Positions 1-51,981 of a DNA stretch of 51,981 bases are shown here, in pieces. The stretch is from positions 1 through 51,981 of the forward strand of contig JAFVBF010000051.1 in the NCBI GenBank assembly GCA_017480145.1, read 5' to 3'. A program made the translations under genes and the position numbers. Origin of the DNA: Bacteroidales bacterium (GTDB lineage Bacteria > Bacteroidota > Bacteroidia > Bacteroidales > P3). The notes beneath the pieces are model-generated. The model was given only the letters and a program-made list of their open reading frames with translations, was not told the origin of the DNA and did not search any database. Each line of letters starts with the position of its first letter. The stretch's first letter is position 1.

Positions 1-1144
1 CGCCACCGGCGACACCGCCGCCACGGCCTGCGACCGCTTCGACTGGTACCAGCACGCCAACCTGACCTCCGACGGCGACCGCACGCACACCTTTGTCGCC
101 GCCAACGGCTGCGACAGCGTGGTGACCCTGCATCTGACCATCAAGAGCAGCACCACGGGCGTTGACCCGCAGACGGCCTGCGATAGCTACACATGGATTG
201 ACGGCCAGACCTATACGGCCTCCAACACCACCGCCACGCACACCCTCACGGCCGCCAATGGCTGCGACAGCGTGGTGACACTCAATCTGACCATCAAGAG
301 CAGCACCACGGGCGTTGACCCGCAGACGGCCTGCGACAGCTACACATGGATTGACGGCCAGACCTATACGGCCTCCAACACTACCGCCACGCACACCCTC
401 ACGGCCGCCAACGGCTGCGACAGCGTGGTGACGCTTAATCTGGTGGTGAACTACAGCACGTCGGCCACCATGGAAGTGCAGGCCGAGAAGAGCTACACCT
501 TTGAGGGTAGCAACTATGTCACCTCGGGTACCTACACTTTCGACAAGACCAATGTGGCGGGCTGCGACAGTGTGCTGACCCTTATCCTCTCGGTCATCAC
601 CTATGCTCCCGAACCTGAGATTTTGGCCTATGACGACAAGACCGTCATGGTGAACCACTATCCTAACGGACGTGGCGGCGAGCGGGCCGAATACATTGCC
701 TACCGCTGGTATCATAATGGCACGCTCATTCCGGGAGCTACCGACGACAAGTTCTTCACCAACGACTTTGCCGCGCTGACGGGTGAATACTTCGTAGAAG
801 TGGCTACCGACGAGAGCCAGCGTTACTGGGTGGCCTCGAACACCATAGACTTCTCGGCCCGCAAGGCGATGCTGGACCTTTATGACGAGGATACCCGACT
901 GGTGGTCTATCCTAACCCCGTGCGTCGTGGCGCGCAGGTGATGGTGCGCATCACCAACGACGACCGCTACATGGACAAAGGTGGAATGCTGAAGGTCTAT
1001 GATATGCGCGGGCATCTGGTCTACAGCGTCGAGGCCACGATGGCAGAACAGTCGTTGGCTGCCGACTTCGCCACGGGTGTTTACACCGTGGTCTATGAGG
1101 TCCCCAACCGCGAACCCCTCTCTGCCAAACTGGTTGTAAAGTAA
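1..1144 (+). CDS. T9SS-exported repeat protein, 3' part (N-terminus outside the window)
   Basis: The frame is open from base 2, so about 380 residues of a longer gene are visible. Two almost identical 51-residue units lie in tandem (nt 137-289 and 290-442), preceded by a diverged unit. Each has a paired-cysteine pattern around TACDSYTW and NGCDSVVTL. A further related unit follows without the conserved core, then an Ig-like stretch (YRWYHNGTLIPGATD). The last 80 residues, from LVVYPNPVRRG to the Lys C-terminus, match a type A T9SS C-terminal sorting domain. The protein is therefore probably exported through the T9SS and anchored on or released from the cell surface. Known: such repeat proteins are usually adhesin-like. 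Its specific ligand cannot be told. The next gene starts 19 bp downstream, so the two may be cotranscribed. Confidence 0.85.
   Translation, partial: ATGDTAATACDRFDWYQHANLTSDGDRTHTFVAANGCDSVVTLHLTIKSSTTGVDPQTACDSYTWIDGQTYTASNTTATHTLTAANGCDSVVTLNLTIKSSTTGVDPQTACDSYTWIDGQTYTASNTTATHTLTAANGCDSVVTLNLVVNYSTSATMEVQAEKSYTFEGSNYVTSGTYTFDKTNVAGCDSVLTLILSVITYAPEPEILAYDDKTVMVNHYPNGRGGERAEYIAYRWYHNGTLIPGATDDKFFTNDFAALTGEYFVEVATDESQRYWVASNTIDFSARKAMLDLYDEDTRLVVYPNPVRRGAQVMVRITNDDRYMDKGGMLKVYDMRGHLVYSVEATMAEQSLAADFATGVYTVVYEVPNREPLSAKLVVK
137..442 (+). repeat. Tandem 153-bp repeat (2 copies) inside the T9SS protein
   Basis: The unit beginning ACCATCAAGAGC at 137 recurs at 290 with only a few silent differences. 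This gives an exact 153-bp, 51-codon period that keeps the reading frame. A more diverged copy lies upstream, cut by the window edge. Confidence 0.9.
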
Positions 1145-1163
1145 TTCTCAATACAATAGCATC

Positions 1164-2093
1164 ATGAAAAGACAAGCCATCATATTTATCATAGCCCTAT
1201 TGGCCACTGTGGGTCTTGGGGCACAGGACGCAGTCAAATCGCCCTTCGTCGAAGCTTTCTCGGCCTGCAATCTCTCGGTGGATTTGCAGGGCGGCATAGG
1301 GTCGCTGCTGATAGACAACCAGTCCAACGGCTCGGACAAGACGGGTACCGACTTTGGGGCGGCGGTGGGCTTTACCTATATGTTTGACCAGATGTCGGGC
1401 ATCCACACCGGGCTGGGCATCACCTTTGTCCATTCGGGCTACAAGTCCGAGACGGTCAGCACCTCCTACAGGGAGCAGGACATTGTGCTGCATGACGAGA
1501 CGGGCGACTATACGGGCACGGCCTTGGTGAGCACCACCACGCATCGTGTTGATGAGACCTACACCAGTGCCATTCTCTCGCTTCCCATCCAGTATGCCTT
1601 CCGCTACAATGGCTTCTGGGTCAATGCCGGCATGAGGCTCTCGCTGCCGCTGAGCATCAATGCTTCCTACACTTATGGCTATTCCACTGCCGCCATCACC
1701 TATTTCGACCTGCCGGATGTCTCTTTCGTCACCAACCCTGTGCCTTATCAGGATTTGGACGAGGAGACACAGAGCGGCACCTACAAGGCGCACAACACCT
1801 CCCTCTTTGTCGATCTTTCGCTGGAGGCTGGCTATCGTTTCGTACTCAATCCCGTCAAGAATCTCAGCCTCTATGTGGGCCTGTATTTTGACTATGCCCT
1901 CAACCGTTTTGGCGGCGACAAAGAGCAGGGGTTCTTGACCTTTGACGGTACCGATGAGGATGCCGTAGCAAAGTTCAACGGGGCACTGAACTCCTCCGTG
2001 GTGAACGGCTACGGCCGGATGGCCGCCGGCCTCAAAGTCAGCCTCAACTTCGGCTTGGGGCGCAAGGCTGCCGCCGACCCCATGGCGATGTAG
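1164..2093 (+). CDS. Outer-membrane beta-barrel protein (porin-like), 309 aa
   Basis: The protein starts with a clear Sec signal peptide (basic MKR, then a hydrophobic run to GLGAQ). The mature part alternates hydrophobic and polar residues with many aromatic residues, including FTYMFDQMSGIHTGLG, ILSLPIQYAFRYNGFWVNAGMRLSLPL and LSLYVGLYFDYALNRFGG. These look like successive strands of a small outer-membrane barrel of the OMP_b-brl type. The C-terminus GLKVSLNFGLGRK is a typical last strand followed by a short tail. No catalytic motif is seen. It lies 19 bp after the T9SS repeat protein and could be its outer-membrane partner, which is inference from position only. A hairpin terminator follows at 2191. 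Confidence 0.75.
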   Translation: MKRQAIIFIIALLATVGLGAQDAVKSPFVEAFSACNLSVDLQGGIGSLLIDNQSNGSDKTGTDFGAAVGFTYMFDQMSGIHTGLGITFVHSGYKSETVSTSYREQDIVLHDETGDYTGTALVSTTTHRVDETYTSAILSLPIQYAFRYNGFWVNAGMRLSLPLSINASYTYGYSTAAITYFDLPDVSFVTNPVPYQDLDEETQSGTYKAHNTSLFVDLSLEAGYRFVLNPVKNLSLYVGLYFDYALNRFGGDKEQGFLTFDGTDEDAVAKFNGALNSSVVNGYGRMAAGLKVSLNFGLGRKAAADPMAM

Positions 2094-2190
2094 GCATCCC
2101 ATTGGAGATTGTCTTGATTGGCTATAAGTCATCCGGAAACAATTGCTACTCTTTGCAAACGCTGTGGTAATAATCTGAGTATGACAGTCC

Positions 2191-2222
2191 AGACCGCAAC
2201 ACCTTTCATCGTGTTGCGGTCT
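2191..2222 (+). terminator. Perfect 12-bp stem-loop after the barrel gene
   Basis: AGACCGCAACAC (2191-2202) pairs perfectly with GTGTTGCGGTCT (2211-2222) around an 8-nt loop. No T-run follows, so this may be a processing or mRNA-end hairpin and not a strict intrinsic terminator. Confidence 0.55.
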
Positions 2223-2492
2223 CCATTAGCGGGCTATCGAGTTTGGCAGCGACACCCACTGCCTGACCCGCTGGCGATGTGGGACGATTGACAAGACGGG
2301 CTGACGGCATCAACACCCTCTGGGCGAGATGGGGAGAACTCCATGGACGCTGTGCACGCCCGAAAGACTGAAAAAACACCCGTTGAAATCGGATTGAACA
2401 GGTTTAAAAACGGGCAAACGACGGGTGTATGGGCGGGCGAGGTATGTTGTGAAAAAAACGTATCTTTGCAAAATTGATTTTTACAAAGAACA
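2223..2492. other. Gene-free stretch upstream of ruvB
   Basis: No convincing ORF is seen. An inverted repeat ACACCCGT (2376-2383) / ACGGGTGT (2421-2428) lies just before the ruvB promoter box and could be an operator or leader structure. Confidence 0.4.
2461..2468 (+). promoter_or_regulatory. Bacteroidota -7 box for ruvB
   Basis: TATCTTTG fits TAnnTTTG and lies 24 bp before the ruvB start. A TTG at 2447 is closer than the usual -33 spacing, so only the -7 element is supported. Confidence 0.55.
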
Positions 2493-3530
2493 ATGAATCA
2501 GAACTTGGATGCTACGGGACGTACGCAGTCGGCTCGTGAGCGTGAGGTGGAGCGGGCGTTGCGCCCCAAGGGCTTTGATAGCTTCGCTGGCCAGCAGCAG
2601 GTGCTGGACAACCTGCGGGTCTTTGTGAGCGCAGCCAAAGAGCGGGGCGAACCGTTAGACCACGTGTTGTTGCCTGGCCCTCCGGGACTGGGCAAGACCA
2701 CCCTGTCGCACATCATCGCCAACGAACTGGGAGTGAATCTGAAGATGACCTCTGGCCCTGTGCTCGACAAGCCCGGCGATTTGGCGGGGCTGCTGACCTC
2801 GCTGGGAACTAACGACGTACTTTTCATTGACGAGATACACCGCTTGTCGCCCATTGTGGAGGAGTACCTTTATTCCGCCATGGAGGACTACAAGATAGAC
2901 ATCATGATAGAGAGCGGGCCGGCGGCGCGCAGCGTGCAGCTGACGCTGAAACCGTTCACGCTTATTGGTGCCACTACGCGTTCGGGGATGCTGACGGCTC
3001 CGCTGAGGGCGCGTTTTGGCATTACGTCAAGGCTGGAATACTATGATCCCGAGACCCTGACCAAGATAGTGAACCGGTCGGCAGGCCTGCTCAATGTCAA
3101 AATCACTTCGGAGTCGGCATTGGAGATTGCCCGCCGCAGCCGCGGCACCCCGCGTATCGCCAACCTGCTGCTGCGCCGTGTGCGCGATTTTGCTCAGGTG
3201 AAGGGCGACGGCACCATCACCCTCGATATTGCCCGCTACGCCTTGCAGGCACTCAATGTGGATCGCAACGGGCTGGATGAGATGGATATCCGCATACTGG
3301 CTACCATCATTGACAAGTTCAAAGGCGGCCCCGTGGGACTGACCACCATAGCCACTGCCGTGGGCGAGGAGAGCGACACCGTGGAGGAGGTCTATGAGCC
3401 TTACCTCATACAGGAGGGATACCTGATGCGTACCCCCCGCGGCCGCGAGGCCACAGCCATGGCTTATCAGCATCTGGGACGCACACGTCATCCCCAGCAG
3501 GCAACCATAGACTTCGTTATCAACGAGTGA
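2493..3530 (+). CDS. ruvB: Holliday junction branch migration helicase RuvB, 345 aa
   Basis: RuvB is the hexameric AAA+ motor that, with RuvA, drives branch migration of Holliday junctions during recombinational repair. The sequence shows the family layout: an N-terminal [12 protein letters not shown] segment, Walker [10 protein letters not shown], Walker [10 protein letters not shown], sensor 1 GATTRSGML, the arginine-finger segment LRARFGI, and a C-terminal winged-helix region with [17 protein letters not shown]. The length is normal for the family. The ATG at 2493 lies 24 bp after a TATCTTTG box. ruvA and ruvC are not nearby. The hutI start follows after 18 bp, so ruvB heads a plus-strand run through tilS. 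Confidence 0.98.
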
Positions 3531-3548
3531 GACAAATCAGAAATTGCT

Positions 3549-4784
3549 ATGCGAACACTTATATCGAACATAAAACAGCTGGTGCAGGTGGAGGAAACCC
3601 CTCAGCTGAAGGTCTGCGGCAAGGCAATGGCGCAGATGCAGACGATTGATAATGCCTATCTGGTGATAGAGGATGACCATTTTGCCGACTTTGGCATGAT
3701 GGCGGGGCTGAAAGAACAGCGGTTTGACCGTGAGATTAATGCCGAGGGACGGATGGTGTTTCCATCGTTTTGTGACTCGCACACCCATCTGGTCTATGCT
3801 GGCAGCCGTGAGATAGAGTATATAGACAAAATCAGAGGACTCTCCTACGAGGAGATTGCCAAGCGCGGCGGTGGCATACTGAATAGTGCCAAGCGTGTGC
3901 AGGAGGCCTCCGAACAGCAGCTTTATGACGACGCCATGACGCGTCTACAGCAGATGATTGGCTTTGGCAGCGGAGCTGTGGAAATCAAGAGCGGCTATGG
4001 CATGACCACTGAGGCCGAACTGAAGATGCTGCGCGTCATCCGGCGGCTGCGAGAGGATTCGCCGCTGACCATTCGGGCCACGCTGCTGGGTGCCCATGGC
4101 ATCCCGATGGAGTATCGCGGTCGGCAGGAGGCTTTTGTCGATTTGGTTATCAACGAGATGATTCCGCAGGCAGCAGGCGAGGGCCTGGCCGACTTTATAG
4201 ACGTGTTCTGCGACGAGGGGTTCTTTACCGTCCGCGACACAGAGCGGATGTTGGAGGCTGGTCTCAAATACGGGCTGCGTCCTAAGATTCACGCCAACGA
4301 GTTGGCCTGTTCGGGCGGCATTCAGGTGGCCGTGAAATACGATGCGCTCTCCTGCGACCATTTGGAGTTTACGGGCGAGGAGGAGATAGCGTGTCTGCTG
4401 AACAGCAACACCATGCCCACGGTGCTGCCCGGGGCGGCGTTTTTCCTCAATATGCGTCACGCTCCTGTGCGGCAGATGATGGATGCCGGTCTCCCGGTGG
4501 CTCTGGCTTCCGACTGCAATCCGGGCTCGTCACCTTCCACCAATATGCAGCTGATACTCTCTTTTGCCTGCGTCAGCTATCGGATGTTGCCCGAGGAGGC
4601 CTTCAATGCCACCACCATCAACACCGCCTATGCCATGGGGCTCAGCCAAACCCACGGCAGCATAGCCCGTGGCAAGGTGGCCAACTGCTATATCACCAAG
4701 CCCATACCCAACTATGAATACATGCCCTACGCCTATGGTGAGAACAAGGTGGATGTGGCAATCCTGAACGGTCAAGTTGTCTGA
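3549..4784 (+). CDS. hutI: Imidazolonepropionase HutI, 411 aa
   Basis: HutI is a metal-dependent amidohydrolase that opens 4-imidazolone-5-propanoate to N-formimino-glutamate, the third step of histidine breakdown. The amidohydrolase metal site is visible as [12 protein letters not shown]. Further family signatures are [35 protein letters not shown], a [11 protein letters not shown] segment and [13 protein letters not shown]. The length is usual. No hutH, hutU or formiminotransferase gene is in the window, so the rest of the pathway would have to lie elsewhere. Its TGA ends 4 bp before the ABC ATPase ATG, which suggests coupled translation with an unrelated gene. Confidence 0.96.
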
Positions 4785-4788
4785 TACT

Positions 4789-5439
4789 ATGCTCACAGTC
4801 AGCCATATCAACAAGAGTTACGGCAGTCTTCAGGTGCTGTCGGATGTCAGTCTGAGCATCAAGCAGGGCGAATTGGTCTCCATTGTTGGTGCCTCGGGGG
4901 CAGGAAAGACCACGCTGCTGCAAATCATAGGTACCCTCGACCGTCCCGACAGCGGCTCAATATGCTACGACGATGTGGATGTGACACAGCTGCGCGACCG
5001 TGAGCTGGCTCGATTCCGCAACAGTCACATCGGCTTTGTCTTTCAGTTTCATAACCTGCTGCCGGAGTTCACTGCGCTGGAGAACGTCTGTATGCCGGCA
5101 TTTATTCAGGGACGCTCAGCCGACGAGGCTCGGGCAGAGGCTATGCAGTTGCTAAAGTTCTTGAACGTTGACGGACGTGCGGAGCACAAGCCGTCGCAGT
5201 TGTCAGGTGGCGAGCAGCAACGTGTGGCTGTGGCAAGGGCTTTGATTAACCGTCCTGCGGTGGTTCTGGCCGACGAGCCGTCGGGCAACCTTGACTCCAG
5301 ACATGCCCGCGAGCTACACCAACTGTTCTTCTCGCTGCGCGAACAATACAAGCAGTCATTCATCATCGTAACCCACAACGAAGAACTGGCCGATATGGCC
5401 GATAGAAAAATTATTTTGAAAGATGGCAAAAACGTCTAA
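4789..5439 (+). CDS. LolD-type ABC transporter ATP-binding protein, 216 aa
   Basis: The protein has a complete ABC ATPase set: Walker [11 protein letters not shown]-loop [18 protein letters not shown], signature [15 protein letters not shown], Walker [13 protein letters not shown] and the switch HNEEL. The [18 protein letters not shown] segment and overall length match the MacB/LolD subgroup, which powers lipoprotein release from the inner membrane or related extrusion by partnering FtsX-like permeases. No permease is adjacent. I chose the ATG at 4789. A TTG at 4777 in the same frame would overlap hutI by 8 bp and adds only four residues. The 3' end overlaps rlmB by 17 bp. Confidence 0.88.
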
Positions 5440-6166
5440 TATCGTCTATGGCCTGCGTCCCGTCATCGAGGCCATCCGCGCCGGACAGCACATTGACCGC
5501 ATCCTTCTACAGAATGGCCTCAGCGGCTCTCTGTTTGGTGAGTTGAAGGCTCTCATCCGTCAGCACGACATCCCTTTTCAGCATGTGCCGGTCGAGAAAC
5601 TGTCCAAGATGACAGAGGGTAATCATCAGGGGGTGGTGGCCACCATTGCGCCGGTGAGCTATCACAGCTTCGTGGAGGTGGTGGAACGATTGCAGGAGGA
5701 GGAACGTGTGCCGCTGATACTGCTGCTGGACCATGTGACCGATGTGCGCAACATGGGGGCTATAGCCCGCACGGCGGAATGTGCCGGGGTTGATGCATTG
5801 GTGGTGCCCGATCACGGGTCGGCGCAGATTAACGAGGATGCCGTCAAGACCTCTTCCGGAGCATTGCTTCGGCTGCCCGTATGTCGCGAGAGCAACCTGA
5901 AGACGGTGCTGAATCTGGCTCGTCAGTACGGGATGCAGATTTGTGCGGCTACCGAGAAAGGCTCCGATGAGTATACCGCCGTCGATTTCACCCAGCCTAC
6001 GCTGCTTATCATGGGGGCGGAGGAAACTGGTGTCGGCCCGGAACTACTCAAACTATGCGATAAGCGCGCCGTGATTCCCATCTGTGGCGAAGTGCAGTCG
6101 CTCAATGTCTCTGTGGCGGCAGGGGTCATGATGTACGAGGCATTACGCCAACGTAGGCAGCAGTAG
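5423..6166 (+). CDS. rlmB: 23S rRNA (guanosine-2'-O-)-methyltransferase RlmB, TrmH family group 3, 247 aa
   Basis: This SPOUT-class methyltransferase 2'-O-methylates a conserved guanosine in 23S rRNA. The N-terminal substrate-binding domain begins [14 protein letters not shown]. The SpoU catalytic domain has motif 1 [21 protein letters not shown], motif 2 [15 protein letters not shown] and motif 3 [23 protein letters not shown], which forms the knot and binds AdoMet. The length is normal. The start overlaps the ABC ATPase gene by 17 bp, so the two are probably cotranslated. Other TrmH paralogues are possible, but group 3 features fit RlmB best. Confidence 0.93.
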
Positions 6167-6225
6167 GAGTTGCCCTATCCCTTGGGTCAATATGTTGGAT
6201 GAGAAATAATTTGATACGATTTGAT

Positions 6226-9200
6226 ATGAAAAAATATTTTTCTCTTGTAGCCTCTTTGATTGTGTGCGGCGTGGCGTGGGCTGGCAGTAGTGGCTCGGGC
6301 GATGTGGCCAACGTGCAGGAAGACGATTTGCCATATTCCGCTATCGTTGACGAAATACTCTCTCCCGTTCGTTCGAAGGTTTATACTGAAGCGGATACGG
6401 TCATTGTCCGCGTCTGCAATACGGGTACAGAGAATTTGACGGACATCCCGGTGGCGTTTGATTGCTATGGCCCCGATGGCTATTGGTCAGAAATGGATTT
6501 GTCGTATCCGGTTCGCGATACCATCCGGGAGACACTTCTTCCAAATCAGTGTACGGTATTCAGATTTAGTGATTTGATGGTTTTTCCTGACGAGTATTGG
6601 AATGTTGATGATTATTTCTCCATAGAGGCCTGGGCAGAAGTCTATTCCAACTCGGAGGATGAGATTGAGATAGCCTATCAGGATTTATATACGCTCAATG
6701 GCGATGAAGCCTACTGTATCCCCAATAGCCTCATGGTAGGCTATTATAATAGCTATATCAACATCGTGGGGGTCAATTTCGGCTATCTGCGTACTACGAC
6801 GCTTCCATTAGGCTGGAATATGGGTTATGGAATGATTAATTATGGCTCCTACGACGCTTCGGAACGCATACTCAGATTCACTCCGGTTATGTTTGTGACA
6901 CGCGGTATGCAGGACAGCCTTATCGTGCATGTCGATAACAATGACATCTGTTGGAGTGGTTTCAGCATGTGGGAAGGGTTTGACACGGTCAATCCATGCA
7001 AAATACTCGTCGCCATCGACTATAATCGTGATGGCGAGTTTGGCAATGACGAGATTCTGTGTCGTACGCAATTCTTTGGGAAGCGTTTCTCCATGCCCGT
7101 CACAATCTCTCAGGCAGCCGATTTTGGCTATATGCGTATGCGTATCCTTGTGATTCAGGGCAATGATGCCGAACCCGAGGCGGAGGACATGGATCCCTGT
7201 ATGCAGATTGACCGTATCTCGGCACAGGACTATTTGCTTTTTGTTGAGGAAACCCCTCCACCGATAGATGTTTCATTGAATCGCATTGTCTCTATAGAGA
7301 GTCAGATTATTTCGGATGCCAATCAGCCGGTAATCGTTTCTATTTCAAACCACGGCGAGAAAGTCGTAGAGACGCTTTCTATTCATTATCAGTACCAGGA
7401 TAGGACGATTGACTCTGGAACGTATGTGTGGCATGGGCGTCTTGAACCTGGTCATTCTACGTTGGTGACACTGCCACATCATACATTCGCTTATGGAACA
7501 ACGTCTATTGATTTGGACATAGCTTTTCATAATCCGGCAGATATAGAGCTTTGGGAGTCTATATCGGATTCCAAATGGGATAATCAGTTTGAGGTGGATA
7601 ATGATTATTTACATACCGTGGTTCAGCGTTTTCCCACGGTAAGATGTCCCTATTTTGATGATTTTGAAGAAACTGGCAACGGGCGTTGGTTTGCCATGTA
7701 TGATCCCACTTTAGACTATGATGGAATGAATCCAGTATGGACTCCCTACATGGATACGAGTCTCATTAACCTTGACACTGGTCAGCGTCGTGCAGGTTAT
7801 GTATGGAAAACGGATATCTTATCCTGGGTAACGACTGTTGAGCCTGACTGGTTTTCACGTGGCATTCATGCCTTTTTGTATTCGCCATTGATTGACATCT
7901 CGGTGGCCAGACCTGATACGCTTTCGTTTTATCTGAATAAGGATATAATGACTGAGGCTTTCGTTGCATTGGAGTTTTTGGATGCCAACGGCCAATGGCG
8001 CAAAGTGACTCGCAATTACTTCAGTGGTCAAAATGCCGATGGCTATCAACGACATGCTTTCGACATGAAGGACGAGAGTATCCAGCCTTACTTGGGCAGG
8101 ATTACGCAGTTTAGATTTTGCTATAGTACCAATTTCAGGAACGACTTGACAATCGATGGTGACGGGTGCTCTATTGACAATTTCTATTTATCGCATATTG
8201 CGGGAGATGTTGATGTGGCTGTCTATGAGGTCTCCACGCCGCATGTCCCTCAGCGCGGCAAGAAGATATATCCCACTGTGGTGATTACCAATCTTGGCAC
8301 TGAGATTGTTAGTGATGTCGTGGTTGAGTACCGGGCTAACAATGGTGACACGATTAGGGAGCTCCATGAGGGCGAACTCTTCCCCGGCCAGACCGACACG
8401 CACTATTTCCTTACTCCATTTGTCTGCGATGCCTCTTTCCCGGAAAGTTTTTCTATCTGTGCCAATATTGTGCTTTTGACCGATTCGGTTAAGAACAATG
8501 ACACTTTGTGTGCCGATTTCACTATCGCTCCACCCGATGACGATTTGGCGGTTTCCGAGTATGTGAGCCCCCGTAGCTATGCCGTGACGCACGATTCGGC
8601 AGAGATAGTGGTTCGCCTATGCAACAATGGCAGTTATCCTGTTGAGGCGGCAACGGCCTATTTCCAATTTAATGGCAGTCTTGATACGACGAGTGAGATT
8701 GATTTTGTGGCGCTTGTGGGTGGCGATGGCTTGGAGGGTGGACAATGCTACGATTATTCCATCCCGGGACGCTACTTCATAACGATGGGCTACACGACGC
8801 TGCTCACTATTGTCTCTATGCCAGGCGATGTCGCACGGGCAAATGATACGCTGGAGTCTATCTTCTCCGGTCTGGCTATTGCAAAGGATTTGGCTGCCCG
8901 CGAGATTGTCGTGAACGAATTGGCTGATGGCAGCGTCAGCCTACGCCTATGTGTGGAAAATCCAGGAAGCCAGACGCTGTCCGATTATGTGATAGGCTTC
9001 TATCTGGATGGCAATGCTTCATCCCTCTATCGGCAACGCATCACGGGACATCCGGTGGCTTCTCACGAACGGATTTATTTGGATTTCGATACCACGCTGT
9101 CGCCCCGTTTGGCAGCTTACGACATTGTGACGGCTTTTGTCTATATTGAAGATGATATTGACAGACTCAATGATACGACCACTATGCTGGTCCCATCGAT

Positions 9201-9798
9201 GTATGATCTGGCGGCTCTCAAAGTGTTGGTGGACGAGGACAGCCGTTCGGGGGCCAGAGTGATAATTCGAATCGAGAATCAGGGCAATATGACGATACCA
9301 GCAGGCTTTATACTAAAGGCTTCTATCAATGGGATGGATGTAGTGATGACATACGAAGAGTCCATTGAGCCGGCTCAGACAATTGACGTGGCATTCGACA
9401 GCCTGATTTCGCAGAACCCTTCGGGTGTCTATGCGGGTTGGGGCTGTGTGTCCTATGGCCAAGATATGAACAGCGAGAATGATACAACGACTGTGGTAGA
9501 ACTGAAGGGGGCTACCGACGGCATCGCCAATGTGGAGGCAGAGTCGCTTTGGCTGGGACAGAATTATCCTAACCCCTGCCGAGAGGAGACAACGATACCA
9601 TTCTATCTCCCAAAGCCTTCGCAGGTGTTGGTCTCGGTGATGGATGCCTCCGGCCGTATGGTATATTCGAGCAAGGGGAACTTTGTGCAGGGGCGGCAGA
9701 CCTACTGCGTCAAGACAGCGGCGTGGGCGGCTGGCATCTACTATTATGCCTTGCAGACTGCCGAAGGTCGCCGGGTGATGAAGATGGTGGTTCGTTAG
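6226..9798 (+). CDS. Large T9SS-exported protein with GEVED, MAM-like and CARDB-like domains, 1190 aa
   Basis: I place the start at the ATG at 6226 because MKKYFSLVASLIVCGVAWAG is a normal signal peptide. An in-frame ATG at 6199 would put nine residues before it. Around residues 178-345 lies a GEVED-type domain (ILVAIDYNRDGEFGNDE). From about 473 to 650 comes a jelly-roll or MAM-like domain of the kind in cleaved adhesins (CPYFDDFEETGNGRWFAM). Four Ig-like CARDB-type modules follow, starting near 662, 772, 886 and 992, each opening with a (V/L)A(V/A) strand. The last 85 residues, from LWLGQNYPNPC to the Arg end, are a type A T9SS sorting domain. It is probably a surface or secreted adhesin-like protein. 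It sits between rlmB and tilS without a clear promoter of its own. Confidence 0.85.
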   Translation: MKKYFSLVASLIVCGVAWAGSSGSGDVANVQEDDLPYSAIVDEILSPVRSKVYTEADTVIVRVCNTGTENLTDIPVAFDCYGPDGYWSEMDLSYPVRDTIRETLLPNQCTVFRFSDLMVFPDEYWNVDDYFSIEAWAEVYSNSEDEIEIAYQDLYTLNGDEAYCIPNSLMVGYYNSYINIVGVNFGYLRTTTLPLGWNMGYGMINYGSYDASERILRFTPVMFVTRGMQDSLIVHVDNNDICWSGFSMWEGFDTVNPCKILVAIDYNRDGEFGNDEILCRTQFFGKRFSMPVTISQAADFGYMRMRILVIQGNDAEPEAEDMDPCMQIDRISAQDYLLFVEETPPPIDVSLNRIVSIESQIISDANQPVIVSISNHGEKVVETLSIHYQYQDRTIDSGTYVWHGRLEPGHSTLVTLPHHTFAYGTTSIDLDIAFHNPADIELWESISDSKWDNQFEVDNDYLHTVVQRFPTVRCPYFDDFEETGNGRWFAMYDPTLDYDGMNPVWTPYMDTSLINLDTGQRRAGYVWKTDILSWVTTVEPDWFSRGIHAFLYSPLIDISVARPDTLSFYLNKDIMTEAFVALEFLDANGQWRKVTRNYFSGQNADGYQRHAFDMKDESIQPYLGRITQFRFCYSTNFRNDLTIDGDGCSIDNFYLSHIAGDVDVAVYEVSTPHVPQRGKKIYPTVVITNLGTEIVSDVVVEYRANNGDTIRELHEGELFPGQTDTHYFLTPFVCDASFPESFSICANIVLLTDSVKNNDTLCADFTIAPPDDDLAVSEYVSPRSYAVTHDSAEIVVRLCNNGSYPVEAATAYFQFNGSLDTTSEIDFVALVGGDGLEGGQCYDYSIPGRYFITMGYTTLLTIVSMPGDVARANDTLESIFSGLAIAKDLAAREIVVNELADGSVSLRLCVENPGSQTLSDYVIGFYLDGNASSLYRQRITGHPVASHERIYLDFDTTLSPRLAAYDIVTAFVYIEDDIDRLNDTTTMLVPSMYDLAALKVLVDEDSRSGARVIIRIENQGNMTIPAGFILKASINGMDVVMTYEESIEPAQTIDVAFDSLISQNPSGVYAGWGCVSYGQDMNSENDTTTVVELKGATDGIANVEAESLWLGQNYPNPCREETTIPFYLPKPSQVLVSVMDASGRMVYSSKGNFVQGRQTYCVKTAAWAAGIYYYALQTAEGRRVMKMVVR

Positions 9799-9810
9799 TC
9801 TTGAGCCGCC

Positions 9811-11154
9811 ATGCTGCTCTCTCGTTTCCAAAGCCAGATAGACGAATTGATTCCCCGAGGGGGACGCTTGCTATTGGCTGTCAGCGGTGGACGCGATTCC
9901 GTTGTTCTGGCGGATTTATGTCGTCGTGCGGGCCTCTGCTATGACATGGCTCATTGCAATTTCCATTTGCGACCTGGCGACTGCGACCGCGACGAGCAAT
10001 TTGTCCGGGCTTTGGCGCAGCAGCAGGGTGTTCCTTGTTGGGTCGCCCAGTTCGATACGCAGGCTTATGCCACCGACCAGCATCTTTCCATAGAAGATGC
10101 GGCACGAAGGCTGCGCTATGATTTTTTTGAGCAGGTGCGTCTGCAGCAGGGATTGGATTATATTGTGACAGCGCATCATCGGGACGATTCTATTGAGACT
10201 TTCTTCCTCAATTTGTTACGTGGCACCGGTATCGCTGGGTTGCATGGCATACGCCCGATGAATGGCACGGTCATTCGTCCCATGCTCATCTTCGGGCGAG
10301 ACGAGATTGACACGTATGTGCGGCATCGGAATTTATCCTATGTGGAGGATGCTTCCAATGCTTCGCTGCAATACCGCCGCAACCAGATACGCCATCAACT
10401 GATGCCCATGCTGCGTCAGTTGGCTCCGTCGTTCGATGCCTCAATGCAGCAGACGATGAGTTATCTGTCGGATGTGGAAACGGTCTATAAGGATGCTGTG
10501 ACGGGCCTTCGTCAACACCTTTTCCACAGGGTGGGGGAGAGGTCTGCTATGGATTCTTCGGCTTCAATGGTAGGTGCAGGCGATGATAGCGAGGTCATAG
10601 AAATCCCTATTGATCAGGTTCGATTATTACATCCCCGGCGTACCCTGATGTATGAGTTATTAGGTCCCTACGGATTTAGCCTCACTCAGATAGAAAATCT
10701 CCTTGACGGGCTGAACGCTCTTTCGGGACAACGTTACCTATCGCCGACGCATCTTATAGTCAAGGACCGATACAAAATACTTCTCGCTTCACGCAATTGG
10801 GTGGAAACTCCGCCACCTTCGCTCTCGGAGCGCATCATACTGCCGCCAGCAGACCTCGCTGTCATCAGGGAGTGGAGCAATGCCCGTAAGGCCTATTTTG
10901 ATGCCGATAAGCTGGCTATGCCGCTCTCTGTAAGGCATTGGCATGAGGGCGACCGCTTCTATCCTTTTGGCATGAAGGGGTCCCAGCTGCTTAGCGACTA
11001 TTTCTCTAACAACAAATACAGTCTGATAGACAAACAATGCCAGTGGCTGTTGGTAGATGCGGAAGACCGTATTTTATGGATTATTGGACGTCGTACGGAC
11101 CGTCGGGCTCAAGTGATGTCGGACACGCACCATGTGCTTGAAGTCTCTTTTTGA
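9811..11154 (+). CDS. tilS: tRNA(Ile)-lysidine synthase TilS, 447 aa
   Basis: TilS modifies C34 of tRNA-Ile(CAU) to lysidine, which makes it read AUA instead of AUG. The PP-loop ATP site is LLLAVSGGRDSVVLADL, followed by MAHCNFHLR and TAHHRDDSIETFFLNLLRGTG, both diagnostic of TilS. The segment SNASLQYRRNQIRHQLMPML is the conserved tRNA-binding turn. The C-terminal domain has VRHWHEGDRFYPFGMKGSQLLSDYF. The length is usual for Bacteroidota. It starts 12 bp after the T9SS gene, so it probably belongs to the same transcript that begins at ruvB. Confidence 0.96.
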   Translation: MLLSRFQSQIDELIPRGGRLLLAVSGGRDSVVLADLCRRAGLCYDMAHCNFHLRPGDCDRDEQFVRALAQQQGVPCWVAQFDTQAYATDQHLSIEDAARRLRYDFFEQVRLQQGLDYIVTAHHRDDSIETFFLNLLRGTGIAGLHGIRPMNGTVIRPMLIFGRDEIDTYVRHRNLSYVEDASNASLQYRRNQIRHQLMPMLRQLAPSFDASMQQTMSYLSDVETVYKDAVTGLRQHLFHRVGERSAMDSSASMVGAGDDSEVIEIPIDQVRLLHPRRTLMYELLGPYGFSLTQIENLLDGLNALSGQRYLSPTHLIVKDRYKILLASRNWVETPPPSLSERIILPPADLAVIREWSNARKAYFDADKLAMPLSVRHWHEGDRFYPFGMKGSQLLSDYFSNNKYSLIDKQCQWLLVDAEDRILWIIGRRTDRRAQVMSDTHHVLEVSF

Positions 11155-11325
11155 GCGGCAATATCCCTCTATGGGACCGAACGCAGCGGAATTGGTGATG
11201 ACTTCATCACCCTTCTTGTCATGAAGTGTCAATCATTCGGACCGCGGTGAAATCGTGGCCAGAAACCTCTGGAAGATACTATCCGCTTTGGACCAGATGG
11301 GGATTGTTCGTTTTGTGTAAAGGAA

Positions 11326-11420
11326 TTATGCTGCCCGCTAATCCCTTTTTATTGCTGTCTGTTAACCCCTTTTATTGCTGTCTGCTAACCCCTTTTTATT
11401 GCTGTCCGCTAAAACCTTTT
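11326..11420. repeat. Tandem 23-24 bp direct repeat, 3 copies plus a diverged one
   Basis: Units of the form ATTGCTGTCYGYTAACCCCT plus a T-run start at 11351, 11374 and 11398. A diverged unit (ATGCTGCCCGCTAATCCC plus T-run) precedes them. Copies differ by one to three bases and by T-run length. Confidence 0.8.
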
Positions 11421-11712
11421 AGGTCGCATGAAACTTTATCAATTGTAGATTTTATGCGGTTATAGGTCTTTCAACTCAAAAGTAAGTCCCCCCCCCTTGC
11501 GCTTCGTTCTATCCGATTTTATCGGACAGCCGTTTCTGGTGACTTGAAGAGGCTATATATTGGGGTGGCTTTCCTCCTCAATCCTGTTATTCAAACGCCT
11601 TACAACCACCTCATGAGTCTCCAATCATTATGTTATCCGTTCATTTTTGGCGGACAGCCTATGTAATCTGATGAGAGGCAGAAAATTAGGATCTTGCTTT
11701 TCAAAAAAGAAA

Positions 11713-11744
11713 ATCCGCAACACCTGTTTATCGGTATTGCGGAT
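11713..11744 (-). terminator. Terminator-like hairpin, minus-strand sense
   Basis: ATCCGCAA (11713-11720) pairs with TTGCGGAT (11737-11744), with an inner ACC/GGT. On the minus strand the hairpin is followed by TTTTCTTTTTTGA, as in an intrinsic terminator. No minus-strand gene is seen directly upstream of it. Confidence 0.5.
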
Positions 11745-11874
11745 GGGTATTTAATGCCATTTTGATTTTTATCGGACAGCAATATAAAGGAATACGTGAT
11801 GAGGTCGTCTGAACAGGCATAGCCCTTGGAAAACATAGGACAGAGGTAGAACAACAAAAACACAAAATAAGGAC

Positions 11875-11921
11875 CTAAAAAAGAGAGAGCCGCGACATAT
11901 CTATCGCGGCTCTCTCTTTTA
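11875..11921 (-). terminator. Strong intrinsic terminator of the PepSY-like gene (usable from both strands)
   Basis: GAGAGAGCCGCGA (11883-11895) pairs perfectly with TCGCGGCTCTCTC (11904-11916) around an 8-nt loop. A/T runs lie on both flanks (AAAAAA on the left, TTTT on the right). It lies 17 bp after the stop of the minus-strand gene. Confidence 0.9.
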
Positions 11922-11937
11922 GGTCTTTATCGCTGTT

Positions 11938-12966
11938 TTACTGAATGTCGTGTGAATCCAGCGGCCCTGCCAGTAAGCCCATAAATGTGTCTTTGCTGTC
12001 AAACTCCATACGGGTATATTTCTTCTGCTTGTTTACTTTCTGGCTAACTACTACGTAGGTGTAGGGTTTGGGCTTTTTGCCAGTTTCATCGCGGTATTTA
12101 CCGTCGGCGGTGTAGTTCACCATCTTCTCAATCATGTATTTCTCTCCCTTGAACTTCTCGTCCAGATATTTGATAATGCCTTTCTTGTAGCGTTCTTTTT
12201 CAAGGGTCTTACCCAGCCATTCGGCAGTGCTGTTTTCCATATTATAGACCACTTCCAGCCCTACTTTCTGGGCGTTGGTGTAATAGGCCACAATGCGTAC
12301 GCCCTTGTCTCTCAAAGCCCATTCGGGACCTTTGACAACGCGTTTGGCATGGTTTTTGTCAAAATGAGCCTTGATGCCGTCTGTGGGTTCGACCACCTTG
12401 GTGTCATTGGGCTGGTCCACTTCGGGCAGCGGGCGTTTGCCTTTTTTCGTGGTGTTGCGGCCGTCGTCCGACTCGGGGTTGTTGAGTGTGTAGTACAGCC
12501 GTTTCACGTCCTCGGGGTTAGGGGCGTTGGTCTTCATCAGCTTGCCACGTGTGTCAAATATCATCTCGCAATCGGTGGCATCGATGGCATCGCGGGCGAT
12601 AATGACACGATAATAATTGTCCCCCCCCATTTCCTCGATATAGTTAATCTCCTTGGCTTTGTAACCAGGATAGTTGTCCGTGATATAGGTGGTCATCAGG
12701 GTTGGACATTCCTTCATCTTCACGGGGAAAGAACTATACTGCCAATCGCCGCCAGCGGTGAAGTAGCCGCGTCCAGCCTGTCCGTCAATGACAAAATCGG
12801 CGATATACTGTCCAGGGGCCTGATACCAAGTCTTCACCTTGTATGAGTCATAGGTCTTGGCCAGTGTGATGAGGACGGATTTGGGAACTTCTGTCTCTTT
12901 AACCTTGGTCTGCGCGCCGGCAAGGAGGGGCAGGCAAAGCAGGGCAATCAAAAGGAGTCTCTTCAT
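11938..12966 (-). CDS. Secreted PepSY-like (BLIP-like) domain protein, 342 aa
   Basis: A signal peptide (MKRLLLIALLCLPLLAGAQ) leads into a PepSY-like module of the Bacteroidota beta-lactamase-inhibitor-like family: VPKSVLITLAKTYDSYKVKTWYQ, then IADFVIDGQAGRGYFTAGGDW, then LMTTYITDNYPGYKAKEINYIEE and YRVIIARDAIDATDCEMIFDTRGKLM. A Lys-rich linker separates this from a second domain (residues ~215-342) that I do not recognise. Such proteins are periplasmic or surface exposed and of unknown role. A run of eight G in the coding strand (12621-12628, encoding Met-Gly-Gly-Asp) is a possible slippage site. The gene is 69 bp downstream of purA and ends at a strong terminator. Confidence 0.75.
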   Translation of the reverse strand: MKRLLLIALLCLPLLAGAQTKVKETEVPKSVLITLAKTYDSYKVKTWYQAPGQYIADFVIDGQAGRGYFTAGGDWQYSSFPVKMKECPTLMTTYITDNYPGYKAKEINYIEEMGGDNYYRVIIARDAIDATDCEMIFDTRGKLMKTNAPNPEDVKRLYYTLNNPESDDGRNTTKKGKRPLPEVDQPNDTKVVEPTDGIKAHFDKNHAKRVVKGPEWALRDKGVRIVAYYTNAQKVGLEVVYNMENSTAEWLGKTLEKERYKKGIIKYLDEKFKGEKYMIEKMVNYTADGKYRDETGKKPKPYTYVVVSQKVNKQKKYTRMEFDSKDTFMGLLAGPLDSHDIQ

Positions 12967-13035
12967 GATTTACGGATTTGATAAGATATTATGGTAACGA
13001 GGGAGAGGCGCTTTTATTGTGCAAATGGCTGTCTT

Positions 13036-14328
13036 CTATTTGAAAAGCACGTCTTTGCGGTCGGGGCTGATGGAGACGGCCATGATGTGTACTCCGGTGG
13101 ATTGCTCAATGGCGTCCAGATAGCTGCGCAGGGCCTCTGGCAGGTCTGTGTATCGTTGTGTGCCTGCCAAAGGCTTTTTCCAGCCAGGGAAGGAACGGAG
13201 AACGGGTTCGATATGAACGTTGTTGAACTCAAATGGCAGTTCGTCGGTCTCTTTGCCTTCGATGGTGTAGGCCGTGCACATCTTCACCTCTTCAAATTCA
13301 TCCATGACATCAGGCTTGGTGACGAAAAGGTCGGTAACGCCGTCAAGCATACAGGCATAGCGCAGTGCGGGAATGTCAATCCAGCCGCAGCGACGCGGAC
13401 GTCCGGTGACGCTGCCAAATTCATGCCCTAATTCGCACAGCCGACGACCGGTCTCGTCGAATAATTCTGTGGGGAACGGGCCTGCGCCAACTCGTGTGCA
13501 GTAGGCCTTTGTGATGCCCATCACGCGTCCGATAGCCGACGGGGCGATGCCCAGTCCGGAACATACCCCGGCGGTGACGGTGGAAGAAGATGTGACAAAG
13601 GGATAGGAGCCGAAGTCGATGTCCAGCATCGAGCCCTGTGCACCTTCGGCCAGAACTTTCTTGCCGTCGCGTAGGCACTGATTGATGAAGTATTCGCTGT
13701 TGATGAGTCGGAAACGTTTCAGTGTCTCGATGGCAGACAGCCATTGCTGTTCGTAGGCTTCCAAAGTCATACCCTCCAGACGGAATCCCTCAATGTCAAA
13801 ACGCAGGGTGTGGGCGGTCTGTAGATGTTGCACTTTCAGTAGCTCGTAGCGCTCTTTGAAGTCGGATGCCAGCAGGTCTCCCACGCGCAGTCCGGTACGG
13901 GCGATTTTATCGGTATAGGCGGGACCTATGCCTTTGAGCGTGGAGCCTATCTTGGCGTTGCCTTTGGCCTGCTCATTGGCGGCATCGAGCATACGGTGTG
14001 AGGGCAGTATCAGGTGTGCTTTCTTGGAGATGTAAAGGTTTCGGGTGGCATCCACGCCTTTCTCTTCCAGTGCGGCAATCTCTTGTTCAAAGATACGCGG
14101 CTCTATGAGAACCCCATTGCCAATGACGTTGATTTTGTCTTGATGGAATATCCCCGAGGGTATGGTCCGGAGCACGTGTTTCATGCCATTAAACTCCAGT
14201 GTGTGTCCGGCATTAGGACCGCCCTGAAAACGGGCTATTACGTCATAGTTCGGGGTCAGCACGTCCACTACTTTGCCTTTGCCTTCGTCTCCCCATTGCA
14301 GACCCAGTAGCACATCGACTTTGCTCAT
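13036..14328 (-). CDS. purA: Adenylosuccinate synthetase PurA, 430 aa
   Basis: PurA joins IMP and aspartate using GTP, the first committed step to AMP. The protein opens with VDVLLGLQWGDEGKGKVVDVL, which holds the catalytic Asp and the P-loop-like glycines. It continues with FQGGPNAGHTL (catalytic His), IGSTLKGIGPAYTDKIARTGLRVGDL, EGAQGSMLDIDFGSYPFVTSSSTVTAG and VTGRPRRCGWIDIPALRYA. The length is normal. The ATG at 14328 lies downstream of a TATCTTCG box. A near-perfect inverted repeat sits in the leader (14377-14401). Confidence 0.98.
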   Translation of the reverse strand: MSKVDVLLGLQWGDEGKGKVVDVLTPNYDVIARFQGGPNAGHTLEFNGMKHVLRTIPSGIFHQDKINVIGNGVLIEPRIFEQEIAALEEKGVDATRNLYISKKAHLILPSHRMLDAANEQAKGNAKIGSTLKGIGPAYTDKIARTGLRVGDLLASDFKERYELLKVQHLQTAHTLRFDIEGFRLEGMTLEAYEQQWLSAIETLKRFRLINSEYFINQCLRDGKKVLAEGAQGSMLDIDFGSYPFVTSSSTVTAGVCSGLGIAPSAIGRVMGITKAYCTRVGAGPFPTELFDETGRRLCELGHEFGSVTGRPRRCGWIDIPALRYACMLDGVTDLFVTKPDVMDEFEEVKMCTAYTIEGKETDELPFEFNNVHIEPVLRSFPGWKKPLAGTQRYTDLPEALRSYLDAIEQSTGVHIMAVSISPDRKDVLFK

Positions 14329-14376
14329 ATATTCTTTTGTTTAAATTATCTTATTATTTGTAAGGTCATTAATATA

Positions 14377-14420
14377 TGTATGCACGCAATGCGGACATAC
14401 AAAAAAACGTTGCGAAGATA
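14377..14420 (-). promoter_or_regulatory. purA promoter box and leader inverted repeat
   Basis: On the minus strand TATCTTCG (14420-14413) resembles the -7 box. Immediately downstream, a 12+1+12 inverted repeat (14377-14401, ends TGTATG/CATACA, 10 of 12 pairs matching) would lie at the very 5' end of the transcript. It could stabilise the mRNA or act as an operator. Confidence 0.4.
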
Positions 14421-14484
14421 CCATTTTTTTGCCGAATTTCTATCAAAAACTTTCGGACGCTTATGGCTCACAGAATGGTTGCGA

Positions 14485-15123
14485 TTACTCTTTGTCCCGC
14501 TGTTTTTTGAACCATTCCACGAACTCCGGCAGGTCGTCTAATGGTTGGAATCCGGACTTAAAGGGTTCGTCAGGAACTTGGCAGATTTCCAAATAGCCCA
14601 GCAGTGTGGCGCAGTCGAATTCTCCTATCATGTCCTCAATGGTGACATAGACACCCACTTGTAGGTCTTCGTCATCGGCAGGGGGGACGAATTTGCCGCC
14701 TGCTACCTGTTTCAAGTCCAAAGCCACTCGTAGGCCGATGAAGTCTGGTTCATCCTCACATTCCAGCTGCATGAAGTGCATTTTGCTGGTGTCGAACAGA
14801 AATTGGTCGAACCGCACGCGCAAATGGCTGCCACCAGGCTGCTTGAAGGCTACGAAATCCCACCAGTCCAGGTCCGGCGCCTCGTCTGTCAGGGCTATCA
14901 CGTAGCGAAATAAGTCGCTATCTCCCTCTGCCGTGAAGGTCAGTTTTCGACCGTTGGACGTGGCCTCGCCCATGGTATAGGTCAGGCCGGGACAGTATTG
15001 TTCGAGTTGTTGCTGCAACTCGTCAAGGAGCTGTTTCTGCTCTTTCTCTTGAAGGTCGTTAAGCATGGTCAGTGCCTCATTGTGCGCTTCAAACCATTGC
15101 CAGAAAATCTTTGTGTCGTACAT
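14485..15123 (-). CDS. Conserved-looking hypothetical protein, 212 aa, cytoplasmic
   Basis: I do not recognise the family. The protein has no signal peptide or membrane segment and is acidic and rich in aromatic residues. An N-terminal helical part (IFWQWFEAHNEALTMLNDLQEKEQKQLLDELQQQL) leads into an alpha/beta part with a WWDFVAFKQP motif, paired strands (LRVRFDQFLFDTSKMHFMQLE), and a PPADDEDLQVGVYVTIEDMIGEFDC stretch. It lies 51 bp downstream of murB on the same strand, so it probably shares the murB transcript. The purA promoter lies 65 bp beyond its stop. Coding is supported by an uninterrupted frame and codon use like that of its neighbours. Confidence 0.75.
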   Translation of the reverse strand: MYDTKIFWQWFEAHNEALTMLNDLQEKEQKQLLDELQQQLEQYCPGLTYTMGEATSNGRKLTFTAEGDSDLFRYVIALTDEAPDLDWWDFVAFKQPGGSHLRVRFDQFLFDTSKMHFMQLECEDEPDFIGLRVALDLKQVAGGKFVPPADDEDLQVGVYVTIEDMIGEFDCATLLGYLEICQVPDEPFKSGFQPLDDLPEFVEWFKKQRDKE

Positions 15124-15174
15124 ATTTATATTAAGAATATTCTGTGAATGCAGTTTGCATAAGGTCCCCTTTCG

Positions 15175-16209
15175 CTATGCTATGGAGAACAAGGCTTCTC
15201 GTTCTAATGGGATGTCGAACTGGGCCTCAACATCCTGCATGATTGCTTCGGAAAGATTTCGGACTTCATCGAAAGTGCAACCGCCAAGGTTTACCAGAAC
15301 CAAAGGCTGTTTCACATATACGCCGCATCGTCCCATGTTGCGGCCTTTCCATCCGCACTGTTCTATCAGCCACGCTGCCGACACTTTGTATCCGTTGCCA
15401 TCTTTGTGTCCGTGTAGGTCGGGATGTATTTCTTTAAGATGGTTGTAGTGTGACGGGCTGATAATCGGATTTTTGAAGAAACTGCCTGCGCTGCCCATGT
15501 CTTCTGGCCGGGGCAGTTTGTCCCAGCGGATGCGTGTGACAGTGTCATACACCTGTCGGGCACTCGGGTTCGCCAGGCCATCCATCTTCAATGCCTCCAT
15601 CAAACTTTTGTAGGCAAGATTGGGCTCATAAGTCTTGGACAGACGAAACCAGACTTCTGTAATGATGCAGCGGTCAGCCATTTTGTTTTTGAAGATGCTG
15701 TCGCGGTAGCCAAAGTGACATTCTTCCGTTGTAAATATCAGTGATTTGCCAGTTGTGATGTCTGTTGCGAAGACTCTCTCGATATAATCTTTGGCTTCTA
15801 CTCCGTAGGCCCCCACATTCTGCACGGGGGCAGCCCCTACGGTGCCGGGTATGGCGGCCATGTTTTCAAGTCCGTGCCAGCCGTGAGCCACACAGTGGCG
15901 CACCAAATCGTCCCATAGTTCCCCTGCTGCGGCACTCACGGTTATGGCATCTTCGTCCTCAACAACCACTCGTATCCCTTTTGTCGCTATATGCACCACG
16001 GTTCCGTGGTATCGGTAGGGGAACAGCATGTTGCTCCCGCCACCGAGAATGACGAATGGCTTCTGCAGCTTGCCGCTGTCCAGCAAGCAGTGTATGTCTG
16101 ACGGATGTTGAATTTCGATGTACTTGTCGGCAGTAGCGTCAAGACCGAAAGTGTGGCGTGCTTTCAGCGATACATCATGTTGTATGGTGGGGTGCTGCGT
16201 TGTGTCCAT
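15175..16209 (-). CDS. murB: UDP-N-acetylenolpyruvoylglucosamine reductase MurB, 344 aa
   Basis: MurB is the FAD enzyme that uses NADPH to reduce UDP-GlcNAc-enolpyruvate to UDP-MurNAc in peptidoglycan synthesis. FAD-binding motifs are visible as PFVILGGGSNMLF and MAAIPGTVGAAPVQNVGAYGVEAKDYIERV. The type I features are present: a tyrosine loop (ECHFGYRDSIFK), the catalytic-serine segment GSAGSFFKNP, and the C-terminal SAAWLIEQCGWKG. The length fits the Escherichia coli-like long form. It starts 12 bp after the patatin gene stop, so the two envelope genes probably form one transcript. Confidence 0.97.
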   Translation of the reverse strand: MDTTQHPTIQHDVSLKARHTFGLDATADKYIEIQHPSDIHCLLDSGKLQKPFVILGGGSNMLFPYRYHGTVVHIATKGIRVVVEDEDAITVSAAAGELWDDLVRHCVAHGWHGLENMAAIPGTVGAAPVQNVGAYGVEAKDYIERVFATDITTGKSLIFTTEECHFGYRDSIFKNKMADRCIITEVWFRLSKTYEPNLAYKSLMEALKMDGLANPSARQVYDTVTRIRWDKLPRPEDMGSAGSFFKNPIISPSHYNHLKEIHPDLHGHKDGNGYKVSAAWLIEQCGWKGRNMGRCGVYVKQPLVLVNLGGCTFDEVRNLSEAIMQDVEAQFDIPLEREALFSIA

Positions 16210-16221
16210 GGCGGAATTGGA

Positions 16222-18525
16222 TTAAATATCATAGCCGATGGATACGGAGGCGCCCCACTGATAGTTTAACGAACTCCAGTGCAGGTCCACAGCTACGAGC
16301 CCGAGAATCGTCGGCAGGGCGTATTGAAAACCTATGCCATAGTAGGCTTTTAAAGGCTTGCTGTCCTCGATGGTGAAAATGGGTTCGGTAGAGCCTCCGA
16401 TGGCATTGGCCAGAATGGAGATGTACTGCGAGTTGGACACTCGAAATCGAAGGTCATAACGAACAACGGCGGCATCGGTGAGACACATCTGAACATGGTT
16501 GATGCCGATGAAAGGTAGATGCCATTCTCCATAGCGATTGGCAATGGGACCTCCAAAAAGGGTGTGAAACGCCGACTCATGACCGTGATTCGAGGTCAGT
16601 CGTGTATAGAATTGTGGTGACCCCGTAAAGCGGCTACCTCCATAAGCGTGATTGCGGCGTATGGAGAACGTCAGGTCTCCGAATCCGTAACCTGTAGGCT
16701 TAAAATGCGAACGGTGCTGTGTTCTCCAATTGATGTCCAGAAGCACCTGGACGCCACGTGTGGCCATAAACTTCTTGTTTCGGCTGTCGTAACTTATTCT
16801 GCCAAAGAGTCCATAATACTTGCGGGTGAAATCATAGGACGGTATCTCCGGCCCTGAAATGGCCTGAGCAAAATCAATGATTTCCTCCTGTCCACCAAGT
16901 GAGATATTGACTTTTTGACTTTGGAATTCTGAGAAAAACAGTTTTAGTTTATTCTCTCGTCTCAGGCCAGTCCCCATTAGTGAACGATGGTCGTATATCT
17001 GGTAGTTGTTTTTATGGTAGAGGTATTCCATATTGATGGTCCCCAGTCGCCATCCTTCGTAAGATCCTCGTACATGGAATCGGGTATTATAATTCAGTCG
17101 TGCCGAAGTCATTAGTTTGAATCCTGAGCCACGGTGTTGGTTCAGACCCAGTGCCAGTAGCACAGAGGCACTCTCTTCTGAATTGTAGCGAAGACCTGCT
17201 GCAAAAACGTGGGGCTCCGCATTCTTCAGATTTGTTGTCATCTTATAGCATGCATATCTCATGCTGTCTGTCGGGCACTGGCTTTCCGTAAGGTTATAGG
17301 TAATATCGGTCAGGGTTCCAGTCCCTATGAGTCTTTGTAAGGCATCTTCTATGTCGTCGTTTGTCATGAGGCCAGGCGTTAGGCCACAACGTTCAAATTG
17401 CCGTTCATAGTCAGTAGCCACGCCTGTGCGTTCTACGTGGGTGATATAGATGGTGTCGTCGCCCAGATACTTGGCGGGTGGCGTTACCTTTTTCACCTCC
17501 GTCCCACCATAGGCCGCCAGTTCTCTTTTCAGCTCTTCTATCTGAGGCGCACAGGCTTGTGCCTGCAAATAACCCCTCATGACCAGTGTGTCGATGGCCT
17601 CCTTTGTGAAGCTCAGCATGTTGAAACCGCTCATGTCAGGCCGGATATAGATGTCGCACAGTTGCCTGTTGTCCTGCCTTTTGTGGCTTACGGCTATTTG
17701 CATCATCTGGTAAGCTATCTGTGGCAGTGACTGCAGGTTCTCGTAGGTCGAATCCAGTTCCTGAGCCACCTCGATTCCGATGATAATGTCGGCTCCCATC
17801 TCACGGCAGATGTCCGTTGGAAAATTGTTCACCATTCCTCCGTCCAGCAGTAGGTGATTGCCTATCTGTACCGGGTCAAATATGCCGGGAATAGCCATAC
17901 TTGCCCTCATGGATACAGGTAGTCGTCCGCTCCTCATTACGTAGGCATCACCAGTCACAATATCCGTGGCTACACAGGCAAAAGGGATTGGCAGACTGTC
18001 AAAACTGATAGAGTCTTGATAGCCTACGCTCATATTGTTGAATAGGTTGGTGACATTGCTCCCCCCAACAAAAGAACTGGGTAATGACTGGATGATGGTT
18101 GTCCACAGGTTTTGATCTTCGCTAATCGCCGTTTCTACATTCCGCATCCGAAATGGAATCTGAAAGAGATAGGTGCTTCGGAATAATCTCTCTTTTGATG
18201 TTAGCATGGTGGGCTCAATACGCCTCGTCATGTAGTGCGACCAGTCCAGTGTGCTGATGATTTTCGCCATCTCATCGGGCGTGTACCCTTGGGCATACAG
18301 CCCTCCGATGATTGATCCCATACTTGTCCCTGCCACATAGTCCACGGGTATGCCTTGCTCCTCCAGGTATTTCAATGCCCCTATATGTGCGGCTCCCTTG
18401 GCACCTCCGCCCCCCAGCACTACACCTATCTTGGGACGACCTTCCTGCTGTGCACATACGTCTGCCCTGCCTGAGGCGAGCATCAGGCAGAGTGTCAAGG
18501 TATAGAAGATGATGTTCTTTTTCAT
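16222..18525 (-). CDS. Patatin-like phospholipase fused to POTRA and outer-membrane barrel, 767 aa
   Basis: I chose the ATG at 18525, which gives a signal peptide (MKKNIIFYTLTLCLMLASG). A TTG at 18564 only adds 13 non-signal residues. The patatin domain shows the oxyanion loop GGGGAKGAAHIG, the nucleophile elbow GTSMGS and the aspartate of the catalytic dyad in DGGMVNNFP. A POTRA-like stretch follows (YITHVERTG...DIEDALQRLIGTGTLTDITYNL). The rest, to YQWGASVSIGYDI, is a run of amphipathic strands typical of an Omp85-type 16-strand barrel. Known: PlpD-type (type Vd) proteins share this layout, and the lipase domain is presented at or released from the outer surface. The substrate is unknown. 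Confidence 0.9.
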   Translation of the reverse strand: MKKNIIFYTLTLCLMLASGRADVCAQQEGRPKIGVVLGGGGAKGAAHIGALKYLEEQGIPVDYVAGTSMGSIIGGLYAQGYTPDEMAKIISTLDWSHYMTRRIEPTMLTSKERLFRSTYLFQIPFRMRNVETAISEDQNLWTTIIQSLPSSFVGGSNVTNLFNNMSVGYQDSISFDSLPIPFACVATDIVTGDAYVMRSGRLPVSMRASMAIPGIFDPVQIGNHLLLDGGMVNNFPTDICREMGADIIIGIEVAQELDSTYENLQSLPQIAYQMMQIAVSHKRQDNRQLCDIYIRPDMSGFNMLSFTKEAIDTLVMRGYLQAQACAPQIEELKRELAAYGGTEVKKVTPPAKYLGDDTIYITHVERTGVATDYERQFERCGLTPGLMTNDDIEDALQRLIGTGTLTDITYNLTESQCPTDSMRYACYKMTTNLKNAEPHVFAAGLRYNSEESASVLLALGLNQHRGSGFKLMTSARLNYNTRFHVRGSYEGWRLGTINMEYLYHKNNYQIYDHRSLMGTGLRRENKLKLFFSEFQSQKVNISLGGQEEIIDFAQAISGPEIPSYDFTRKYYGLFGRISYDSRNKKFMATRGVQVLLDINWRTQHRSHFKPTGYGFGDLTFSIRRNHAYGGSRFTGSPQFYTRLTSNHGHESAFHTLFGGPIANRYGEWHLPFIGINHVQMCLTDAAVVRYDLRFRVSNSQYISILANAIGGSTEPIFTIEDSKPLKAYYGIGFQYALPTILGLVAVDLHWSSLNYQWGASVSIGYDI

Positions 18526-18584
18526 AACTTCTTCATACGTCTGGAGGCTGCCTACGGCCTGCAAAACGTTTGTTGGTGCATAAA

Positions 18585-18613
18585 AAAAGGCGTATTGTCT
18601 TACATACGCCTTT
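18585..18613 (-). terminator. Intrinsic terminator of the TPR protein gene
   Basis: AAAGGCGTAT (18586-18595) pairs with ATACGCCTTT (18604-18613). On the minus strand it is followed by seven T. It separates the TPR gene from the patatin gene. Confidence 0.88.
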
Positions 18614-18634
18614 CTTTGTGATTAGCCCATGACC

Positions 18635-19318
18635 TTATTTGGAGGCCTCTGCCACTGCGATATATTTGTCCATGTCGCTGTATTCAGTGCTTTCGGGATA
18701 TTTCTCTTTCACTTTGTTGAAGCAAGCAATGGCCTTGTCATTCTTCTGCATTGCCAGATACATCATGCCAGCTTTAAAAAGAGCAGTGGGAGCCACCAGT
18801 ATGTTGTCGCCTTTTGCAGCTGCTTTCTCGTAGAGAGCGAGGGCTTTGTCGTTGTTCTGCAACTCTGCCTCAGCATCGCCTTGTGCCATCAAGGCCAGAG
18901 GTTTGACATAGTTGTCGGTGCTGCTGAATTTCTTCAGGTGTTCGATGGCTTCTTCATATTGTCCGAGACGCAGTTCGCATACCCCGGCATAGTAGTAGGC
19001 TAAATTGGCGGCCTCAGTACCTTTGTAGTCGGAAATAATGTCCAAGAAACCTAATGAATTGGATTCCTTGTCTCCGTTTAGAGCTTTGTCGTAATCGTAA
19101 TTGTCAAAAAAGTTTTCTGCCATGAACATTTCGCCAGCGGCCTCTTCGGCACGAGGCTCAAAGTACAGTTTTTTCAGTCCGAAAATACCTGCTATAATGA
19201 TAATGACAGCGGCTACGCCGATATAGATATGGTTTTTGTATTTCTCAAGAAAGGCTTCTGCTTTGGAGATAAAATCATTGATTTCAATGGCTTGATTAGC
19301 TTCGTTTTGCTCTTTCAT
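18635..19318 (-). CDS. Membrane-anchored tetratricopeptide-repeat protein, 227 aa
   Basis: A short acidic cytoplasmic N-terminus is followed by one membrane helix at about residues 33-50 (HIYIGVAAVIIIIAGIFGL). The periplasmic part carries tandem TPR units: LAYYYAGVCELRLGQYEEAIEHLKKF, PLALMAQGDAEAELQNNDKALALYEKAA and ALFKAGMMYLAMQKNDKAIACFNKVKEKYP. The layout resembles YfgM-type proteins, which associate with the Sec translocon and periplasmic chaperones. That role is inferred from layout only. The gene is monocistronic: a TACTTTTG box lies upstream and an intrinsic terminator downstream. Confidence 0.85.
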   Translation of the reverse strand: MKEQNEANQAIEINDFISKAEAFLEKYKNHIYIGVAAVIIIIAGIFGLKKLYFEPRAEEAAGEMFMAENFFDNYDYDKALNGDKESNSLGFLDIISDYKGTEAANLAYYYAGVCELRLGQYEEAIEHLKKFSSTDNYVKPLALMAQGDAEAELQNNDKALALYEKAAAKGDNILVAPTALFKAGMMYLAMQKNDKAIACFNKVKEKYPESTEYSDMDKYIAVAEASK

Positions 19319-19343
19319 TTTGATAATGTGTTTTTTGAGGCTG

Positions 19344-19351
19344 CAAAAGTA
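19344..19351 (-). promoter_or_regulatory. -7 box for the TPR gene
   Basis: The minus strand reads TACTTTTG, 25 bp before the ATG. It is divergent from the box at 19564 across an AT-rich 250-bp intergenic region. No clear -33 TTG is seen. Confidence 0.55.
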
Positions 19352-19563
19352 GTTATTTTTTTTGTTTTGGATGGAAAATTATTTTCAGCAGGGTAGAGCG
19401 TTAAAAATGTTGAAGGTCTAATTCCTTGTATGGTAGTTGCTTGTGCTGTTTTGTCCTCATATTATTGTTGAAAACTATATTTATTTAAAATTTTTTATTA
19501 TTTTTGCAAGGATTAATTTTTGTTAATGGATTAACGACGGATTTAAGGACGGAAAGGCGGCTT

Positions 19564-19571
19564 TACTTTTG
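19564..19571 (+). promoter_or_regulatory. -7 box for the DHOD-like gene
   Basis: TACTTTTG lies 15 bp before the ATG at 19587. This rules out the in-frame TTG at 19569, which overlaps the box itself. Confidence 0.6.
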
Positions 19572-19586
19572 TACAAGCGGAAAGCA

Positions 19587-20570
19587 ATGGATATCTCGGT
19601 TGATTATTTGGGTTTACACTTGAAGTCCCCTGTGATTGTTGAAAATAGACAGGGAACGGATGATGTTGATGCTTTTAAGCGTTTGGAGGACTCTGGGGCG
19701 GGTGCCATTATCTTGCGGACGAAGTTCGAGGAGGAGTTTGCCTACGACATAAAGCGCAATACCCGTATTGTGGCTCGAACCAATAACTATGGTGCGGGTT
19801 ATGAGTATGTGGCCCAGCACCTCGGGACATACCAGATGGATGACTATTTCGCAAATGTTCAGAAGATTACTGACGCAGTGGGCATCCCTGTGATTGGCAG
19901 CATCAGTTGCATCTCTTTCGAAGCCTGGATTAATTACGTGGCCCATTATGAGAAAGCCGGATGCCGTGCCATCGAACTCACTATGTCCATGCGTCCCTAC
20001 GATATTTCCCAGACATCTTCCGACATTGAGCGTATATACAATCAGGTGATTTTCGCGGTTCGAAGGGCTTCTGCGCTGCCTATAGCGATTCGCATGGGTA
20101 ACAATTTTACCAATCTGGCCAAATTTGTCCAGCAGCTTTCGTGGTCGGGCATTCAGGGTATTTCCCTTTTCGATAAGGAAGTCCCGATGGATATTGATAT
20201 TGATAACCTGCAACTTAACCAGTCTAAGACGGAGTATTGTTCTGAGGACTTGTGCTCGTTGCTGCGATGGATAGCAATCCTTTCTGGTAAGACGCGCTGT
20301 GGGCTCTCCGCCTGTACGGGCATCAAGACAGCCTCCGACATCGTCAAGGTGCTATTGGCGGGCGCTGAGACCGTGCAGATCCCTTCTGCCCTATGCTGGA
20401 GGGATGAAAACTATCTGAGTGGACTGCATGAAAGTCTTGCCCATTGGATGGAGTCGCATCAGTTCGAGAAAATAGCTCAGTTTCGGGGCAGGTTGGCCAT
20501 GTCTCCCAATGATCCTGCTGTTGACCTAATGCGCGTGCAGGCAATACGTATGGCTTTTGAATCAAAATAA
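19587..20570 (+). CDS. Dihydroorotate dehydrogenase-like flavoprotein, 327 aa
   Basis: The protein has the FMN-binding TIM-barrel order of class 1 DHOD: an N-terminal DYLGLHLKSPVIVENRQG (where DHODs have a similar LKNPVI), PVIGSISCISFEAWINYVAHYEKAG, LPIAIRMGNNFTNLAKFVQQL, and late barrel glycines in SACTGIKTASDIVKVLLAGAETVQI. However, the catalytic NxSCPN loop is replaced by LTMSMRPYDIS. It is therefore unlikely to be the pyrimidine-pathway enzyme and belongs with the DHOD-like family of unknown substrate. The ATG at 19587 is preferred over TTG 19569 because the latter lies inside the promoter box. A four-helix-bundle gene follows 41 bp downstream. Confidence 0.85.
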   Translation: MDISVDYLGLHLKSPVIVENRQGTDDVDAFKRLEDSGAGAIILRTKFEEEFAYDIKRNTRIVARTNNYGAGYEYVAQHLGTYQMDDYFANVQKITDAVGIPVIGSISCISFEAWINYVAHYEKAGCRAIELTMSMRPYDISQTSSDIERIYNQVIFAVRRASALPIAIRMGNNFTNLAKFVQQLSWSGIQGISLFDKEVPMDIDIDNLQLNQSKTEYCSEDLCSLLRWIAILSGKTRCGLSACTGIKTASDIVKVLLAGAETVQIPSALCWRDENYLSGLHESLAHWMESHQFEKIAQFRGRLAMSPNDPAVDLMRVQAIRMAFESK

Positions 20571-20611
20571 AATATTTATGGACAATTATTAATCCAATTA
20601 ACCAGATACTT

Positions 20612-21073
20612 ATGGAAACACAAGACAAAACCGGTTGCTTTTTCCGCTTCGAAGAGCTTAGAATTTATGCCAAAGCCGTTGCTTATAGCCAGTGGCTGCT
20701 CCAGTCGCTTCATCAGCCTGTTAGCGAGGCTCAGAAAAACCTATTTAATTCATTCTGCCATTCGTCGTATGATATATCGCTAAACATTGCAGAGGGTTCT
20801 TCGCGCAACAAAAGCCAGTTTGAGCATTATCTTAAGATTTCCAAGACCGCCATTCGCGAGTGCTATGTTTATACTTCGGTGGCAGCTGGCATTGGACTTT
20901 TTTCTGAGGAGGAGGCTACGCAGTCCAGCGAATACCTCATGGAGATGACCCGTATGCTCGGGGCATTGATTATCTCCCTCCAGCGCGGACGTCGCACATC
21001 CGACGATGAACGTGAGGCTGTCGCTTCCGATGACGCTATCGATGCTATTGACAGCATCGAGACAGACTTCTGA
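20612..21073 (+). CDS. Four-helix-bundle protein (23S rRNA intervening-sequence protein family), 153 aa
   Basis: The family signature is plain: an N-terminal FEELRIYAKAVAYSQWL, then SSYDISLNIAEGSSRNKSQFEHYLKISKTAIRECYVYT, then a final helix EYLMEMTRMLGALIISLQR. These proteins fold as four-helix bundles and form pentamers. The name comes from spirochaete ORFs inside 23S rRNA insertions, but most copies, like this one, lie elsewhere and have no known function. An acidic tail (residues ~127-153, many Asp) extends past the fold. It lies between the DHOD-like gene and kdsA (23 bp gap) on the same strand. Confidence 0.9.
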   Translation: METQDKTGCFFRFEELRIYAKAVAYSQWLLQSLHQPVSEAQKNLFNSFCHSSYDISLNIAEGSSRNKSQFEHYLKISKTAIRECYVYTSVAAGIGLFSEEEATQSSEYLMEMTRMLGALIISLQRGRRTSDDEREAVASDDAIDAIDSIETDF

Positions 21074-21096
21074 TTACCAATCCATATCATTTTTTT

Positions 21097-21909
21097 ATGT
21101 ATCCCATACTTCCCAAACTGAAGTACACGGAGACCGGCAATTTCTTCCTGATTGCCGGTCCTTGTGTTATTGAGGATGAGAAATCCCCATTTGCTATTGC
21201 GGAACGGCTGGTCGAGATTTCCCAGCGTCTCCGCATACCATTCGCTTTTAAGGCTTCGTATAAAAAGGCCAATCGTTCACGTCTGGACTCGTTTACAGGC
21301 ATTGGCGACCAAGTGGGCTTGGAAATCCTCCAAGCCATCAGCCGGCAGTTTGATGTGCCTGTGGTGACAGATGTGCACAATGAGGCCGAGGCTGCCAAGG
21401 CTGCACCCTATGTCGATGTGCTACAGATTCCGGCTTTCCTTTGCCGGCAGACCGACCTGTTGCGGGCGGCTGCCGAGACGGGGCGTGTGGTCAATGTTAA
21501 GAAAGGTCAGTTCCTTTCGCCTGAGGCCATGACCCATGCAGTTGATAAGGTTCGTGCTTTCGGCAACTCCAATGTCATGCTTACCGAGCGTGGTACGACT
21601 TTCGGATACCAGGATCTCGTGGTGGATTTTCGGGGCATTACTGAGATGAAGAAAAACAATGTCCCCGTTGTGGTAGATATTACTCATTCGCTTCAGCGGC
21701 CCAATCAGCCTGCGGGCGTCACCGGTGGCAATCCCGAAATGATAGAGACCATCGGACGAGCTGCTGTGGCTGTGGCTTGCGATGGCATTTTTATGGAGAC
21801 TCATCCCTGCCCACAACAGGCCAAGTCTGATGGAGCCAATATGTTGCGGCTCGATTTGGCTGAAGATTTGCTGTCCACACTGTTGCGCATACATCAGGTG
21901 TCGCGTTGA
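21097..21909 (+). CDS. kdsA: 3-deoxy-8-phosphooctulonate (KDO-8-P) synthase, 270 aa
   Basis: KdsA condenses phosphoenolpyruvate with arabinose 5-phosphate, the first step to the KDO sugar of lipopolysaccharide. Family motifs are FLIAGPCVIEDE, PFAFKASYKKANRSRLDSFTG, VVTDVHNEAEA, LQIPAFLCRQTDLL, VNVKKGQFLSPEAM, LTERGTTFGYQDLVVDFRG and GIFMETHPCPQQAKSDGAN. The Cys in IAGPC occupies the metal-ligand position of the Aquifex-type enzyme (Asn in the E. coli type), so this should be the metal-dependent class. The gene is intact and of normal length. A G9 run follows its stop. Confidence 0.96.
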   Translation: MYPILPKLKYTETGNFFLIAGPCVIEDEKSPFAIAERLVEISQRLRIPFAFKASYKKANRSRLDSFTGIGDQVGLEILQAISRQFDVPVVTDVHNEAEAAKAAPYVDVLQIPAFLCRQTDLLRAAAETGRVVNVKKGQFLSPEAMTHAVDKVRAFGNSNVMLTERGTTFGYQDLVVDFRGITEMKKNNVPVVVDITHSLQRPNQPAGVTGGNPEMIETIGRAAVAVACDGIFMETHPCPQQAKSDGANMLRLDLAEDLLSTLLRIHQVSR

Positions 21910-22032
21910 CCAGGGGGGGGGCGTCCTCAACGGCATTGAGGGTACGTTCCTACGGACGTCCTGTTTGCCGTTGTCCGGCCTCGCTTACACTATAATTTAT
22001 TATTCTATTCAAATAACTATATCAATACTCAA

Positions 22033-23016
22033 ATGCAGCTAAACCTTTCTCGTCCCCTTGTATTCTTCGACCTCGAAACTTCGGGCCTTCAAGTGGGACA
22101 TGATCACATTGTGGAAATGTGTTTTTTGAAGATTAATCCAGATGGCACGGAGGAGCAGTTCTCCCATCGTGTCCGTCCGGTCGATGTGGAGGGCAGAACT
22201 GTCCACATCCCCGAGGAGACCACTGCCATACATGGCATTAGTGATGAGGATGTTATGGATATGCCTTCATTTCGAGAACTTGCCCCGCAGGTGGTTGCCT
22301 TCATTGGTGATGCCGATCTGGCTGGCTACAATTCCAATAAGTTTGATGTCCCTATGCTGGTAGAGGAGTTCCTTCGTGCTGGGCAGCCTTTTGACATCCG
22401 GCAGCACCGTCTCATTGATGTGCAGAACATCTTTCACCGCATGGAGCAGCGCACACTGCGCGCTGCCTATCGCTTCTACTGTGGCGGACAGGATTTTGCA
22501 AATGCGCATTCGGCAGATGCCGACACCCGCGCCACTTACGAGGTGTTGAAGGCCCAACTGGACCGTTATCGGGATGTGGATTGCGAGGTCAAGGAGGGCG
22601 AGGTTGTGAAGGCCCCTGTTCGTAATGATGTTCAGGCTCTTAGCGATTTTTCTTCTGTGGGTCGTAATGCCGACTTGGTGGGGCATATCGTTTTCGATGC
22701 TCAGCATAAGGAGACGTTCAATTTCGGCAAGTATAAGAACCGTCGTCTGGAGGATGTCTTTGTCGAGGAGCCTTCTTATTGTGATTGGATGCTTAAGTCT
22801 GATTTCCCGCTATCTACCAAATCGGTAGTCCGTGAGGTCTATGGTCGTGTGCGTCAGCAGCAGTCTGAATTACGCCGTCAGGCAAAACCAGCTCAGCATA
22901 GGTCTGATTTCGATGGGACGAAGGCCAAGAATCATCATTCCGAAAAGGTGCGTCCCGAAATGACGGATGAGCAGGTGCTACAGCAATTGTCGTTGCATTT
23001 TTCGGGTAAATTTTAG
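22033..23016 (+). CDS. DEDDh 3'-5' exonuclease (DnaQ/epsilon-like) with C-terminal DUF3820-type domain, 327 aa
   Basis: Residues ~8-178 form a DnaQ-type exonuclease: Exo I FFDLETSGL (D, E), Exo II LAGYNSNKFDVPML (N, D), and Exo III HSADADTRATYEVL (His and Asp). The region to ~215 is a linker. Residues ~220-275 (FNFGKYKNRRLEDVFVEEPSYCDWMLKSDFP) match the small domain seen in DUF3820/QSregVF proteins, often fused to exonucleases. The C-terminus is basic and could bind nucleic acid. The role is probably DNA repair or RNA/DNA trimming and not replicative proofreading. A long hairpin terminator follows. Confidence 0.88.
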   Translation: MQLNLSRPLVFFDLETSGLQVGHDHIVEMCFLKINPDGTEEQFSHRVRPVDVEGRTVHIPEETTAIHGISDEDVMDMPSFRELAPQVVAFIGDADLAGYNSNKFDVPMLVEEFLRAGQPFDIRQHRLIDVQNIFHRMEQRTLRAAYRFYCGGQDFANAHSADADTRATYEVLKAQLDRYRDVDCEVKEGEVVKAPVRNDVQALSDFSSVGRNADLVGHIVFDAQHKETFNFGKYKNRRLEDVFVEEPSYCDWMLKSDFPLSTKSVVREVYGRVRQQQSELRRQAKPAQHRSDFDGTKAKNHHSEKVRPEMTDEQVLQQLSLHFSGKF

Positions 23017-23028
23017 TCTGTAGAATCC

Positions 23029-23079
23029 ATTATGTGAGGCAGGGCGTCTATTTTGAATGGATGCCCTGCCTCTCATAAT
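23029..23079 (+). terminator. Long stem-loop after the exonuclease gene
   Basis: ATTATG-T-GAGGCAGGGCGTC (23029-23048) pairs with GATGCCCTGCCTC-T-CATAAT (23060-23079), with one G-U pair and one T/T mismatch. It begins 12 bp after the stop codon. Confidence 0.8.
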
Positions 23080-23341
23080 GTCGTCTGCACAGGTGGGTTA
23101 TTCATTGTCTATGCTGGAAGATAGCGAATGGCAGGTCTCGGATGTGTTATTTATAACGAGTGACTAAACCTCTGCCCGCTACCATTATATATTATTGATA
23201 GAACCGTATGATTGGCTGGGTAGCGTGACGACGTGCGTGGGTGGTGTTCATGCGTGTCTGTGGCCGTGATATGGCGTAGGCAATATTTTGTCCTTTTTGT
23301 AGTTATTAGTTTGTGGTTATAACGCTTTAGATTGCAGCCTT
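23080..23341 (+). other. Upstream region of the antiporter gene
   Basis: No ORF or clear TAnnTTTG box is seen. The last 60 bp are AT-rich and probably contain the promoter for the 23342-30055 run. Confidence 0.35.
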
Positions 23342-25585
23342 ATGTCGTCATTGCCTCCTTTGTTTCTCGACTTGGCCATCATCCTGATTACGGCGGGGGT
23401 GGTTACGGTATTGTTTAAGTGGATGAAGCAGCCTTTGGTGCTGGGGTATATTGTGGCGGGCTTCATCATTGGTCCTTATGTTACGTGGTTTCCAGCCATT
23501 ACGGATAAGTCCAATATTCATGTGTGGAGCGACATTGGTATCGTCTTTCTAATGTTTGCCTTGGGTTTGGAGTTCAGTATTAAGAAACTGAAAAAAGTGG
23601 GAGCAACAGGAGCCATTACGGCTTTGACAGAGCTTTTCATGATGTTTTTGATAGGCAGTTCTGTGGGGCGGATGTTGGGGTTCCAACAAATGGAGTGTAT
23701 CTTTTTGGGGTGTATGCTGTCTATCTCCTCGACGACAATTATCATCAAGTCTTTCGATGATTTGAAGTTGAAGCAGCAGAAGTTTACCAGCACGGTGACG
23801 GCCGTCCTGGTGGTTGAGGATTTGGTTGCGGTGTTGTTGCTGGTGTTACTGTCCACACTGTCGGTGAGCCGTAGTTTTGATGGTGGTCAGCTGGCCATGA
23901 GTTTGGTGAAACTGTTGTTCTTCCTCATCGTCTGGTTTACTTTCGGCATCTATTTGATTCCGACTTTTTTGCGATGGATGCGTCGTTGGATGACCGAGGA
24001 AACTTTGTGTGTTGTCGCCGTGGGATTATGTTTCGGCATGGTAGTGCTGGCGTCTTATGCTGGCTTCTCTACGGCTTTGGGAGCTTTCGTTATGGGTGCT
24101 ATCCTTGCGGAGACCATTGAGGCCGATGTGATACATCACATTATTACGCCTATCAAAAATCTGTTCGGAGCCGTATTCTTTGTGTCCGTGGGCATGTTGG
24201 TCAATCCCGAGGTGCTGGTCAAATACATTGTCCCTATTTTGGTGATAGCAGCCACTATCGTGGTGTGCAAGTCGTTGGCAGCAACGCTTGGGGTGACGCT
24301 GAGTGGAAAGCCTCTGAAAACCGCCATGCAGAGCGGCTTTTGCTTCTGTCAAATCGGTGAGTTCTCTTTCATTATTGCTGGATTAGGACTCAGTTTCGGT
24401 GTGATAGGAGACACCCTGTACCCCATCATTGTCTCGGTATCCATTATCACGACTTTTGTCACTCCTTATATGATTAAGGCGGGGCTGCCGGCCTACGAAT
24501 GGCTCTACCCTCGGATTCCCGACAAGGCCAGACGCATGTTGGAAAACTATTCGGCTTCGGCCAATAGTGGTGGGCATGAGCGTTTGGTGAATCAATTCGT
24601 CAAGAAGCAGCTGTCTTCTATTCTGGTTTACGGAGCTATCCTTGCCGCTATCGTATTGTTGTCGTTCACGGTGCTGCATCCCTTCTTGCTCAAGGCTGCC
24701 GAAACCACGGGGTTGAGTGTTTTGTGGGCCAATCTGATTGGACTGTCGGTGACGCTGTTGGTAATGACTCCGTTTTTGTGGGCCATGGTGACGACAATCA
24801 ATCGTGGTCGTCTGCGCCGTATGCTCAATGCCTATCGCAACAGTCAGGCTATCGTCATTCCGTTGGTGCTGCTGAGATTGTTTGTCGCTCTCTTTTCCAT
24901 AGGTGTGGTCGTGGCCCGCTATGTCCATATGGCTGTGGGTTTTGTTTCGGTCATAGCCTTTTTGCTGTTGCTGTTCTTCCGCTTTTCCCGCAGGGCGGAA
25001 GGCTTCTATCAGCGCATCGAAGGACAGTTTGTCTCCAATTTCAACCAGCGGCAAGCTCAAAACTCTTTCCGTATTCCGCAGTCTATGGAGAAGTTCTTCA
25101 GTATGGAGCGAGTTTTGATTTCTCCTTTTTCTCAATACGTGGGTAGAACTTTGCGAACGTCCAACCTACGCAATGACTTCGGCATTAACATTGTCTCTAT
25201 CGAACGTGGTGCAGAGATGATTAATCTGCCCGAGAGCGAGGCGGTGCTGATGCCCATGGACAAATTGACGGTTATAGGTACTGAGGACCAGATTGGTCAA
25301 TTCAGAGCTGTCTCTGAGGTGGAACCCGAGATGCTGATACGCGACCATTCGGATAATGAGGTAAATGTTTATCGTTATGTTATCATAGAGGACGGGCCGC
25401 TGTTTGGTAAGTCATTGATGAATGCTGATTTCCGGGGACGCTACAATGGCATGGTGATTGCCATAGAGCGCAACCAGCAGTACATCCTCAACCCCAAGGC
25501 CGACACTGTATTTATGGTAGATGATGTGGTCTGGTTTGTTTCGCCAGACGAGATTGAATTGTCTCGCTTTATCAAGGAAAGCTAA
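23342..25585 (+). CDS. CPA2-family monovalent cation:proton antiporter with two C-terminal RCK_C domains, 747 aa
   Basis: The first ~400 residues form a Na/H-exchanger-type transporter with about a dozen membrane helices (PPLFLDLAIILITAGVVTVLF, PLVLGYIVAGFIIGP, IGIVFLMFALGLEFS, STALGAFVMGAILAE). Further membrane helices extend to about residue 560. No Rossmann-type RCK_N (GxGxxG) domain is seen. Instead two TrkA-C-like domains follow in tandem (~590-665, VGRTLRTSNLRNDFGINIVSIERG; ~670-745, FGKSLMNADFRGRYNGMVIAIERN), which usually bind small ligands such as cyclic dinucleotides or nucleotides. It is probably a K+ or Na+/H+ antiporter gated by a ligand. It starts a run of four closely spaced plus-strand genes. 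Confidence 0.88.
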   Translation: MSSLPPLFLDLAIILITAGVVTVLFKWMKQPLVLGYIVAGFIIGPYVTWFPAITDKSNIHVWSDIGIVFLMFALGLEFSIKKLKKVGATGAITALTELFMMFLIGSSVGRMLGFQQMECIFLGCMLSISSTTIIIKSFDDLKLKQQKFTSTVTAVLVVEDLVAVLLLVLLSTLSVSRSFDGGQLAMSLVKLLFFLIVWFTFGIYLIPTFLRWMRRWMTEETLCVVAVGLCFGMVVLASYAGFSTALGAFVMGAILAETIEADVIHHIITPIKNLFGAVFFVSVGMLVNPEVLVKYIVPILVIAATIVVCKSLAATLGVTLSGKPLKTAMQSGFCFCQIGEFSFIIAGLGLSFGVIGDTLYPIIVSVSIITTFVTPYMIKAGLPAYEWLYPRIPDKARRMLENYSASANSGGHERLVNQFVKKQLSSILVYGAILAAIVLLSFTVLHPFLLKAAETTGLSVLWANLIGLSVTLLVMTPFLWAMVTTINRGRLRRMLNAYRNSQAIVIPLVLLRLFVALFSIGVVVARYVHMAVGFVSVIAFLLLLFFRFSRRAEGFYQRIEGQFVSNFNQRQAQNSFRIPQSMEKFFSMERVLISPFSQYVGRTLRTSNLRNDFGINIVSIERGAEMINLPESEAVLMPMDKLTVIGTEDQIGQFRAVSEVEPEMLIRDHSDNEVNVYRYVIIEDGPLFGKSLMNADFRGRYNGMVIAIERNQQYILNPKADTVFMVDDVVWFVSPDEIELSRFIKES

Positions 25586-25612
25586 TTTTCGTACTATATT
25601 TTTATCTTCGAC

Positions 25613-27250
25613 ATGAAACGTATATTGCTCACAATGCTTGCTGTCGTGCTGTCACTGCACCTCGTGGCGCAGCAGGATAAGGGTTTTGAAATTTCCAAGA
25701 ACCTCGAAATCTTTGCCAATGTCTATAAGAATCTGCATCAATACTATGTGGATGACGTGGATCCAGGGAAAACGATGAAGGTGGCTATTGATGCCATGCT
25801 GGCCTCGATGGACCCCTATACGAACTATTATCCTGAATCGGATATGGAGGATGTAAAGTTGCAGCTGATGGGCAAGTATGGCGGCATAGGGGCATTGATT
25901 CACCAGCAGGGCAAGTCGGTCTATATTGCTGAACCCTATGAGGGTTTGCCCGCCGATAAGGCAGGACTTCGTGCAGGCGACCGTATTGTGAGCATCGAGG
26001 GTGAAAGCGCCGAAGGCAAGACCAACAGCGATGTGAGTGCCGCACTGCGGGGTCAGGCTGGTACCAGTATCACTATTGGGCTGGAACGAGATGGGCAGCA
26101 TTTTGAGAAAACCATTGTCCGTCAGGAAATCCAGCTAAAGGCCGTCCCCTACTATGGCTACGTGGGTGGCGATTATGGTTATGTGAAATTGAATGAGTTT
26201 ACGCGTGGTTCAGGCAGTGAGGTGCGTATGGCAGTGCAGGAGCTGATGGGTGGCAAAAGTAATCTGAAAGGTGTCATACTTGATTTGCGGGGCAATGGCG
26301 GTGGATTGATGAATGAGGCGGTGGATATTGTCAATATTTTTATGCCTAAAGGACAGCTGGTGGTAGAAACCAAAGGCAAGGTGGCGAGCAAGAACATGAA
26401 GAGTCGCACACGCCAGGAGCCTCTGAGTACCGATATCCCGGTGTCGGTGTTGATAGACAACTATAGTGCCAGTGCCAGCGAGATAGTAAGTGGTAGTTTG
26501 CAAGACTTTGATCGTGCTGTGATTATCGGCGAGCGTTCTTATGGCAAGGGCTTGGTGCAGAACATCTTGCCCATGGCATACAACTGTCAGATGAAAATCA
26601 CGGTGTCTAAGTATTACATCCCATCCGGCCGTTGCATACAGGCCATAGACTACAGCCACCGCGACACTAATGGACGGGCCGTCAAGGTGCCGGATTCGCT
26701 GAAGACGGCCTTCAAGACGCTAAATGGCCGCACGGTGTATGATGGTTTTGGCATTGAACCCGATGTGGAAATGGAGCCTCAGTATATGTCTGGCATTGCA
26801 GCATCGCTCTATGCGAAGCACCTCATATTCAATTATGCTACGGCTTTCCGTAAAAAACATGAGACCATCGCTCCGCCGTCGGAGTTTTCCATTACCGACG
26901 ACATATTTGCCGATTTTGTAAGTTATCTCTCGGATAAGGATTACGATTATTCTACCATCACGGAGCGTATGATAAAGGAACTGCGCAGGGTGGCTCAGGA
27001 AGAAAAGTATATGGATGCCATTTCGGGACAGCTGGATGCCATGGAGGAACAGTTCCGAAAGGATAAGGCGCAGGATATATACCGCTATCGTGACGAAATC
27101 AGCGAGATGCTTCTGGCTGAGATATTGACGCGCTATTACTATGAGAAAGGCCGTATAGAGGGTAGCCTGAAAGGTGATGCCGATATTCAGAAGGCCATAG
27201 CCGTCATGTCTGACAAGGCGGGCTATGACAAATTGCTGGGCAAAAAATAA
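25613..27250 (+). CDS. S41-family C-terminal processing protease (CtpA/Prc-like), 545 aa
   Basis: A signal peptide (MKRILLTMLAVVLSLHLVAQ) indicates periplasmic export. A cap segment (DAMLASMDPYTNYYPESDMEDVK) is followed by a PDZ domain at ~85-165 (YEGLPADKAGLRAGDRIVSIEGESAEG). The protease core has GYVKLNEFTRGSGSEV, LDLRGNGGGLMNEAVDIVNIF, the serine motif YSASASEIVSGSLQD and the lysine in GERSYGKGLVQ, giving the Ser/Lys dyad. The C-terminal ~150 residues are helical. It lies 27 bp after the antiporter gene and 15 bp before the ligase-like gene. Targets are unknown; related enzymes trim envelope proteins. Confidence 0.94.
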   Translation: MKRILLTMLAVVLSLHLVAQQDKGFEISKNLEIFANVYKNLHQYYVDDVDPGKTMKVAIDAMLASMDPYTNYYPESDMEDVKLQLMGKYGGIGALIHQQGKSVYIAEPYEGLPADKAGLRAGDRIVSIEGESAEGKTNSDVSAALRGQAGTSITIGLERDGQHFEKTIVRQEIQLKAVPYYGYVGGDYGYVKLNEFTRGSGSEVRMAVQELMGGKSNLKGVILDLRGNGGGLMNEAVDIVNIFMPKGQLVVETKGKVASKNMKSRTRQEPLSTDIPVSVLIDNYSASASEIVSGSLQDFDRAVIIGERSYGKGLVQNILPMAYNCQMKITVSKYYIPSGRCIQAIDYSHRDTNGRAVKVPDSLKTAFKTLNGRTVYDGFGIEPDVEMEPQYMSGIAASLYAKHLIFNYATAFRKKHETIAPPSEFSITDDIFADFVSYLSDKDYDYSTITERMIKELRRVAQEEKYMDAISGQLDAMEEQFRKDKAQDIYRYRDEISEMLLAEILTRYYYEKGRIEGSLKGDADIQKAIAVMSDKAGYDKLLGKK

Positions 27251-27265
27251 CATACGCTATCTCTC

Positions 27266-28816
27266 ATGGACAGAACTCTGGTGCATCGAAAGATTTACGT
27301 GCTGTTGCTCTGCCTATTGGCGATGGCGATGACTACATCGGTCTTCTTTGCCAATCTGTTTTGGTTCCTACTGCTGGTCAATTGGGTGGCGGAGTGGAAT
27401 TGGAGAGAGAAGTTCATCAATTTTAGAAGTAATTATTTGTTGCAGGCTTTTGTCACCCTATTGTTGGTCCACCTGTTGTGGATGTTTGGGGGAGGCAATT
27501 GGTCTTCGGGATGGTCGGTGTTGGAAACATGCCTTCCTCTATGGTCTGTCCCGTTGGTTGTCTTGACCACTCCGCGTCTGGGACGCAGGAATCGCCATCT
27601 GGTTATCACTGTTTATGTGACTACTGTGCTGATTGTCTCTGTTATAGGCTGGATTCGCGGGCTTACCATCAAGGACTTGCCTTATCGGGAGATGGTTCCG
27701 TTTGTCTCGCACATCCGTTTCGCATTAAATGTCTGTCTCGTTATTTGCCTTGTGCTTTGTTATGCTGTTCGCAGGATGCATCAACAACCCCGAGCGGGTA
27801 TTTTGACTCTATGCCTCAGCTTGCTGATTGTTGTCTGGCTGACCTATTTCTTATTGCTGATACAGTCCTACACGGCGTTTCTTTTGCTGGGCTGTTTGTT
27901 GTTTGTGGCCTCGGCATGGGCTATCTATCGGATTCACACGGTCAAGGGCAGGGTGCTTGTGACGTCTATTTTTGTTGTTGCCATAGCAGGCTTTTCGTTC
28001 TACTTATATACTTTGCGGGCTGACTACTACCGACCCACGCTGTTGGAATGCCAGCCACTGGCTTCATTCACTGCTCAAGGAAATCCCTACAGCCATGCTT
28101 GCGATGGCCTGATAGAGAGCGGGGGACAGGTGAATAACTATATCAGCGAACAGGAATTGCGCTCGACATGGCCATTGGTCAGCACGGTTGACATTGACTC
28201 GCTAACGCCTAATGGCTATGCGGTCTATCCTACCTTGGTGCGCTATCTGGGCAGCTGTGGGTTGACCAAGGACAGTGTGGGGGTTGCTCAGCTGAGTCAG
28301 CAGGATGTGCGAGCTATCGAGTCCGGCATAGCCAATCATGTCTTTGTTGATGGCGGCGCAATGCGCAAGATGGTATATCGTTTGCTGTTTGAATACGAAA
28401 CTTATCGCGTAACGGGTAGTGTGCGCAATTCCTCTATAGGCGACCGTGTCTTGCTATGGCGGAATGCATGGCAGGTGTTTTGTCAGCATCCATTGTTGGG
28501 TGTTGGCACTTGCAATGCTTTTGACGCTTGTCATGAACACTTGCAGGAGACGCATTCTCCTTTGGCGGGAACGCAGAAGAATATCCACAGCCAGTATCTC
28601 AGTTTCCTTGTATCTTTTGGACTATTAGGTTTTCTACTCATTGTTTTTGCCTTTGCGAGGGCGGCCTTTTTCCGTTGGCAGCCTTGGCCGTTTTCGCTTG
28701 TGGCCTATGTGTGCATCGTGCTCTTCTCTTTTATTGGAGAGACGACCTTGGGCACCTTGGCCGGCATCCTATTCTGTACGCTGCCCATCTCTTTCCTCGG
28801 AGATTCTGAGGACTAA
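27266..28816 (+). CDS. O-antigen ligase-like (Wzy_C family) membrane protein, 516 aa
   Basis: The protein is a polytopic inner-membrane protein with about 12 hydrophobic segments. A large periplasmic loop (residues ~255-405) lies before the conserved Wzy_C-type region: GDRVLLWRNAWQVFCQHPLLGVGTCN, then HEHLQETHSPLAGTQKNIHSQYLSFLVSFGLLGFLL. The His and Arg residues of that region fit the GT-C glycosyltransferases that move polysaccharide from undecaprenyl carriers to lipid A core or to proteins. Whether it is a WaaL ligase, a Wzy polymerase or a protein O-glycosyltransferase cannot be told. No glycan cluster is adjacent. Confidence 0.85.
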   Translation: MDRTLVHRKIYVLLLCLLAMAMTTSVFFANLFWFLLLVNWVAEWNWREKFINFRSNYLLQAFVTLLLVHLLWMFGGGNWSSGWSVLETCLPLWSVPLVVLTTPRLGRRNRHLVITVYVTTVLIVSVIGWIRGLTIKDLPYREMVPFVSHIRFALNVCLVICLVLCYAVRRMHQQPRAGILTLCLSLLIVVWLTYFLLLIQSYTAFLLLGCLLFVASAWAIYRIHTVKGRVLVTSIFVVAIAGFSFYLYTLRADYYRPTLLECQPLASFTAQGNPYSHACDGLIESGGQVNNYISEQELRSTWPLVSTVDIDSLTPNGYAVYPTLVRYLGSCGLTKDSVGVAQLSQQDVRAIESGIANHVFVDGGAMRKMVYRLLFEYETYRVTGSVRNSSIGDRVLLWRNAWQVFCQHPLLGVGTCNAFDACHEHLQETHSPLAGTQKNIHSQYLSFLVSFGLLGFLLIVFAFARAAFFRWQPWPFSLVAYVCIVLFSFIGETTLGTLAGILFCTLPISFLGDSED

Positions 28817-28837
28817 CAAAATACTTTCCCTTCTTTT

Positions 28838-30055
28838 ATGTATCAGTATCACACCCTCTCAAATGGCATCCGCATTGTTTTTCGTCGCACGGAGTCGCCT
28901 GTTATCTATTCGGGGGTTTACATCAATATTGGCTCTCGTGACGAGAAACCGCTCGAATACGGTGTGGCGCACTTCATTGAGCATTCTATCTTCAAAGGAA
29001 CGGAGCATCGCCGAGCCTATCATATCCTAAACCGCATTGATGGTGTGGGTGGCGAACTCAACGCTTTCACTACCAAGGAAGAAACCTGCGTGTATGCAAC
29101 CTCGCTGGCTGAGCATCTGGAACGCTGTCTGGAACTGTTCTCCGACGTGTTGTTCCACTCTGTGTTTCCCGAGAAGGAACTTGTTAAAGAAAAAGAAGTG
29201 ATTGTTGAAGAAATCAATAGTTATCAGGATGCACCGTCGGATTTGATTTTTGATGAGTTTGAGGAATTTGTTTACGGGGAGCATCCCCTGGCCCATAACA
29301 TATTGGGAACTAAGAAGAACCTGCGGCGTTTTACCCCTCAGTTTGTTCGTGATTTCATGCAGCGTAACTACACGACAGACCGTATGGCGATTAGTGTTGT
29401 TGGCCGTGTGGATTTTGACAGGCTGGTACGTTTGTGCGAAAGGTATTTTGGCGAATATCCCCGTTGTGAGTCTGGGGCTACACGTTCGGAGAAGCCTGTA
29501 CCACAGCGTTTTGAAAAGATTCTGAATCGACATACCCATCAGATGCACCTCTTGATGGGTTGTCCGGCCCCCAATATATACGATGAGTGCAAGGTCCCTT
29601 TCACGCTGTTAAATAATATTATCGGGGGACCTGCAATGAACTCTCGGCTCAATGTGGCCATCCGTGAACGCTATGGTTTTTGCTATACCATAGAGTCTCA
29701 GTTCAACCCGTTTAGTGATGCGGGACTTTTCTATGTCTATGCAGGCATAGAGCCCGAGGCTTTCGCTCGGGTAAAGGATTTGATTCATAAAGAATTGAAC
29801 CACTTTGCGGAACAGAAGCTCACTGCGCAGCAACTTCGGTCGGCTCAGCGACAGCTCATCGGCCAGATGTCTATTAGCAATGACATGGGGCTTAACGAGA
29901 TGCAGTCTATAGGGAAAGCCTGCCTCAACTATGGTCATGTGGACACCATAGAGGAGATGAGTCAGGATGTGATGAACGTCACGGCAGAGGACCTACAGCT
30001 TGTCGCACAGCAATTTCTGACGGAAAAGGAGTTTAGCCTGCTCTGCTACAAATAA
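28838..30055 (+). CDS. M16-family zinc metallopeptidase, 405 aa
   Basis: The inverted zinc motif HFIEHSIFKGTEHR (HxxEH) lies at about residues 48-61, with the distal glutamate expected in KEVIVEEINSYQDAPSDLIFDEFEE. The C-terminal half has the second, inactive M16 lobe, with the NVAIRERYGFCYTIESQFNPFSDAGLFYVYAG segment that is conserved in processing-peptidase-like members. The length of about 400 residues fits the short bacterial class. No signal peptide is present, so it is cytoplasmic. It closes the four-gene run and is followed by a terminator. Confidence 0.94.
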   Translation: MYQYHTLSNGIRIVFRRTESPVIYSGVYINIGSRDEKPLEYGVAHFIEHSIFKGTEHRRAYHILNRIDGVGGELNAFTTKEETCVYATSLAEHLERCLELFSDVLFHSVFPEKELVKEKEVIVEEINSYQDAPSDLIFDEFEEFVYGEHPLAHNILGTKKNLRRFTPQFVRDFMQRNYTTDRMAISVVGRVDFDRLVRLCERYFGEYPRCESGATRSEKPVPQRFEKILNRHTHQMHLLMGCPAPNIYDECKVPFTLLNNIIGGPAMNSRLNVAIRERYGFCYTIESQFNPFSDAGLFYVYAGIEPEAFARVKDLIHKELNHFAEQKLTAQQLRSAQRQLIGQMSISNDMGLNEMQSIGKACLNYGHVDTIEEMSQDVMNVTAEDLQLVAQQFLTEKEFSLLCYK

Positions 30056-30114
30056 GATGAGTCGCTGCCGTTCAGGACAATTCCCTGTCGGCGGGGCATC
30101 TTTTATTTCTTTTG
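30056..30114 (+). terminator. Intrinsic terminator after the M16 gene
   Basis: GATG/CATC, GCCG/CGGC and CAGG/CCTG helices stack from 30056 to 30100, followed by TTTTATTTCTTTT. The T-run also forms the last codons and the stop of yajC on the other strand. Confidence 0.65.
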
Positions 30115-30393
30115 CCCAGTGGTGGGAATGGGCTGTATGCTCGTGACCTGTACTTTGATACGTACTGAGGGGGCAATCTCTATGGTTGCCATGGCGTTCT
30201 CCACGTTTACAATGGTGGCATGGATGCCTCCTGCGGTCATGACCCGATCGCCTTTCTTCAATCCATCGCGATAGGCTTTGTCTTTCTTGGCTTGCTCGTT
30301 TTGTGGGCGAATCAGGAAGATATAGAAGACTGCTATCATGAGCACAATCATAATCATTGTCTTCCAAACGTTAGGTATATCTAAAAGAATCAT
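30103..30393 (-). CDS. yajC: Preprotein translocase accessory subunit YajC, 96 aa
   Basis: A single membrane helix near the N-terminus (MIMIVLMIAVFYIFLIRPQ) runs into the diagnostic RPQNEQAKKDKAYRDGLKKGDRVMTAGGI segment and a small beta domain (HATIVNVENAMATIEIAPSVRIKVQVTSI). YajC associates with SecDF-YidC at the inner membrane. The length is usual. A TACATTTG box lies 39 bp upstream on the minus strand, divergent from the GNAT gene. secD/secF are not adjacent. Confidence 0.95.
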   Translation of the reverse strand: MILLDIPNVWKTMIMIVLMIAVFYIFLIRPQNEQAKKDKAYRDGLKKGDRVMTAGGIHATIVNVENAMATIEIAPSVRIKVQVTSIQPIPTTGQKK

Positions 30394-30432
30394 AAGTTAT
30401 TGCGATTTATGGTGATGGATACTCAACGAAGA

Positions 30433-30440
30433 CAAATGTA
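30433..30440 (-). promoter_or_regulatory. -7 box for yajC
   Basis: The minus strand reads TACATTTG, 39 bp before the yajC ATG. It is divergent from the box at 30473. Confidence 0.55.
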
Positions 30441-30472
30441 CGCATAAAATCTTATATTTGGTGGATATTTGC

Positions 30473-30480
30473 TACTTTTG
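30473..30480 (+). promoter_or_regulatory. -7 box for the GNAT gene
   Basis: TACTTTTG lies 25 bp before the ATG at 30506. The box lies inside the longer in-frame ORF that begins with TTG at 30458, which argues against that start. Confidence 0.6.
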
Positions 30481-30505
30481 CGTAGCGATACGGGGTATCA
30501 CAAGT

Positions 30506-31066
30506 ATGCCCATTATGAAAATAAATCAGTGTGAAAACCATATAACTGTGGATTTTGGTATGGCAGGGGTTCTATTTCGCAAGGCACTTGTTGCCGATAT
30601 TCCTATGGCGTGGGACATTATCGTGCAGGCCAAGGCGCAAATGGCTCGTGAGGACCGATGCCAGTGGGACGAAACCTATCCAACTTATGGCCTCATCTGC
30701 AGCGATGTTGCTGCCGGAAGGGGGTATGTGCTTGTGGAGGATGACGCTCTGGTGGCCTATGGTGTAGTGGCATTTGACGGTGAGCCAGCGTATCAGGAGA
30801 TAGAGGGGGCGTGGCTCAGTTCACAGCCGTATGTAGTCGTGCATCGTTTGGCAGTGGCTCAGGCGGCTCAGGGACGTGGTTTCGCTACGTGCTTTTTGCG
30901 CGAAGCAGAACGTTTGGCACGGGGCAAGGGTGTACGTAGTTTCAGAATCGATACCAATTACGATAATTTGGCCATGCTGCGAGTCATTGAGCGTGCGGGT
31001 TTTACGTTTTGTGGGCATATTCGCTATGAGCATGGACGTCGCCAGGCCTTCGAAAAATGTATTTAG
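30506..31066 (+). CDS. GNAT-family N-acetyltransferase, 186 aa
   Basis: The GNAT fold is clear: strand/helix VLFRKALVADIPMAWDIIVQAKAQM, a central AYGVVAFDGEPAY strand pair, the acetyl-CoA pyrophosphate loop VVHRLAVAQAAQGRGFATCFLREAERLAR (Q/R-G-x-G/A), and the C-terminal FRIDTNYDNLAMLRVIERAGFTFCGHI motif with the conserved Asn. The substrate is unknown. I chose ATG 30506 because the TTG at 30458 lies upstream of the promoter box; ATG 30515 is also possible. The stop is 4 bp before the first chromate transporter gene, so translation may be coupled. Confidence 0.9.
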   Translation: MPIMKINQCENHITVDFGMAGVLFRKALVADIPMAWDIIVQAKAQMAREDRCQWDETYPTYGLICSDVAAGRGYVLVEDDALVAYGVVAFDGEPAYQEIEGAWLSSQPYVVVHRLAVAQAAQGRGFATCFLREAERLARGKGVRSFRIDTNYDNLAMLRVIERAGFTFCGHIRYEHGRRQAFEKCI

Positions 31067-31070
31067 CCGT

Positions 31071-31613
31071 ATGTTACGACTATTTCTGTCCTTTTTTAAA
31101 ATCGGTAGCTTCACCTTAGGAGGCGGTTTCGCCATGATACCGCTTATGGAACGCGAGGTCGTGGAGCGGCGCGGCTGGCTCACGGAAGAGCAGTTTTTAC
31201 AGCAGGTTTCGCTTGCGCAGGCCATGCCAGGGGTCTTCGCCGTCAACATGGCTACCGCCATAGGCTATCGCTATCGAGGCTTGCCCGGGGCTGTGGCTGC
31301 TATCGTCGGGGCGGTGGCTATGCCTATTGTGATGATTCTTTTGCTTGCCATGTTTTTCAACCATTTTCGAGGCAATGAGACTATTGAGCGTCTGTTTATG
31401 GGCATTCGTCCCGCTGTGGTAGCATTAATCTCTGCACCGGTTTTCAATATGGCCAAAGCGGCGCATATTTCTTGGTCCAATTGCTGGATTCCCGTTACAG
31501 CGGCTTTGCTGATATGGCTGCTACACGTCAGCCCCATATTGATTATTCTTTTGTCTGGCCTGGCCGGTTTTGCCTATGGGCGTTATCAGAACTACCGTCA
31601 CTCCAAATCCTAA
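31071..31613 (+). CDS. Chromate transporter (CHR) domain protein, first of a split pair, 180 aa
   Basis: The CHR signature is SFFKIGSFTLGGGFAMIPLMEREVVERRGWLTEEQFLQQVSLAQAMPGVFAVNMAT. Five or six membrane helices follow. At ~180 residues it is a short-chain CHR protein, which works as a heterodimer with a second copy encoded next door. I chose the ATG at 31071 because the CHR domain begins there and it follows the GNAT stop by 4 bp; the same frame is open further upstream, but that part overlaps the GNAT gene. Known: CHR proteins export chromate in some bacteria, but anaerobic Bacteroidota homologues may move other anions. Confidence 0.92.
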   Translation: MLRLFLSFFKIGSFTLGGGFAMIPLMEREVVERRGWLTEEQFLQQVSLAQAMPGVFAVNMATAIGYRYRGLPGAVAAIVGAVAMPIVMILLLAMFFNHFRGNETIERLFMGIRPAVVALISAPVFNMAKAAHISWSNCWIPVTAALLIWLLHVSPILIILLSGLAGFAYGRYQNYRHSKS

Positions 31614-31619
31614 ATCCGC

Positions 31620-32231
31620 ATGATTTTTTTTGACCTGTTTTTTACTTTCCTTAAAATCGGTATTTTTACCTTTGGTGGAGGCTATGGCATGATTGCTATC
31701 ATTCAGAACGAGGTGGTCTATCGTCATGCGTGGCTTACGGCTACCGAGTTTACTGATATCCTGGCCGTCAGTCAGATGACGCCGGGGCCTATAGGCATCA
31801 ATACGGCGACCTATACGGGCTATATGGCTGTGCTTCACGCTGGCTATGCCTCTTGGCTGGCCGTGCTGGGTTCGTTGGTGGCTTCGTTTGCGGTCATCCT
31901 GCTCCCGGCCTTGCTGATGATGATGGTGCTTCGGTTTCTGTTGCGGCACAGCGGGAACCGTGATGTGCAGAACGTGCTGTCAATGCTTTCTATAGTTGTC
32001 GTCGGGCTTATTGCTGCCGCAGCCCTTTCGCTTGTTTCCCCAACGACTTTTGGTACGCCTGGCCTCAACCGTCAGTTTGTCGTCAGCCTCTTTATTTTTG
32101 CTGCGGTATTCATCCTGTCGCTGTTGCCTCGGCAATTCAACGTCAATTGGTTCGGACAATCAATCGGCTTCTCCCGTCCATCACCCATAGTCCTCCTCTT
32201 GGCAAGTGCTCTGGTGGGATTACTGTTGTAG
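31620..32231 (+). CDS. Chromate transporter (CHR) domain protein, second of the pair, 203 aa
   Basis: This is a paralogue of the preceding gene with the matching signature FFTFLKIGIFTFGGGYGMIAIIQNEVVYRHAWLTATEFTDILAVSQMTPGPIGINTAT. The TPGPI variant is typical of the second partner in split CHR pairs. It has about six membrane helices ending at IVLLLASALVGLLL. The gap to the first gene is 6 bp, so the two are surely cotranscribed. Two hairpins follow before the convergent ridA gene. Confidence 0.92.
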   Translation: MIFFDLFFTFLKIGIFTFGGGYGMIAIIQNEVVYRHAWLTATEFTDILAVSQMTPGPIGINTATYTGYMAVLHAGYASWLAVLGSLVASFAVILLPALLMMMVLRFLLRHSGNRDVQNVLSMLSIVVVGLIAAAALSLVSPTTFGTPGLNRQFVVSLFIFAAVFILSLLPRQFNVNWFGQSIGFSRPSPIVLLLASALVGLLL

Positions 32232-32266
32232 TCGAGTGTGCTCGTTGTGCAGGTCGAATTTTCCAA

Positions 32267-32314
32267 ATATGCCCTCACCAAATCAGGATGTCTCTTTATT
32301 TGATGAGGGCATAT
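32267..32314. terminator. Stem-loop between convergent chromate-transporter and ridA genes
   Basis: ATATGCCCTCA (32267-32277) pairs with TGAGGGCATAT (32304-32314), with an inner AAAT/ATTT helix. It suits termination from either side. Confidence 0.75.
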
Positions 32315-32318
32315 AATT

Positions 32319-32340
32319 TATTGGGATGCCTATCCCAATA
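32319..32340. terminator. Second stem-loop before the ridA stop
   Basis: TATTGGGAT pairs perfectly with ATCCCAATA around a GCCT loop, 20 bp downstream of the ridA stop on the minus strand. It lacks a long T-run. Confidence 0.5.
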
Positions 32341-32360
32341 TTGTCGATAGCAGGATGGGG

Positions 32361-32738
32361 CTACTTGACGGCGATGGTCTCTATCTCGACCATGGCCCCC
32401 ATAGGCAGTGCCTGTACGGCGAATGCGGCACGGGCGGGGCTGTCGGTGGGATAGTATTTGGCATAGACCTCGTTCATGGGCTTGAAATAGTCCATCGTTG
32501 CCAGCAGGCACGTACTCTTCACCACGTCTTGAAAGGTGAATCCAGCCTCGTCCAGAATGGCCTTGATGTTCTTCATCACCTGCTCGGTTTGTGCGGTGAT
32601 GTCGCCCTCCACCAGTTTCCCTGTGGCGGGGTCAATGGGCACCTGTCCTGAGATATAGAGTGTGTTGCCTGCCAGAATGGCCTGGCTGTAAGGTCCGATG
32701 GCTGCGGGAGCCTTGGGGGTGCAGATGACTTTTTTCAT
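32361..32738 (-). CDS. RidA-family reactive enamine/imine deaminase, 125 aa
   Basis: RidA proteins hydrolyse reactive 2-aminoacrylate-type enamines released by PLP enzymes. The protein shows the family marks APAAIGPYSQAILAGNTLYISGQVPIDPATG, then QVMKNIKAILDEAGFTFQDVVKSTCLL, then the active-site SPARAAFAVQALPMGAMVEIETIAV with the conserved Arg and Glu. At 125 residues and without a signal peptide it fits the cytoplasmic trimeric family. A TAACTTTG box lies 31 bp upstream on the minus strand. Confidence 0.95.
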   Translation of the reverse strand: MKKVICTPKAPAAIGPYSQAILAGNTLYISGQVPIDPATGKLVEGDITAQTEQVMKNIKAILDEAGFTFQDVVKSTCLLATMDYFKPMNEVYAKYYPTDSPARAAFAVQALPMGAMVEIETIAVK

Positions 32739-32769
32739 GCTGTTTGGCTTTTGTGTTTAGTTTGGTTTG

Positions 32770-32777
32770 CAAAGTTA
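32770..32777 (-). promoter_or_regulatory. -7 box for ridA
   Basis: The minus strand reads TAACTTTG, 31 bp before the ridA ATG. A TTTG lies 16 bp further upstream. A second identical box is at 33017-33024. Confidence 0.55.
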
Positions 32778-32782
32778 GAAAA

Positions 32783-33128
32783 AAAGGTTGTAACAAATGA
32801 GGGATTTTGGAAGATTAACGCAATTATTTCTCAATTGCAGCCATTCTCGAACACTACCTATTTCAGCGTTTCGACCCTGGCCGATGCATCGGGTGCTGCC
32901 ACTTTTCAGATTTCAGCCTTTGCCGAATATAGGTCTAACGCCTCCGTTGCTTTATTTGTCCCTTTCCGACCTCTCGGACATTGCCACACATGGCATTGTG
33001 GTGGTCATCGCAATCGCAAAGTTAGCACATTCCCCTCAATTACGAATTGCCTTCACTCAGAATAACACATTTTCCCCGTTATTTTGTGATTTTTATAGTT
33101 CCATCGCAGTATCTCCGAGAATTTTGTG
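32783..33128. other. Gene-free element between ridA and the candidate RNA gene
   Basis: Only short overlapping ORFs are seen. The minus strand has a second TAACTTTG box (33017-33024), then MTTTMPCVAMSERSERDK and, in shifted frames, NKATEALDLYSAKAEI and KVAAPDASARVETLK, each ended by a stop. The perfect palindrome CCGATGCATCGG is at 32881-32892, and TGCCACACATGGCA forms a hairpin near 32985. It looks like a conserved or repeated element rather than a gene. Confidence 0.4.
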
Positions 33129-33136
33129 TAATTTTG
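33129..33136 (+). promoter_or_regulatory. Candidate -7 box for the structured RNA
   Basis: TAATTTTG fits TAnnTTTG and would start a transcript near 33142. No good -33 element is seen. Confidence 0.4.
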
Positions 33137-33141
33137 CAACC

Positions 33142-33322
33142 GTGTTTCGTAAGAGGCACAAAATTTTGTTGGCTCAGAACATTACCGAATTACCACCTCG
33201 AATAATAAAAGGAGCCAGATATTCCCTGATGGGCGTAGGTGCTTTATGCGCAGACGCTTCTGCGGGGAATATAGGTTGTGGTAAACCTTGGTAATGCGTG
33301 GACGTGTTCTGCGCATTTTTTT
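33142..33322 (+). ncRNA. Candidate structured small RNA (6S-like rod), about 180 nt
   Basis: An intrinsic terminator at 33293-33322 has no protein gene upstream of it on this strand, so it should end an RNA. The transcript can fold as nested helices: GAACA (33177-33181) with TGTTC (33305-33309); ATTACC (33181-33186) with GGTAAT (33290-33295); TACCAC (33191-33196) with GTGGTA (33278-33283). A ~20-nt left-side loop (33199-33218) faces almost nothing on the right. Then come ATATTCCC (33219-33226) with GGGAATAT (33265-33272) and an apical hairpin CGCAGA/TCTGCG (33249-33264). A rod with one large asymmetric internal loop resembles 6S RNA. It lacks the hallmark motifs of tmRNA, RNase P RNA and SRP RNA. 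The 5' end is inferred from the promoter box. Confidence 0.5.
33293..33322 (+). terminator. Strong intrinsic terminator of the candidate RNA
   Basis: AATGCGTGGA (33293-33302) pairs with TCTGCGCATT (33308-33317), including two G-U pairs, around loop CGTGT. It is followed by five more T. Confidence 0.85.
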
Positions 33323-33350
33323 GTAGGACTAAAACTAAAACCTATAGGAT

Positions 33351-33974
33351 ATGAAGAAGGTTATGCTTTTCGTTGCTGCTTTGATGACTTTTATCGCTTG
33401 CAGCCAGTCGCCAGAAGATAAGGCGAATGCCTTGATTAAGGAGAGTATGAAAAAGACACTCTACCGCGCCGAGACATACGACCCGGTGGAAACGGTAGTC
33501 GATAGTGCCTTCACGCCGTTCGATGATCCAGCTTTTTATGAAAAGACAGTCATGTTATGCAACCTTAGCATGGATGTCGACAAATATGAGCGCATGGCAA
33601 AGAGCGAGAAGAGGGAAATTGCTCTTTATCAAGATATGCTGCGGATAATGTATAGCAATAGCGACAAGGAAAGCCTTAATCAAGCACAAGAAAACTACAA
33701 AGACTATCTGGCAAAGAAGAGCGAGGCTGAGGAGAGTTGCAAGAAACTGGCAGAGCAATTGATGGCCGAACTGCAAAAAGAACCTCGGTTTATAGGTTTT
33801 AAGGCAATACATCGCTATCGTGCACAAAACAATGGCGGGCAGACGGTCTTTGGCGAAACAAAGTTCCTGTTCGACAAAGATATGTCCCAAATTGTCTATG
33901 GATGGGATATAGACGAGGACGAATACAAGGCTGTTCAAGCCTTATTCGGGCAAATGCGGGGTGAAGATAATTAG
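33351..33974 (+). CDS. Putative lipoprotein of unknown function, 207 aa
   Basis: The N-terminus MKKVMLFVAALMTFIACSQ is a lipoprotein signal with lipobox IAC-S. The mature part is charged and helical (EKANALIKESMKKTLY-like start, then long Lys/Glu-rich helices ~80-140). It ends with FIGFKAIHRYRAQNNGGQTVFGETKFLFDKDMSQIVYGWD, a small beta segment. I do not recognise the family. Base composition is more AT-rich than the flanking housekeeping genes. After the TAG stop the same frame continues for 20 codons with a very acidic tail (DEDDEGSSNSDFGELENIED) to TAA at 34035, so the stop may be a recent nonsense change. Confidence 0.75.
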   Translation: MKKVMLFVAALMTFIACSQSPEDKANALIKESMKKTLYRAETYDPVETVVDSAFTPFDDPAFYEKTVMLCNLSMDVDKYERMAKSEKREIALYQDMLRIMYSNSDKESLNQAQENYKDYLAKKSEAEESCKKLAEQLMAELQKEPRFIGFKAIHRYRAQNNGGQTVFGETKFLFDKDMSQIVYGWDIDEDEYKAVQALFGQMRGEDN

Positions 33975-34037
33975 GACGAGGATGATGAGGGTTCGTCAAA
34001 TTCAGATTTTGGAGAGTTAGAAAATATTGAGGATTAA
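33975..34037 (+). other. In-frame acidic extension after the lipoprotein TAG stop
   Basis: Twenty sense codons rich in Asp/Glu/Ser follow the TAG in frame, then TAA. It is either the lost C-terminus of the lipoprotein or a read-through extension. Confidence 0.5.
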
Positions 34038-34051
34038 AAACAGCAAGCTAT

Positions 34052-34753
34052 ATGAAAAAGATTTTCTTGATGATGCTTTTGCTTGTTTCCGTAATAGCAA
34101 ATGCACAAAAGGATGTGACGAAGTTTTTGGGAATTCCAGTTGACGGCTACAAGGCTGAAATGAAGAAGAAACTTCTTAGCAAAGGATTTACCTATAATAG
34201 TCAAAACGACTTCTTTGAAGGTGAGTTTAATGGCCGTGATGTTAGAGTATATGTCGTAACAAACAATAACAAAGTTTGGCGCATTGTGGTTCACGATGCA
34301 AACACTTGTGACGAGGGAGACATAAAAATACGCTTTAACAAATTATGCAGCCAGTTCTCAAAGAATCAGAAATATGTGGCTGCAAACTTTGGCGAGCGCG
34401 ATTACACGCTTTCGGAAAGCGAGGATATTTCCTATGAAATGCTTGTTCATAATAAAAGATATGAGGCTGCTTATTTCCAAGTAATAGACCCAGTATTAGT
34501 GGACACTTTGGCTAACCAAAAGAAGATCAAGGAAATCTTGTTGCAGGCATACACTCAGGAGCAATTAGACAATCCAACAGAAGAGCAAGCAGCGGAAATG
34601 CAAAGCTTAGTAGAAATAGAAGCTACAAAAATTGCTCTTGACTTGATGGAGAAGAAATTTGTATGGTTTAGGATAAGCGAGTTATATGGACGTTATTTCA
34701 TAAGTATGTACTACGATAACGAGTATAACCATTCGGACGGCGAGGACTTATAA
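34052..34753 (+). CDS. Secreted protein of unknown function, 233 aa
   Basis: A signal peptide (MKKIFLMMLLLVSVIANAQ) is followed by an alpha/beta region beginning KFLGIPVDGYKAEMKKKLLSKGFTYNSQNDFFEGEFNGRDVRVYVVTNNNKVWRIVVHD. This pattern (a 'fix-length GIPVDG...L..KGF' opening and strand pair) occurs in small secreted Bacteroidota proteins that I cannot assign. The C-terminal half is helical and acidic and ends with WFRISELYGRYFISMYYDNEYN. The region is AT-rich. It lies 77 bp after the lipoprotein gene and 17 bp before a small gene, so the three probably form one unit. Confidence 0.75.
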   Translation: MKKIFLMMLLLVSVIANAQKDVTKFLGIPVDGYKAEMKKKLLSKGFTYNSQNDFFEGEFNGRDVRVYVVTNNNKVWRIVVHDANTCDEGDIKIRFNKLCSQFSKNQKYVAANFGERDYTLSESEDISYEMLVHNKRYEAAYFQVIDPVLVDTLANQKKIKEILLQAYTQEQLDNPTEEQAAEMQSLVEIEATKIALDLMEKKFVWFRISELYGRYFISMYYDNEYNHSDGEDL

Positions 34754-34770
34754 ATCAAAAATAAAAAATA

Positions 34771-35010
34771 ATGGAAGAACTCGTAATCAAATGTGGAAAG
34801 AACTCTGATGGCTTGGAAAAATTAATAGAGTTGTGCAAAATAGAGGCCGAGAAGCTATTACCGACTATTGAAATTACGAATGAGAAGGCCTCTGTTCCTT
34901 GTTGGACTGATGGGCCTGGATTAAGTGAGCTTATCGGTGTAGTATATTTTAAGAAGAATGCAGACGGAAATGTCCTTTATGAATTTGATGATTCTAAATC
35001 GACTTTATAG
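34771..35010 (+). CDS. Small cytoplasmic hypothetical protein, 79 aa
   Basis: I do not recognise the family. There is no signal peptide. The N-terminal half is helical (KNSDGLEKLIELCKIEAEKLLP); the C-terminal half contains PCWTDGPGLSELIGVVYFKKNADGNVLYEFDD. It starts 17 bp after the secreted protein gene in the same AT-rich stretch. It could be a regulator or immunity-type partner of its neighbours, but nothing proves this. Confidence 0.6.
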   Translation: MEELVIKCGKNSDGLEKLIELCKIEAEKLLPTIEITNEKASVPCWTDGPGLSELIGVVYFKKNADGNVLYEFDDSKSTL

Positions 35011-35032
35011 CGATTAGTCGTCTTACTGTTTT

Positions 35033-35073
35033 GAGCGGAAGCCCCTGTTGTCATCCTCGGTATGCGGTTCCCG
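35033..35073. repeat. Direct repeat copy 1 (left border of the cupin/R-M segment)
   Basis: GAGCGGAA...CCCCT...CATCCTCGG..TGCGGTTCCCG matches the copy at 38964-39003 at 34 of 40 aligned positions with one gap. It lies 24 bp past the stop of a broken minus-strand gene. Confidence 0.75.
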
Positions 35074-35097
35074 TTCTTTCTTTTTCAAGTCATACTC

Positions 35098-35590
35098 TTA
35101 CGCAGCCTGCCCTAATTCGTAGAGATGCTTTGGGGCAATGTCAATGTTGCCGTCGAGCCAGCAGACCGTCCAGCCGTTGAGGTCAAAGCGAGAGTTAGCC
35201 GATGCATCGTGCCAGTGCATCACGTCGGGCGGACACATCACCACATCACCAGGACGAAGCTCCTCCACGGGCTGACCCTCAATCAGGTGATAGCCGATGC
35301 CGTCGGTCACGATGAGAATTTGCCCGCTGGGACGCGTGTGCCTGGCGTTGATGACACCCGGCTCAAACACGACTTAGTGCAGCCCCCGGCGCACCCGCCT
35401 TGTTGGGCGCAACCACCGTGTTAGCCAGACGGATGGCCCCGTTGAACGTGGGCAGCGAGAGTGAGGAATCTGGTGCGGCGAACATCAGACTGTCGATAAG
35501 CGTCGGATGGTCGTACTCCTCCATCGACAGTTCGTTGTAATACTCGTCCGAGAGCGTATTATCCTCGTCCGCCATCGTCGAATCAAGTCT
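35098..35590 (-). pseudogene. Broken cupin-domain gene, second module
   Basis: The minus strand encodes a leading part (DEYYNELSMEEYDHPTLIDSL...LPTFNGAIRLANTVVAPNK) and, in another frame, a cupin barrel (VVFEPGV...HTRPSGQILIVTDGIGYHL...LRPGDVVMCPPDVMHWHDASANS). The junction near 35363-35380 contains a frameshift, and the cupin frame has a TAA just before VVFEPG. In intact relatives these pieces are continuous: a small secreted cupin beside carboxymuconolactone decarboxylase-type genes. The first half is in frame with the preceding broken cupin, separated by a TGA. It is therefore unlikely to give a functional protein. Confidence 0.7.
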
Positions 35591-36012
35591 TCAATCCGTG
35601 TCGTAAATCACCACCTGCGAGAAGCAGCTATCCTTCGTCGCCCCATGCCAATGACGCACACCAGCGGAAATCTGCAGCACGTCGCCCTTGCGGAGCACCT
35701 ATGCCGGAAGGCCTTCCTCCTGATAGAGACTGGCACCGCCCGTCACCAGCACCACCATGCCGCCGTGCCTGTGCCAGCTGCTGTGTGCGCCCGGCGCAAA
35801 CGTCACGACGTTGGCCTGCTGGAAATTGAACACCGAATCGACCGCCATCAGCGGCTTCAGATAGGCATTGCCCGTAAAGGCTGGATTGTCGATTTTGTTA
35901 CCAATAGGAAAAGTTAACTGCTCTTGCGCCACCACATCTTCCGGTGCAGTCTGCTGCCACACGAAGCGAGTGCCAGCACAGCCATTGCACGAATCAAAAC
36001 GCTTTTCTTCAT
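35591..36012 (-). pseudogene. Broken cupin lipoprotein gene, first module
   Basis: The ATG at 36012 opens a lipoprotein signal (MKKSVLIRAMAVLALASCG). The mature part (TAPEDVVAQEQLTFPIGNK...VTFAPGAHSSWHRHGGMVVLVTGGASLYQEEGLPA) continues one frame over, so there is a frameshift near 35955-35965. The cupin frame is then cut by TAG at 35699-35701 and resumes in frame (VLRKGDVLQISAGVRHWHGATKDSCFSQVVIYDTD) to TGA. Metal-binding His residues of the cupin (HRH, HWH) survive. Two independent lesions make loss of function likely. The stop fits a single C-to-T change of a Gln codon. Confidence 0.75.
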
Positions 36013-36043
36013 AATCCATTTGAATTTGATGGTGCCAATGTAC

Positions 36044-36088
36044 AAAGAAATCCCCGAACCTCTTTGATACAAAGTTCGGGGATTCTTT
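36044..36088 (-). terminator. Long stem-loop downstream of the R-M operon
   Basis: TCCCCGAAC with flanking AAAGAAA pairs with GTTCGGGGATTCTTT (one bulged A) around a ~14-nt loop. It lies 116 bp after the last methyltransferase stop and just upstream of the cupin remnant. Confidence 0.6.
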
Positions 36089-36203
36089 CACTTTTTGCAG
36101 AAAAACCGATTATGCGATAGAAGCGAAAATCCGTCCTCATGCGATTTTATGCTTATTTAATAGAAAAATGGGAGGATTGGGAAGTGATTTCCCGAACGCT
36201 TCA

Positions 36204-37079
36204 CTAAAAAGGTAAATCTTCGAATGCATCTTCCTCACAGGCAAAGCAAGCGGGCTCGTAGATTTCGCTGCGGGTAATGTCCTTTATCTTGGAGCGGTAG
36301 TCGCCATAGACTTTGAAGTTGTCGATTTCTATGCGGCGGTTGCGGCTGATGTCGACAAACTCCTGATCACGCTCTATACCGAGGTAGCGTCGGCCCGTGA
36401 GGTTGGCGGCAATGCCTGTGGTCGAAGAACCTGCAAAAGGGTCGAGAATCCAAGCATTCTTGTCTGTCGAAGCGAGAATGATACGGGTGAGCAGGGCGAG
36501 GGGCTTTTGCGTCGGATGTTTGCCGCAGGACTTTTCCCACGGGGCGATGGCGGGCAGTCGCCACACATCGGTCATCTGCTTGTCGTCGTTCAGGTGTTTC
36601 ATCAACTCGTAGTTGAAATGGTGGGGACGTTTGGTACTCTTGCGTGCCCAGATGATAAACTCGGTTGAGTATGTGAAATAGCGACAAGAGATGTTGGGCG
36701 GCGGATTGGTCTTGGCCCATGTCACGACGTTGAGAATCTTGAAGCCCAATTCGGTGAGGCTGTTGGCAACGGAGAAAATGTTGTGGTAAGTGCCGCTTAT
36801 CCAGATGGTTCCATCCTCTTTTAGTTTGTCGCGGCAGAGGCCTATCCACCGCTTATTAAAGTCATTGATTTTCTCGGGTGTACCTCCTCTGTCCCATTCA
36901 CCCTTGTTGACACTCACGATTTTACCTGCCTGCACTGATATTCCGTCGTTCGACAAGAAATAAGGCGGGTCGACAAATATCATGTCGAAATGGAAGTTGA
37001 ACTGCGGGAGCAATTCAAAGGTGTCGCCATGAAGGAGGGTGAAGTCGTGGGACGCGGAGCGGTAGTAGGGAGTAATCAT
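36204..37079 (-). CDS. Beta-class site-specific DNA methyltransferase (second M of the R-M system), 291 aa
   Basis: The catalytic motif IV FVDPPYFLSND comes first and the AdoMet motif I LDPFAGSSTTGIAANLTGRRYLGIERD comes last. This is the beta-class order of N6-adenine or N4-cytosine methyltransferases. GKHPTQKPLALLTRIILAST is the usual segment before motif I. It resembles the DpnA/MboC type of second methyltransferase that accompanies GATC systems. Its ATG overlaps the endonuclease TGA (ATGA), so translation is coupled. AT content is higher than that of housekeeping neighbours, in line with horizontal transfer. Confidence 0.9.
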   Translation of the reverse strand: MITPYYRSASHDFTLLHGDTFELLPQFNFHFDMIFVDPPYFLSNDGISVQAGKIVSVNKGEWDRGGTPEKINDFNKRWIGLCRDKLKEDGTIWISGTYHNIFSVANSLTELGFKILNVVTWAKTNPPPNISCRYFTYSTEFIIWARKSTKRPHHFNYELMKHLNDDKQMTDVWRLPAIAPWEKSCGKHPTQKPLALLTRIILASTDKNAWILDPFAGSSTTGIAANLTGRRYLGIERDQEFVDISRNRRIEIDNFKVYGDYRSKIKDITRSEIYEPACFACEEDAFEDLPF

Positions 37080-37855
37080 TCTTTAGGGAGGATTCTGTAA
37101 CGGGCAGACTTCACAAGACGGATGCTGTTGTAATCATCCTTATCAGTAAACTCAAACTGCCAAATGTAGTATATCTTCTCGTTGTCAATGATACGCTTCT
37201 CGAAAAAAAGGGGATAGACGGTCTTTCCCGTCAGGTCTTGCCACTGACGATAGGGGAAATAAATCTGGCGGATGATGGTGTCTGTGTTTTCTGAGTTTTT
37301 TGCCTCGATAAGCACGATTTTGTCTTTTCCTTCATATCCTGCATCTACTTCGGTCTGTACGCTGGAGATTTCAAGCGTAAAATTGTTGACTTTGCAGGTG
37401 AATTTCGGTGTGAATTTCCGTCCTCGGATAGTCATCACAAGAGAATCATCGCCCATGAAAGTTCTAATGAGGGAGTTCGCATAGGCATAGTCGAGGTGTT
37501 GCATTTCTGAGTCACCAACCTCGGAACTAAGCAGTTCAAAGTCCAGTTTCTTATGGTAGTCTTGTATGGGTGATGTGATGTCAGGTACATCAATGTAGCC
37601 CTCTCCTTTAAGGATGTAATAAGAGCCGTTGTGTTTGGGAAGTATAAACAGACCCTTGTCTTTGAAAATCTGTGGTCGGCTACTTCTCTCGTCCTGTTTG
37701 CAGAGGATGCGCACTTCCTTCTCTGTCGTTTTAGTGAATTCCTGACATGCAGCCTTTATTTGGTCTGCTGATAGCTCGTAAGGGGCGGCGTCGAAGTCGT
37801 GATTATCTATCCCCGTATGTTCAAAAATTTTATTCCAAGATTTATTGTTTGCCAT
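37076..37855 (-). CDS. Probable type II restriction endonuclease (PD-(D/E)xK-like), 259 aa
   Basis: I infer its role from position, between two DNA methyltransferases with 5-bp and overlapping junctions, and from a PD-(D/E)xK-like core. In that core, LEISSVQTEVDAGYEGKDKIVLIEAKN supplies the acidic residue(s) and the E-A-K triad about 15 residues on, followed by IIRQIYFPYRQWQDLTGKTVYPLFF. The N-terminal half is helical (a likely DNA recognition part). I cannot match it by eye to DpnII or MboI endonuclease. It is complete with no signal peptide. Confidence 0.8.
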   Translation of the reverse strand: MANNKSWNKIFEHTGIDNHDFDAAPYELSADQIKAACQEFTKTTEKEVRILCKQDERSSRPQIFKDKGLFILPKHNGSYYILKGEGYIDVPDITSPIQDYHKKLDFELLSSEVGDSEMQHLDYAYANSLIRTFMGDDSLVMTIRGRKFTPKFTCKVNNFTLEISSVQTEVDAGYEGKDKIVLIEAKNSENTDTIIRQIYFPYRQWQDLTGKTVYPLFFEKRIIDNEKIYYIWQFEFTDKDDYNSIRLVKSARYRILPKE

Positions 37856-37860
37856 AATCT

Positions 37861-38832
37861 TTATATTGCCTCGTTAAAAAGTTCGTATTCTTCTGTTTTC
37901 GACACCTGCTTTGTAGATGCTGTGTAGTTTCTAATTAAAAGTTCCGACAATTTTCCCCTTTTGCTGGCGTTGGCGTTTACCATTCGGGAGGCATAAACTC
38001 GTTGGATATCGAAACCGCTATAAATAACCTCGAAGAAAATATCTTCTGGGTTCTTTGCCGAGCAATCTGAATTGCTGAGCATCCACTTTACATTATCAAG
38101 CTCGTTAAGGCGGCGACAAAATTCTGCAAGGTCTCGCTGGCTGTCGTCATTAAAATCTTCCTTAACATAAGAATTAAAACTGGATGTCGCACTAAGCGGA
38201 CGGTAAGGGGGATCGAAGTAGAAAAAGTTTAGCCCATAGGGATTTATCTTTTCCTTCGTCTGTTTGAAATCTCCATTCAAAATCTGAACATCAAAGCGGT
38301 TTAACAATTCGCTATCAGCATAGATTACTTCTTCATTACATATAGTTGGGTTTGAATAGCGACCAAAGGGAACATTGAATTTCCCCTTGCTATTTTCACG
38401 GTAAAGGCCATTGAAGCAAGTTCGATTTAAGAAAAAGAGCAGTGCGGTCTTATCGATTTTTGTCAATTCTTCCTCGTTGAAACAATGTCGCATTTCCAGA
38501 TAGAAATCTTTTCGATTGTCTTCAGTGGAAATAGAAAGATATTGCTGCTCAAGATGCTTCAACCTGTAGATTAGTCCTTCGGGTTCATCTTTAATAGTCT
38601 TATAGGCATCCGTAAGATTGCCGTTTATATCGTTAACAAAAACCCGCTTGATCTTCGGAAACTTTTGTAACATAAAAAATAGCATAGCACCACCACCGAC
38701 AAAGGGCTCAATGTATGTAAACTCTTCCTCAAACAACTCTACAGGCAATTGCCTCTCAAGTTGCTGGAGAAGTTGTCCTTTTCCTCCTACCCATTTTATG
38801 AATGGTTTCGCTGTATTGTAACTTGTCTGCAT
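37861..38832 (-). CDS. Dam/DpnM-type alpha-class DNA adenine methyltransferase, 323 aa
   Basis: Motif order is alpha class: AKPFIKWVGGKGQLLQQLE (motif X), TYIEPFVGGGAMLFF (motif I, AdoMet), a target-recognition stretch (NRTCFNGLYRENSKGKFNVPFG), and FYFDPPYRPLSATSSFNSY (motif IV). This last run closely follows the Dam/DpnM family, so GATC is the likely site. The ATG at 38832 is chosen because a TAACTTTG box at 38867-38860 lies between it and the in-frame TTG at 38862. It is the first gene of the M-R-M operon, the same order as mboA-mboB-mboC. Confidence 0.92.
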   Translation of the reverse strand: MQTSYNTAKPFIKWVGGKGQLLQQLERQLPVELFEEEFTYIEPFVGGGAMLFFMLQKFPKIKRVFVNDINGNLTDAYKTIKDEPEGLIYRLKHLEQQYLSISTEDNRKDFYLEMRHCFNEEELTKIDKTALLFFLNRTCFNGLYRENSKGKFNVPFGRYSNPTICNEEVIYADSELLNRFDVQILNGDFKQTKEKINPYGLNFFYFDPPYRPLSATSSFNSYVKEDFNDDSQRDLAEFCRRLNELDNVKWMLSNSDCSAKNPEDIFFEVIYSGFDIQRVYASRMVNANASKRGKLSELLIRNYTASTKQVSKTEEYELFNEAI

Positions 38833-38859
38833 GTTATATGCGTATAATGAATTCGAGCA

Positions 38860-38867
38860 CAAAGTTA
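38860..38867 (-). promoter_or_regulatory. -7 box of the R-M operon
   Basis: The minus strand reads TAACTTTG, 27 bp before the methyltransferase ATG, giving a short leader. It excludes the TTG start that overlaps it. Confidence 0.6.
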
Positions 38868-38963
38868 CTGCTTTTCCGCAAACTTTCGCCGTCGCATGCT
38901 GAAAATCTTCTGATATTTAACGTTCTGAAAGGGATTGTGAGTTTTCGGAGGGGAAAAAACAAA

Positions 38964-39003
38964 GAGCGGAACCCCTACCGACATCCTCGGCCTGCGGTTC
39001 CCG
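38964..39003 (-). repeat. Direct repeat copy 2, also a hairpin terminator
   Basis: It matches 35033-35073. On the minus strand it folds with GGAACC/GGTTCC and CCGA/TCGG helices and is followed by TTTGTTTTTT, so this copy is a working intrinsic terminator. The other copy has lost pairing. Confidence 0.75.
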
Positions 39004-39023
39004 CCCAATTTCTATTGTTCAGA

Positions 39024-39318
39024 TTACAGCTGATGCTCCTTCAGACATTTCTCCACGAGGTCGGCAAGTTCGGCGTTGTTCTTCTCCTGGAACATGAAGT
39101 GGCTGTTGCCGTGGCTGTTCTCGTCGGGCAGGTAGATGACCGTAGCGTCGCCACCGTCCTTCACGTACTGGGCGGCGAACTCACGACACTGGTTCAGTAC
39201 CATCTGCCAGAAGACCGTTGACTGGATGTCCTCGGGGCCGTTCTCGATGTAGTCGCCAAAGAGGAACAGCCTCGGGGGCTTGGCGGCCACGAACTTCTGA
39301 TTTTTCTCAATCCGTCGA
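39024..39318 (-). pseudogene. C-terminal remnant of an alpha/beta hydrolase
   Basis: The frame holds only the last third of an esterase-like alpha/beta hydrolase: PPRLFLFGDYIENGPED, then REFAAQYVKDGGDATVIYLPDE, then GNSHFMFQEKNNAELADLVEKCLKEHQL with the His of the catalytic triad. The nucleophile Ser and N-terminal domain are missing. The frame extends upstream only into anmK promoter sequence that is plainly noncoding. A TAACTTTG box (minus, 39360-39353) still lies just upstream. It is best read as a deletion remnant. Confidence 0.75.
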
Positions 39319-39390
39319 ACTGCCTTTGTAAAAGAAAGATTGCAATTTCTTCCAAAGTTATGCAAAAAAATAAGAAATGCCGGAATTGCG

Positions 39391-39398
39391 TATTTTTG
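39391..39398 (+). promoter_or_regulatory. -7 box for anmK, adjacent to its ATG
   Basis: TATTTTTG ends 4 bp before the ATG at 39403, so the transcript would be leaderless or nearly so. Confidence 0.55.
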
Positions 39399-39402
39399 CG
39401 GC

Positions 39403-40503
39403 ATGAAATCGGGTAAGGAAAAATATGTCATTGGTCTGATGTCTGGCACGTCGCTTGATGGACTTGACATCGCCTACTGTCGTATTGCCAGCGACGATGG
39501 TCTTGCGAATTTTCATTTCGACCTGCTTGCCGCCGAGACGGTGGCCTATTCCGACGACTGGGTCAGTCGGCTGGCTTCGCTGCACAAGGCTTCCGCCTAT
39601 GAGTATGCATTGGCTGATGCTGATTTGGGGCACTATTTCGGCAGGCAGGTGTCGGCATTTTGCCATCGACATCCTGGACCGGTGGATTTCATTGCTTCCC
39701 ATGGTCATACGGTGTTCCATCAGCCACAACTTGGCATGACGGCACAGATAGGTGATGGCAATGCTATTGCAGCGGAGACGGGTCTGCCCGTGGTGTATGA
39801 CTTTCGTAGGCTTGATGTGTCGTTAGGTGGGCAGGGGGCACCTCTGGTTCCTGTTGGCGACCGTTTGCTGTTTGGCCAGTATGATGGATGTCTCAATTTG
39901 GGTGGATTTTCCAACATCTCATATGAGAAAGAGGGGCGGCGGCTGGCTTTCGATGTGTCGCCATGCAATATGGCCTTGAATGGTTTGGCAAGGAGGGTCT
40001 CTCCACTGGGCTATGACGACCAAGGCCGTCTGGCGCGTTCTGGCCATTTGGACAGCAGTTTGCTCGGTCGGCTCAATGCATTGCCCTATTATGGCCAGCC
40101 TGCGCCCAAGAGCCTTGGAAAAGAGTGGTTTGAGGAATCCTTTCTTCCATTGATAGATGCTGTCCCCGAGATGCCGGTTTGTGATGTGATGCGCTCCGTT
40201 GTGGAGCACATCGCAATGCAGGTGTCCGCAGTGGTCAATGCGGAGCGGCTGAGGTCATTGCTGGTGACGGGTGGTGGTGCCCGCAATGTCTTCCTTGTGG
40301 AAAGGATGCGGGAACTGATGCCTTCATGCATGGTTGTGTTGCCTCCGTCGGAGGTTATCGACTATAAAGAGGCTATTGTTTTTGCCTTGCTTGGCTTTCT
40401 TCGGTTGCATGGCGTGAACAATTGTCTTGGCAGTGTCACGGGGGGGCGTTGTGATTGCTGTGGTGGCAGTTTGGCCGGCTGTATCCCGGTGTCAGATAAA
40501 TAG
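39403..40503 (+). CDS. anmK: Anhydro-N-acetylmuramic acid kinase AnmK, 366 aa
   Basis: AnmK opens and phosphorylates 1,6-anhydro-MurNAc to MurNAc-6-P in peptidoglycan recycling. The protein opens with YVIGLMSGTSLDGLDIAYCRI, the family signature. It continues with DFIASHGHTVFHQP, TAQIGDGNAIAAETGLPVVYDFRRLDVSLGGQGAPLVP, LNLGGFSNISY, FDVSPCNMALN and LLVTGGGARNVFLVERMRELMP. The length is normal. No murQ is nearby. I chose ATG 39403 because the longer in-frame start lies upstream of the promoter box. Its 3' end overlaps hemW, on the other strand, by 12 bp. Confidence 0.95.
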   Translation: MKSGKEKYVIGLMSGTSLDGLDIAYCRIASDDGLANFHFDLLAAETVAYSDDWVSRLASLHKASAYEYALADADLGHYFGRQVSAFCHRHPGPVDFIASHGHTVFHQPQLGMTAQIGDGNAIAAETGLPVVYDFRRLDVSLGGQGAPLVPVGDRLLFGQYDGCLNLGGFSNISYEKEGRRLAFDVSPCNMALNGLARRVSPLGYDDQGRLARSGHLDSSLLGRLNALPYYGQPAPKSLGKEWFEESFLPLIDAVPEMPVCDVMRSVVEHIAMQVSAVVNAERLRSLLVTGGGARNVFLVERMRELMPSCMVVLPPSEVIDYKEAIVFALLGFLRLHGVNNCLGSVTGGRCDCCGGSLAGCIPVSDK

Positions 40504-41613
40504 TTCGGCGGCCATGCCATCGGCTTGTAGTAGCCCGTTGGCCGTCGGTTTGTAGTGGGTTGAGGTCTCCTCAATCAGTCCGGCGGCAATGAATCGTTGG
40601 ATGTGTGTGTGCAGCAGGTTCAATTGCTCGGCCGAAAGTTTGCTTTTCTCAATCCCCATAGTGGTTCGCAGCGAGGTCATCACGTATTCGTTGTAGGCGT
40701 CTGAGGGCGACAGCAGTTCGCTCTCATGGTAGTCTTCGGAGATGCCTACAAGTGAGATATACCGTTTTATGTCCGAGGTGTTCCAGCGTCGGTGCTGCCC
40801 GTTAAAACCGTGGGCTGCGGCACCGATGCCTATGTAGGGAGTGCGGTTCCAATAGCGGCTGTTATGGCGCGAATGGAAGCCCGGTTGGCAAAAACTTGAA
40901 ATCTCGTATTGCCCAAAACCGTACCGTTGGCTCCAGGATAGTAGTTCGTGGTATTGCTTTAGTACCGTTTCTTCACTGGCAGGAACCAACTGGCCCTGTT
41001 CCACTTGGTGCGACAGAATGGTGCCGGGCTCAACGCTTAGCGCATAGCACGAGAGATGGCGTATGAAGTCGTGGTCTGGGTCTATCTCAGATAGTGTCTG
41101 TAGGTTTTGCTTCCAGTCGTCCTCGCTTTGGTTTGGGAGTCCGTAGATTAGGTCGAGGCTGATATTGTCAAAACCCGCTTGGTATGCCCTGATGACGGCC
41201 TGTATGGCTTCTGCGGAGGTGTGTCGGCGGCGGAGTCTGAACAGGTCGGCATCACGAAAAGACTGTATGCCGATGCTGAGTCGGTTAAATATCCGTAGGC
41301 CGTTCAGCCCCTGCAAGTAGGCAGTAGAAAGGTCTTCTGGGTTGCACTCAATCGTGGATTCTTCTATCTGCGACAGGTCGTAGTATAGGCGTAGTGTTTC
41401 AATGATTTGTTTGAGTTGGTCGATAGTGAGCAATGAGGGTGTGCCGCCGCCGAAATAGAGGGTGCGTAGCGGTGAGGATGCCTCGTCCGCCCGTAGGCGA
41501 AGTTCTCGGCACACGGCCTCGACATAGGGCTGCGTGTCTCTGAGGGGGACGATAGAACAGAATGCGCAGTAGGAGCATTTGCCGTGGCAGTAGGGTATGT
41601 GTATGTAGAGCAT
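40492..41613 (-). CDS. hemW: Radical SAM heme chaperone HemW (coproporphyrinogen III oxidase-like), 373 aa
   Basis: The radical SAM cluster motif is CHGKCSYCAFC (CX3CX2CXC), followed by the AdoMet GGE-like TLYFGGGTPSLLT. Further family segments are ECNPEDLS, RLSIGIQSFRDADLFRLRRRHTSAEA, NISLDLIYGLPNQSEDDW and SCYALSVEPGT. The extra Cys after the triad and the ~375-residue length fit HemW, which inserts heme, more than HemN. The gene starts at ATG 41613, with a TATCTTTG box (minus) at 41711-41704. The convergent overlap with anmK is 12 bp. Confidence 0.92.
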   Translation of the reverse strand: MLYIHIPYCHGKCSYCAFCSIVPLRDTQPYVEAVCRELRLRADEASSPLRTLYFGGGTPSLLTIDQLKQIIETLRLYYDLSQIEESTIECNPEDLSTAYLQGLNGLRIFNRLSIGIQSFRDADLFRLRRRHTSAEAIQAVIRAYQAGFDNISLDLIYGLPNQSEDDWKQNLQTLSEIDPDHDFIRHLSCYALSVEPGTILSHQVEQGQLVPASEETVLKQYHELLSWSQRYGFGQYEISSFCQPGFHSRHNSRYWNRTPYIGIGAAAHGFNGQHRRWNTSDIKRYISLVGISEDYHESELLSPSDAYNEYVMTSLRTTMGIEKSKLSAEQLNLLHTHIQRFIAAGLIEETSTHYKPTANGLLQADGMAAELFI

Positions 41614-41703
41614 CAGTTAGGGGTTTCCAGAGGTCGTTTTTTTGTGTCCGACGGTGCTATATAATCTTGTTTTTGGGGATGTGAAGGCATTCTTATCCAG
41701 CGG

Positions 41704-41711
41704 CAAAGATA
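41704..41711 (-). promoter_or_regulatory. -7 box for hemW
   Basis: The minus strand reads TATCTTTG, about 90 bp before the hemW ATG. It is divergent from the tRNA promoter. Confidence 0.5.
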
Positions 41712-41727
41712 ATAATTTTCAAAAAAA

Positions 41728-41759
41728 TTTGGCAGTGTGTTGGAATGTTTGTATTTTTG
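41728..41759 (+). promoter_or_regulatory. tRNA-Met promoter (full consensus)
   Basis: TTTG (41728-41731), 20-bp spacer and TATTTTTG (41752-41759) match the Bacteroidota -33/-7 consensus with ideal spacing. It lies 43 bp before the mature tRNA 5' end. Confidence 0.8.
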
Positions 41760-41802
41760 CAATCGCTTTTGAGATATTGCATCTTGCGGCAATGACCGAT
41801 AT

Positions 41803-41876
41803 GGCGGGGTAGCTCAGCTGGTTAGAGCGTCGGATTCATAACCCGGAGGTCATGAGTTCAATTCTCATCCCCGCTA
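41803..41876 (+). tRNA. tRNA-Met (anticodon CAT), elongator type
   Basis: A full cloverleaf can be drawn: acceptor GGCGGGG/CCCCGCT (first pair G-U), D arm GCTC...GAGC, anticodon loop TTCATAA, variable loop AGGTC, and T arm ATGAG-TTCAATT-CTCAT. The discriminator is A and CCA is not encoded. The anticodon stem has one A/C mismatch next to the loop. CAT could also be the lysidine tRNA-Ile served by TilS, but overall it reads as tRNA-Met. Confidence 0.95.
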
Positions 41877-41880
41877 CAAG

Positions 41881-41911
41881 AAAAGGACTTCTTTCAGGAA
41901 AGTCCTTTTTT
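41881..41911 (+). terminator. Intrinsic terminator after tRNA-Met
   Basis: AAAAGGACTT (41881-41890) pairs with AAGTCCTTTT (41899-41908), followed by more T. It could also serve the convergent SPOR gene. Confidence 0.9.
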
Positions 41912-41992
41912 CTTTGATTCTGATGGTTTGGATGTTGCTGCCGCCTCGGATGTCCCTGTGGGCAAAGCCCTCGGCCCGAACCGTTACGGAGG

Positions 41993-42466
41993 TCAGAATT
42001 GGTCTTCGTCCGACTCGGGGACAAGGTCATCCCATACAAATGGAAGGGCATAAACGTTGTCCTTGATGATGGTTCCGGGAAATGTGGCCCGCATCTCGGT
42101 GAGGAAGGCAAAGGCTTCCAGTTTGGTGCGGAAGTCTCCCACTTTGACCTTGAAATTCGGCTCGTCAAACACGATATAGGTTTCGGTGTCGGGATAGACT
42201 TCCTTTAGTTTTGCCTTTAGTTCAAAAGCCCTTCTGCGAGAGTCGGTCCCCGAGAGCGATGCCACCTGTATGCGAAAGCCAGGAATGGTCTTCACTCGCT
42301 CATTGAGTTCGATGTGTTTCTCCACGAGCTGCTCTACGCGAGTGTCGCCCGTGATGATCGTTTTCCCTTTGTCCTTCTTCTTCGTCGTGGATTGTGCCAT
42401 GGCTGCCGACAGGGTCAGTGATAGGATTAGCAGCAGGCCAAGTGCGTATGTTTTCTTTTGTCTCAT
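41993..42466 (-). CDS. Exported SPOR-domain protein, 157 aa
   Basis: A signal peptide (TYALGLLLILSLTLSAAMAQ) is followed by a Lys-rich linker and a SPOR domain: PGFRIQVASLSGTDSRRRAFELKAKLKEVYPDTETYIVFDEPNFKVKVGDFRTKLEAFAFLTEMRATFPGTIIKDNV. The FRIQVAS and KVKVGDF strands and the length of ~75 residues are typical. SPOR domains bind glycan strands stripped of peptides at division sites, so the protein is likely periplasmic and peptidoglycan-associated. A TATTTTTG box (minus, 42500-42493) lies 26 bp upstream. Confidence 0.9.
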   Translation of the reverse strand: MRQKKTYALGLLLILSLTLSAAMAQSTTKKKDKGKTIITGDTRVEQLVEKHIELNERVKTIPGFRIQVASLSGTDSRRRAFELKAKLKEVYPDTETYIVFDEPNFKVKVGDFRTKLEAFAFLTEMRATFPGTIIKDNVYALPFVWDDLVPESDEDQF

Positions 42467-42492
42467 TCGTGGGAAGTTTGATTATAGAAACG

Positions 42493-42500
42493 CAAAAATA
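42493..42500 (-). promoter_or_regulatory. -7 box for the SPOR gene
   Basis: The minus strand reads TATTTTTG, 26 bp before the ATG. Confidence 0.5.
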
Positions 42501-42581
42501 CACATAAAAAATGATATGCTTTTGGAAAAAAGAGCGGAGCAGTTAAATCGTTAATTTCTTTATATATTCGAGGAAAAAATG

Positions 42582-42589
42582 TACTTTTG
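42582..42589 (+). promoter_or_regulatory. -7 box for the 42722-46299 gene pair
   Basis: TACTTTTG lies 132 bp before the ATG at 42722, implying a leader of about 125 nt. Confidence 0.45.
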
Positions 42590-42721
42590 CATATTCTTTT
42601 AGCGTCTGGATTTCGCAGAGTGTGTTTTTGACATTTGTTTCTTTTCTCTGTAACGAGTTGTGTATGATTTTGTTTCGGGGGTTCATGCGGTAAAGGATAT
42701 GGTGGTTTTAAAAGTTTTGAT

Positions 42722-43168
42722 ATGAAAAAAATAGCGTTGTGGGTTTGTCTGTCCGTGGCCCTGTCCTCATTGTCTGCCGTTTATGCCCAGCAGACGGATT
42801 GTTACGCCATCGTCTTGCCCAAATTCCACTACAATGAGGCTCGTGTCAGCCAGATGCCGCAGGAAAAATTAGAATGGTATTGCAATTTCTCCCGCAATAG
42901 TTTTTTTGTGTGCGATACACTTCCTGCCGATGCCGCAGTGTATGACATTAGCGAGCTGAAGTCGAAGCAGAGCGGGGAGAAGGTGTCCCCGGATTTCGTG
43001 GTCGATTTGAACTCCCTTAGCTACTATGCTTACGACTTCGACACTTACCGCTATCGTCATTATGGCTCATCGGTCTATTTCCGTACACCGGGGTCCGAAC
43101 ATGCATATCTGGCCATAAGACCCTATATCGAGGCCATGCGGCTCAGCAACAATCATAAAAGCAAGTAG
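42722..43168 (+). CDS. Secreted protein of unknown function paired with a T9SS protein, 148 aa
   Basis: A signal peptide (MKKIALWVCLSVALSSLSAVYAQ) precedes a ~125-residue mature protein with two Cys (EWYCNF, FFVCDT) and a Tyr-rich C-terminal half (LSYYAYDFDTYRYRHYGSSVYFRTPG). I do not recognise the family. It has no T9SS sorting domain, so it is probably periplasmic. The large T9SS protein starts 26 bp downstream on the same strand, and the pair shares the promoter at 42582, so a joint role is plausible. Confidence 0.75.
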   Translation: MKKIALWVCLSVALSSLSAVYAQQTDCYAIVLPKFHYNEARVSQMPQEKLEWYCNFSRNSFFVCDTLPADAAVYDISELKSKQSGEKVSPDFVVDLNSLSYYAYDFDTYRYRHYGSSVYFRTPGSEHAYLAIRPYIEAMRLSNNHKSK

Positions 43169-43194
43169 CCATCGGCGGATCGTCACAACCAAGC

Positions 43195-46100
43195 ATGTCT
43201 GCAACAATGAAGCATCTCTTAGGGTCACTCATATTGCTTTTCTTCCTCTTTTCGATGACTTGGGTCCGCGCTCAGTCGGAACGTGCAAGTTATGCGTTAG
43301 GGCTGCCCATTAACGGTGCCGTTATCAGTGTCCCCGTGGAGGGCGTCATCCTGACGGACGACAATCAGCAGGCGGATGGCAGCTATACGGCAGGCATTGA
43401 TTATTCTGTTACACTGACGCTCCAAAGCCCATGCCCGGAGCCCAGCCGTCTCGGACTCTCTTTCAGCCTCTTCGACATTGCAGCCGAAGATACGCTGTAC
43501 ATCTATGATGGAGCCTCTATGGATGCTCCGCTGCTGGCCAAGGCCAACAATGTTTTTCATCCCTTGTCGGGCAATGCATCGATGCTTTATGTCTCCCCGA
43601 GCAACAACTCTTATAGTCTCACCATCCGTTTTGTGACGCGTCGTGGCTCTTCGGGGCATCAGGGCTTTTCTTGCGAAGCCTTTTGCTCCAAACCTTGCGA
43701 GCGGGTGGTACCCTCCATCAACTCTCGTTTCTACCGCTTGCGCAACGGTGAGATTTACGATTCGGTAAATGTGCGCAAGGAGCCCACCTCCAATGGTAGT
43801 TTTACTTTCGATTGCGTCAATCTGTGCATGGGCGACGGATTGCTGCTGAAGGCCCATGGCACGTATGAGTCACGCCATGGCTACTACACCGGGTCAGATG
43901 CCACGTCGTCATTCTTGTGGGATATGGGGGCTGACCGTGATGGCGTCGTGGGGTCAGACACCCTTCTTCTGACCGGGACTACCGAATTGAAAACGGATTA
44001 TTATTCGGATACAAGCGGATGTTTTGAGCTGTTCCTGACCATTATTGACGATTACGGCTGCCGTTCCAGCGATATTGCCACGGTTCGTGTTCGAGTCACA
44101 ACGAATCCCATCAAGACCATAGCGTCTCAGTTGCCGGTGTTTTGCAGCAATGACTCCGTCCAGCTGCGAGTCAGCAGCAATATGAACGATGCGGCACAGA
44201 TTGTCGTGGATACGCTCCTGTCGTCGGAGGTGGTCTCGAAGGTGAACAATGTCAAGACATTCATACCCGACGGACCTTCATGCAACTACTGCTACAGGGC
44301 TCCGGTCACTTTTACGGAGTTCCCCGACGGGCGCAGCGTCACCTCTAAGGATGATATATGTTCAATCTGCATCAATTTTGAGCATAGCTATATGGGCGAC
44401 TACAACCTCTCGGTAGTGTGTCCCACGGGTCAGAAGGCCACGCTGAAATACAAGGAGGATCCCGGCGATATGCCCTATGGCGCTTATGGCGGAAACAGCC
44501 TCATGACAGGCTATCCGTATGGTGGAGATGACGATGATGATTGGGACTCTGACAATTCCCGAAGGGTTTGTGACTCTTCGTATAATATGTATGGCATCGG
44601 CTTAGACTATTGCTTCTCACGCAATGGAGACTACACGCTTGTGGATGGCTGGCCGGCCGACACCGATGCTATTGGCAACCATTTCTTGGCTGATTTGGAC
44701 TTTGTGGACGATGTGGTGGTCGATTTCCCTGCTCGTCCCTCTTATATGCGCAGTGGCGATGAGGATGCCGGAACAAGGGAGTTCTCAACAAAGCATCCTT
44801 CCGACCACGCCAACAAGAGTGATTATTACCGTCCGGCCGATGATTTCAGTTCTCTCATCGGATGCCCTCTGAATGGCGAATGGAGCATCCTGATTTGCGA
44901 CAGCGTGGCCTACGACAATGGCTGGATATTCAATTGGTCTATGGACATCTGTCAGTTGATGGACGAGATGGACTGCACGTTTGACGTTCATGTCGATTCT
45001 GTCCGCTGGGCATTTGAGCCTGATGCGGGCCGTACGGTCAATGGGCGTTATGTGGGGCCCTATATTCAGCGCAAGAACGACAGTGTCTCGTTTGTGAAAT
45101 TGTCCGACACGGCGGGTTCGTTTCCGCTGTGGGCCTATGTCTATGACGACTTTGGATGTCGTTGGGATGCCCAGACGCTTGTCCGTAGCATTCGCGTCCC
45201 CCAGCCTCAGTTGGGCGATACGCGCTACCTTTGCACGGATGTTCCGGCAGAACTGACGGCCGAAGACCCTCATGCCCAGGATTCGTATTCGTATCTATGG
45301 CTTCCCACAGGCGAAACCACGTCGTCCATCGTCACGGAGACGGGGTTGCCCGCTGGGAGCCGAACCACCTATGTGGTCTCTGTAACCAACGATGAGGATG
45401 CTTCGGTTTCAAACTGTGTGGGCAAGGATTCGGTAGTGGTGGAAATCCTGCCCCAGCCGCTGCCCAATTTTGATGTCGATGTCTATCCTATGGAGGGCTG
45501 CGAGCCTTTGGAGGAGCATTTTACTAACCATTCTCGTTTTGCCGACACGTATCTGTGGTCATTCAGCGATGGTTTCACCAGCACGGAGTTTGAGCCGTCA
45601 CATTCGTTCGTGGCAGGTACCTATGACATCCGCCTCTATGCCTTCAATTCCTATGGATGTAAGGATTCGGTGGTTTTCCCGGCTATTGTCAGCGTCTCAC
45701 CTCGACCGGTGGCTCGCTTCTCGTGGAGTCCGGCATTCCCACCAGTGCGCGACCCCAAGATAACGATGGAAAACCTGTCAGAAGCCGATTCCGACAGGGT
45801 GCAGTACACGTGGAGATTTCAGACCGACAGGGACAATCCTGCCTCGCTCCAGCCCGTGGAGGAGGAGGCTCCCGTCTTTACCTGGAGTCTTGGTGATAAT
45901 CAGGATGCAGCATCTTTTTTGGTGCGTCTGACAGCCTCCATAGAGACGGTTGGACCGAGTGGACAGGTTTTCGAGTGCGCCGATTCGACCGAAAATCAGA
46001 TTTATGTTCTGAATGACTATTTGCAGTTTCCGACGCTGGTGACCCCCAATGGCGACGGAGTCAACGACAAGTTCATCATTAAGAATCTGGTCAATGGCTG

Positions 46101-46299
46101 GGCTTATCCCAATAATGTGTTGGTGGTCTACACCCGCATGGGTAAGCGAATCTTTTATGCCGAGAACATTGACGATGAGGCCGATTTCTGGGATCCTGCC
46201 AAAACCCATTCGCCTACGGGTACGTATTTCTGGCATTTCACGGCGCGCGGTCCCGTGGGGATGATAGAGCGTTCGGGGGCTGTGGAAGTAATCAAATAG
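43195..46299 (+). CDS. T9SS-exported surface protein with CUB-like, P-domain-like and PKD domains, type B sorting domain, 1034 aa
   Basis: The signal peptide ends near WVRAQ (ATG 43207, MKHLL, is an equally good start). Residues ~35-150 resemble a CUB domain (LSFSLFDIAAEDTLYIYDGAS). A PKD-like part follows (YFTGSDATSSFLWDMGADRDG region). Residues ~345-590 resemble a proprotein-convertase P-domain with an Asp-rich insert (YGGDDDDDWDSD) and the close GCPLNGEWSILICDSVAYDNGWIFNWSMDI. A PKD domain lies near 756-840 (YLWSFSDGFTSTEFEPSHSF). The end, from TLVTPNGDGVNDKF (~946), is a type B (gliding-motility-associated) T9SS domain, with VVYTRMGKRIFYAE in place of the usual IFNRWGE.VF. The function is probably adhesion or surface-structural. 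Confidence 0.85.
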   Translation: MSATMKHLLGSLILLFFLFSMTWVRAQSERASYALGLPINGAVISVPVEGVILTDDNQQADGSYTAGIDYSVTLTLQSPCPEPSRLGLSFSLFDIAAEDTLYIYDGASMDAPLLAKANNVFHPLSGNASMLYVSPSNNSYSLTIRFVTRRGSSGHQGFSCEAFCSKPCERVVPSINSRFYRLRNGEIYDSVNVRKEPTSNGSFTFDCVNLCMGDGLLLKAHGTYESRHGYYTGSDATSSFLWDMGADRDGVVGSDTLLLTGTTELKTDYYSDTSGCFELFLTIIDDYGCRSSDIATVRVRVTTNPIKTIASQLPVFCSNDSVQLRVSSNMNDAAQIVVDTLLSSEVVSKVNNVKTFIPDGPSCNYCYRAPVTFTEFPDGRSVTSKDDICSICINFEHSYMGDYNLSVVCPTGQKATLKYKEDPGDMPYGAYGGNSLMTGYPYGGDDDDDWDSDNSRRVCDSSYNMYGIGLDYCFSRNGDYTLVDGWPADTDAIGNHFLADLDFVDDVVVDFPARPSYMRSGDEDAGTREFSTKHPSDHANKSDYYRPADDFSSLIGCPLNGEWSILICDSVAYDNGWIFNWSMDICQLMDEMDCTFDVHVDSVRWAFEPDAGRTVNGRYVGPYIQRKNDSVSFVKLSDTAGSFPLWAYVYDDFGCRWDAQTLVRSIRVPQPQLGDTRYLCTDVPAELTAEDPHAQDSYSYLWLPTGETTSSIVTETGLPAGSRTTYVVSVTNDEDASVSNCVGKDSVVVEILPQPLPNFDVDVYPMEGCEPLEEHFTNHSRFADTYLWSFSDGFTSTEFEPSHSFVAGTYDIRLYAFNSYGCKDSVVFPAIVSVSPRPVARFSWSPAFPPVRDPKITMENLSEADSDRVQYTWRFQTDRDNPASLQPVEEEAPVFTWSLGDNQDAASFLVRLTASIETVGPSGQVFECADSTENQIYVLNDYLQFPTLVTPNGDGVNDKFIIKNLVNGWAYPNNVLVVYTRMGKRIFYAENIDDEADFWDPAKTHSPTGTYFWHFTARGPVGMIERSGAVEVIK

Positions 46300-46308
46300 T
46301 TTAGCCGC

Positions 46309-47169
46309 TCAATCGCAGAGGACAAAGAGGTCATCTCGTGGATTGAGAAACAAGATGGGCAGCCGGCCTGGGTTGCGGACAACACGCTGCTCGGCTGTGC
46401 CTATGATGAGTTCCAGATTGTCTCTGTCTCTAATGTCGGTCGTTGTGCTAATCAGCAGTTCGTAGCCTTGCTCTGCTGCATATTCTGCCGCATGAGGTTC
46501 TGCAAAAGGTCCTTTTGACGTGTATTGGTGTCGAGAGAATGATGTGATTCCGAGGCTGCTGAAAATCTTCTCCATGAATCGGATGTTGTCGCGCCACATG
46601 TTGTGTAGCCCTTCATCGCGGTAGGTCTGGCTCAGTATGTGCAGCTGGCTGTTGTTGAAGCGGGCGAAGTAGGAGGCCCAGATCAGTTTCTCCTTGCTCT
46701 CTCGGCGGTAGTCTATCGTCAGGGCTACATTGGCGAAGTGTTGCTCTGGAAGTCGGGGCTGCTGCACGGTCAGGTAGGCTATCTTGCTTTCAGCAAAGTT
46801 GCGCAGCACCTGTTTGGGATGTGTTGGGGTCCGTCTTGGGGCGTGGGTGTCGGCTTCAGCCACCACCACTACTCCGTAGAGCATCATGGGAAGGGCTGTG
46901 ATTATCTCTTTGGTGTCGCCGCGCAGGGCACAGAAATTGGTGTCCGCATGTTGCTCCCTGAGCCGTTTCGCATGGGCTGATAGCAATGGTTCAGCCTCGG
47001 AGGTGCTGAGTCCCCCGTAGCGAGGGTCTTCGACATATAGCAGTATCAGGCCCTTGCGAAGCATCTGGGCAAGGGGCAGGGCATGTGAGATTATGGTGTC
47101 AGCCTTGTCGGGGTGTGCCAAATAGGCTATGACAAATTGGTCGTGCGGAGTGTTGTACTTACTACCCAT
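46309..47169 (-). CDS. Universal stress protein with two tandem Usp domains, 286 aa
   Basis: The first Usp-like half starts FVIAYLAHPDKADTIISHALPLAQMLRKGLILLYVEDPRYG. The second starts FANVALTIDYRRESKEKLIWASYFARFNNSQLHILSQTY and ends with a Usp-like close, AAEQGYELLISTTTDIRDRDNLELIIGTAEQRVVRNPGRLPILFLNP (G-x-x-Q-V-x-x-P-V-L-like, here EQRVVRN.GRLPILFL). The Gly-rich ATP loop is imperfect (LIIGTAEQRVVRN), so ATP binding is uncertain. It is cytoplasmic. It converges on the T9SS gene with a 9-bp gap and no hairpin. Confidence 0.8.
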   Translation of the reverse strand: MGSKYNTPHDQFVIAYLAHPDKADTIISHALPLAQMLRKGLILLYVEDPRYGGLSTSEAEPLLSAHAKRLREQHADTNFCALRGDTKEIITALPMMLYGVVVVAEADTHAPRRTPTHPKQVLRNFAESKIAYLTVQQPRLPEQHFANVALTIDYRRESKEKLIWASYFARFNNSQLHILSQTYRDEGLHNMWRDNIRFMEKIFSSLGITSFSRHQYTSKGPFAEPHAAEYAAEQGYELLISTTTDIRDRDNLELIIGTAEQRVVRNPGRLPILFLNPRDDLFVLCD

Positions 47170-47297
47170 GTCTTTTGGTTGGAATCGCGTTTGCTACCTG
47201 TAATGAATGTTGTGATGGATGCCGAGAGGCTGATGCCGTTGGCTGCGTGCTGGTTAGGCTTTATCGGGGGGGGGCTTCTTTTCTGGTTGTCTGGCAG

Positions 47298-50200
47298 CTA
47301 TCGTATCAGTGTTACGTCGCCTTTGGTTTCGTGGTCTTTGCCAGCGATGCAGGTGTAGCGGCAGGTGTACATGTAGACCCCTGGCAGGCAGGGGGTCTCG
47401 TGGTAGCGTCCGTCCCAGCATTCGTTGACATCGCGTGACTCATAGACCAGCTCGCCCCAGCGAGAGAAGATGGCTATGTAGAATTCGGAGATGGGTACGC
47501 TGGCTCGGAAACAGAGTCGGTCATTCTGACCGTCATCGTTAGGCGTGAAGGCATTGGGAATGAAGACGCTGGTCTTGCCGCATTCCACGGTGTCGCATCC
47601 TACGGCGACAGAGTCGGTATAGAGGCAGCCTGCCGAGTCTCTGATGGTAAGCGTGAAGAGGGTGGGGGAGAAGATGGTGGCGGTGGGGTCGGCTGTATTT
47701 CTGTTTTTCAGCACATTGGCTGGTTCCCATTCATAATTGGCGGCATGTATTTCGGTGGCGTGCAGTTGGAACGGCTCACCCTCCCATACGGTGTCTCGGT
47801 CAGCCCACACGGCGATGTCGTGAAAAGAGTCATTGCGTCGGATGGTGGTGGTGTCGTAGTAGGTGCAGTGGTTTGAGTCCTGAATCTCCACCGTGTAGAT
47901 GCCGTCGCAAAGGTCATAGCGTCGGGCTGTCGTAGCGCTGTCGTGCCACAGGTAACTGTAGGGCATGTCGCGGCTGTCGTCCATGTTGAGTTCTATCCAG
48001 CCGTCGCAGCCGTCGCATAGGACGAAATCCCCTTGTTTAGAGAGTGTGGGGGCTGGGGTGTTGATGGTGAAATATTGCTCGGCTTCGCAGTAGTCGCTAA
48101 CCACGCGTAGTGAATGTTGCCGTTCTGAGATGAGGACAGGACCGTAGGTGTTGCTGGTGGAGGGTTCTCCATCCCAATAGTAGTTCACGGTGCCCTCTGC
48201 ATTGGGATTGAGGACGGCGGTGGCGGTGCCGAAACTGTCGTAGGCGCAGAGGGGAGGCATCACGGCCACCGAGTCTAGCAGCGAGTAATAGATGATGCGG
48301 AAGGTGTCCACCTCCTCGCAGCCGCCCGAGATGGAGAGGTCTTGCTGGGTGATGTGCAGGATGTAGGTGCCGGCCGTGTTGGCATAGGGGTTGGCGATGG
48401 TGCTGTCGCTTACAGAGCCTTGTGTCCAACGGTAGTTGCAGCCCGGCGTAGGCGTAAGGCCGATTTGGAACGTTGTGCCCGATAGGCAGCTGGCGTAGGT
48501 GTTCATGTTGCGGTAGGTGTTTTCCAACACTCGGATGGTGCGTGTGGTGGAGTCTGCCTCTGTACATCCGTAGGCCAGGCGTGCGATGAGTTTGACGGTG
48601 TATTCCCCTCCTTGGGCGTAGATATGCACGGGGTCGCGCTCGGTGCTGGTGGTGCCGTCGCCAAAGTCCCATTCAAAAGAGGTGCCGCGTCCGGTGTTGT
48701 TGAACTCCACGCGGTAGGGGGCGCAGCCCGTAGGCACCACGCTGAACTCTGCCAGAGGAAAGTCGCTGTGGATGCTGAACCGGAAGATGGCGTTGTTGCA
48801 GTTGGAAGACCTGTTGATGGAGGAATAGGATGAGTCGGAGATGCCAGGAAAATTCTGTGTGCCGCTACAGCTGCCGCAGACGCTTTGATACAGTGTCCCC
48901 AGCCGGTCGAATCGGCTGGTGCCGCCATCCACGTGATCTCGTCCTCCTGTGCCACCTGTATGGACGCAGGCTACCTCTGAAAATTCCGTCATTTCTCCAA
49001 AAAAGGTTGCGTATTCGAGTGTGGATGCATCCATGGACAGACTCATGATGTAGAAGTCCTGTCCGTCGGTCTTGGGCTGATAGGCATCGGGGGTCACTTC
49101 CATGCCGTAGGTGCCCTGGCAGAACCAGCGAATCACGGGACTTCCGGAATTATAGTGACTCACGTAATCGCGTCCCCATCCCACGGCATATACTCTGTTG
49201 CAAATGTCGGCCACGAAGGCTGTGGGCGAGATGTTGGGCTTGCCGTTGCCAGTGCCAAAGACCGTGCTCCACACCAGCGAGTCGAGATTGGGCGAAAGGT
49301 GCGCAATGAATTGGCCGCTGTTGGGCACATTGTAGTTGGCGTTATATATTAGCGTGCTGCCCGAAGCCTCTGTCTGCCCGAAGATGAAGACATCGCTCCT
49401 TTTGCCTCTGCGCACAAAGTAGGACTGGTCGTAGGCATCGCTGCCATAGAATGTCGAGGCCATGAGCCGGTCTCCGTTATAGGAAATCTTGCTGACAAAG
49501 GCATCCACTGAGCCTCCATTGTAGGTGGTGTTGTAGGCATCGGGCGTGGTGGGGAAATCGGGAGAGCATGTGCCGCCGCAGGCCAGCAGGTTGTATTCGC
49601 TGTCCACGTCTATGCTATAGACCGCGTCGTCGGACGAGCCGCCAAGGTAGGTGCTCCACAGCATGTTGGACAGATTGTAGTCCAGTTTGAACACCACGCC
49701 TTCCTGCATACCGTGCAGGCTGTCCTGTATGGCTCCTGCTGTGATGGGGAAATCGGTTGAGAACGTGGTGCTTCCCACATAGACGCTGTTCTGGTCGTCC
49801 ACGATGAGTTCGCCTCGTGCGCCGTCGCTGTAATTGTGGTAGAGCGAATCTGTGCCGTAGGTGATGAAGGACTCACTGATGTTGTATGATTGGCGGTAAT
49901 TGATGCCGTCGTTCATCGACCCTCCCACATAGGTCGAGGCCATGAGGCTGTCGCCGTCCTTGCTGAATCGGCTCACAAAGATGTCGCTGCCGTTGGGGAA
50001 CGGGATGCTCCGGGCGTAGGTGACGCCGGTGCCGCCGTGAAACGTGGTGTCGAAGGCATTGGGGGTGACGGGAAAATTGTCCGACCCCGTGGTGCCATAG
50101 ACCACCAGTTCGTCGAAGTCGTTGACAAAAAGGCTATGGGGCATGTCGCCCAGACTGCCGCCCAGATAGGTGGCGTAAAGCCGTTGCGACCCTGTGGTGT

Positions 50201-51119
50201 CAAATTTGAAGATGGCCACGTCCACGCTGCCGTTGTAGGTCTCGTCGTAGGCTCCGAACGAGACGGGGTAGCCCACGCCGAACACCACGCCTGCCGAGTA
50301 GGTGTTTTTTTGAGAGTCGTAGGTTGCCGTGGTGCCCCAGTTGTCAGCGGTGGAGCCCGTGTAGGTGGAGAAGTAGAGTCGCGGGTCGATGACCACAGGC
50401 AGCGCGCGGTCGTAGTCGGCCAGTGCCAGACGCACCTCGTTGCCGCTCACCACATAGCGGGCCTCGATGGCGCGGCGTCCTGTGTCGCAGGGCTGGTAGA
50501 CGTGGGGTATGAACTCTATAAGGTCGGCCACGGAGGTCTTCACCAGCAGGCTGCCGTCTTTTTGCAGCCGCAGGCCGTCGGTGCCCTCGTAGCGCATCAC
50601 GATTTGCGAAGGGTCGGCGCCGGGCTGGAGGTAGAAGTCATATTCTATGGCCTGTTCGGCAGAGCGCAGCAGCAGGTCTATGCCGGGGTATAGGCCCTGA
50701 TAGAGTATCTGTTCGTAGTGGTGTACGTGGCTGCGCCAGCGGCTGCGGTCTTTGCCGTAGTAGTAGTTGTCGTAGCCGGCCAGCCGCTCTTGTCCTACGG
50801 GCATGGGGGCGGCGCAGCCCTCAAATGACATTCGGTAGGCATGATAGTGGGTGGTATGTGTATGGTGGGGTATCATGGGGGGCTCGGCCTCCGTCCGATG
50901 GCTGACGACGAAGGTGAAGGCATCGCGCTCGGCAAAGAGCGTGGCGTTGTGTGTCACCGATTTAAAGCATACTTGCGGCTCCCACTGCCCCTTGTTCTCA
51001 ACAAAGTCGGCGGCAGGACCCGCATACAGCGTGTCCTTCGGCTGGCGGGCCAGGGCAGCCCCCGTCGCCATCAGCCACATCAGCGACAGGACAAGGAGTG
51101 TTTTATGGCGTTTTATCAT
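47298..51119 (-). CDS. T9SS-exported SBBP beta-propeller/PKD surface protein, type B sorting domain, 1273 aa
   Basis: The signal peptide is MIKRHKTLLVLSLMWLMATGAALA. Residues ~35-245 match the N-terminal domain found before SBBP propellers (FVENKGQWEPQVCFKS, then YYYGKDRSRWRSHVHHYEQILYQGLYPGIDLL). Residues ~250-760 hold repeated SBBP propeller blades (YATYLGGSLGDMPHSLFVNDFDELVVYGTTGSDNFPVT, WSTYLGGSSDDAVYSIDVD). A PKD domain lies at ~789-870 (GTSFEWDFGDGTTSTERDPVH). The C-terminal part, from FIPNAFTPNDDGQNDR (~1186) through IFSRWGELVYESRDVNECWDGRY to the Arg end, is a canonical type B T9SS domain. It is probably a surface-attached adhesin-like protein. A TATCTTTG box is upstream. Confidence 0.88.
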   Translation of the reverse strand: MIKRHKTLLVLSLMWLMATGAALARQPKDTLYAGPAADFVENKGQWEPQVCFKSVTHNATLFAERDAFTFVVSHRTEAEPPMIPHHTHTTHYHAYRMSFEGCAAPMPVGQERLAGYDNYYYGKDRSRWRSHVHHYEQILYQGLYPGIDLLLRSAEQAIEYDFYLQPGADPSQIVMRYEGTDGLRLQKDGSLLVKTSVADLIEFIPHVYQPCDTGRRAIEARYVVSGNEVRLALADYDRALPVVIDPRLYFSTYTGSTADNWGTTATYDSQKNTYSAGVVFGVGYPVSFGAYDETYNGSVDVAIFKFDTTGSQRLYATYLGGSLGDMPHSLFVNDFDELVVYGTTGSDNFPVTPNAFDTTFHGGTGVTYARSIPFPNGSDIFVSRFSKDGDSLMASTYVGGSMNDGINYRQSYNISESFITYGTDSLYHNYSDGARGELIVDDQNSVYVGSTTFSTDFPITAGAIQDSLHGMQEGVVFKLDYNLSNMLWSTYLGGSSDDAVYSIDVDSEYNLLACGGTCSPDFPTTPDAYNTTYNGGSVDAFVSKISYNGDRLMASTFYGSDAYDQSYFVRRGKRSDVFIFGQTEASGSTLIYNANYNVPNSGQFIAHLSPNLDSLVWSTVFGTGNGKPNISPTAFVADICNRVYAVGWGRDYVSHYNSGSPVIRWFCQGTYGMEVTPDAYQPKTDGQDFYIMSLSMDASTLEYATFFGEMTEFSEVACVHTGGTGGRDHVDGGTSRFDRLGTLYQSVCGSCSGTQNFPGISDSSYSSINRSSNCNNAIFRFSIHSDFPLAEFSVVPTGCAPYRVEFNNTGRGTSFEWDFGDGTTSTERDPVHIYAQGGEYTVKLIARLAYGCTEADSTTRTIRVLENTYRNMNTYASCLSGTTFQIGLTPTPGCNYRWTQGSVSDSTIANPYANTAGTYILHITQQDLSISGGCEEVDTFRIIYYSLLDSVAVMPPLCAYDSFGTATAVLNPNAEGTVNYYWDGEPSTSNTYGPVLISERQHSLRVVSDYCEAEQYFTINTPAPTLSKQGDFVLCDGCDGWIELNMDDSRDMPYSYLWHDSATTARRYDLCDGIYTVEIQDSNHCTYYDTTTIRRNDSFHDIAVWADRDTVWEGEPFQLHATEIHAANYEWEPANVLKNRNTADPTATIFSPTLFTLTIRDSAGCLYTDSVAVGCDTVECGKTSVFIPNAFTPNDDGQNDRLCFRASVPISEFYIAIFSRWGELVYESRDVNECWDGRYHETPCLPGVYMYTCRYTCIAGKDHETKGDVTLIR

Positions 51120-51164
51120 AAATATTTCGGCGTTTTTTCGTTGTCCCTATTTTCTTAACGCTTG

Positions 51165-51172
51165 CAAAGATA
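51165..51172 (-). promoter_or_regulatory. -7 box for the SBBP/PKD gene
   Basis: The minus strand reads TATCTTTG, 45 bp before the ATG at 51119. It is divergent from the Nudix promoter. Confidence 0.55.
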
Positions 51173-51208
51173 ATGTTTTTTGGCGAGACGGAGAAACGAT
51201 TTTATTCG

Positions 51209-51216
51209 TACTTTTG
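51209..51216 (+). promoter_or_regulatory. -7 box for the Nudix gene
   Basis: TACTTTTG lies 19 bp before the ATG at 51236 and inside the longer in-frame ORF from 51173, which argues against that start. Confidence 0.6.
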
Positions 51217-51235
51217 CCTGCAAATAGAGCGACTT

Positions 51236-51733
51236 ATGGACGGAAAGACCTACTGCTACAGATATCCACATCCGAGCGTCACCACCGACTGTGTCGTGTT
51301 CGGCCTGGAAGCGGGTGCGGTAAAGGTGCTGCTCATAGAGCGTGGTGCCGCACCCTATAAGGGCTGCTGGGCCTTTCCCGGCGGCTTTCTCAACATCGAT
51401 GAGGCTGCCGAGGACGGTGTGCGCCGCGAGCTGATGGAGGAGACGGGTCTGGCGGTTGTTGACGTGAGGCAGTTCCACACGTTCTCCGCCCCCGACCGCG
51501 ACCCTCGCGAACGGGTGATTTCCATTGCCTTTTACGCCGTGGTTGACGTTTGCGAAGTGAGGGGAGGCGACGATGCCGCCCATGCCGCCTGGTTTGCGCT
51601 GGATGAGGTGCCGCCGCTGGCGTTCGACCATCGGGAGATGCTCGACAGGGCTTTGGCGGCCTTGCGCGAACGCTACGGTGTCGCTCCGACCGATGGCGTC
51701 CGTTTCGCCAGTGCCTACGCCTCTTCGCATTGA
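51236..51733 (+). CDS. Nudix hydrolase, 165 aa
   Basis: The Nudix box is complete: GFLNIDEAAEDGVRRELMEETGL, with REL-x-EE. It is preceded by CVVFGLEAGAVKVLLIERGAAPYKGCWAFPGG, which resembles the ADP-ribose or NrtR-type Nudix subgroup. FHTFSAPDRDPRERVISIAFYAVV is also typical of that group. No winged-helix regulator domain follows, so it is an enzyme rather than an NrtR-type repressor. The substrate is likely a nucleoside diphosphate derivative. I chose ATG 51236 because the -7 box lies at 51209. Confidence 0.93.
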   Translation: MDGKTYCYRYPHPSVTTDCVVFGLEAGAVKVLLIERGAAPYKGCWAFPGGFLNIDEAAEDGVRRELMEETGLAVVDVRQFHTFSAPDRDPRERVISIAFYAVVDVCEVRGGDDAAHAAWFALDEVPPLAFDHREMLDRALAALRERYGVAPTDGVRFASAYASSH

Positions 51734-51799
51734 GGGCGGCTCGTCAGGCTCTCTTGGGCTGAGCGGGCTTTTCGCTGCCAATATGTCAGTGGAAAAGCG

Positions 51800-51807
51800 T
51801 ATCTTTG
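51800..51807 (+). promoter_or_regulatory. -7 box for dnaG
   Basis: TATCTTTG ends 9 bp before the dnaG ATG, leaving a leader of only a few bases. Confidence 0.55.
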
Positions 51808-51816
51808 CAGCCTGCT

Positions 51817-51981
51817 ATGATAGACAAGCCGACGATAGAGCGCATCATGGAGGCCGCACGTATCGAGGACGTGATCGGCGAGTTCGTGTCGCTGAAGAAG
51901 CGTGGGGCCAACCACATAGGCTGCTGCCCGTTCCACAACGAGAAGACGCCCTCCTTCTACGTCTCGCCGTCCAAGGGGATA
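51817..51981 (+). CDS. dnaG: DNA primase DnaG, N-terminal 55 residues (cut by the window end)
   Basis: The visible part reads from an ATG through TIERIMEAARIEDVIGEFV, then GANHIGCCPFHNEKTPSFYVSP. This is the start of the CHC2 zinc-binding domain: GCCPFHNEKTPSF is highly conserved, and its Cys and His are zinc ligands. Primase makes RNA primers for replication. The rest lies beyond the window. Confidence 0.95.
   Translation, partial: MIDKPTIERIMEAARIEDVIGEFVSLKKRGANHIGCCPFHNEKTPSFYVSPSKGI

What the first reader, a model, noticed from the sequence alone, without database searches (positions are those of the whole stretch)
33142..33322. Candidate stand-alone structured RNA with 6S-like architecture
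Seen: a 10-bp terminator hairpin plus T-run (33293-33322) with no protein gene upstream on this strand back to the ridA start at 32738; a TAATTTTG box at 33129; and nested long-range helices (GAACA/TGTTC, ATTACC/GGTAAT, TACCAC/GTGGTA, ATATTCCC/GGGAATAT, CGCAGA/TCTGCG) that leave a 20-nt one-sided internal loop. A TGGCTC/GAGCCA pairing (33170-33217) competes with the outer helices, and a perfect ACAAAATTTTGT palindrome lies near the 5' end. Known: 6S RNA mimics an open promoter with a central bubble, and Bacteroidota have their own diverged form. Inference: this is that RNA or a new one.
Basis: partly seen in the sequence, partly recalled or inferred. Interest (0 to 1): 0.7.

Follow-up and report, generated by a model that had tools for sequence, protein, structure and literature searches.

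The report
Shared RNA leader before swappable genes
The spot holds a folded RNA, apparently an outlying copy of an uncatalogued family that Bacteroidales bacteria place, often in several copies per genome, just in front of varied accessory genes, probably to control whether each gene is read.

Summary
The structured RNA is real (z -4.5), but it is neither 6S nor, most likely, stand-alone. It looks like a divergent copy of a leader-RNA family absent from Rfam as far as tested. A covariance model found the family in 39 of 41 genus genomes, 1-9 copies each, and in 123 of 393 order genomes. Covariation is strong: 27 of 29 pairs changed on both sides. Copies follow a TAnnTTTG box (106 of 117; random stretches 9%) and precede a sense ORF 30-160 nt away (91 of 113; 13% at random positions). 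Downstream genes share no common function; at one locus unrelated single genes follow the leader between syntenic flanks in three species. Odd: G-U pairs are nearly absent from P1-P2 (5 of 1158). Against: a model built without the window misses the window copy; its membership rests on architecture, extra pairings, tRNA-type leader and gene context. Mechanism is inferred.

The parts
33129..33136 (+). -7 promoter box TAATTTTG (Bacteroidota type TAnnTTTG)
   Evidence: Sequence. Same box within 150 nt upstream of 106 of 117 distinct family copies, against 30 of 117 on the other strand and 498 of 5850 random stretches; distances to P1 cluster at 41-49 and 55-68 nt with a scatter up to 117. No TTTG at the expected -33 spacing here (read by eye).
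33142..33159 (+). 5' leader hairpin GTGTTTC-GTAA-GAGGCAC, of the type that starts tRNA transcripts in this genus
   Evidence: Fold; pattern TTTGCAN{3,8}TTTCGNAAGAG: 38 matches in 32 of 119 genus genomes, reversed control 0; 25 of 30 loci read by eye run into a tRNA.
33170..33175 (+). 5' segment TGGCTC of the early alternative helix (PK1)
   Evidence: Pairs with 33212-33217; duplex -10.9 kcal/mol against mean -3.4 for shuffles, 0.2% as good. The family counterpart covaries but there the partner starts at the end of the P3 5' arm, here it lies just before P3.
33180..33186 (+). P1, 5' arm (pairs with 33290-33296)
   Evidence: extended outwards in the predicted fold by GAA/TTC (33177-33179 with 33307-33309).
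33187..33189 (+). GAA, 5' side of the P1/P2 internal loop; opposite ACCTT 33285-33289
   Evidence: RAA opposite RCCY in all six hand-aligned members (hand-chosen).
33190..33196 (+). P2, 5' arm (pairs with 33278-33284)
33197..33218 (+). 5'-sided bubble, 22 nt; its end (33212-33217) is the PK1 partner
33219..33226 (+). P3, 5' arm (pairs with 33265-33272)
   Evidence: in the family 7 of 7 P3 pairs changed on both sides.
33232..33258 (+). Apical hairpin; its strand 33246-33255 (ATGCGCAGAC) also complements the terminator's 3' arm (PK2)
   Evidence: duplex with the tail -18.3 kcal/mol, 0.4% of shuffles as good.
33273..33277 (+). AGGTT: the RGGY box 5' of the P2 3' arm
   Evidence: RGGY/RCCY complementary in all six hand-aligned members, 2 of 4 pairs changed on both sides; no covariation in the larger set.
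33278..33296 (+). 3' arms of P2 (33278-33284) and P1 (33290-33296) with ACCTT between
33294..33322 (+). Terminator-like hairpin, 3' arm 33306-33316, T7 33316-33322
   Evidence: Sequence; not tested by a terminator scan.
33351..33974 (+). Downstream gene: 207-aa predicted lipoprotein, no Pfam family; starts 28 nt after the T-run
   Evidence: homologues in 9 of 118 other genomes; 5 of the 9 have a family RNA upstream on the same strand, directly (G019, G033) or one gene away (G030, G048, G057).
34052..34753 (+). Second gene, 233 aa, no Pfam family
   Evidence: Homologues are the first gene behind family RNAs in L015 and L016 (46%), in L211, titled Barnesiella (53%, E 2e-73), and more weakly in L210 (31%, E 4e-10).

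Best explanation
The stretch is the 5' leader of the gene at 33351, most likely a divergent copy of a new Bacteroidales leader-RNA family. A stable-RNA-type promoter starts a transcript. While it is being made, a 5' segment pairs with a segment next to the P3 5' arm (here TGGCTC/GAGCCA). Once the 3' arms exist this is replaced by the long hairpin P1-P2-P3, and the apical 3' strand can pair with the terminator's 3' arm. Which fold wins before RNA polymerase reaches the T-run would decide whether it stops or reads on into the accessory gene. Shown by computation: the fold, covariation, the extra pairings, promoter box, closeness to a sense gene, multi-copy and order-wide spread, and varied, in some places exchanged, downstream genes. 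Inferred: transcription, the attenuation mechanism, and any ligand or trans-acting factor (unknown).
For: Fold z -4.48. R2 finds two copies it was not built from, L015 E 2.7e-12 and L022 E 2.8e-7, and matches 39 of 41 genus genomes (33 of 35 without the six that gave a training row); R3 matches 123 of 393 order genomes and all 7 plasmid or phage stretches fetched after blastn (E<=2.1e-10). Covariation 27 of 29 pairs, 0 of 500 shuffles. Promoter box 106 of 117 against 498 of 5850 random stretches. Sense ORF>=90 aa at 30-160 nt in 91 of 113, against 734 of 5650 random positions and 6 of 113 convergent; TAnnTTTG between RNA and ATG in 2 of 91. PK1 own -10.5, swapped -7.2, shuffled -5.9 kcal/mol, three control regions null; PK2 own -13.8, swapped -11.4, shuffled -7.1. 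Prefix folding shows the early hairpin replaced by the long one in the window, L128 and L121. For the window copy: homologues of both downstream genes stand behind family RNAs elsewhere.
Against: R3, built without the window, scores the window copy at only 6.2 bits; R2, which finds it at 31.6 bits, had it among its six training rows. The window's PK1 partner lies just before P3, in the tested family just after its 5' arm; its 54 nt from P1 to ATG lie outside the two main spacing clusters. No transcript data. A U-tract within 60 nt is found in only 59 of 113 copies. A closing helix between 5' segment and tail (P0) shows no covariation, so how the long hairpin would relieve termination is unsettled; in L121 the terminator hairpin coexists with the long hairpin in the predicted final fold, and L112 does not clearly show the early hairpin. 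Near-absence of G-U in P1-P2 is odd for an RNA helix.
Confidence: 0.6

Rival explanations
1. A stand-alone, multi-copy trans-acting small RNA; the gene behind it is incidental and served by other promoters.
For: Own promoter box and terminator; leader shared with tRNA genes; family members upstream of functionally diverse genes.
Against: Closeness and orientation to sense ORFs (91 of 113), a TAnnTTTG in between in only 2 of 91; homology of the leader block often runs past the terminator up to about the start codon.
Confidence: 0.15
2. A DNA-level element: the inverted repeats act as single-stranded DNA hairpins (gene capture, transfer or a single-strand promoter), the RNA fold being secondary.
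For: G-U in only 5 of 1158 P1-P2 pairs; P1 columns changed on both arms 431 times and on one arm twice in 273 non-independent close pairs; gene exchange directly downstream; a copy on a plasmid next to a MobV relaxase gene.
Against: Homology between copies ends beyond the repeats, between the terminator and shortly past the start codon; PK1 and PK2 as predicted use G-U freely (17% and 10%); strand-specific promoter box and terminator; P1 has no conserved core box.
Confidence: 0.15
3. The window stretch is not a member of the family but a lineage-specific stable RNA that resembles it.
For: R3 without the window does not find it; apical GCGTGGAC motif is altered; PK1 partner shifted; blastn in 98 relatives found only short promoter, leader or terminator pieces.
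Against: Same promoter box and leader hairpin as L057 (94% over 33 nt), same architecture (0 chance hits in 6.2 Mb), PK1 and PK2 both present, homologues of both downstream genes behind family RNAs.
Confidence: 0.1
4. It is the 6S RNA of this genus.
For: Hairpin with bubble; stable-RNA type leader; RF00013 has no match over its cut-off in 99 genomes, so 6S of this group could be unrecognised.
Against: 1-9 copies per genome, five matches in this genome; bubble one-sided; downstream-gene coupling.
Confidence: 0.03

Closest known systems
6S RNA (RF00013, RF01685 6S-Flavo)
   Same: Long interrupted hairpin of about 180 nt with a bubble, own promoter (6S features recalled).
   Different: Multi-copy, one-sided bubble, terminator followed by a gene; no match to either model.
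Bacteroidales-1 RNA (RF01693)
   Same: Bacteroidales structured RNA with promoter and terminator (description recalled; the motif is listed in a table of PMC2864571, passages read).
   Different: Weak one-per-genome matches in the genus lie at other loci (G031:C47 and G039:C54, against C250 and C36 for L057 and L059).
Riboswitches and attenuator leaders in general
   Same: Leader with mutually exclusive folds and a terminator ahead of a gene.
   Different: No common downstream function (53 Pfam families in 97 proteins, none in more than 2); ligand or factor unknown.
Integron gene cassettes (attC/attI; recalled)
   Same: Unrelated accessory genes at one place behind a common promoter, with a structured element nearby.
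   Different: Single dispersed genes; breakpoints outside the hairpin; P1 without a conserved core box. Integrase genes were not searched for.
Candidate RNAs of Fremin and Bhatt 2021 (PMC8040213, passages read)
   Same: 3161 human-microbiome candidates, some Bacteroidetes and palindromic (such as HMP2_4205, 132 bp).
   Different: Identity could not be checked (supplement not available), so prior listing there cannot be excluded.

Membership tests
New Bacteroidales leader-RNA family (described here) | Score with a covariance model that does not contain the window | tested here: not met
   R3: 6.2 bits at 33182-33294, in nearly the same register; L057 and L059, also left out of R3, do match (E 2.8e-7, 7.2e-5).
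New Bacteroidales leader-RNA family (described here) | P1 / RAA-RCCY internal loop / P2 / 5' bubble with RGGY / P3 | tested here: met
   Single hit 33181-33294, 0 in 6.2 Mb shuffled, 88 of 120 other copies; partly circular, as the window helped to define it.
New Bacteroidales leader-RNA family (described here) | PK1 and PK2 complementarities | tested here: met
   0.2% and 0.4% of shuffles as good; PK1 partner just before P3 and not after it as in the family test.
New Bacteroidales leader-RNA family (described here) | TAnnTTTG box upstream and sense ORF shortly downstream | tested here: met
   TAATTTTG 33129; ORF 33351, 54 nt after P1, inside 30-160 but outside the main clusters.
6S RNA | Match to Rfam 6S models | tested here: not met
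   No 6S match in the region at E<=10; RF00013 0 of 99 genomes over cut-off while 4 of 14 controls ring; RF01685 0 of 1, but no control rings either, so that part is uninformative.
6S RNA | One or few copies per genome | tested here: not met
   Five matches in this genome, 1-9 in the 39 genomes with any.
6S RNA | RNA polymerase binding and pRNA synthesis | not testable with these tools
   Needs experiment.
Bacteroidales-1 RNA | Match to RF01693 | tested here: not met
   No match in own genome at E<=0.1 or in the region at E<=10.
Integron cassette site | Conserved recombination core and integrase | tested here: inconclusive
   P1 arms vary freely, breakpoints lie outside the hairpin; integrase genes not searched for.

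The most novel reading that the evidence does not exclude
A portable control-and-capture platform of Bacteroidales: one leader module with its own promoter, whose P1 arms act as a copy-specific, strictly Watson-Crick tag, marks places where unrelated accessory genes (lipoproteins, methyltransferases, toxin-like and resistance genes) are swapped in and out and are all placed under the same RNA switch. It would be an integrase-independent counterpart of the integron.
Probability: 0.2. Interest if true: 0.95.

Novelty: new variant of a known kind. Interest (0 to 1): 0.8.

Why it matters
A structured RNA present in several copies per genome across a dominant gut order appears to have no Rfam entry, although it sits on genes that define strain differences. 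If it is a switch, one signal could govern many functionally unrelated surface, defence and other accessory genes. The exchange of single genes behind a conserved leader, the strict Watson-Crick stems and the paired changes of both P1 arms are unusual for an RNA family and make a gene-capture or stem-maintenance mechanism directly testable.

Tried and rejected
Rejected: 6S (copy number, no model match); Bacteroidales-1 (other loci); synteny with ridA (not seen in the upstream stretches that I read, output cut). blastn of the stretch in relatives gave mostly promoter-box matches. P0 (5' segment with tail) is complementary but does not covary. L282/L284 looked like a gene exchange, but their downstream proteins are diverged homologues (32%, E 1e-12), so I do not count them; L136/L137 proteins are alike only over 22 residues (E 0.007). 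P1 tags differ within genomes (1 of 185 same-genome pairs share one) but not clearly more than between genomes (37 of 1895), so no claim of orthogonality is made. The 20-nt motif had no exact match in IMG/VR; one plasmid search found nothing, another 7 records, a phage search 1 unannotated record. The tRNA G-U control failed (no structures parsed), so the G-U comparison rests on other helices of the same RNA; G-U counts of PK1 and PK2 rest on predicted duplexes.

Rows dropped: of 38 matches I used 36 and of 91 I used 88 (repeats of the same copy); 117 distinct cores remained. The window's core, typed with wider ends, did not map to the alignments, so the tests run on 115-116 copies and the window was tested alone. 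Of 118 downstream ORFs 97 went to Pfam; 21 repeats, distant, partial or doubtful ORFs were left out. Of the family listing, the first 25 of 53 were shown. R3 was built from 85 matches, leaving out the window, L057, L059 and some near-repeats.

Literature: I saw no description of this family in the listings (titles and abstract starts only; some searches listed 10 of 19, 8 of 25 and 8 of 165). Of PMC2864571, PMC7366714, PMC9723704 and PMC8040213 I read passages, never a whole paper. PMC7366714 states that a Bacteroides 6S RNA with pRNAs was detected.

Full report
OBSERVATION. The 181-nt stretch folds at -65.5 kcal/mol against -46.8 +/- 4.2 for shuffles (z -4.48). Rfam gives nothing credible in 33060-33345 at E up to 10, and the whole window gives only a tRNA at gathering thresholds.

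FIRST CLUE. blastn in 98 relatives found mainly promoter boxes, but L002 in G031 shared 33129-33161 at 94% and continued into another long hairpin with a terminator and an ORF. Similar hairpins were visible upstream of homologues of the window's lipoprotein gene. The shared 5' element turned out to be a tRNA-type leader of the genus: the pattern TTTGCAN{3,8}TTTCGNAAGAG has 38 matches in 32 of 119 genomes, 0 for the reversed control, and 25 of 30 loci read by eye run into a tRNA. So the transcript should start like a stable RNA.

THE FAMILY. Six loci were aligned by hand on a common architecture: P1, RAA opposite RCCY, P2, a bubble on the 5' side opposite RGGY, P3, and an apical hairpin that in most members carries GCGTGGAC or a close form (pairs there were chosen by hand, so their count is circular). 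A model from trimmed copies (R2) recovered five of its six members with filters off, the weakest, L057, at E 7.5e-4 (the sixth, L059, later at E 8.5e-5), and found two new ones in loci fetched for other reasons (L015 E 2.7e-12, L022 E 2.8e-7). In 41 genus genomes 39 had matches at E<=0.01, 1-9 per genome, five in this genome including the window (six of the genomes had given a training row). Of the 80 titles 74 name Bacteroidales, Bacteroidetes classes or their genera (Prevotella, Segatella copri, Bacteroides faecis, Alistipes, Parabacteroides, Barnesiella); of the six others only L188, titled Acetatifactor, matched R2, and it is 99% identical to a Bacteroides ilei locus over 1.9 kb, so it may be a mis-binned contig. 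R3 matched 123 of 393 order genomes and 75 of 206 genera, an undercount because only nine candidates per genome were scored. Covariation on 83 distinct rows: 27 of 29 pairs changed on both sides (0 of 500 shuffles), covariation score 0.762 against 0.195 shuffled, slid controls at most 0.090; the number of further pair types was reached by 2 of 500 shuffles (the alignment was fitted to the structure). Six further loci gave no Rfam match at E<=0.1, five earlier ones only implausible ones.

IS THE WINDOW A MEMBER? R2 scores it 31.6 bits (E 1e-4 per genome), but R2 contains it. R3, built without it, does not find it (best 6.2 bits, nearly the same register), although it finds the other two loci left out. 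Its PK1 partner lies just before P3, not after. I still favour membership because the architecture occurs once in the window and never in 6.2 Mb of shuffles, because both extra pairings are present (0.2% and 0.4% of shuffles as good), because of the shared leader, and because of its genes: homologues of the lipoprotein stand behind family RNAs in 5 of 9 other genomes (G019, G030, G033, G048, G057; not G006, G113, G139, G141, where upstream sequence is partly short; two of the five are training loci), and homologues of the second gene are the first gene behind the RNA in L015, L016, L211 (titled Barnesiella; 53%, E 2e-73) and L210, the last two found through the RNA motif alone.

LEADER, NOT STAND-ALONE. 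Within 150 nt upstream 106 of 117 copies have TAnnTTTG, against 30 of 117 on the other strand and 498 of 5850 random stretches. Of 113 copies with enough sequence, 91 have a sense ORF of at least 90 aa starting 30-160 nt after the RNA, most spacings lying at 76-85 or 96-111 nt; random positions give 734 of 5650 and convergent genes 6 of 113; only 2 of 91 have a TAnnTTTG between RNA and ATG. Among the downstream proteins are many predicted small lipoproteins, secreted or membrane proteins (by eye), and DNA methyltransferases; 53 Pfam families, none in more than 2 of 97. Seven plasmid or phage stretches fetched after blastn all match R3; on plasmids the RNA precedes a class A beta-lactamase gene (80 nt after the RNA, next to a MobV relaxase gene), a DUF4433 gene (47 nt) and a hypothetical gene (83 nt), and, at 410 nt, an AbiE-type pair.

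GENE EXCHANGE. In G023, G002 and G015 both flanks are syntenic while the single gene behind the RNA differs, and the three proteins show no significant similarity. L149, L161 and L187 share the leader and the downstream flank (L161 and L187 also the upstream one, with an offset) with three dissimilar proteins. L279/L280 share leader and downstream flank; their proteins are alike over 22 residues only. L282/L284 carry diverged homologues and are not counted. Elsewhere the leader block alone is shared between loci without flank similarity (L281, L282, L283). Homology ends between the terminator and shortly past the start codon.

ALTERNATIVE FOLDS. P1-RAA also pairs with the bubble start (own -4.65, swapped -2.66, shuffled -1.73). 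The apical 3' strand complements the terminator's 3' arm (own -13.8, swapped -11.4, shuffled -7.1; 84 of 115 in the best 5% of shuffles but 22 of 115 of swaps). Prefix folding of the window RNA forms the TGGCTC/GAGCCA hairpin first and replaces it by P1-P3 once the 3' arms exist; L128 and L121 behave alike, L112 less clearly. I read this as a kinetic switch before a terminator. The direction (which fold permits read-through) and the signal are not established.

UNEXPLAINED. G-U is 5 of 1158 Watson-Crick-plus-G-U pairs in P1 and P2, 11 of 537 in P3, but 138 of 485 in P4-P5. In 273 close but not independent pairs, P1 columns changed on both arms 431 times and on one arm twice (P2: 39 and 7); L161 and L187 are 99% alike inside yet differ at three P1 pairs. 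This fits selection against wobble, or a DNA-level copying between the arms, and keeps a DNA-hairpin role open.

VERDICT. Real, without an Rfam entry as far as tested, widespread; most likely a cis-acting leader RNA of exchangeable accessory genes. Not 6S. Mechanism inferred; the window copy is an outlier of the family.

Noticed in passing
Genus genomes, loci L064-L092: Many tRNA operons of this genus share a common promoter and 5' leader hairpin (TTTGCACCCGATTTCGAAAGAGAAATC), apparently a stable-RNA leader class.
   Followed up: partly
L275, L276, L277, L278, about 90-1000 nt upstream of the RNA: A divergently transcribed gene of about 281-295 aa (resembling a Bro-N type protein by recollection; the Pfam call failed) is conserved upstream and in L278 lies with the RNA at a different locus.
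   Followed up: partly
L292 (Bacteroides uniformis plasmid pBUN1), 2570-3673: A family RNA (2570-2685) lies between a MobV relaxase gene and blaMUN-1; described only.
   Followed up: partly
L149, L161, L187: RNAs almost identical inside; L161 has different, fully complementary P1 arms from the other two.
   Followed up: partly
G006, G015, G025, G051 and others (L102-L104, L106): Weak, sub-threshold Bacteroidales-1 (RF01693) matches, one per genome, suggest a diverged form of that RNA in this genus.
   Followed up: no
Between RNA and ATG, for example L111, L128, L134: Some copies share GTTGCGCCCGACAC before the start codon, a possible small hairpin; a loose motif search found GTTGNSCC or GCCAACAG in 18 of 113.
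   Followed up: partly
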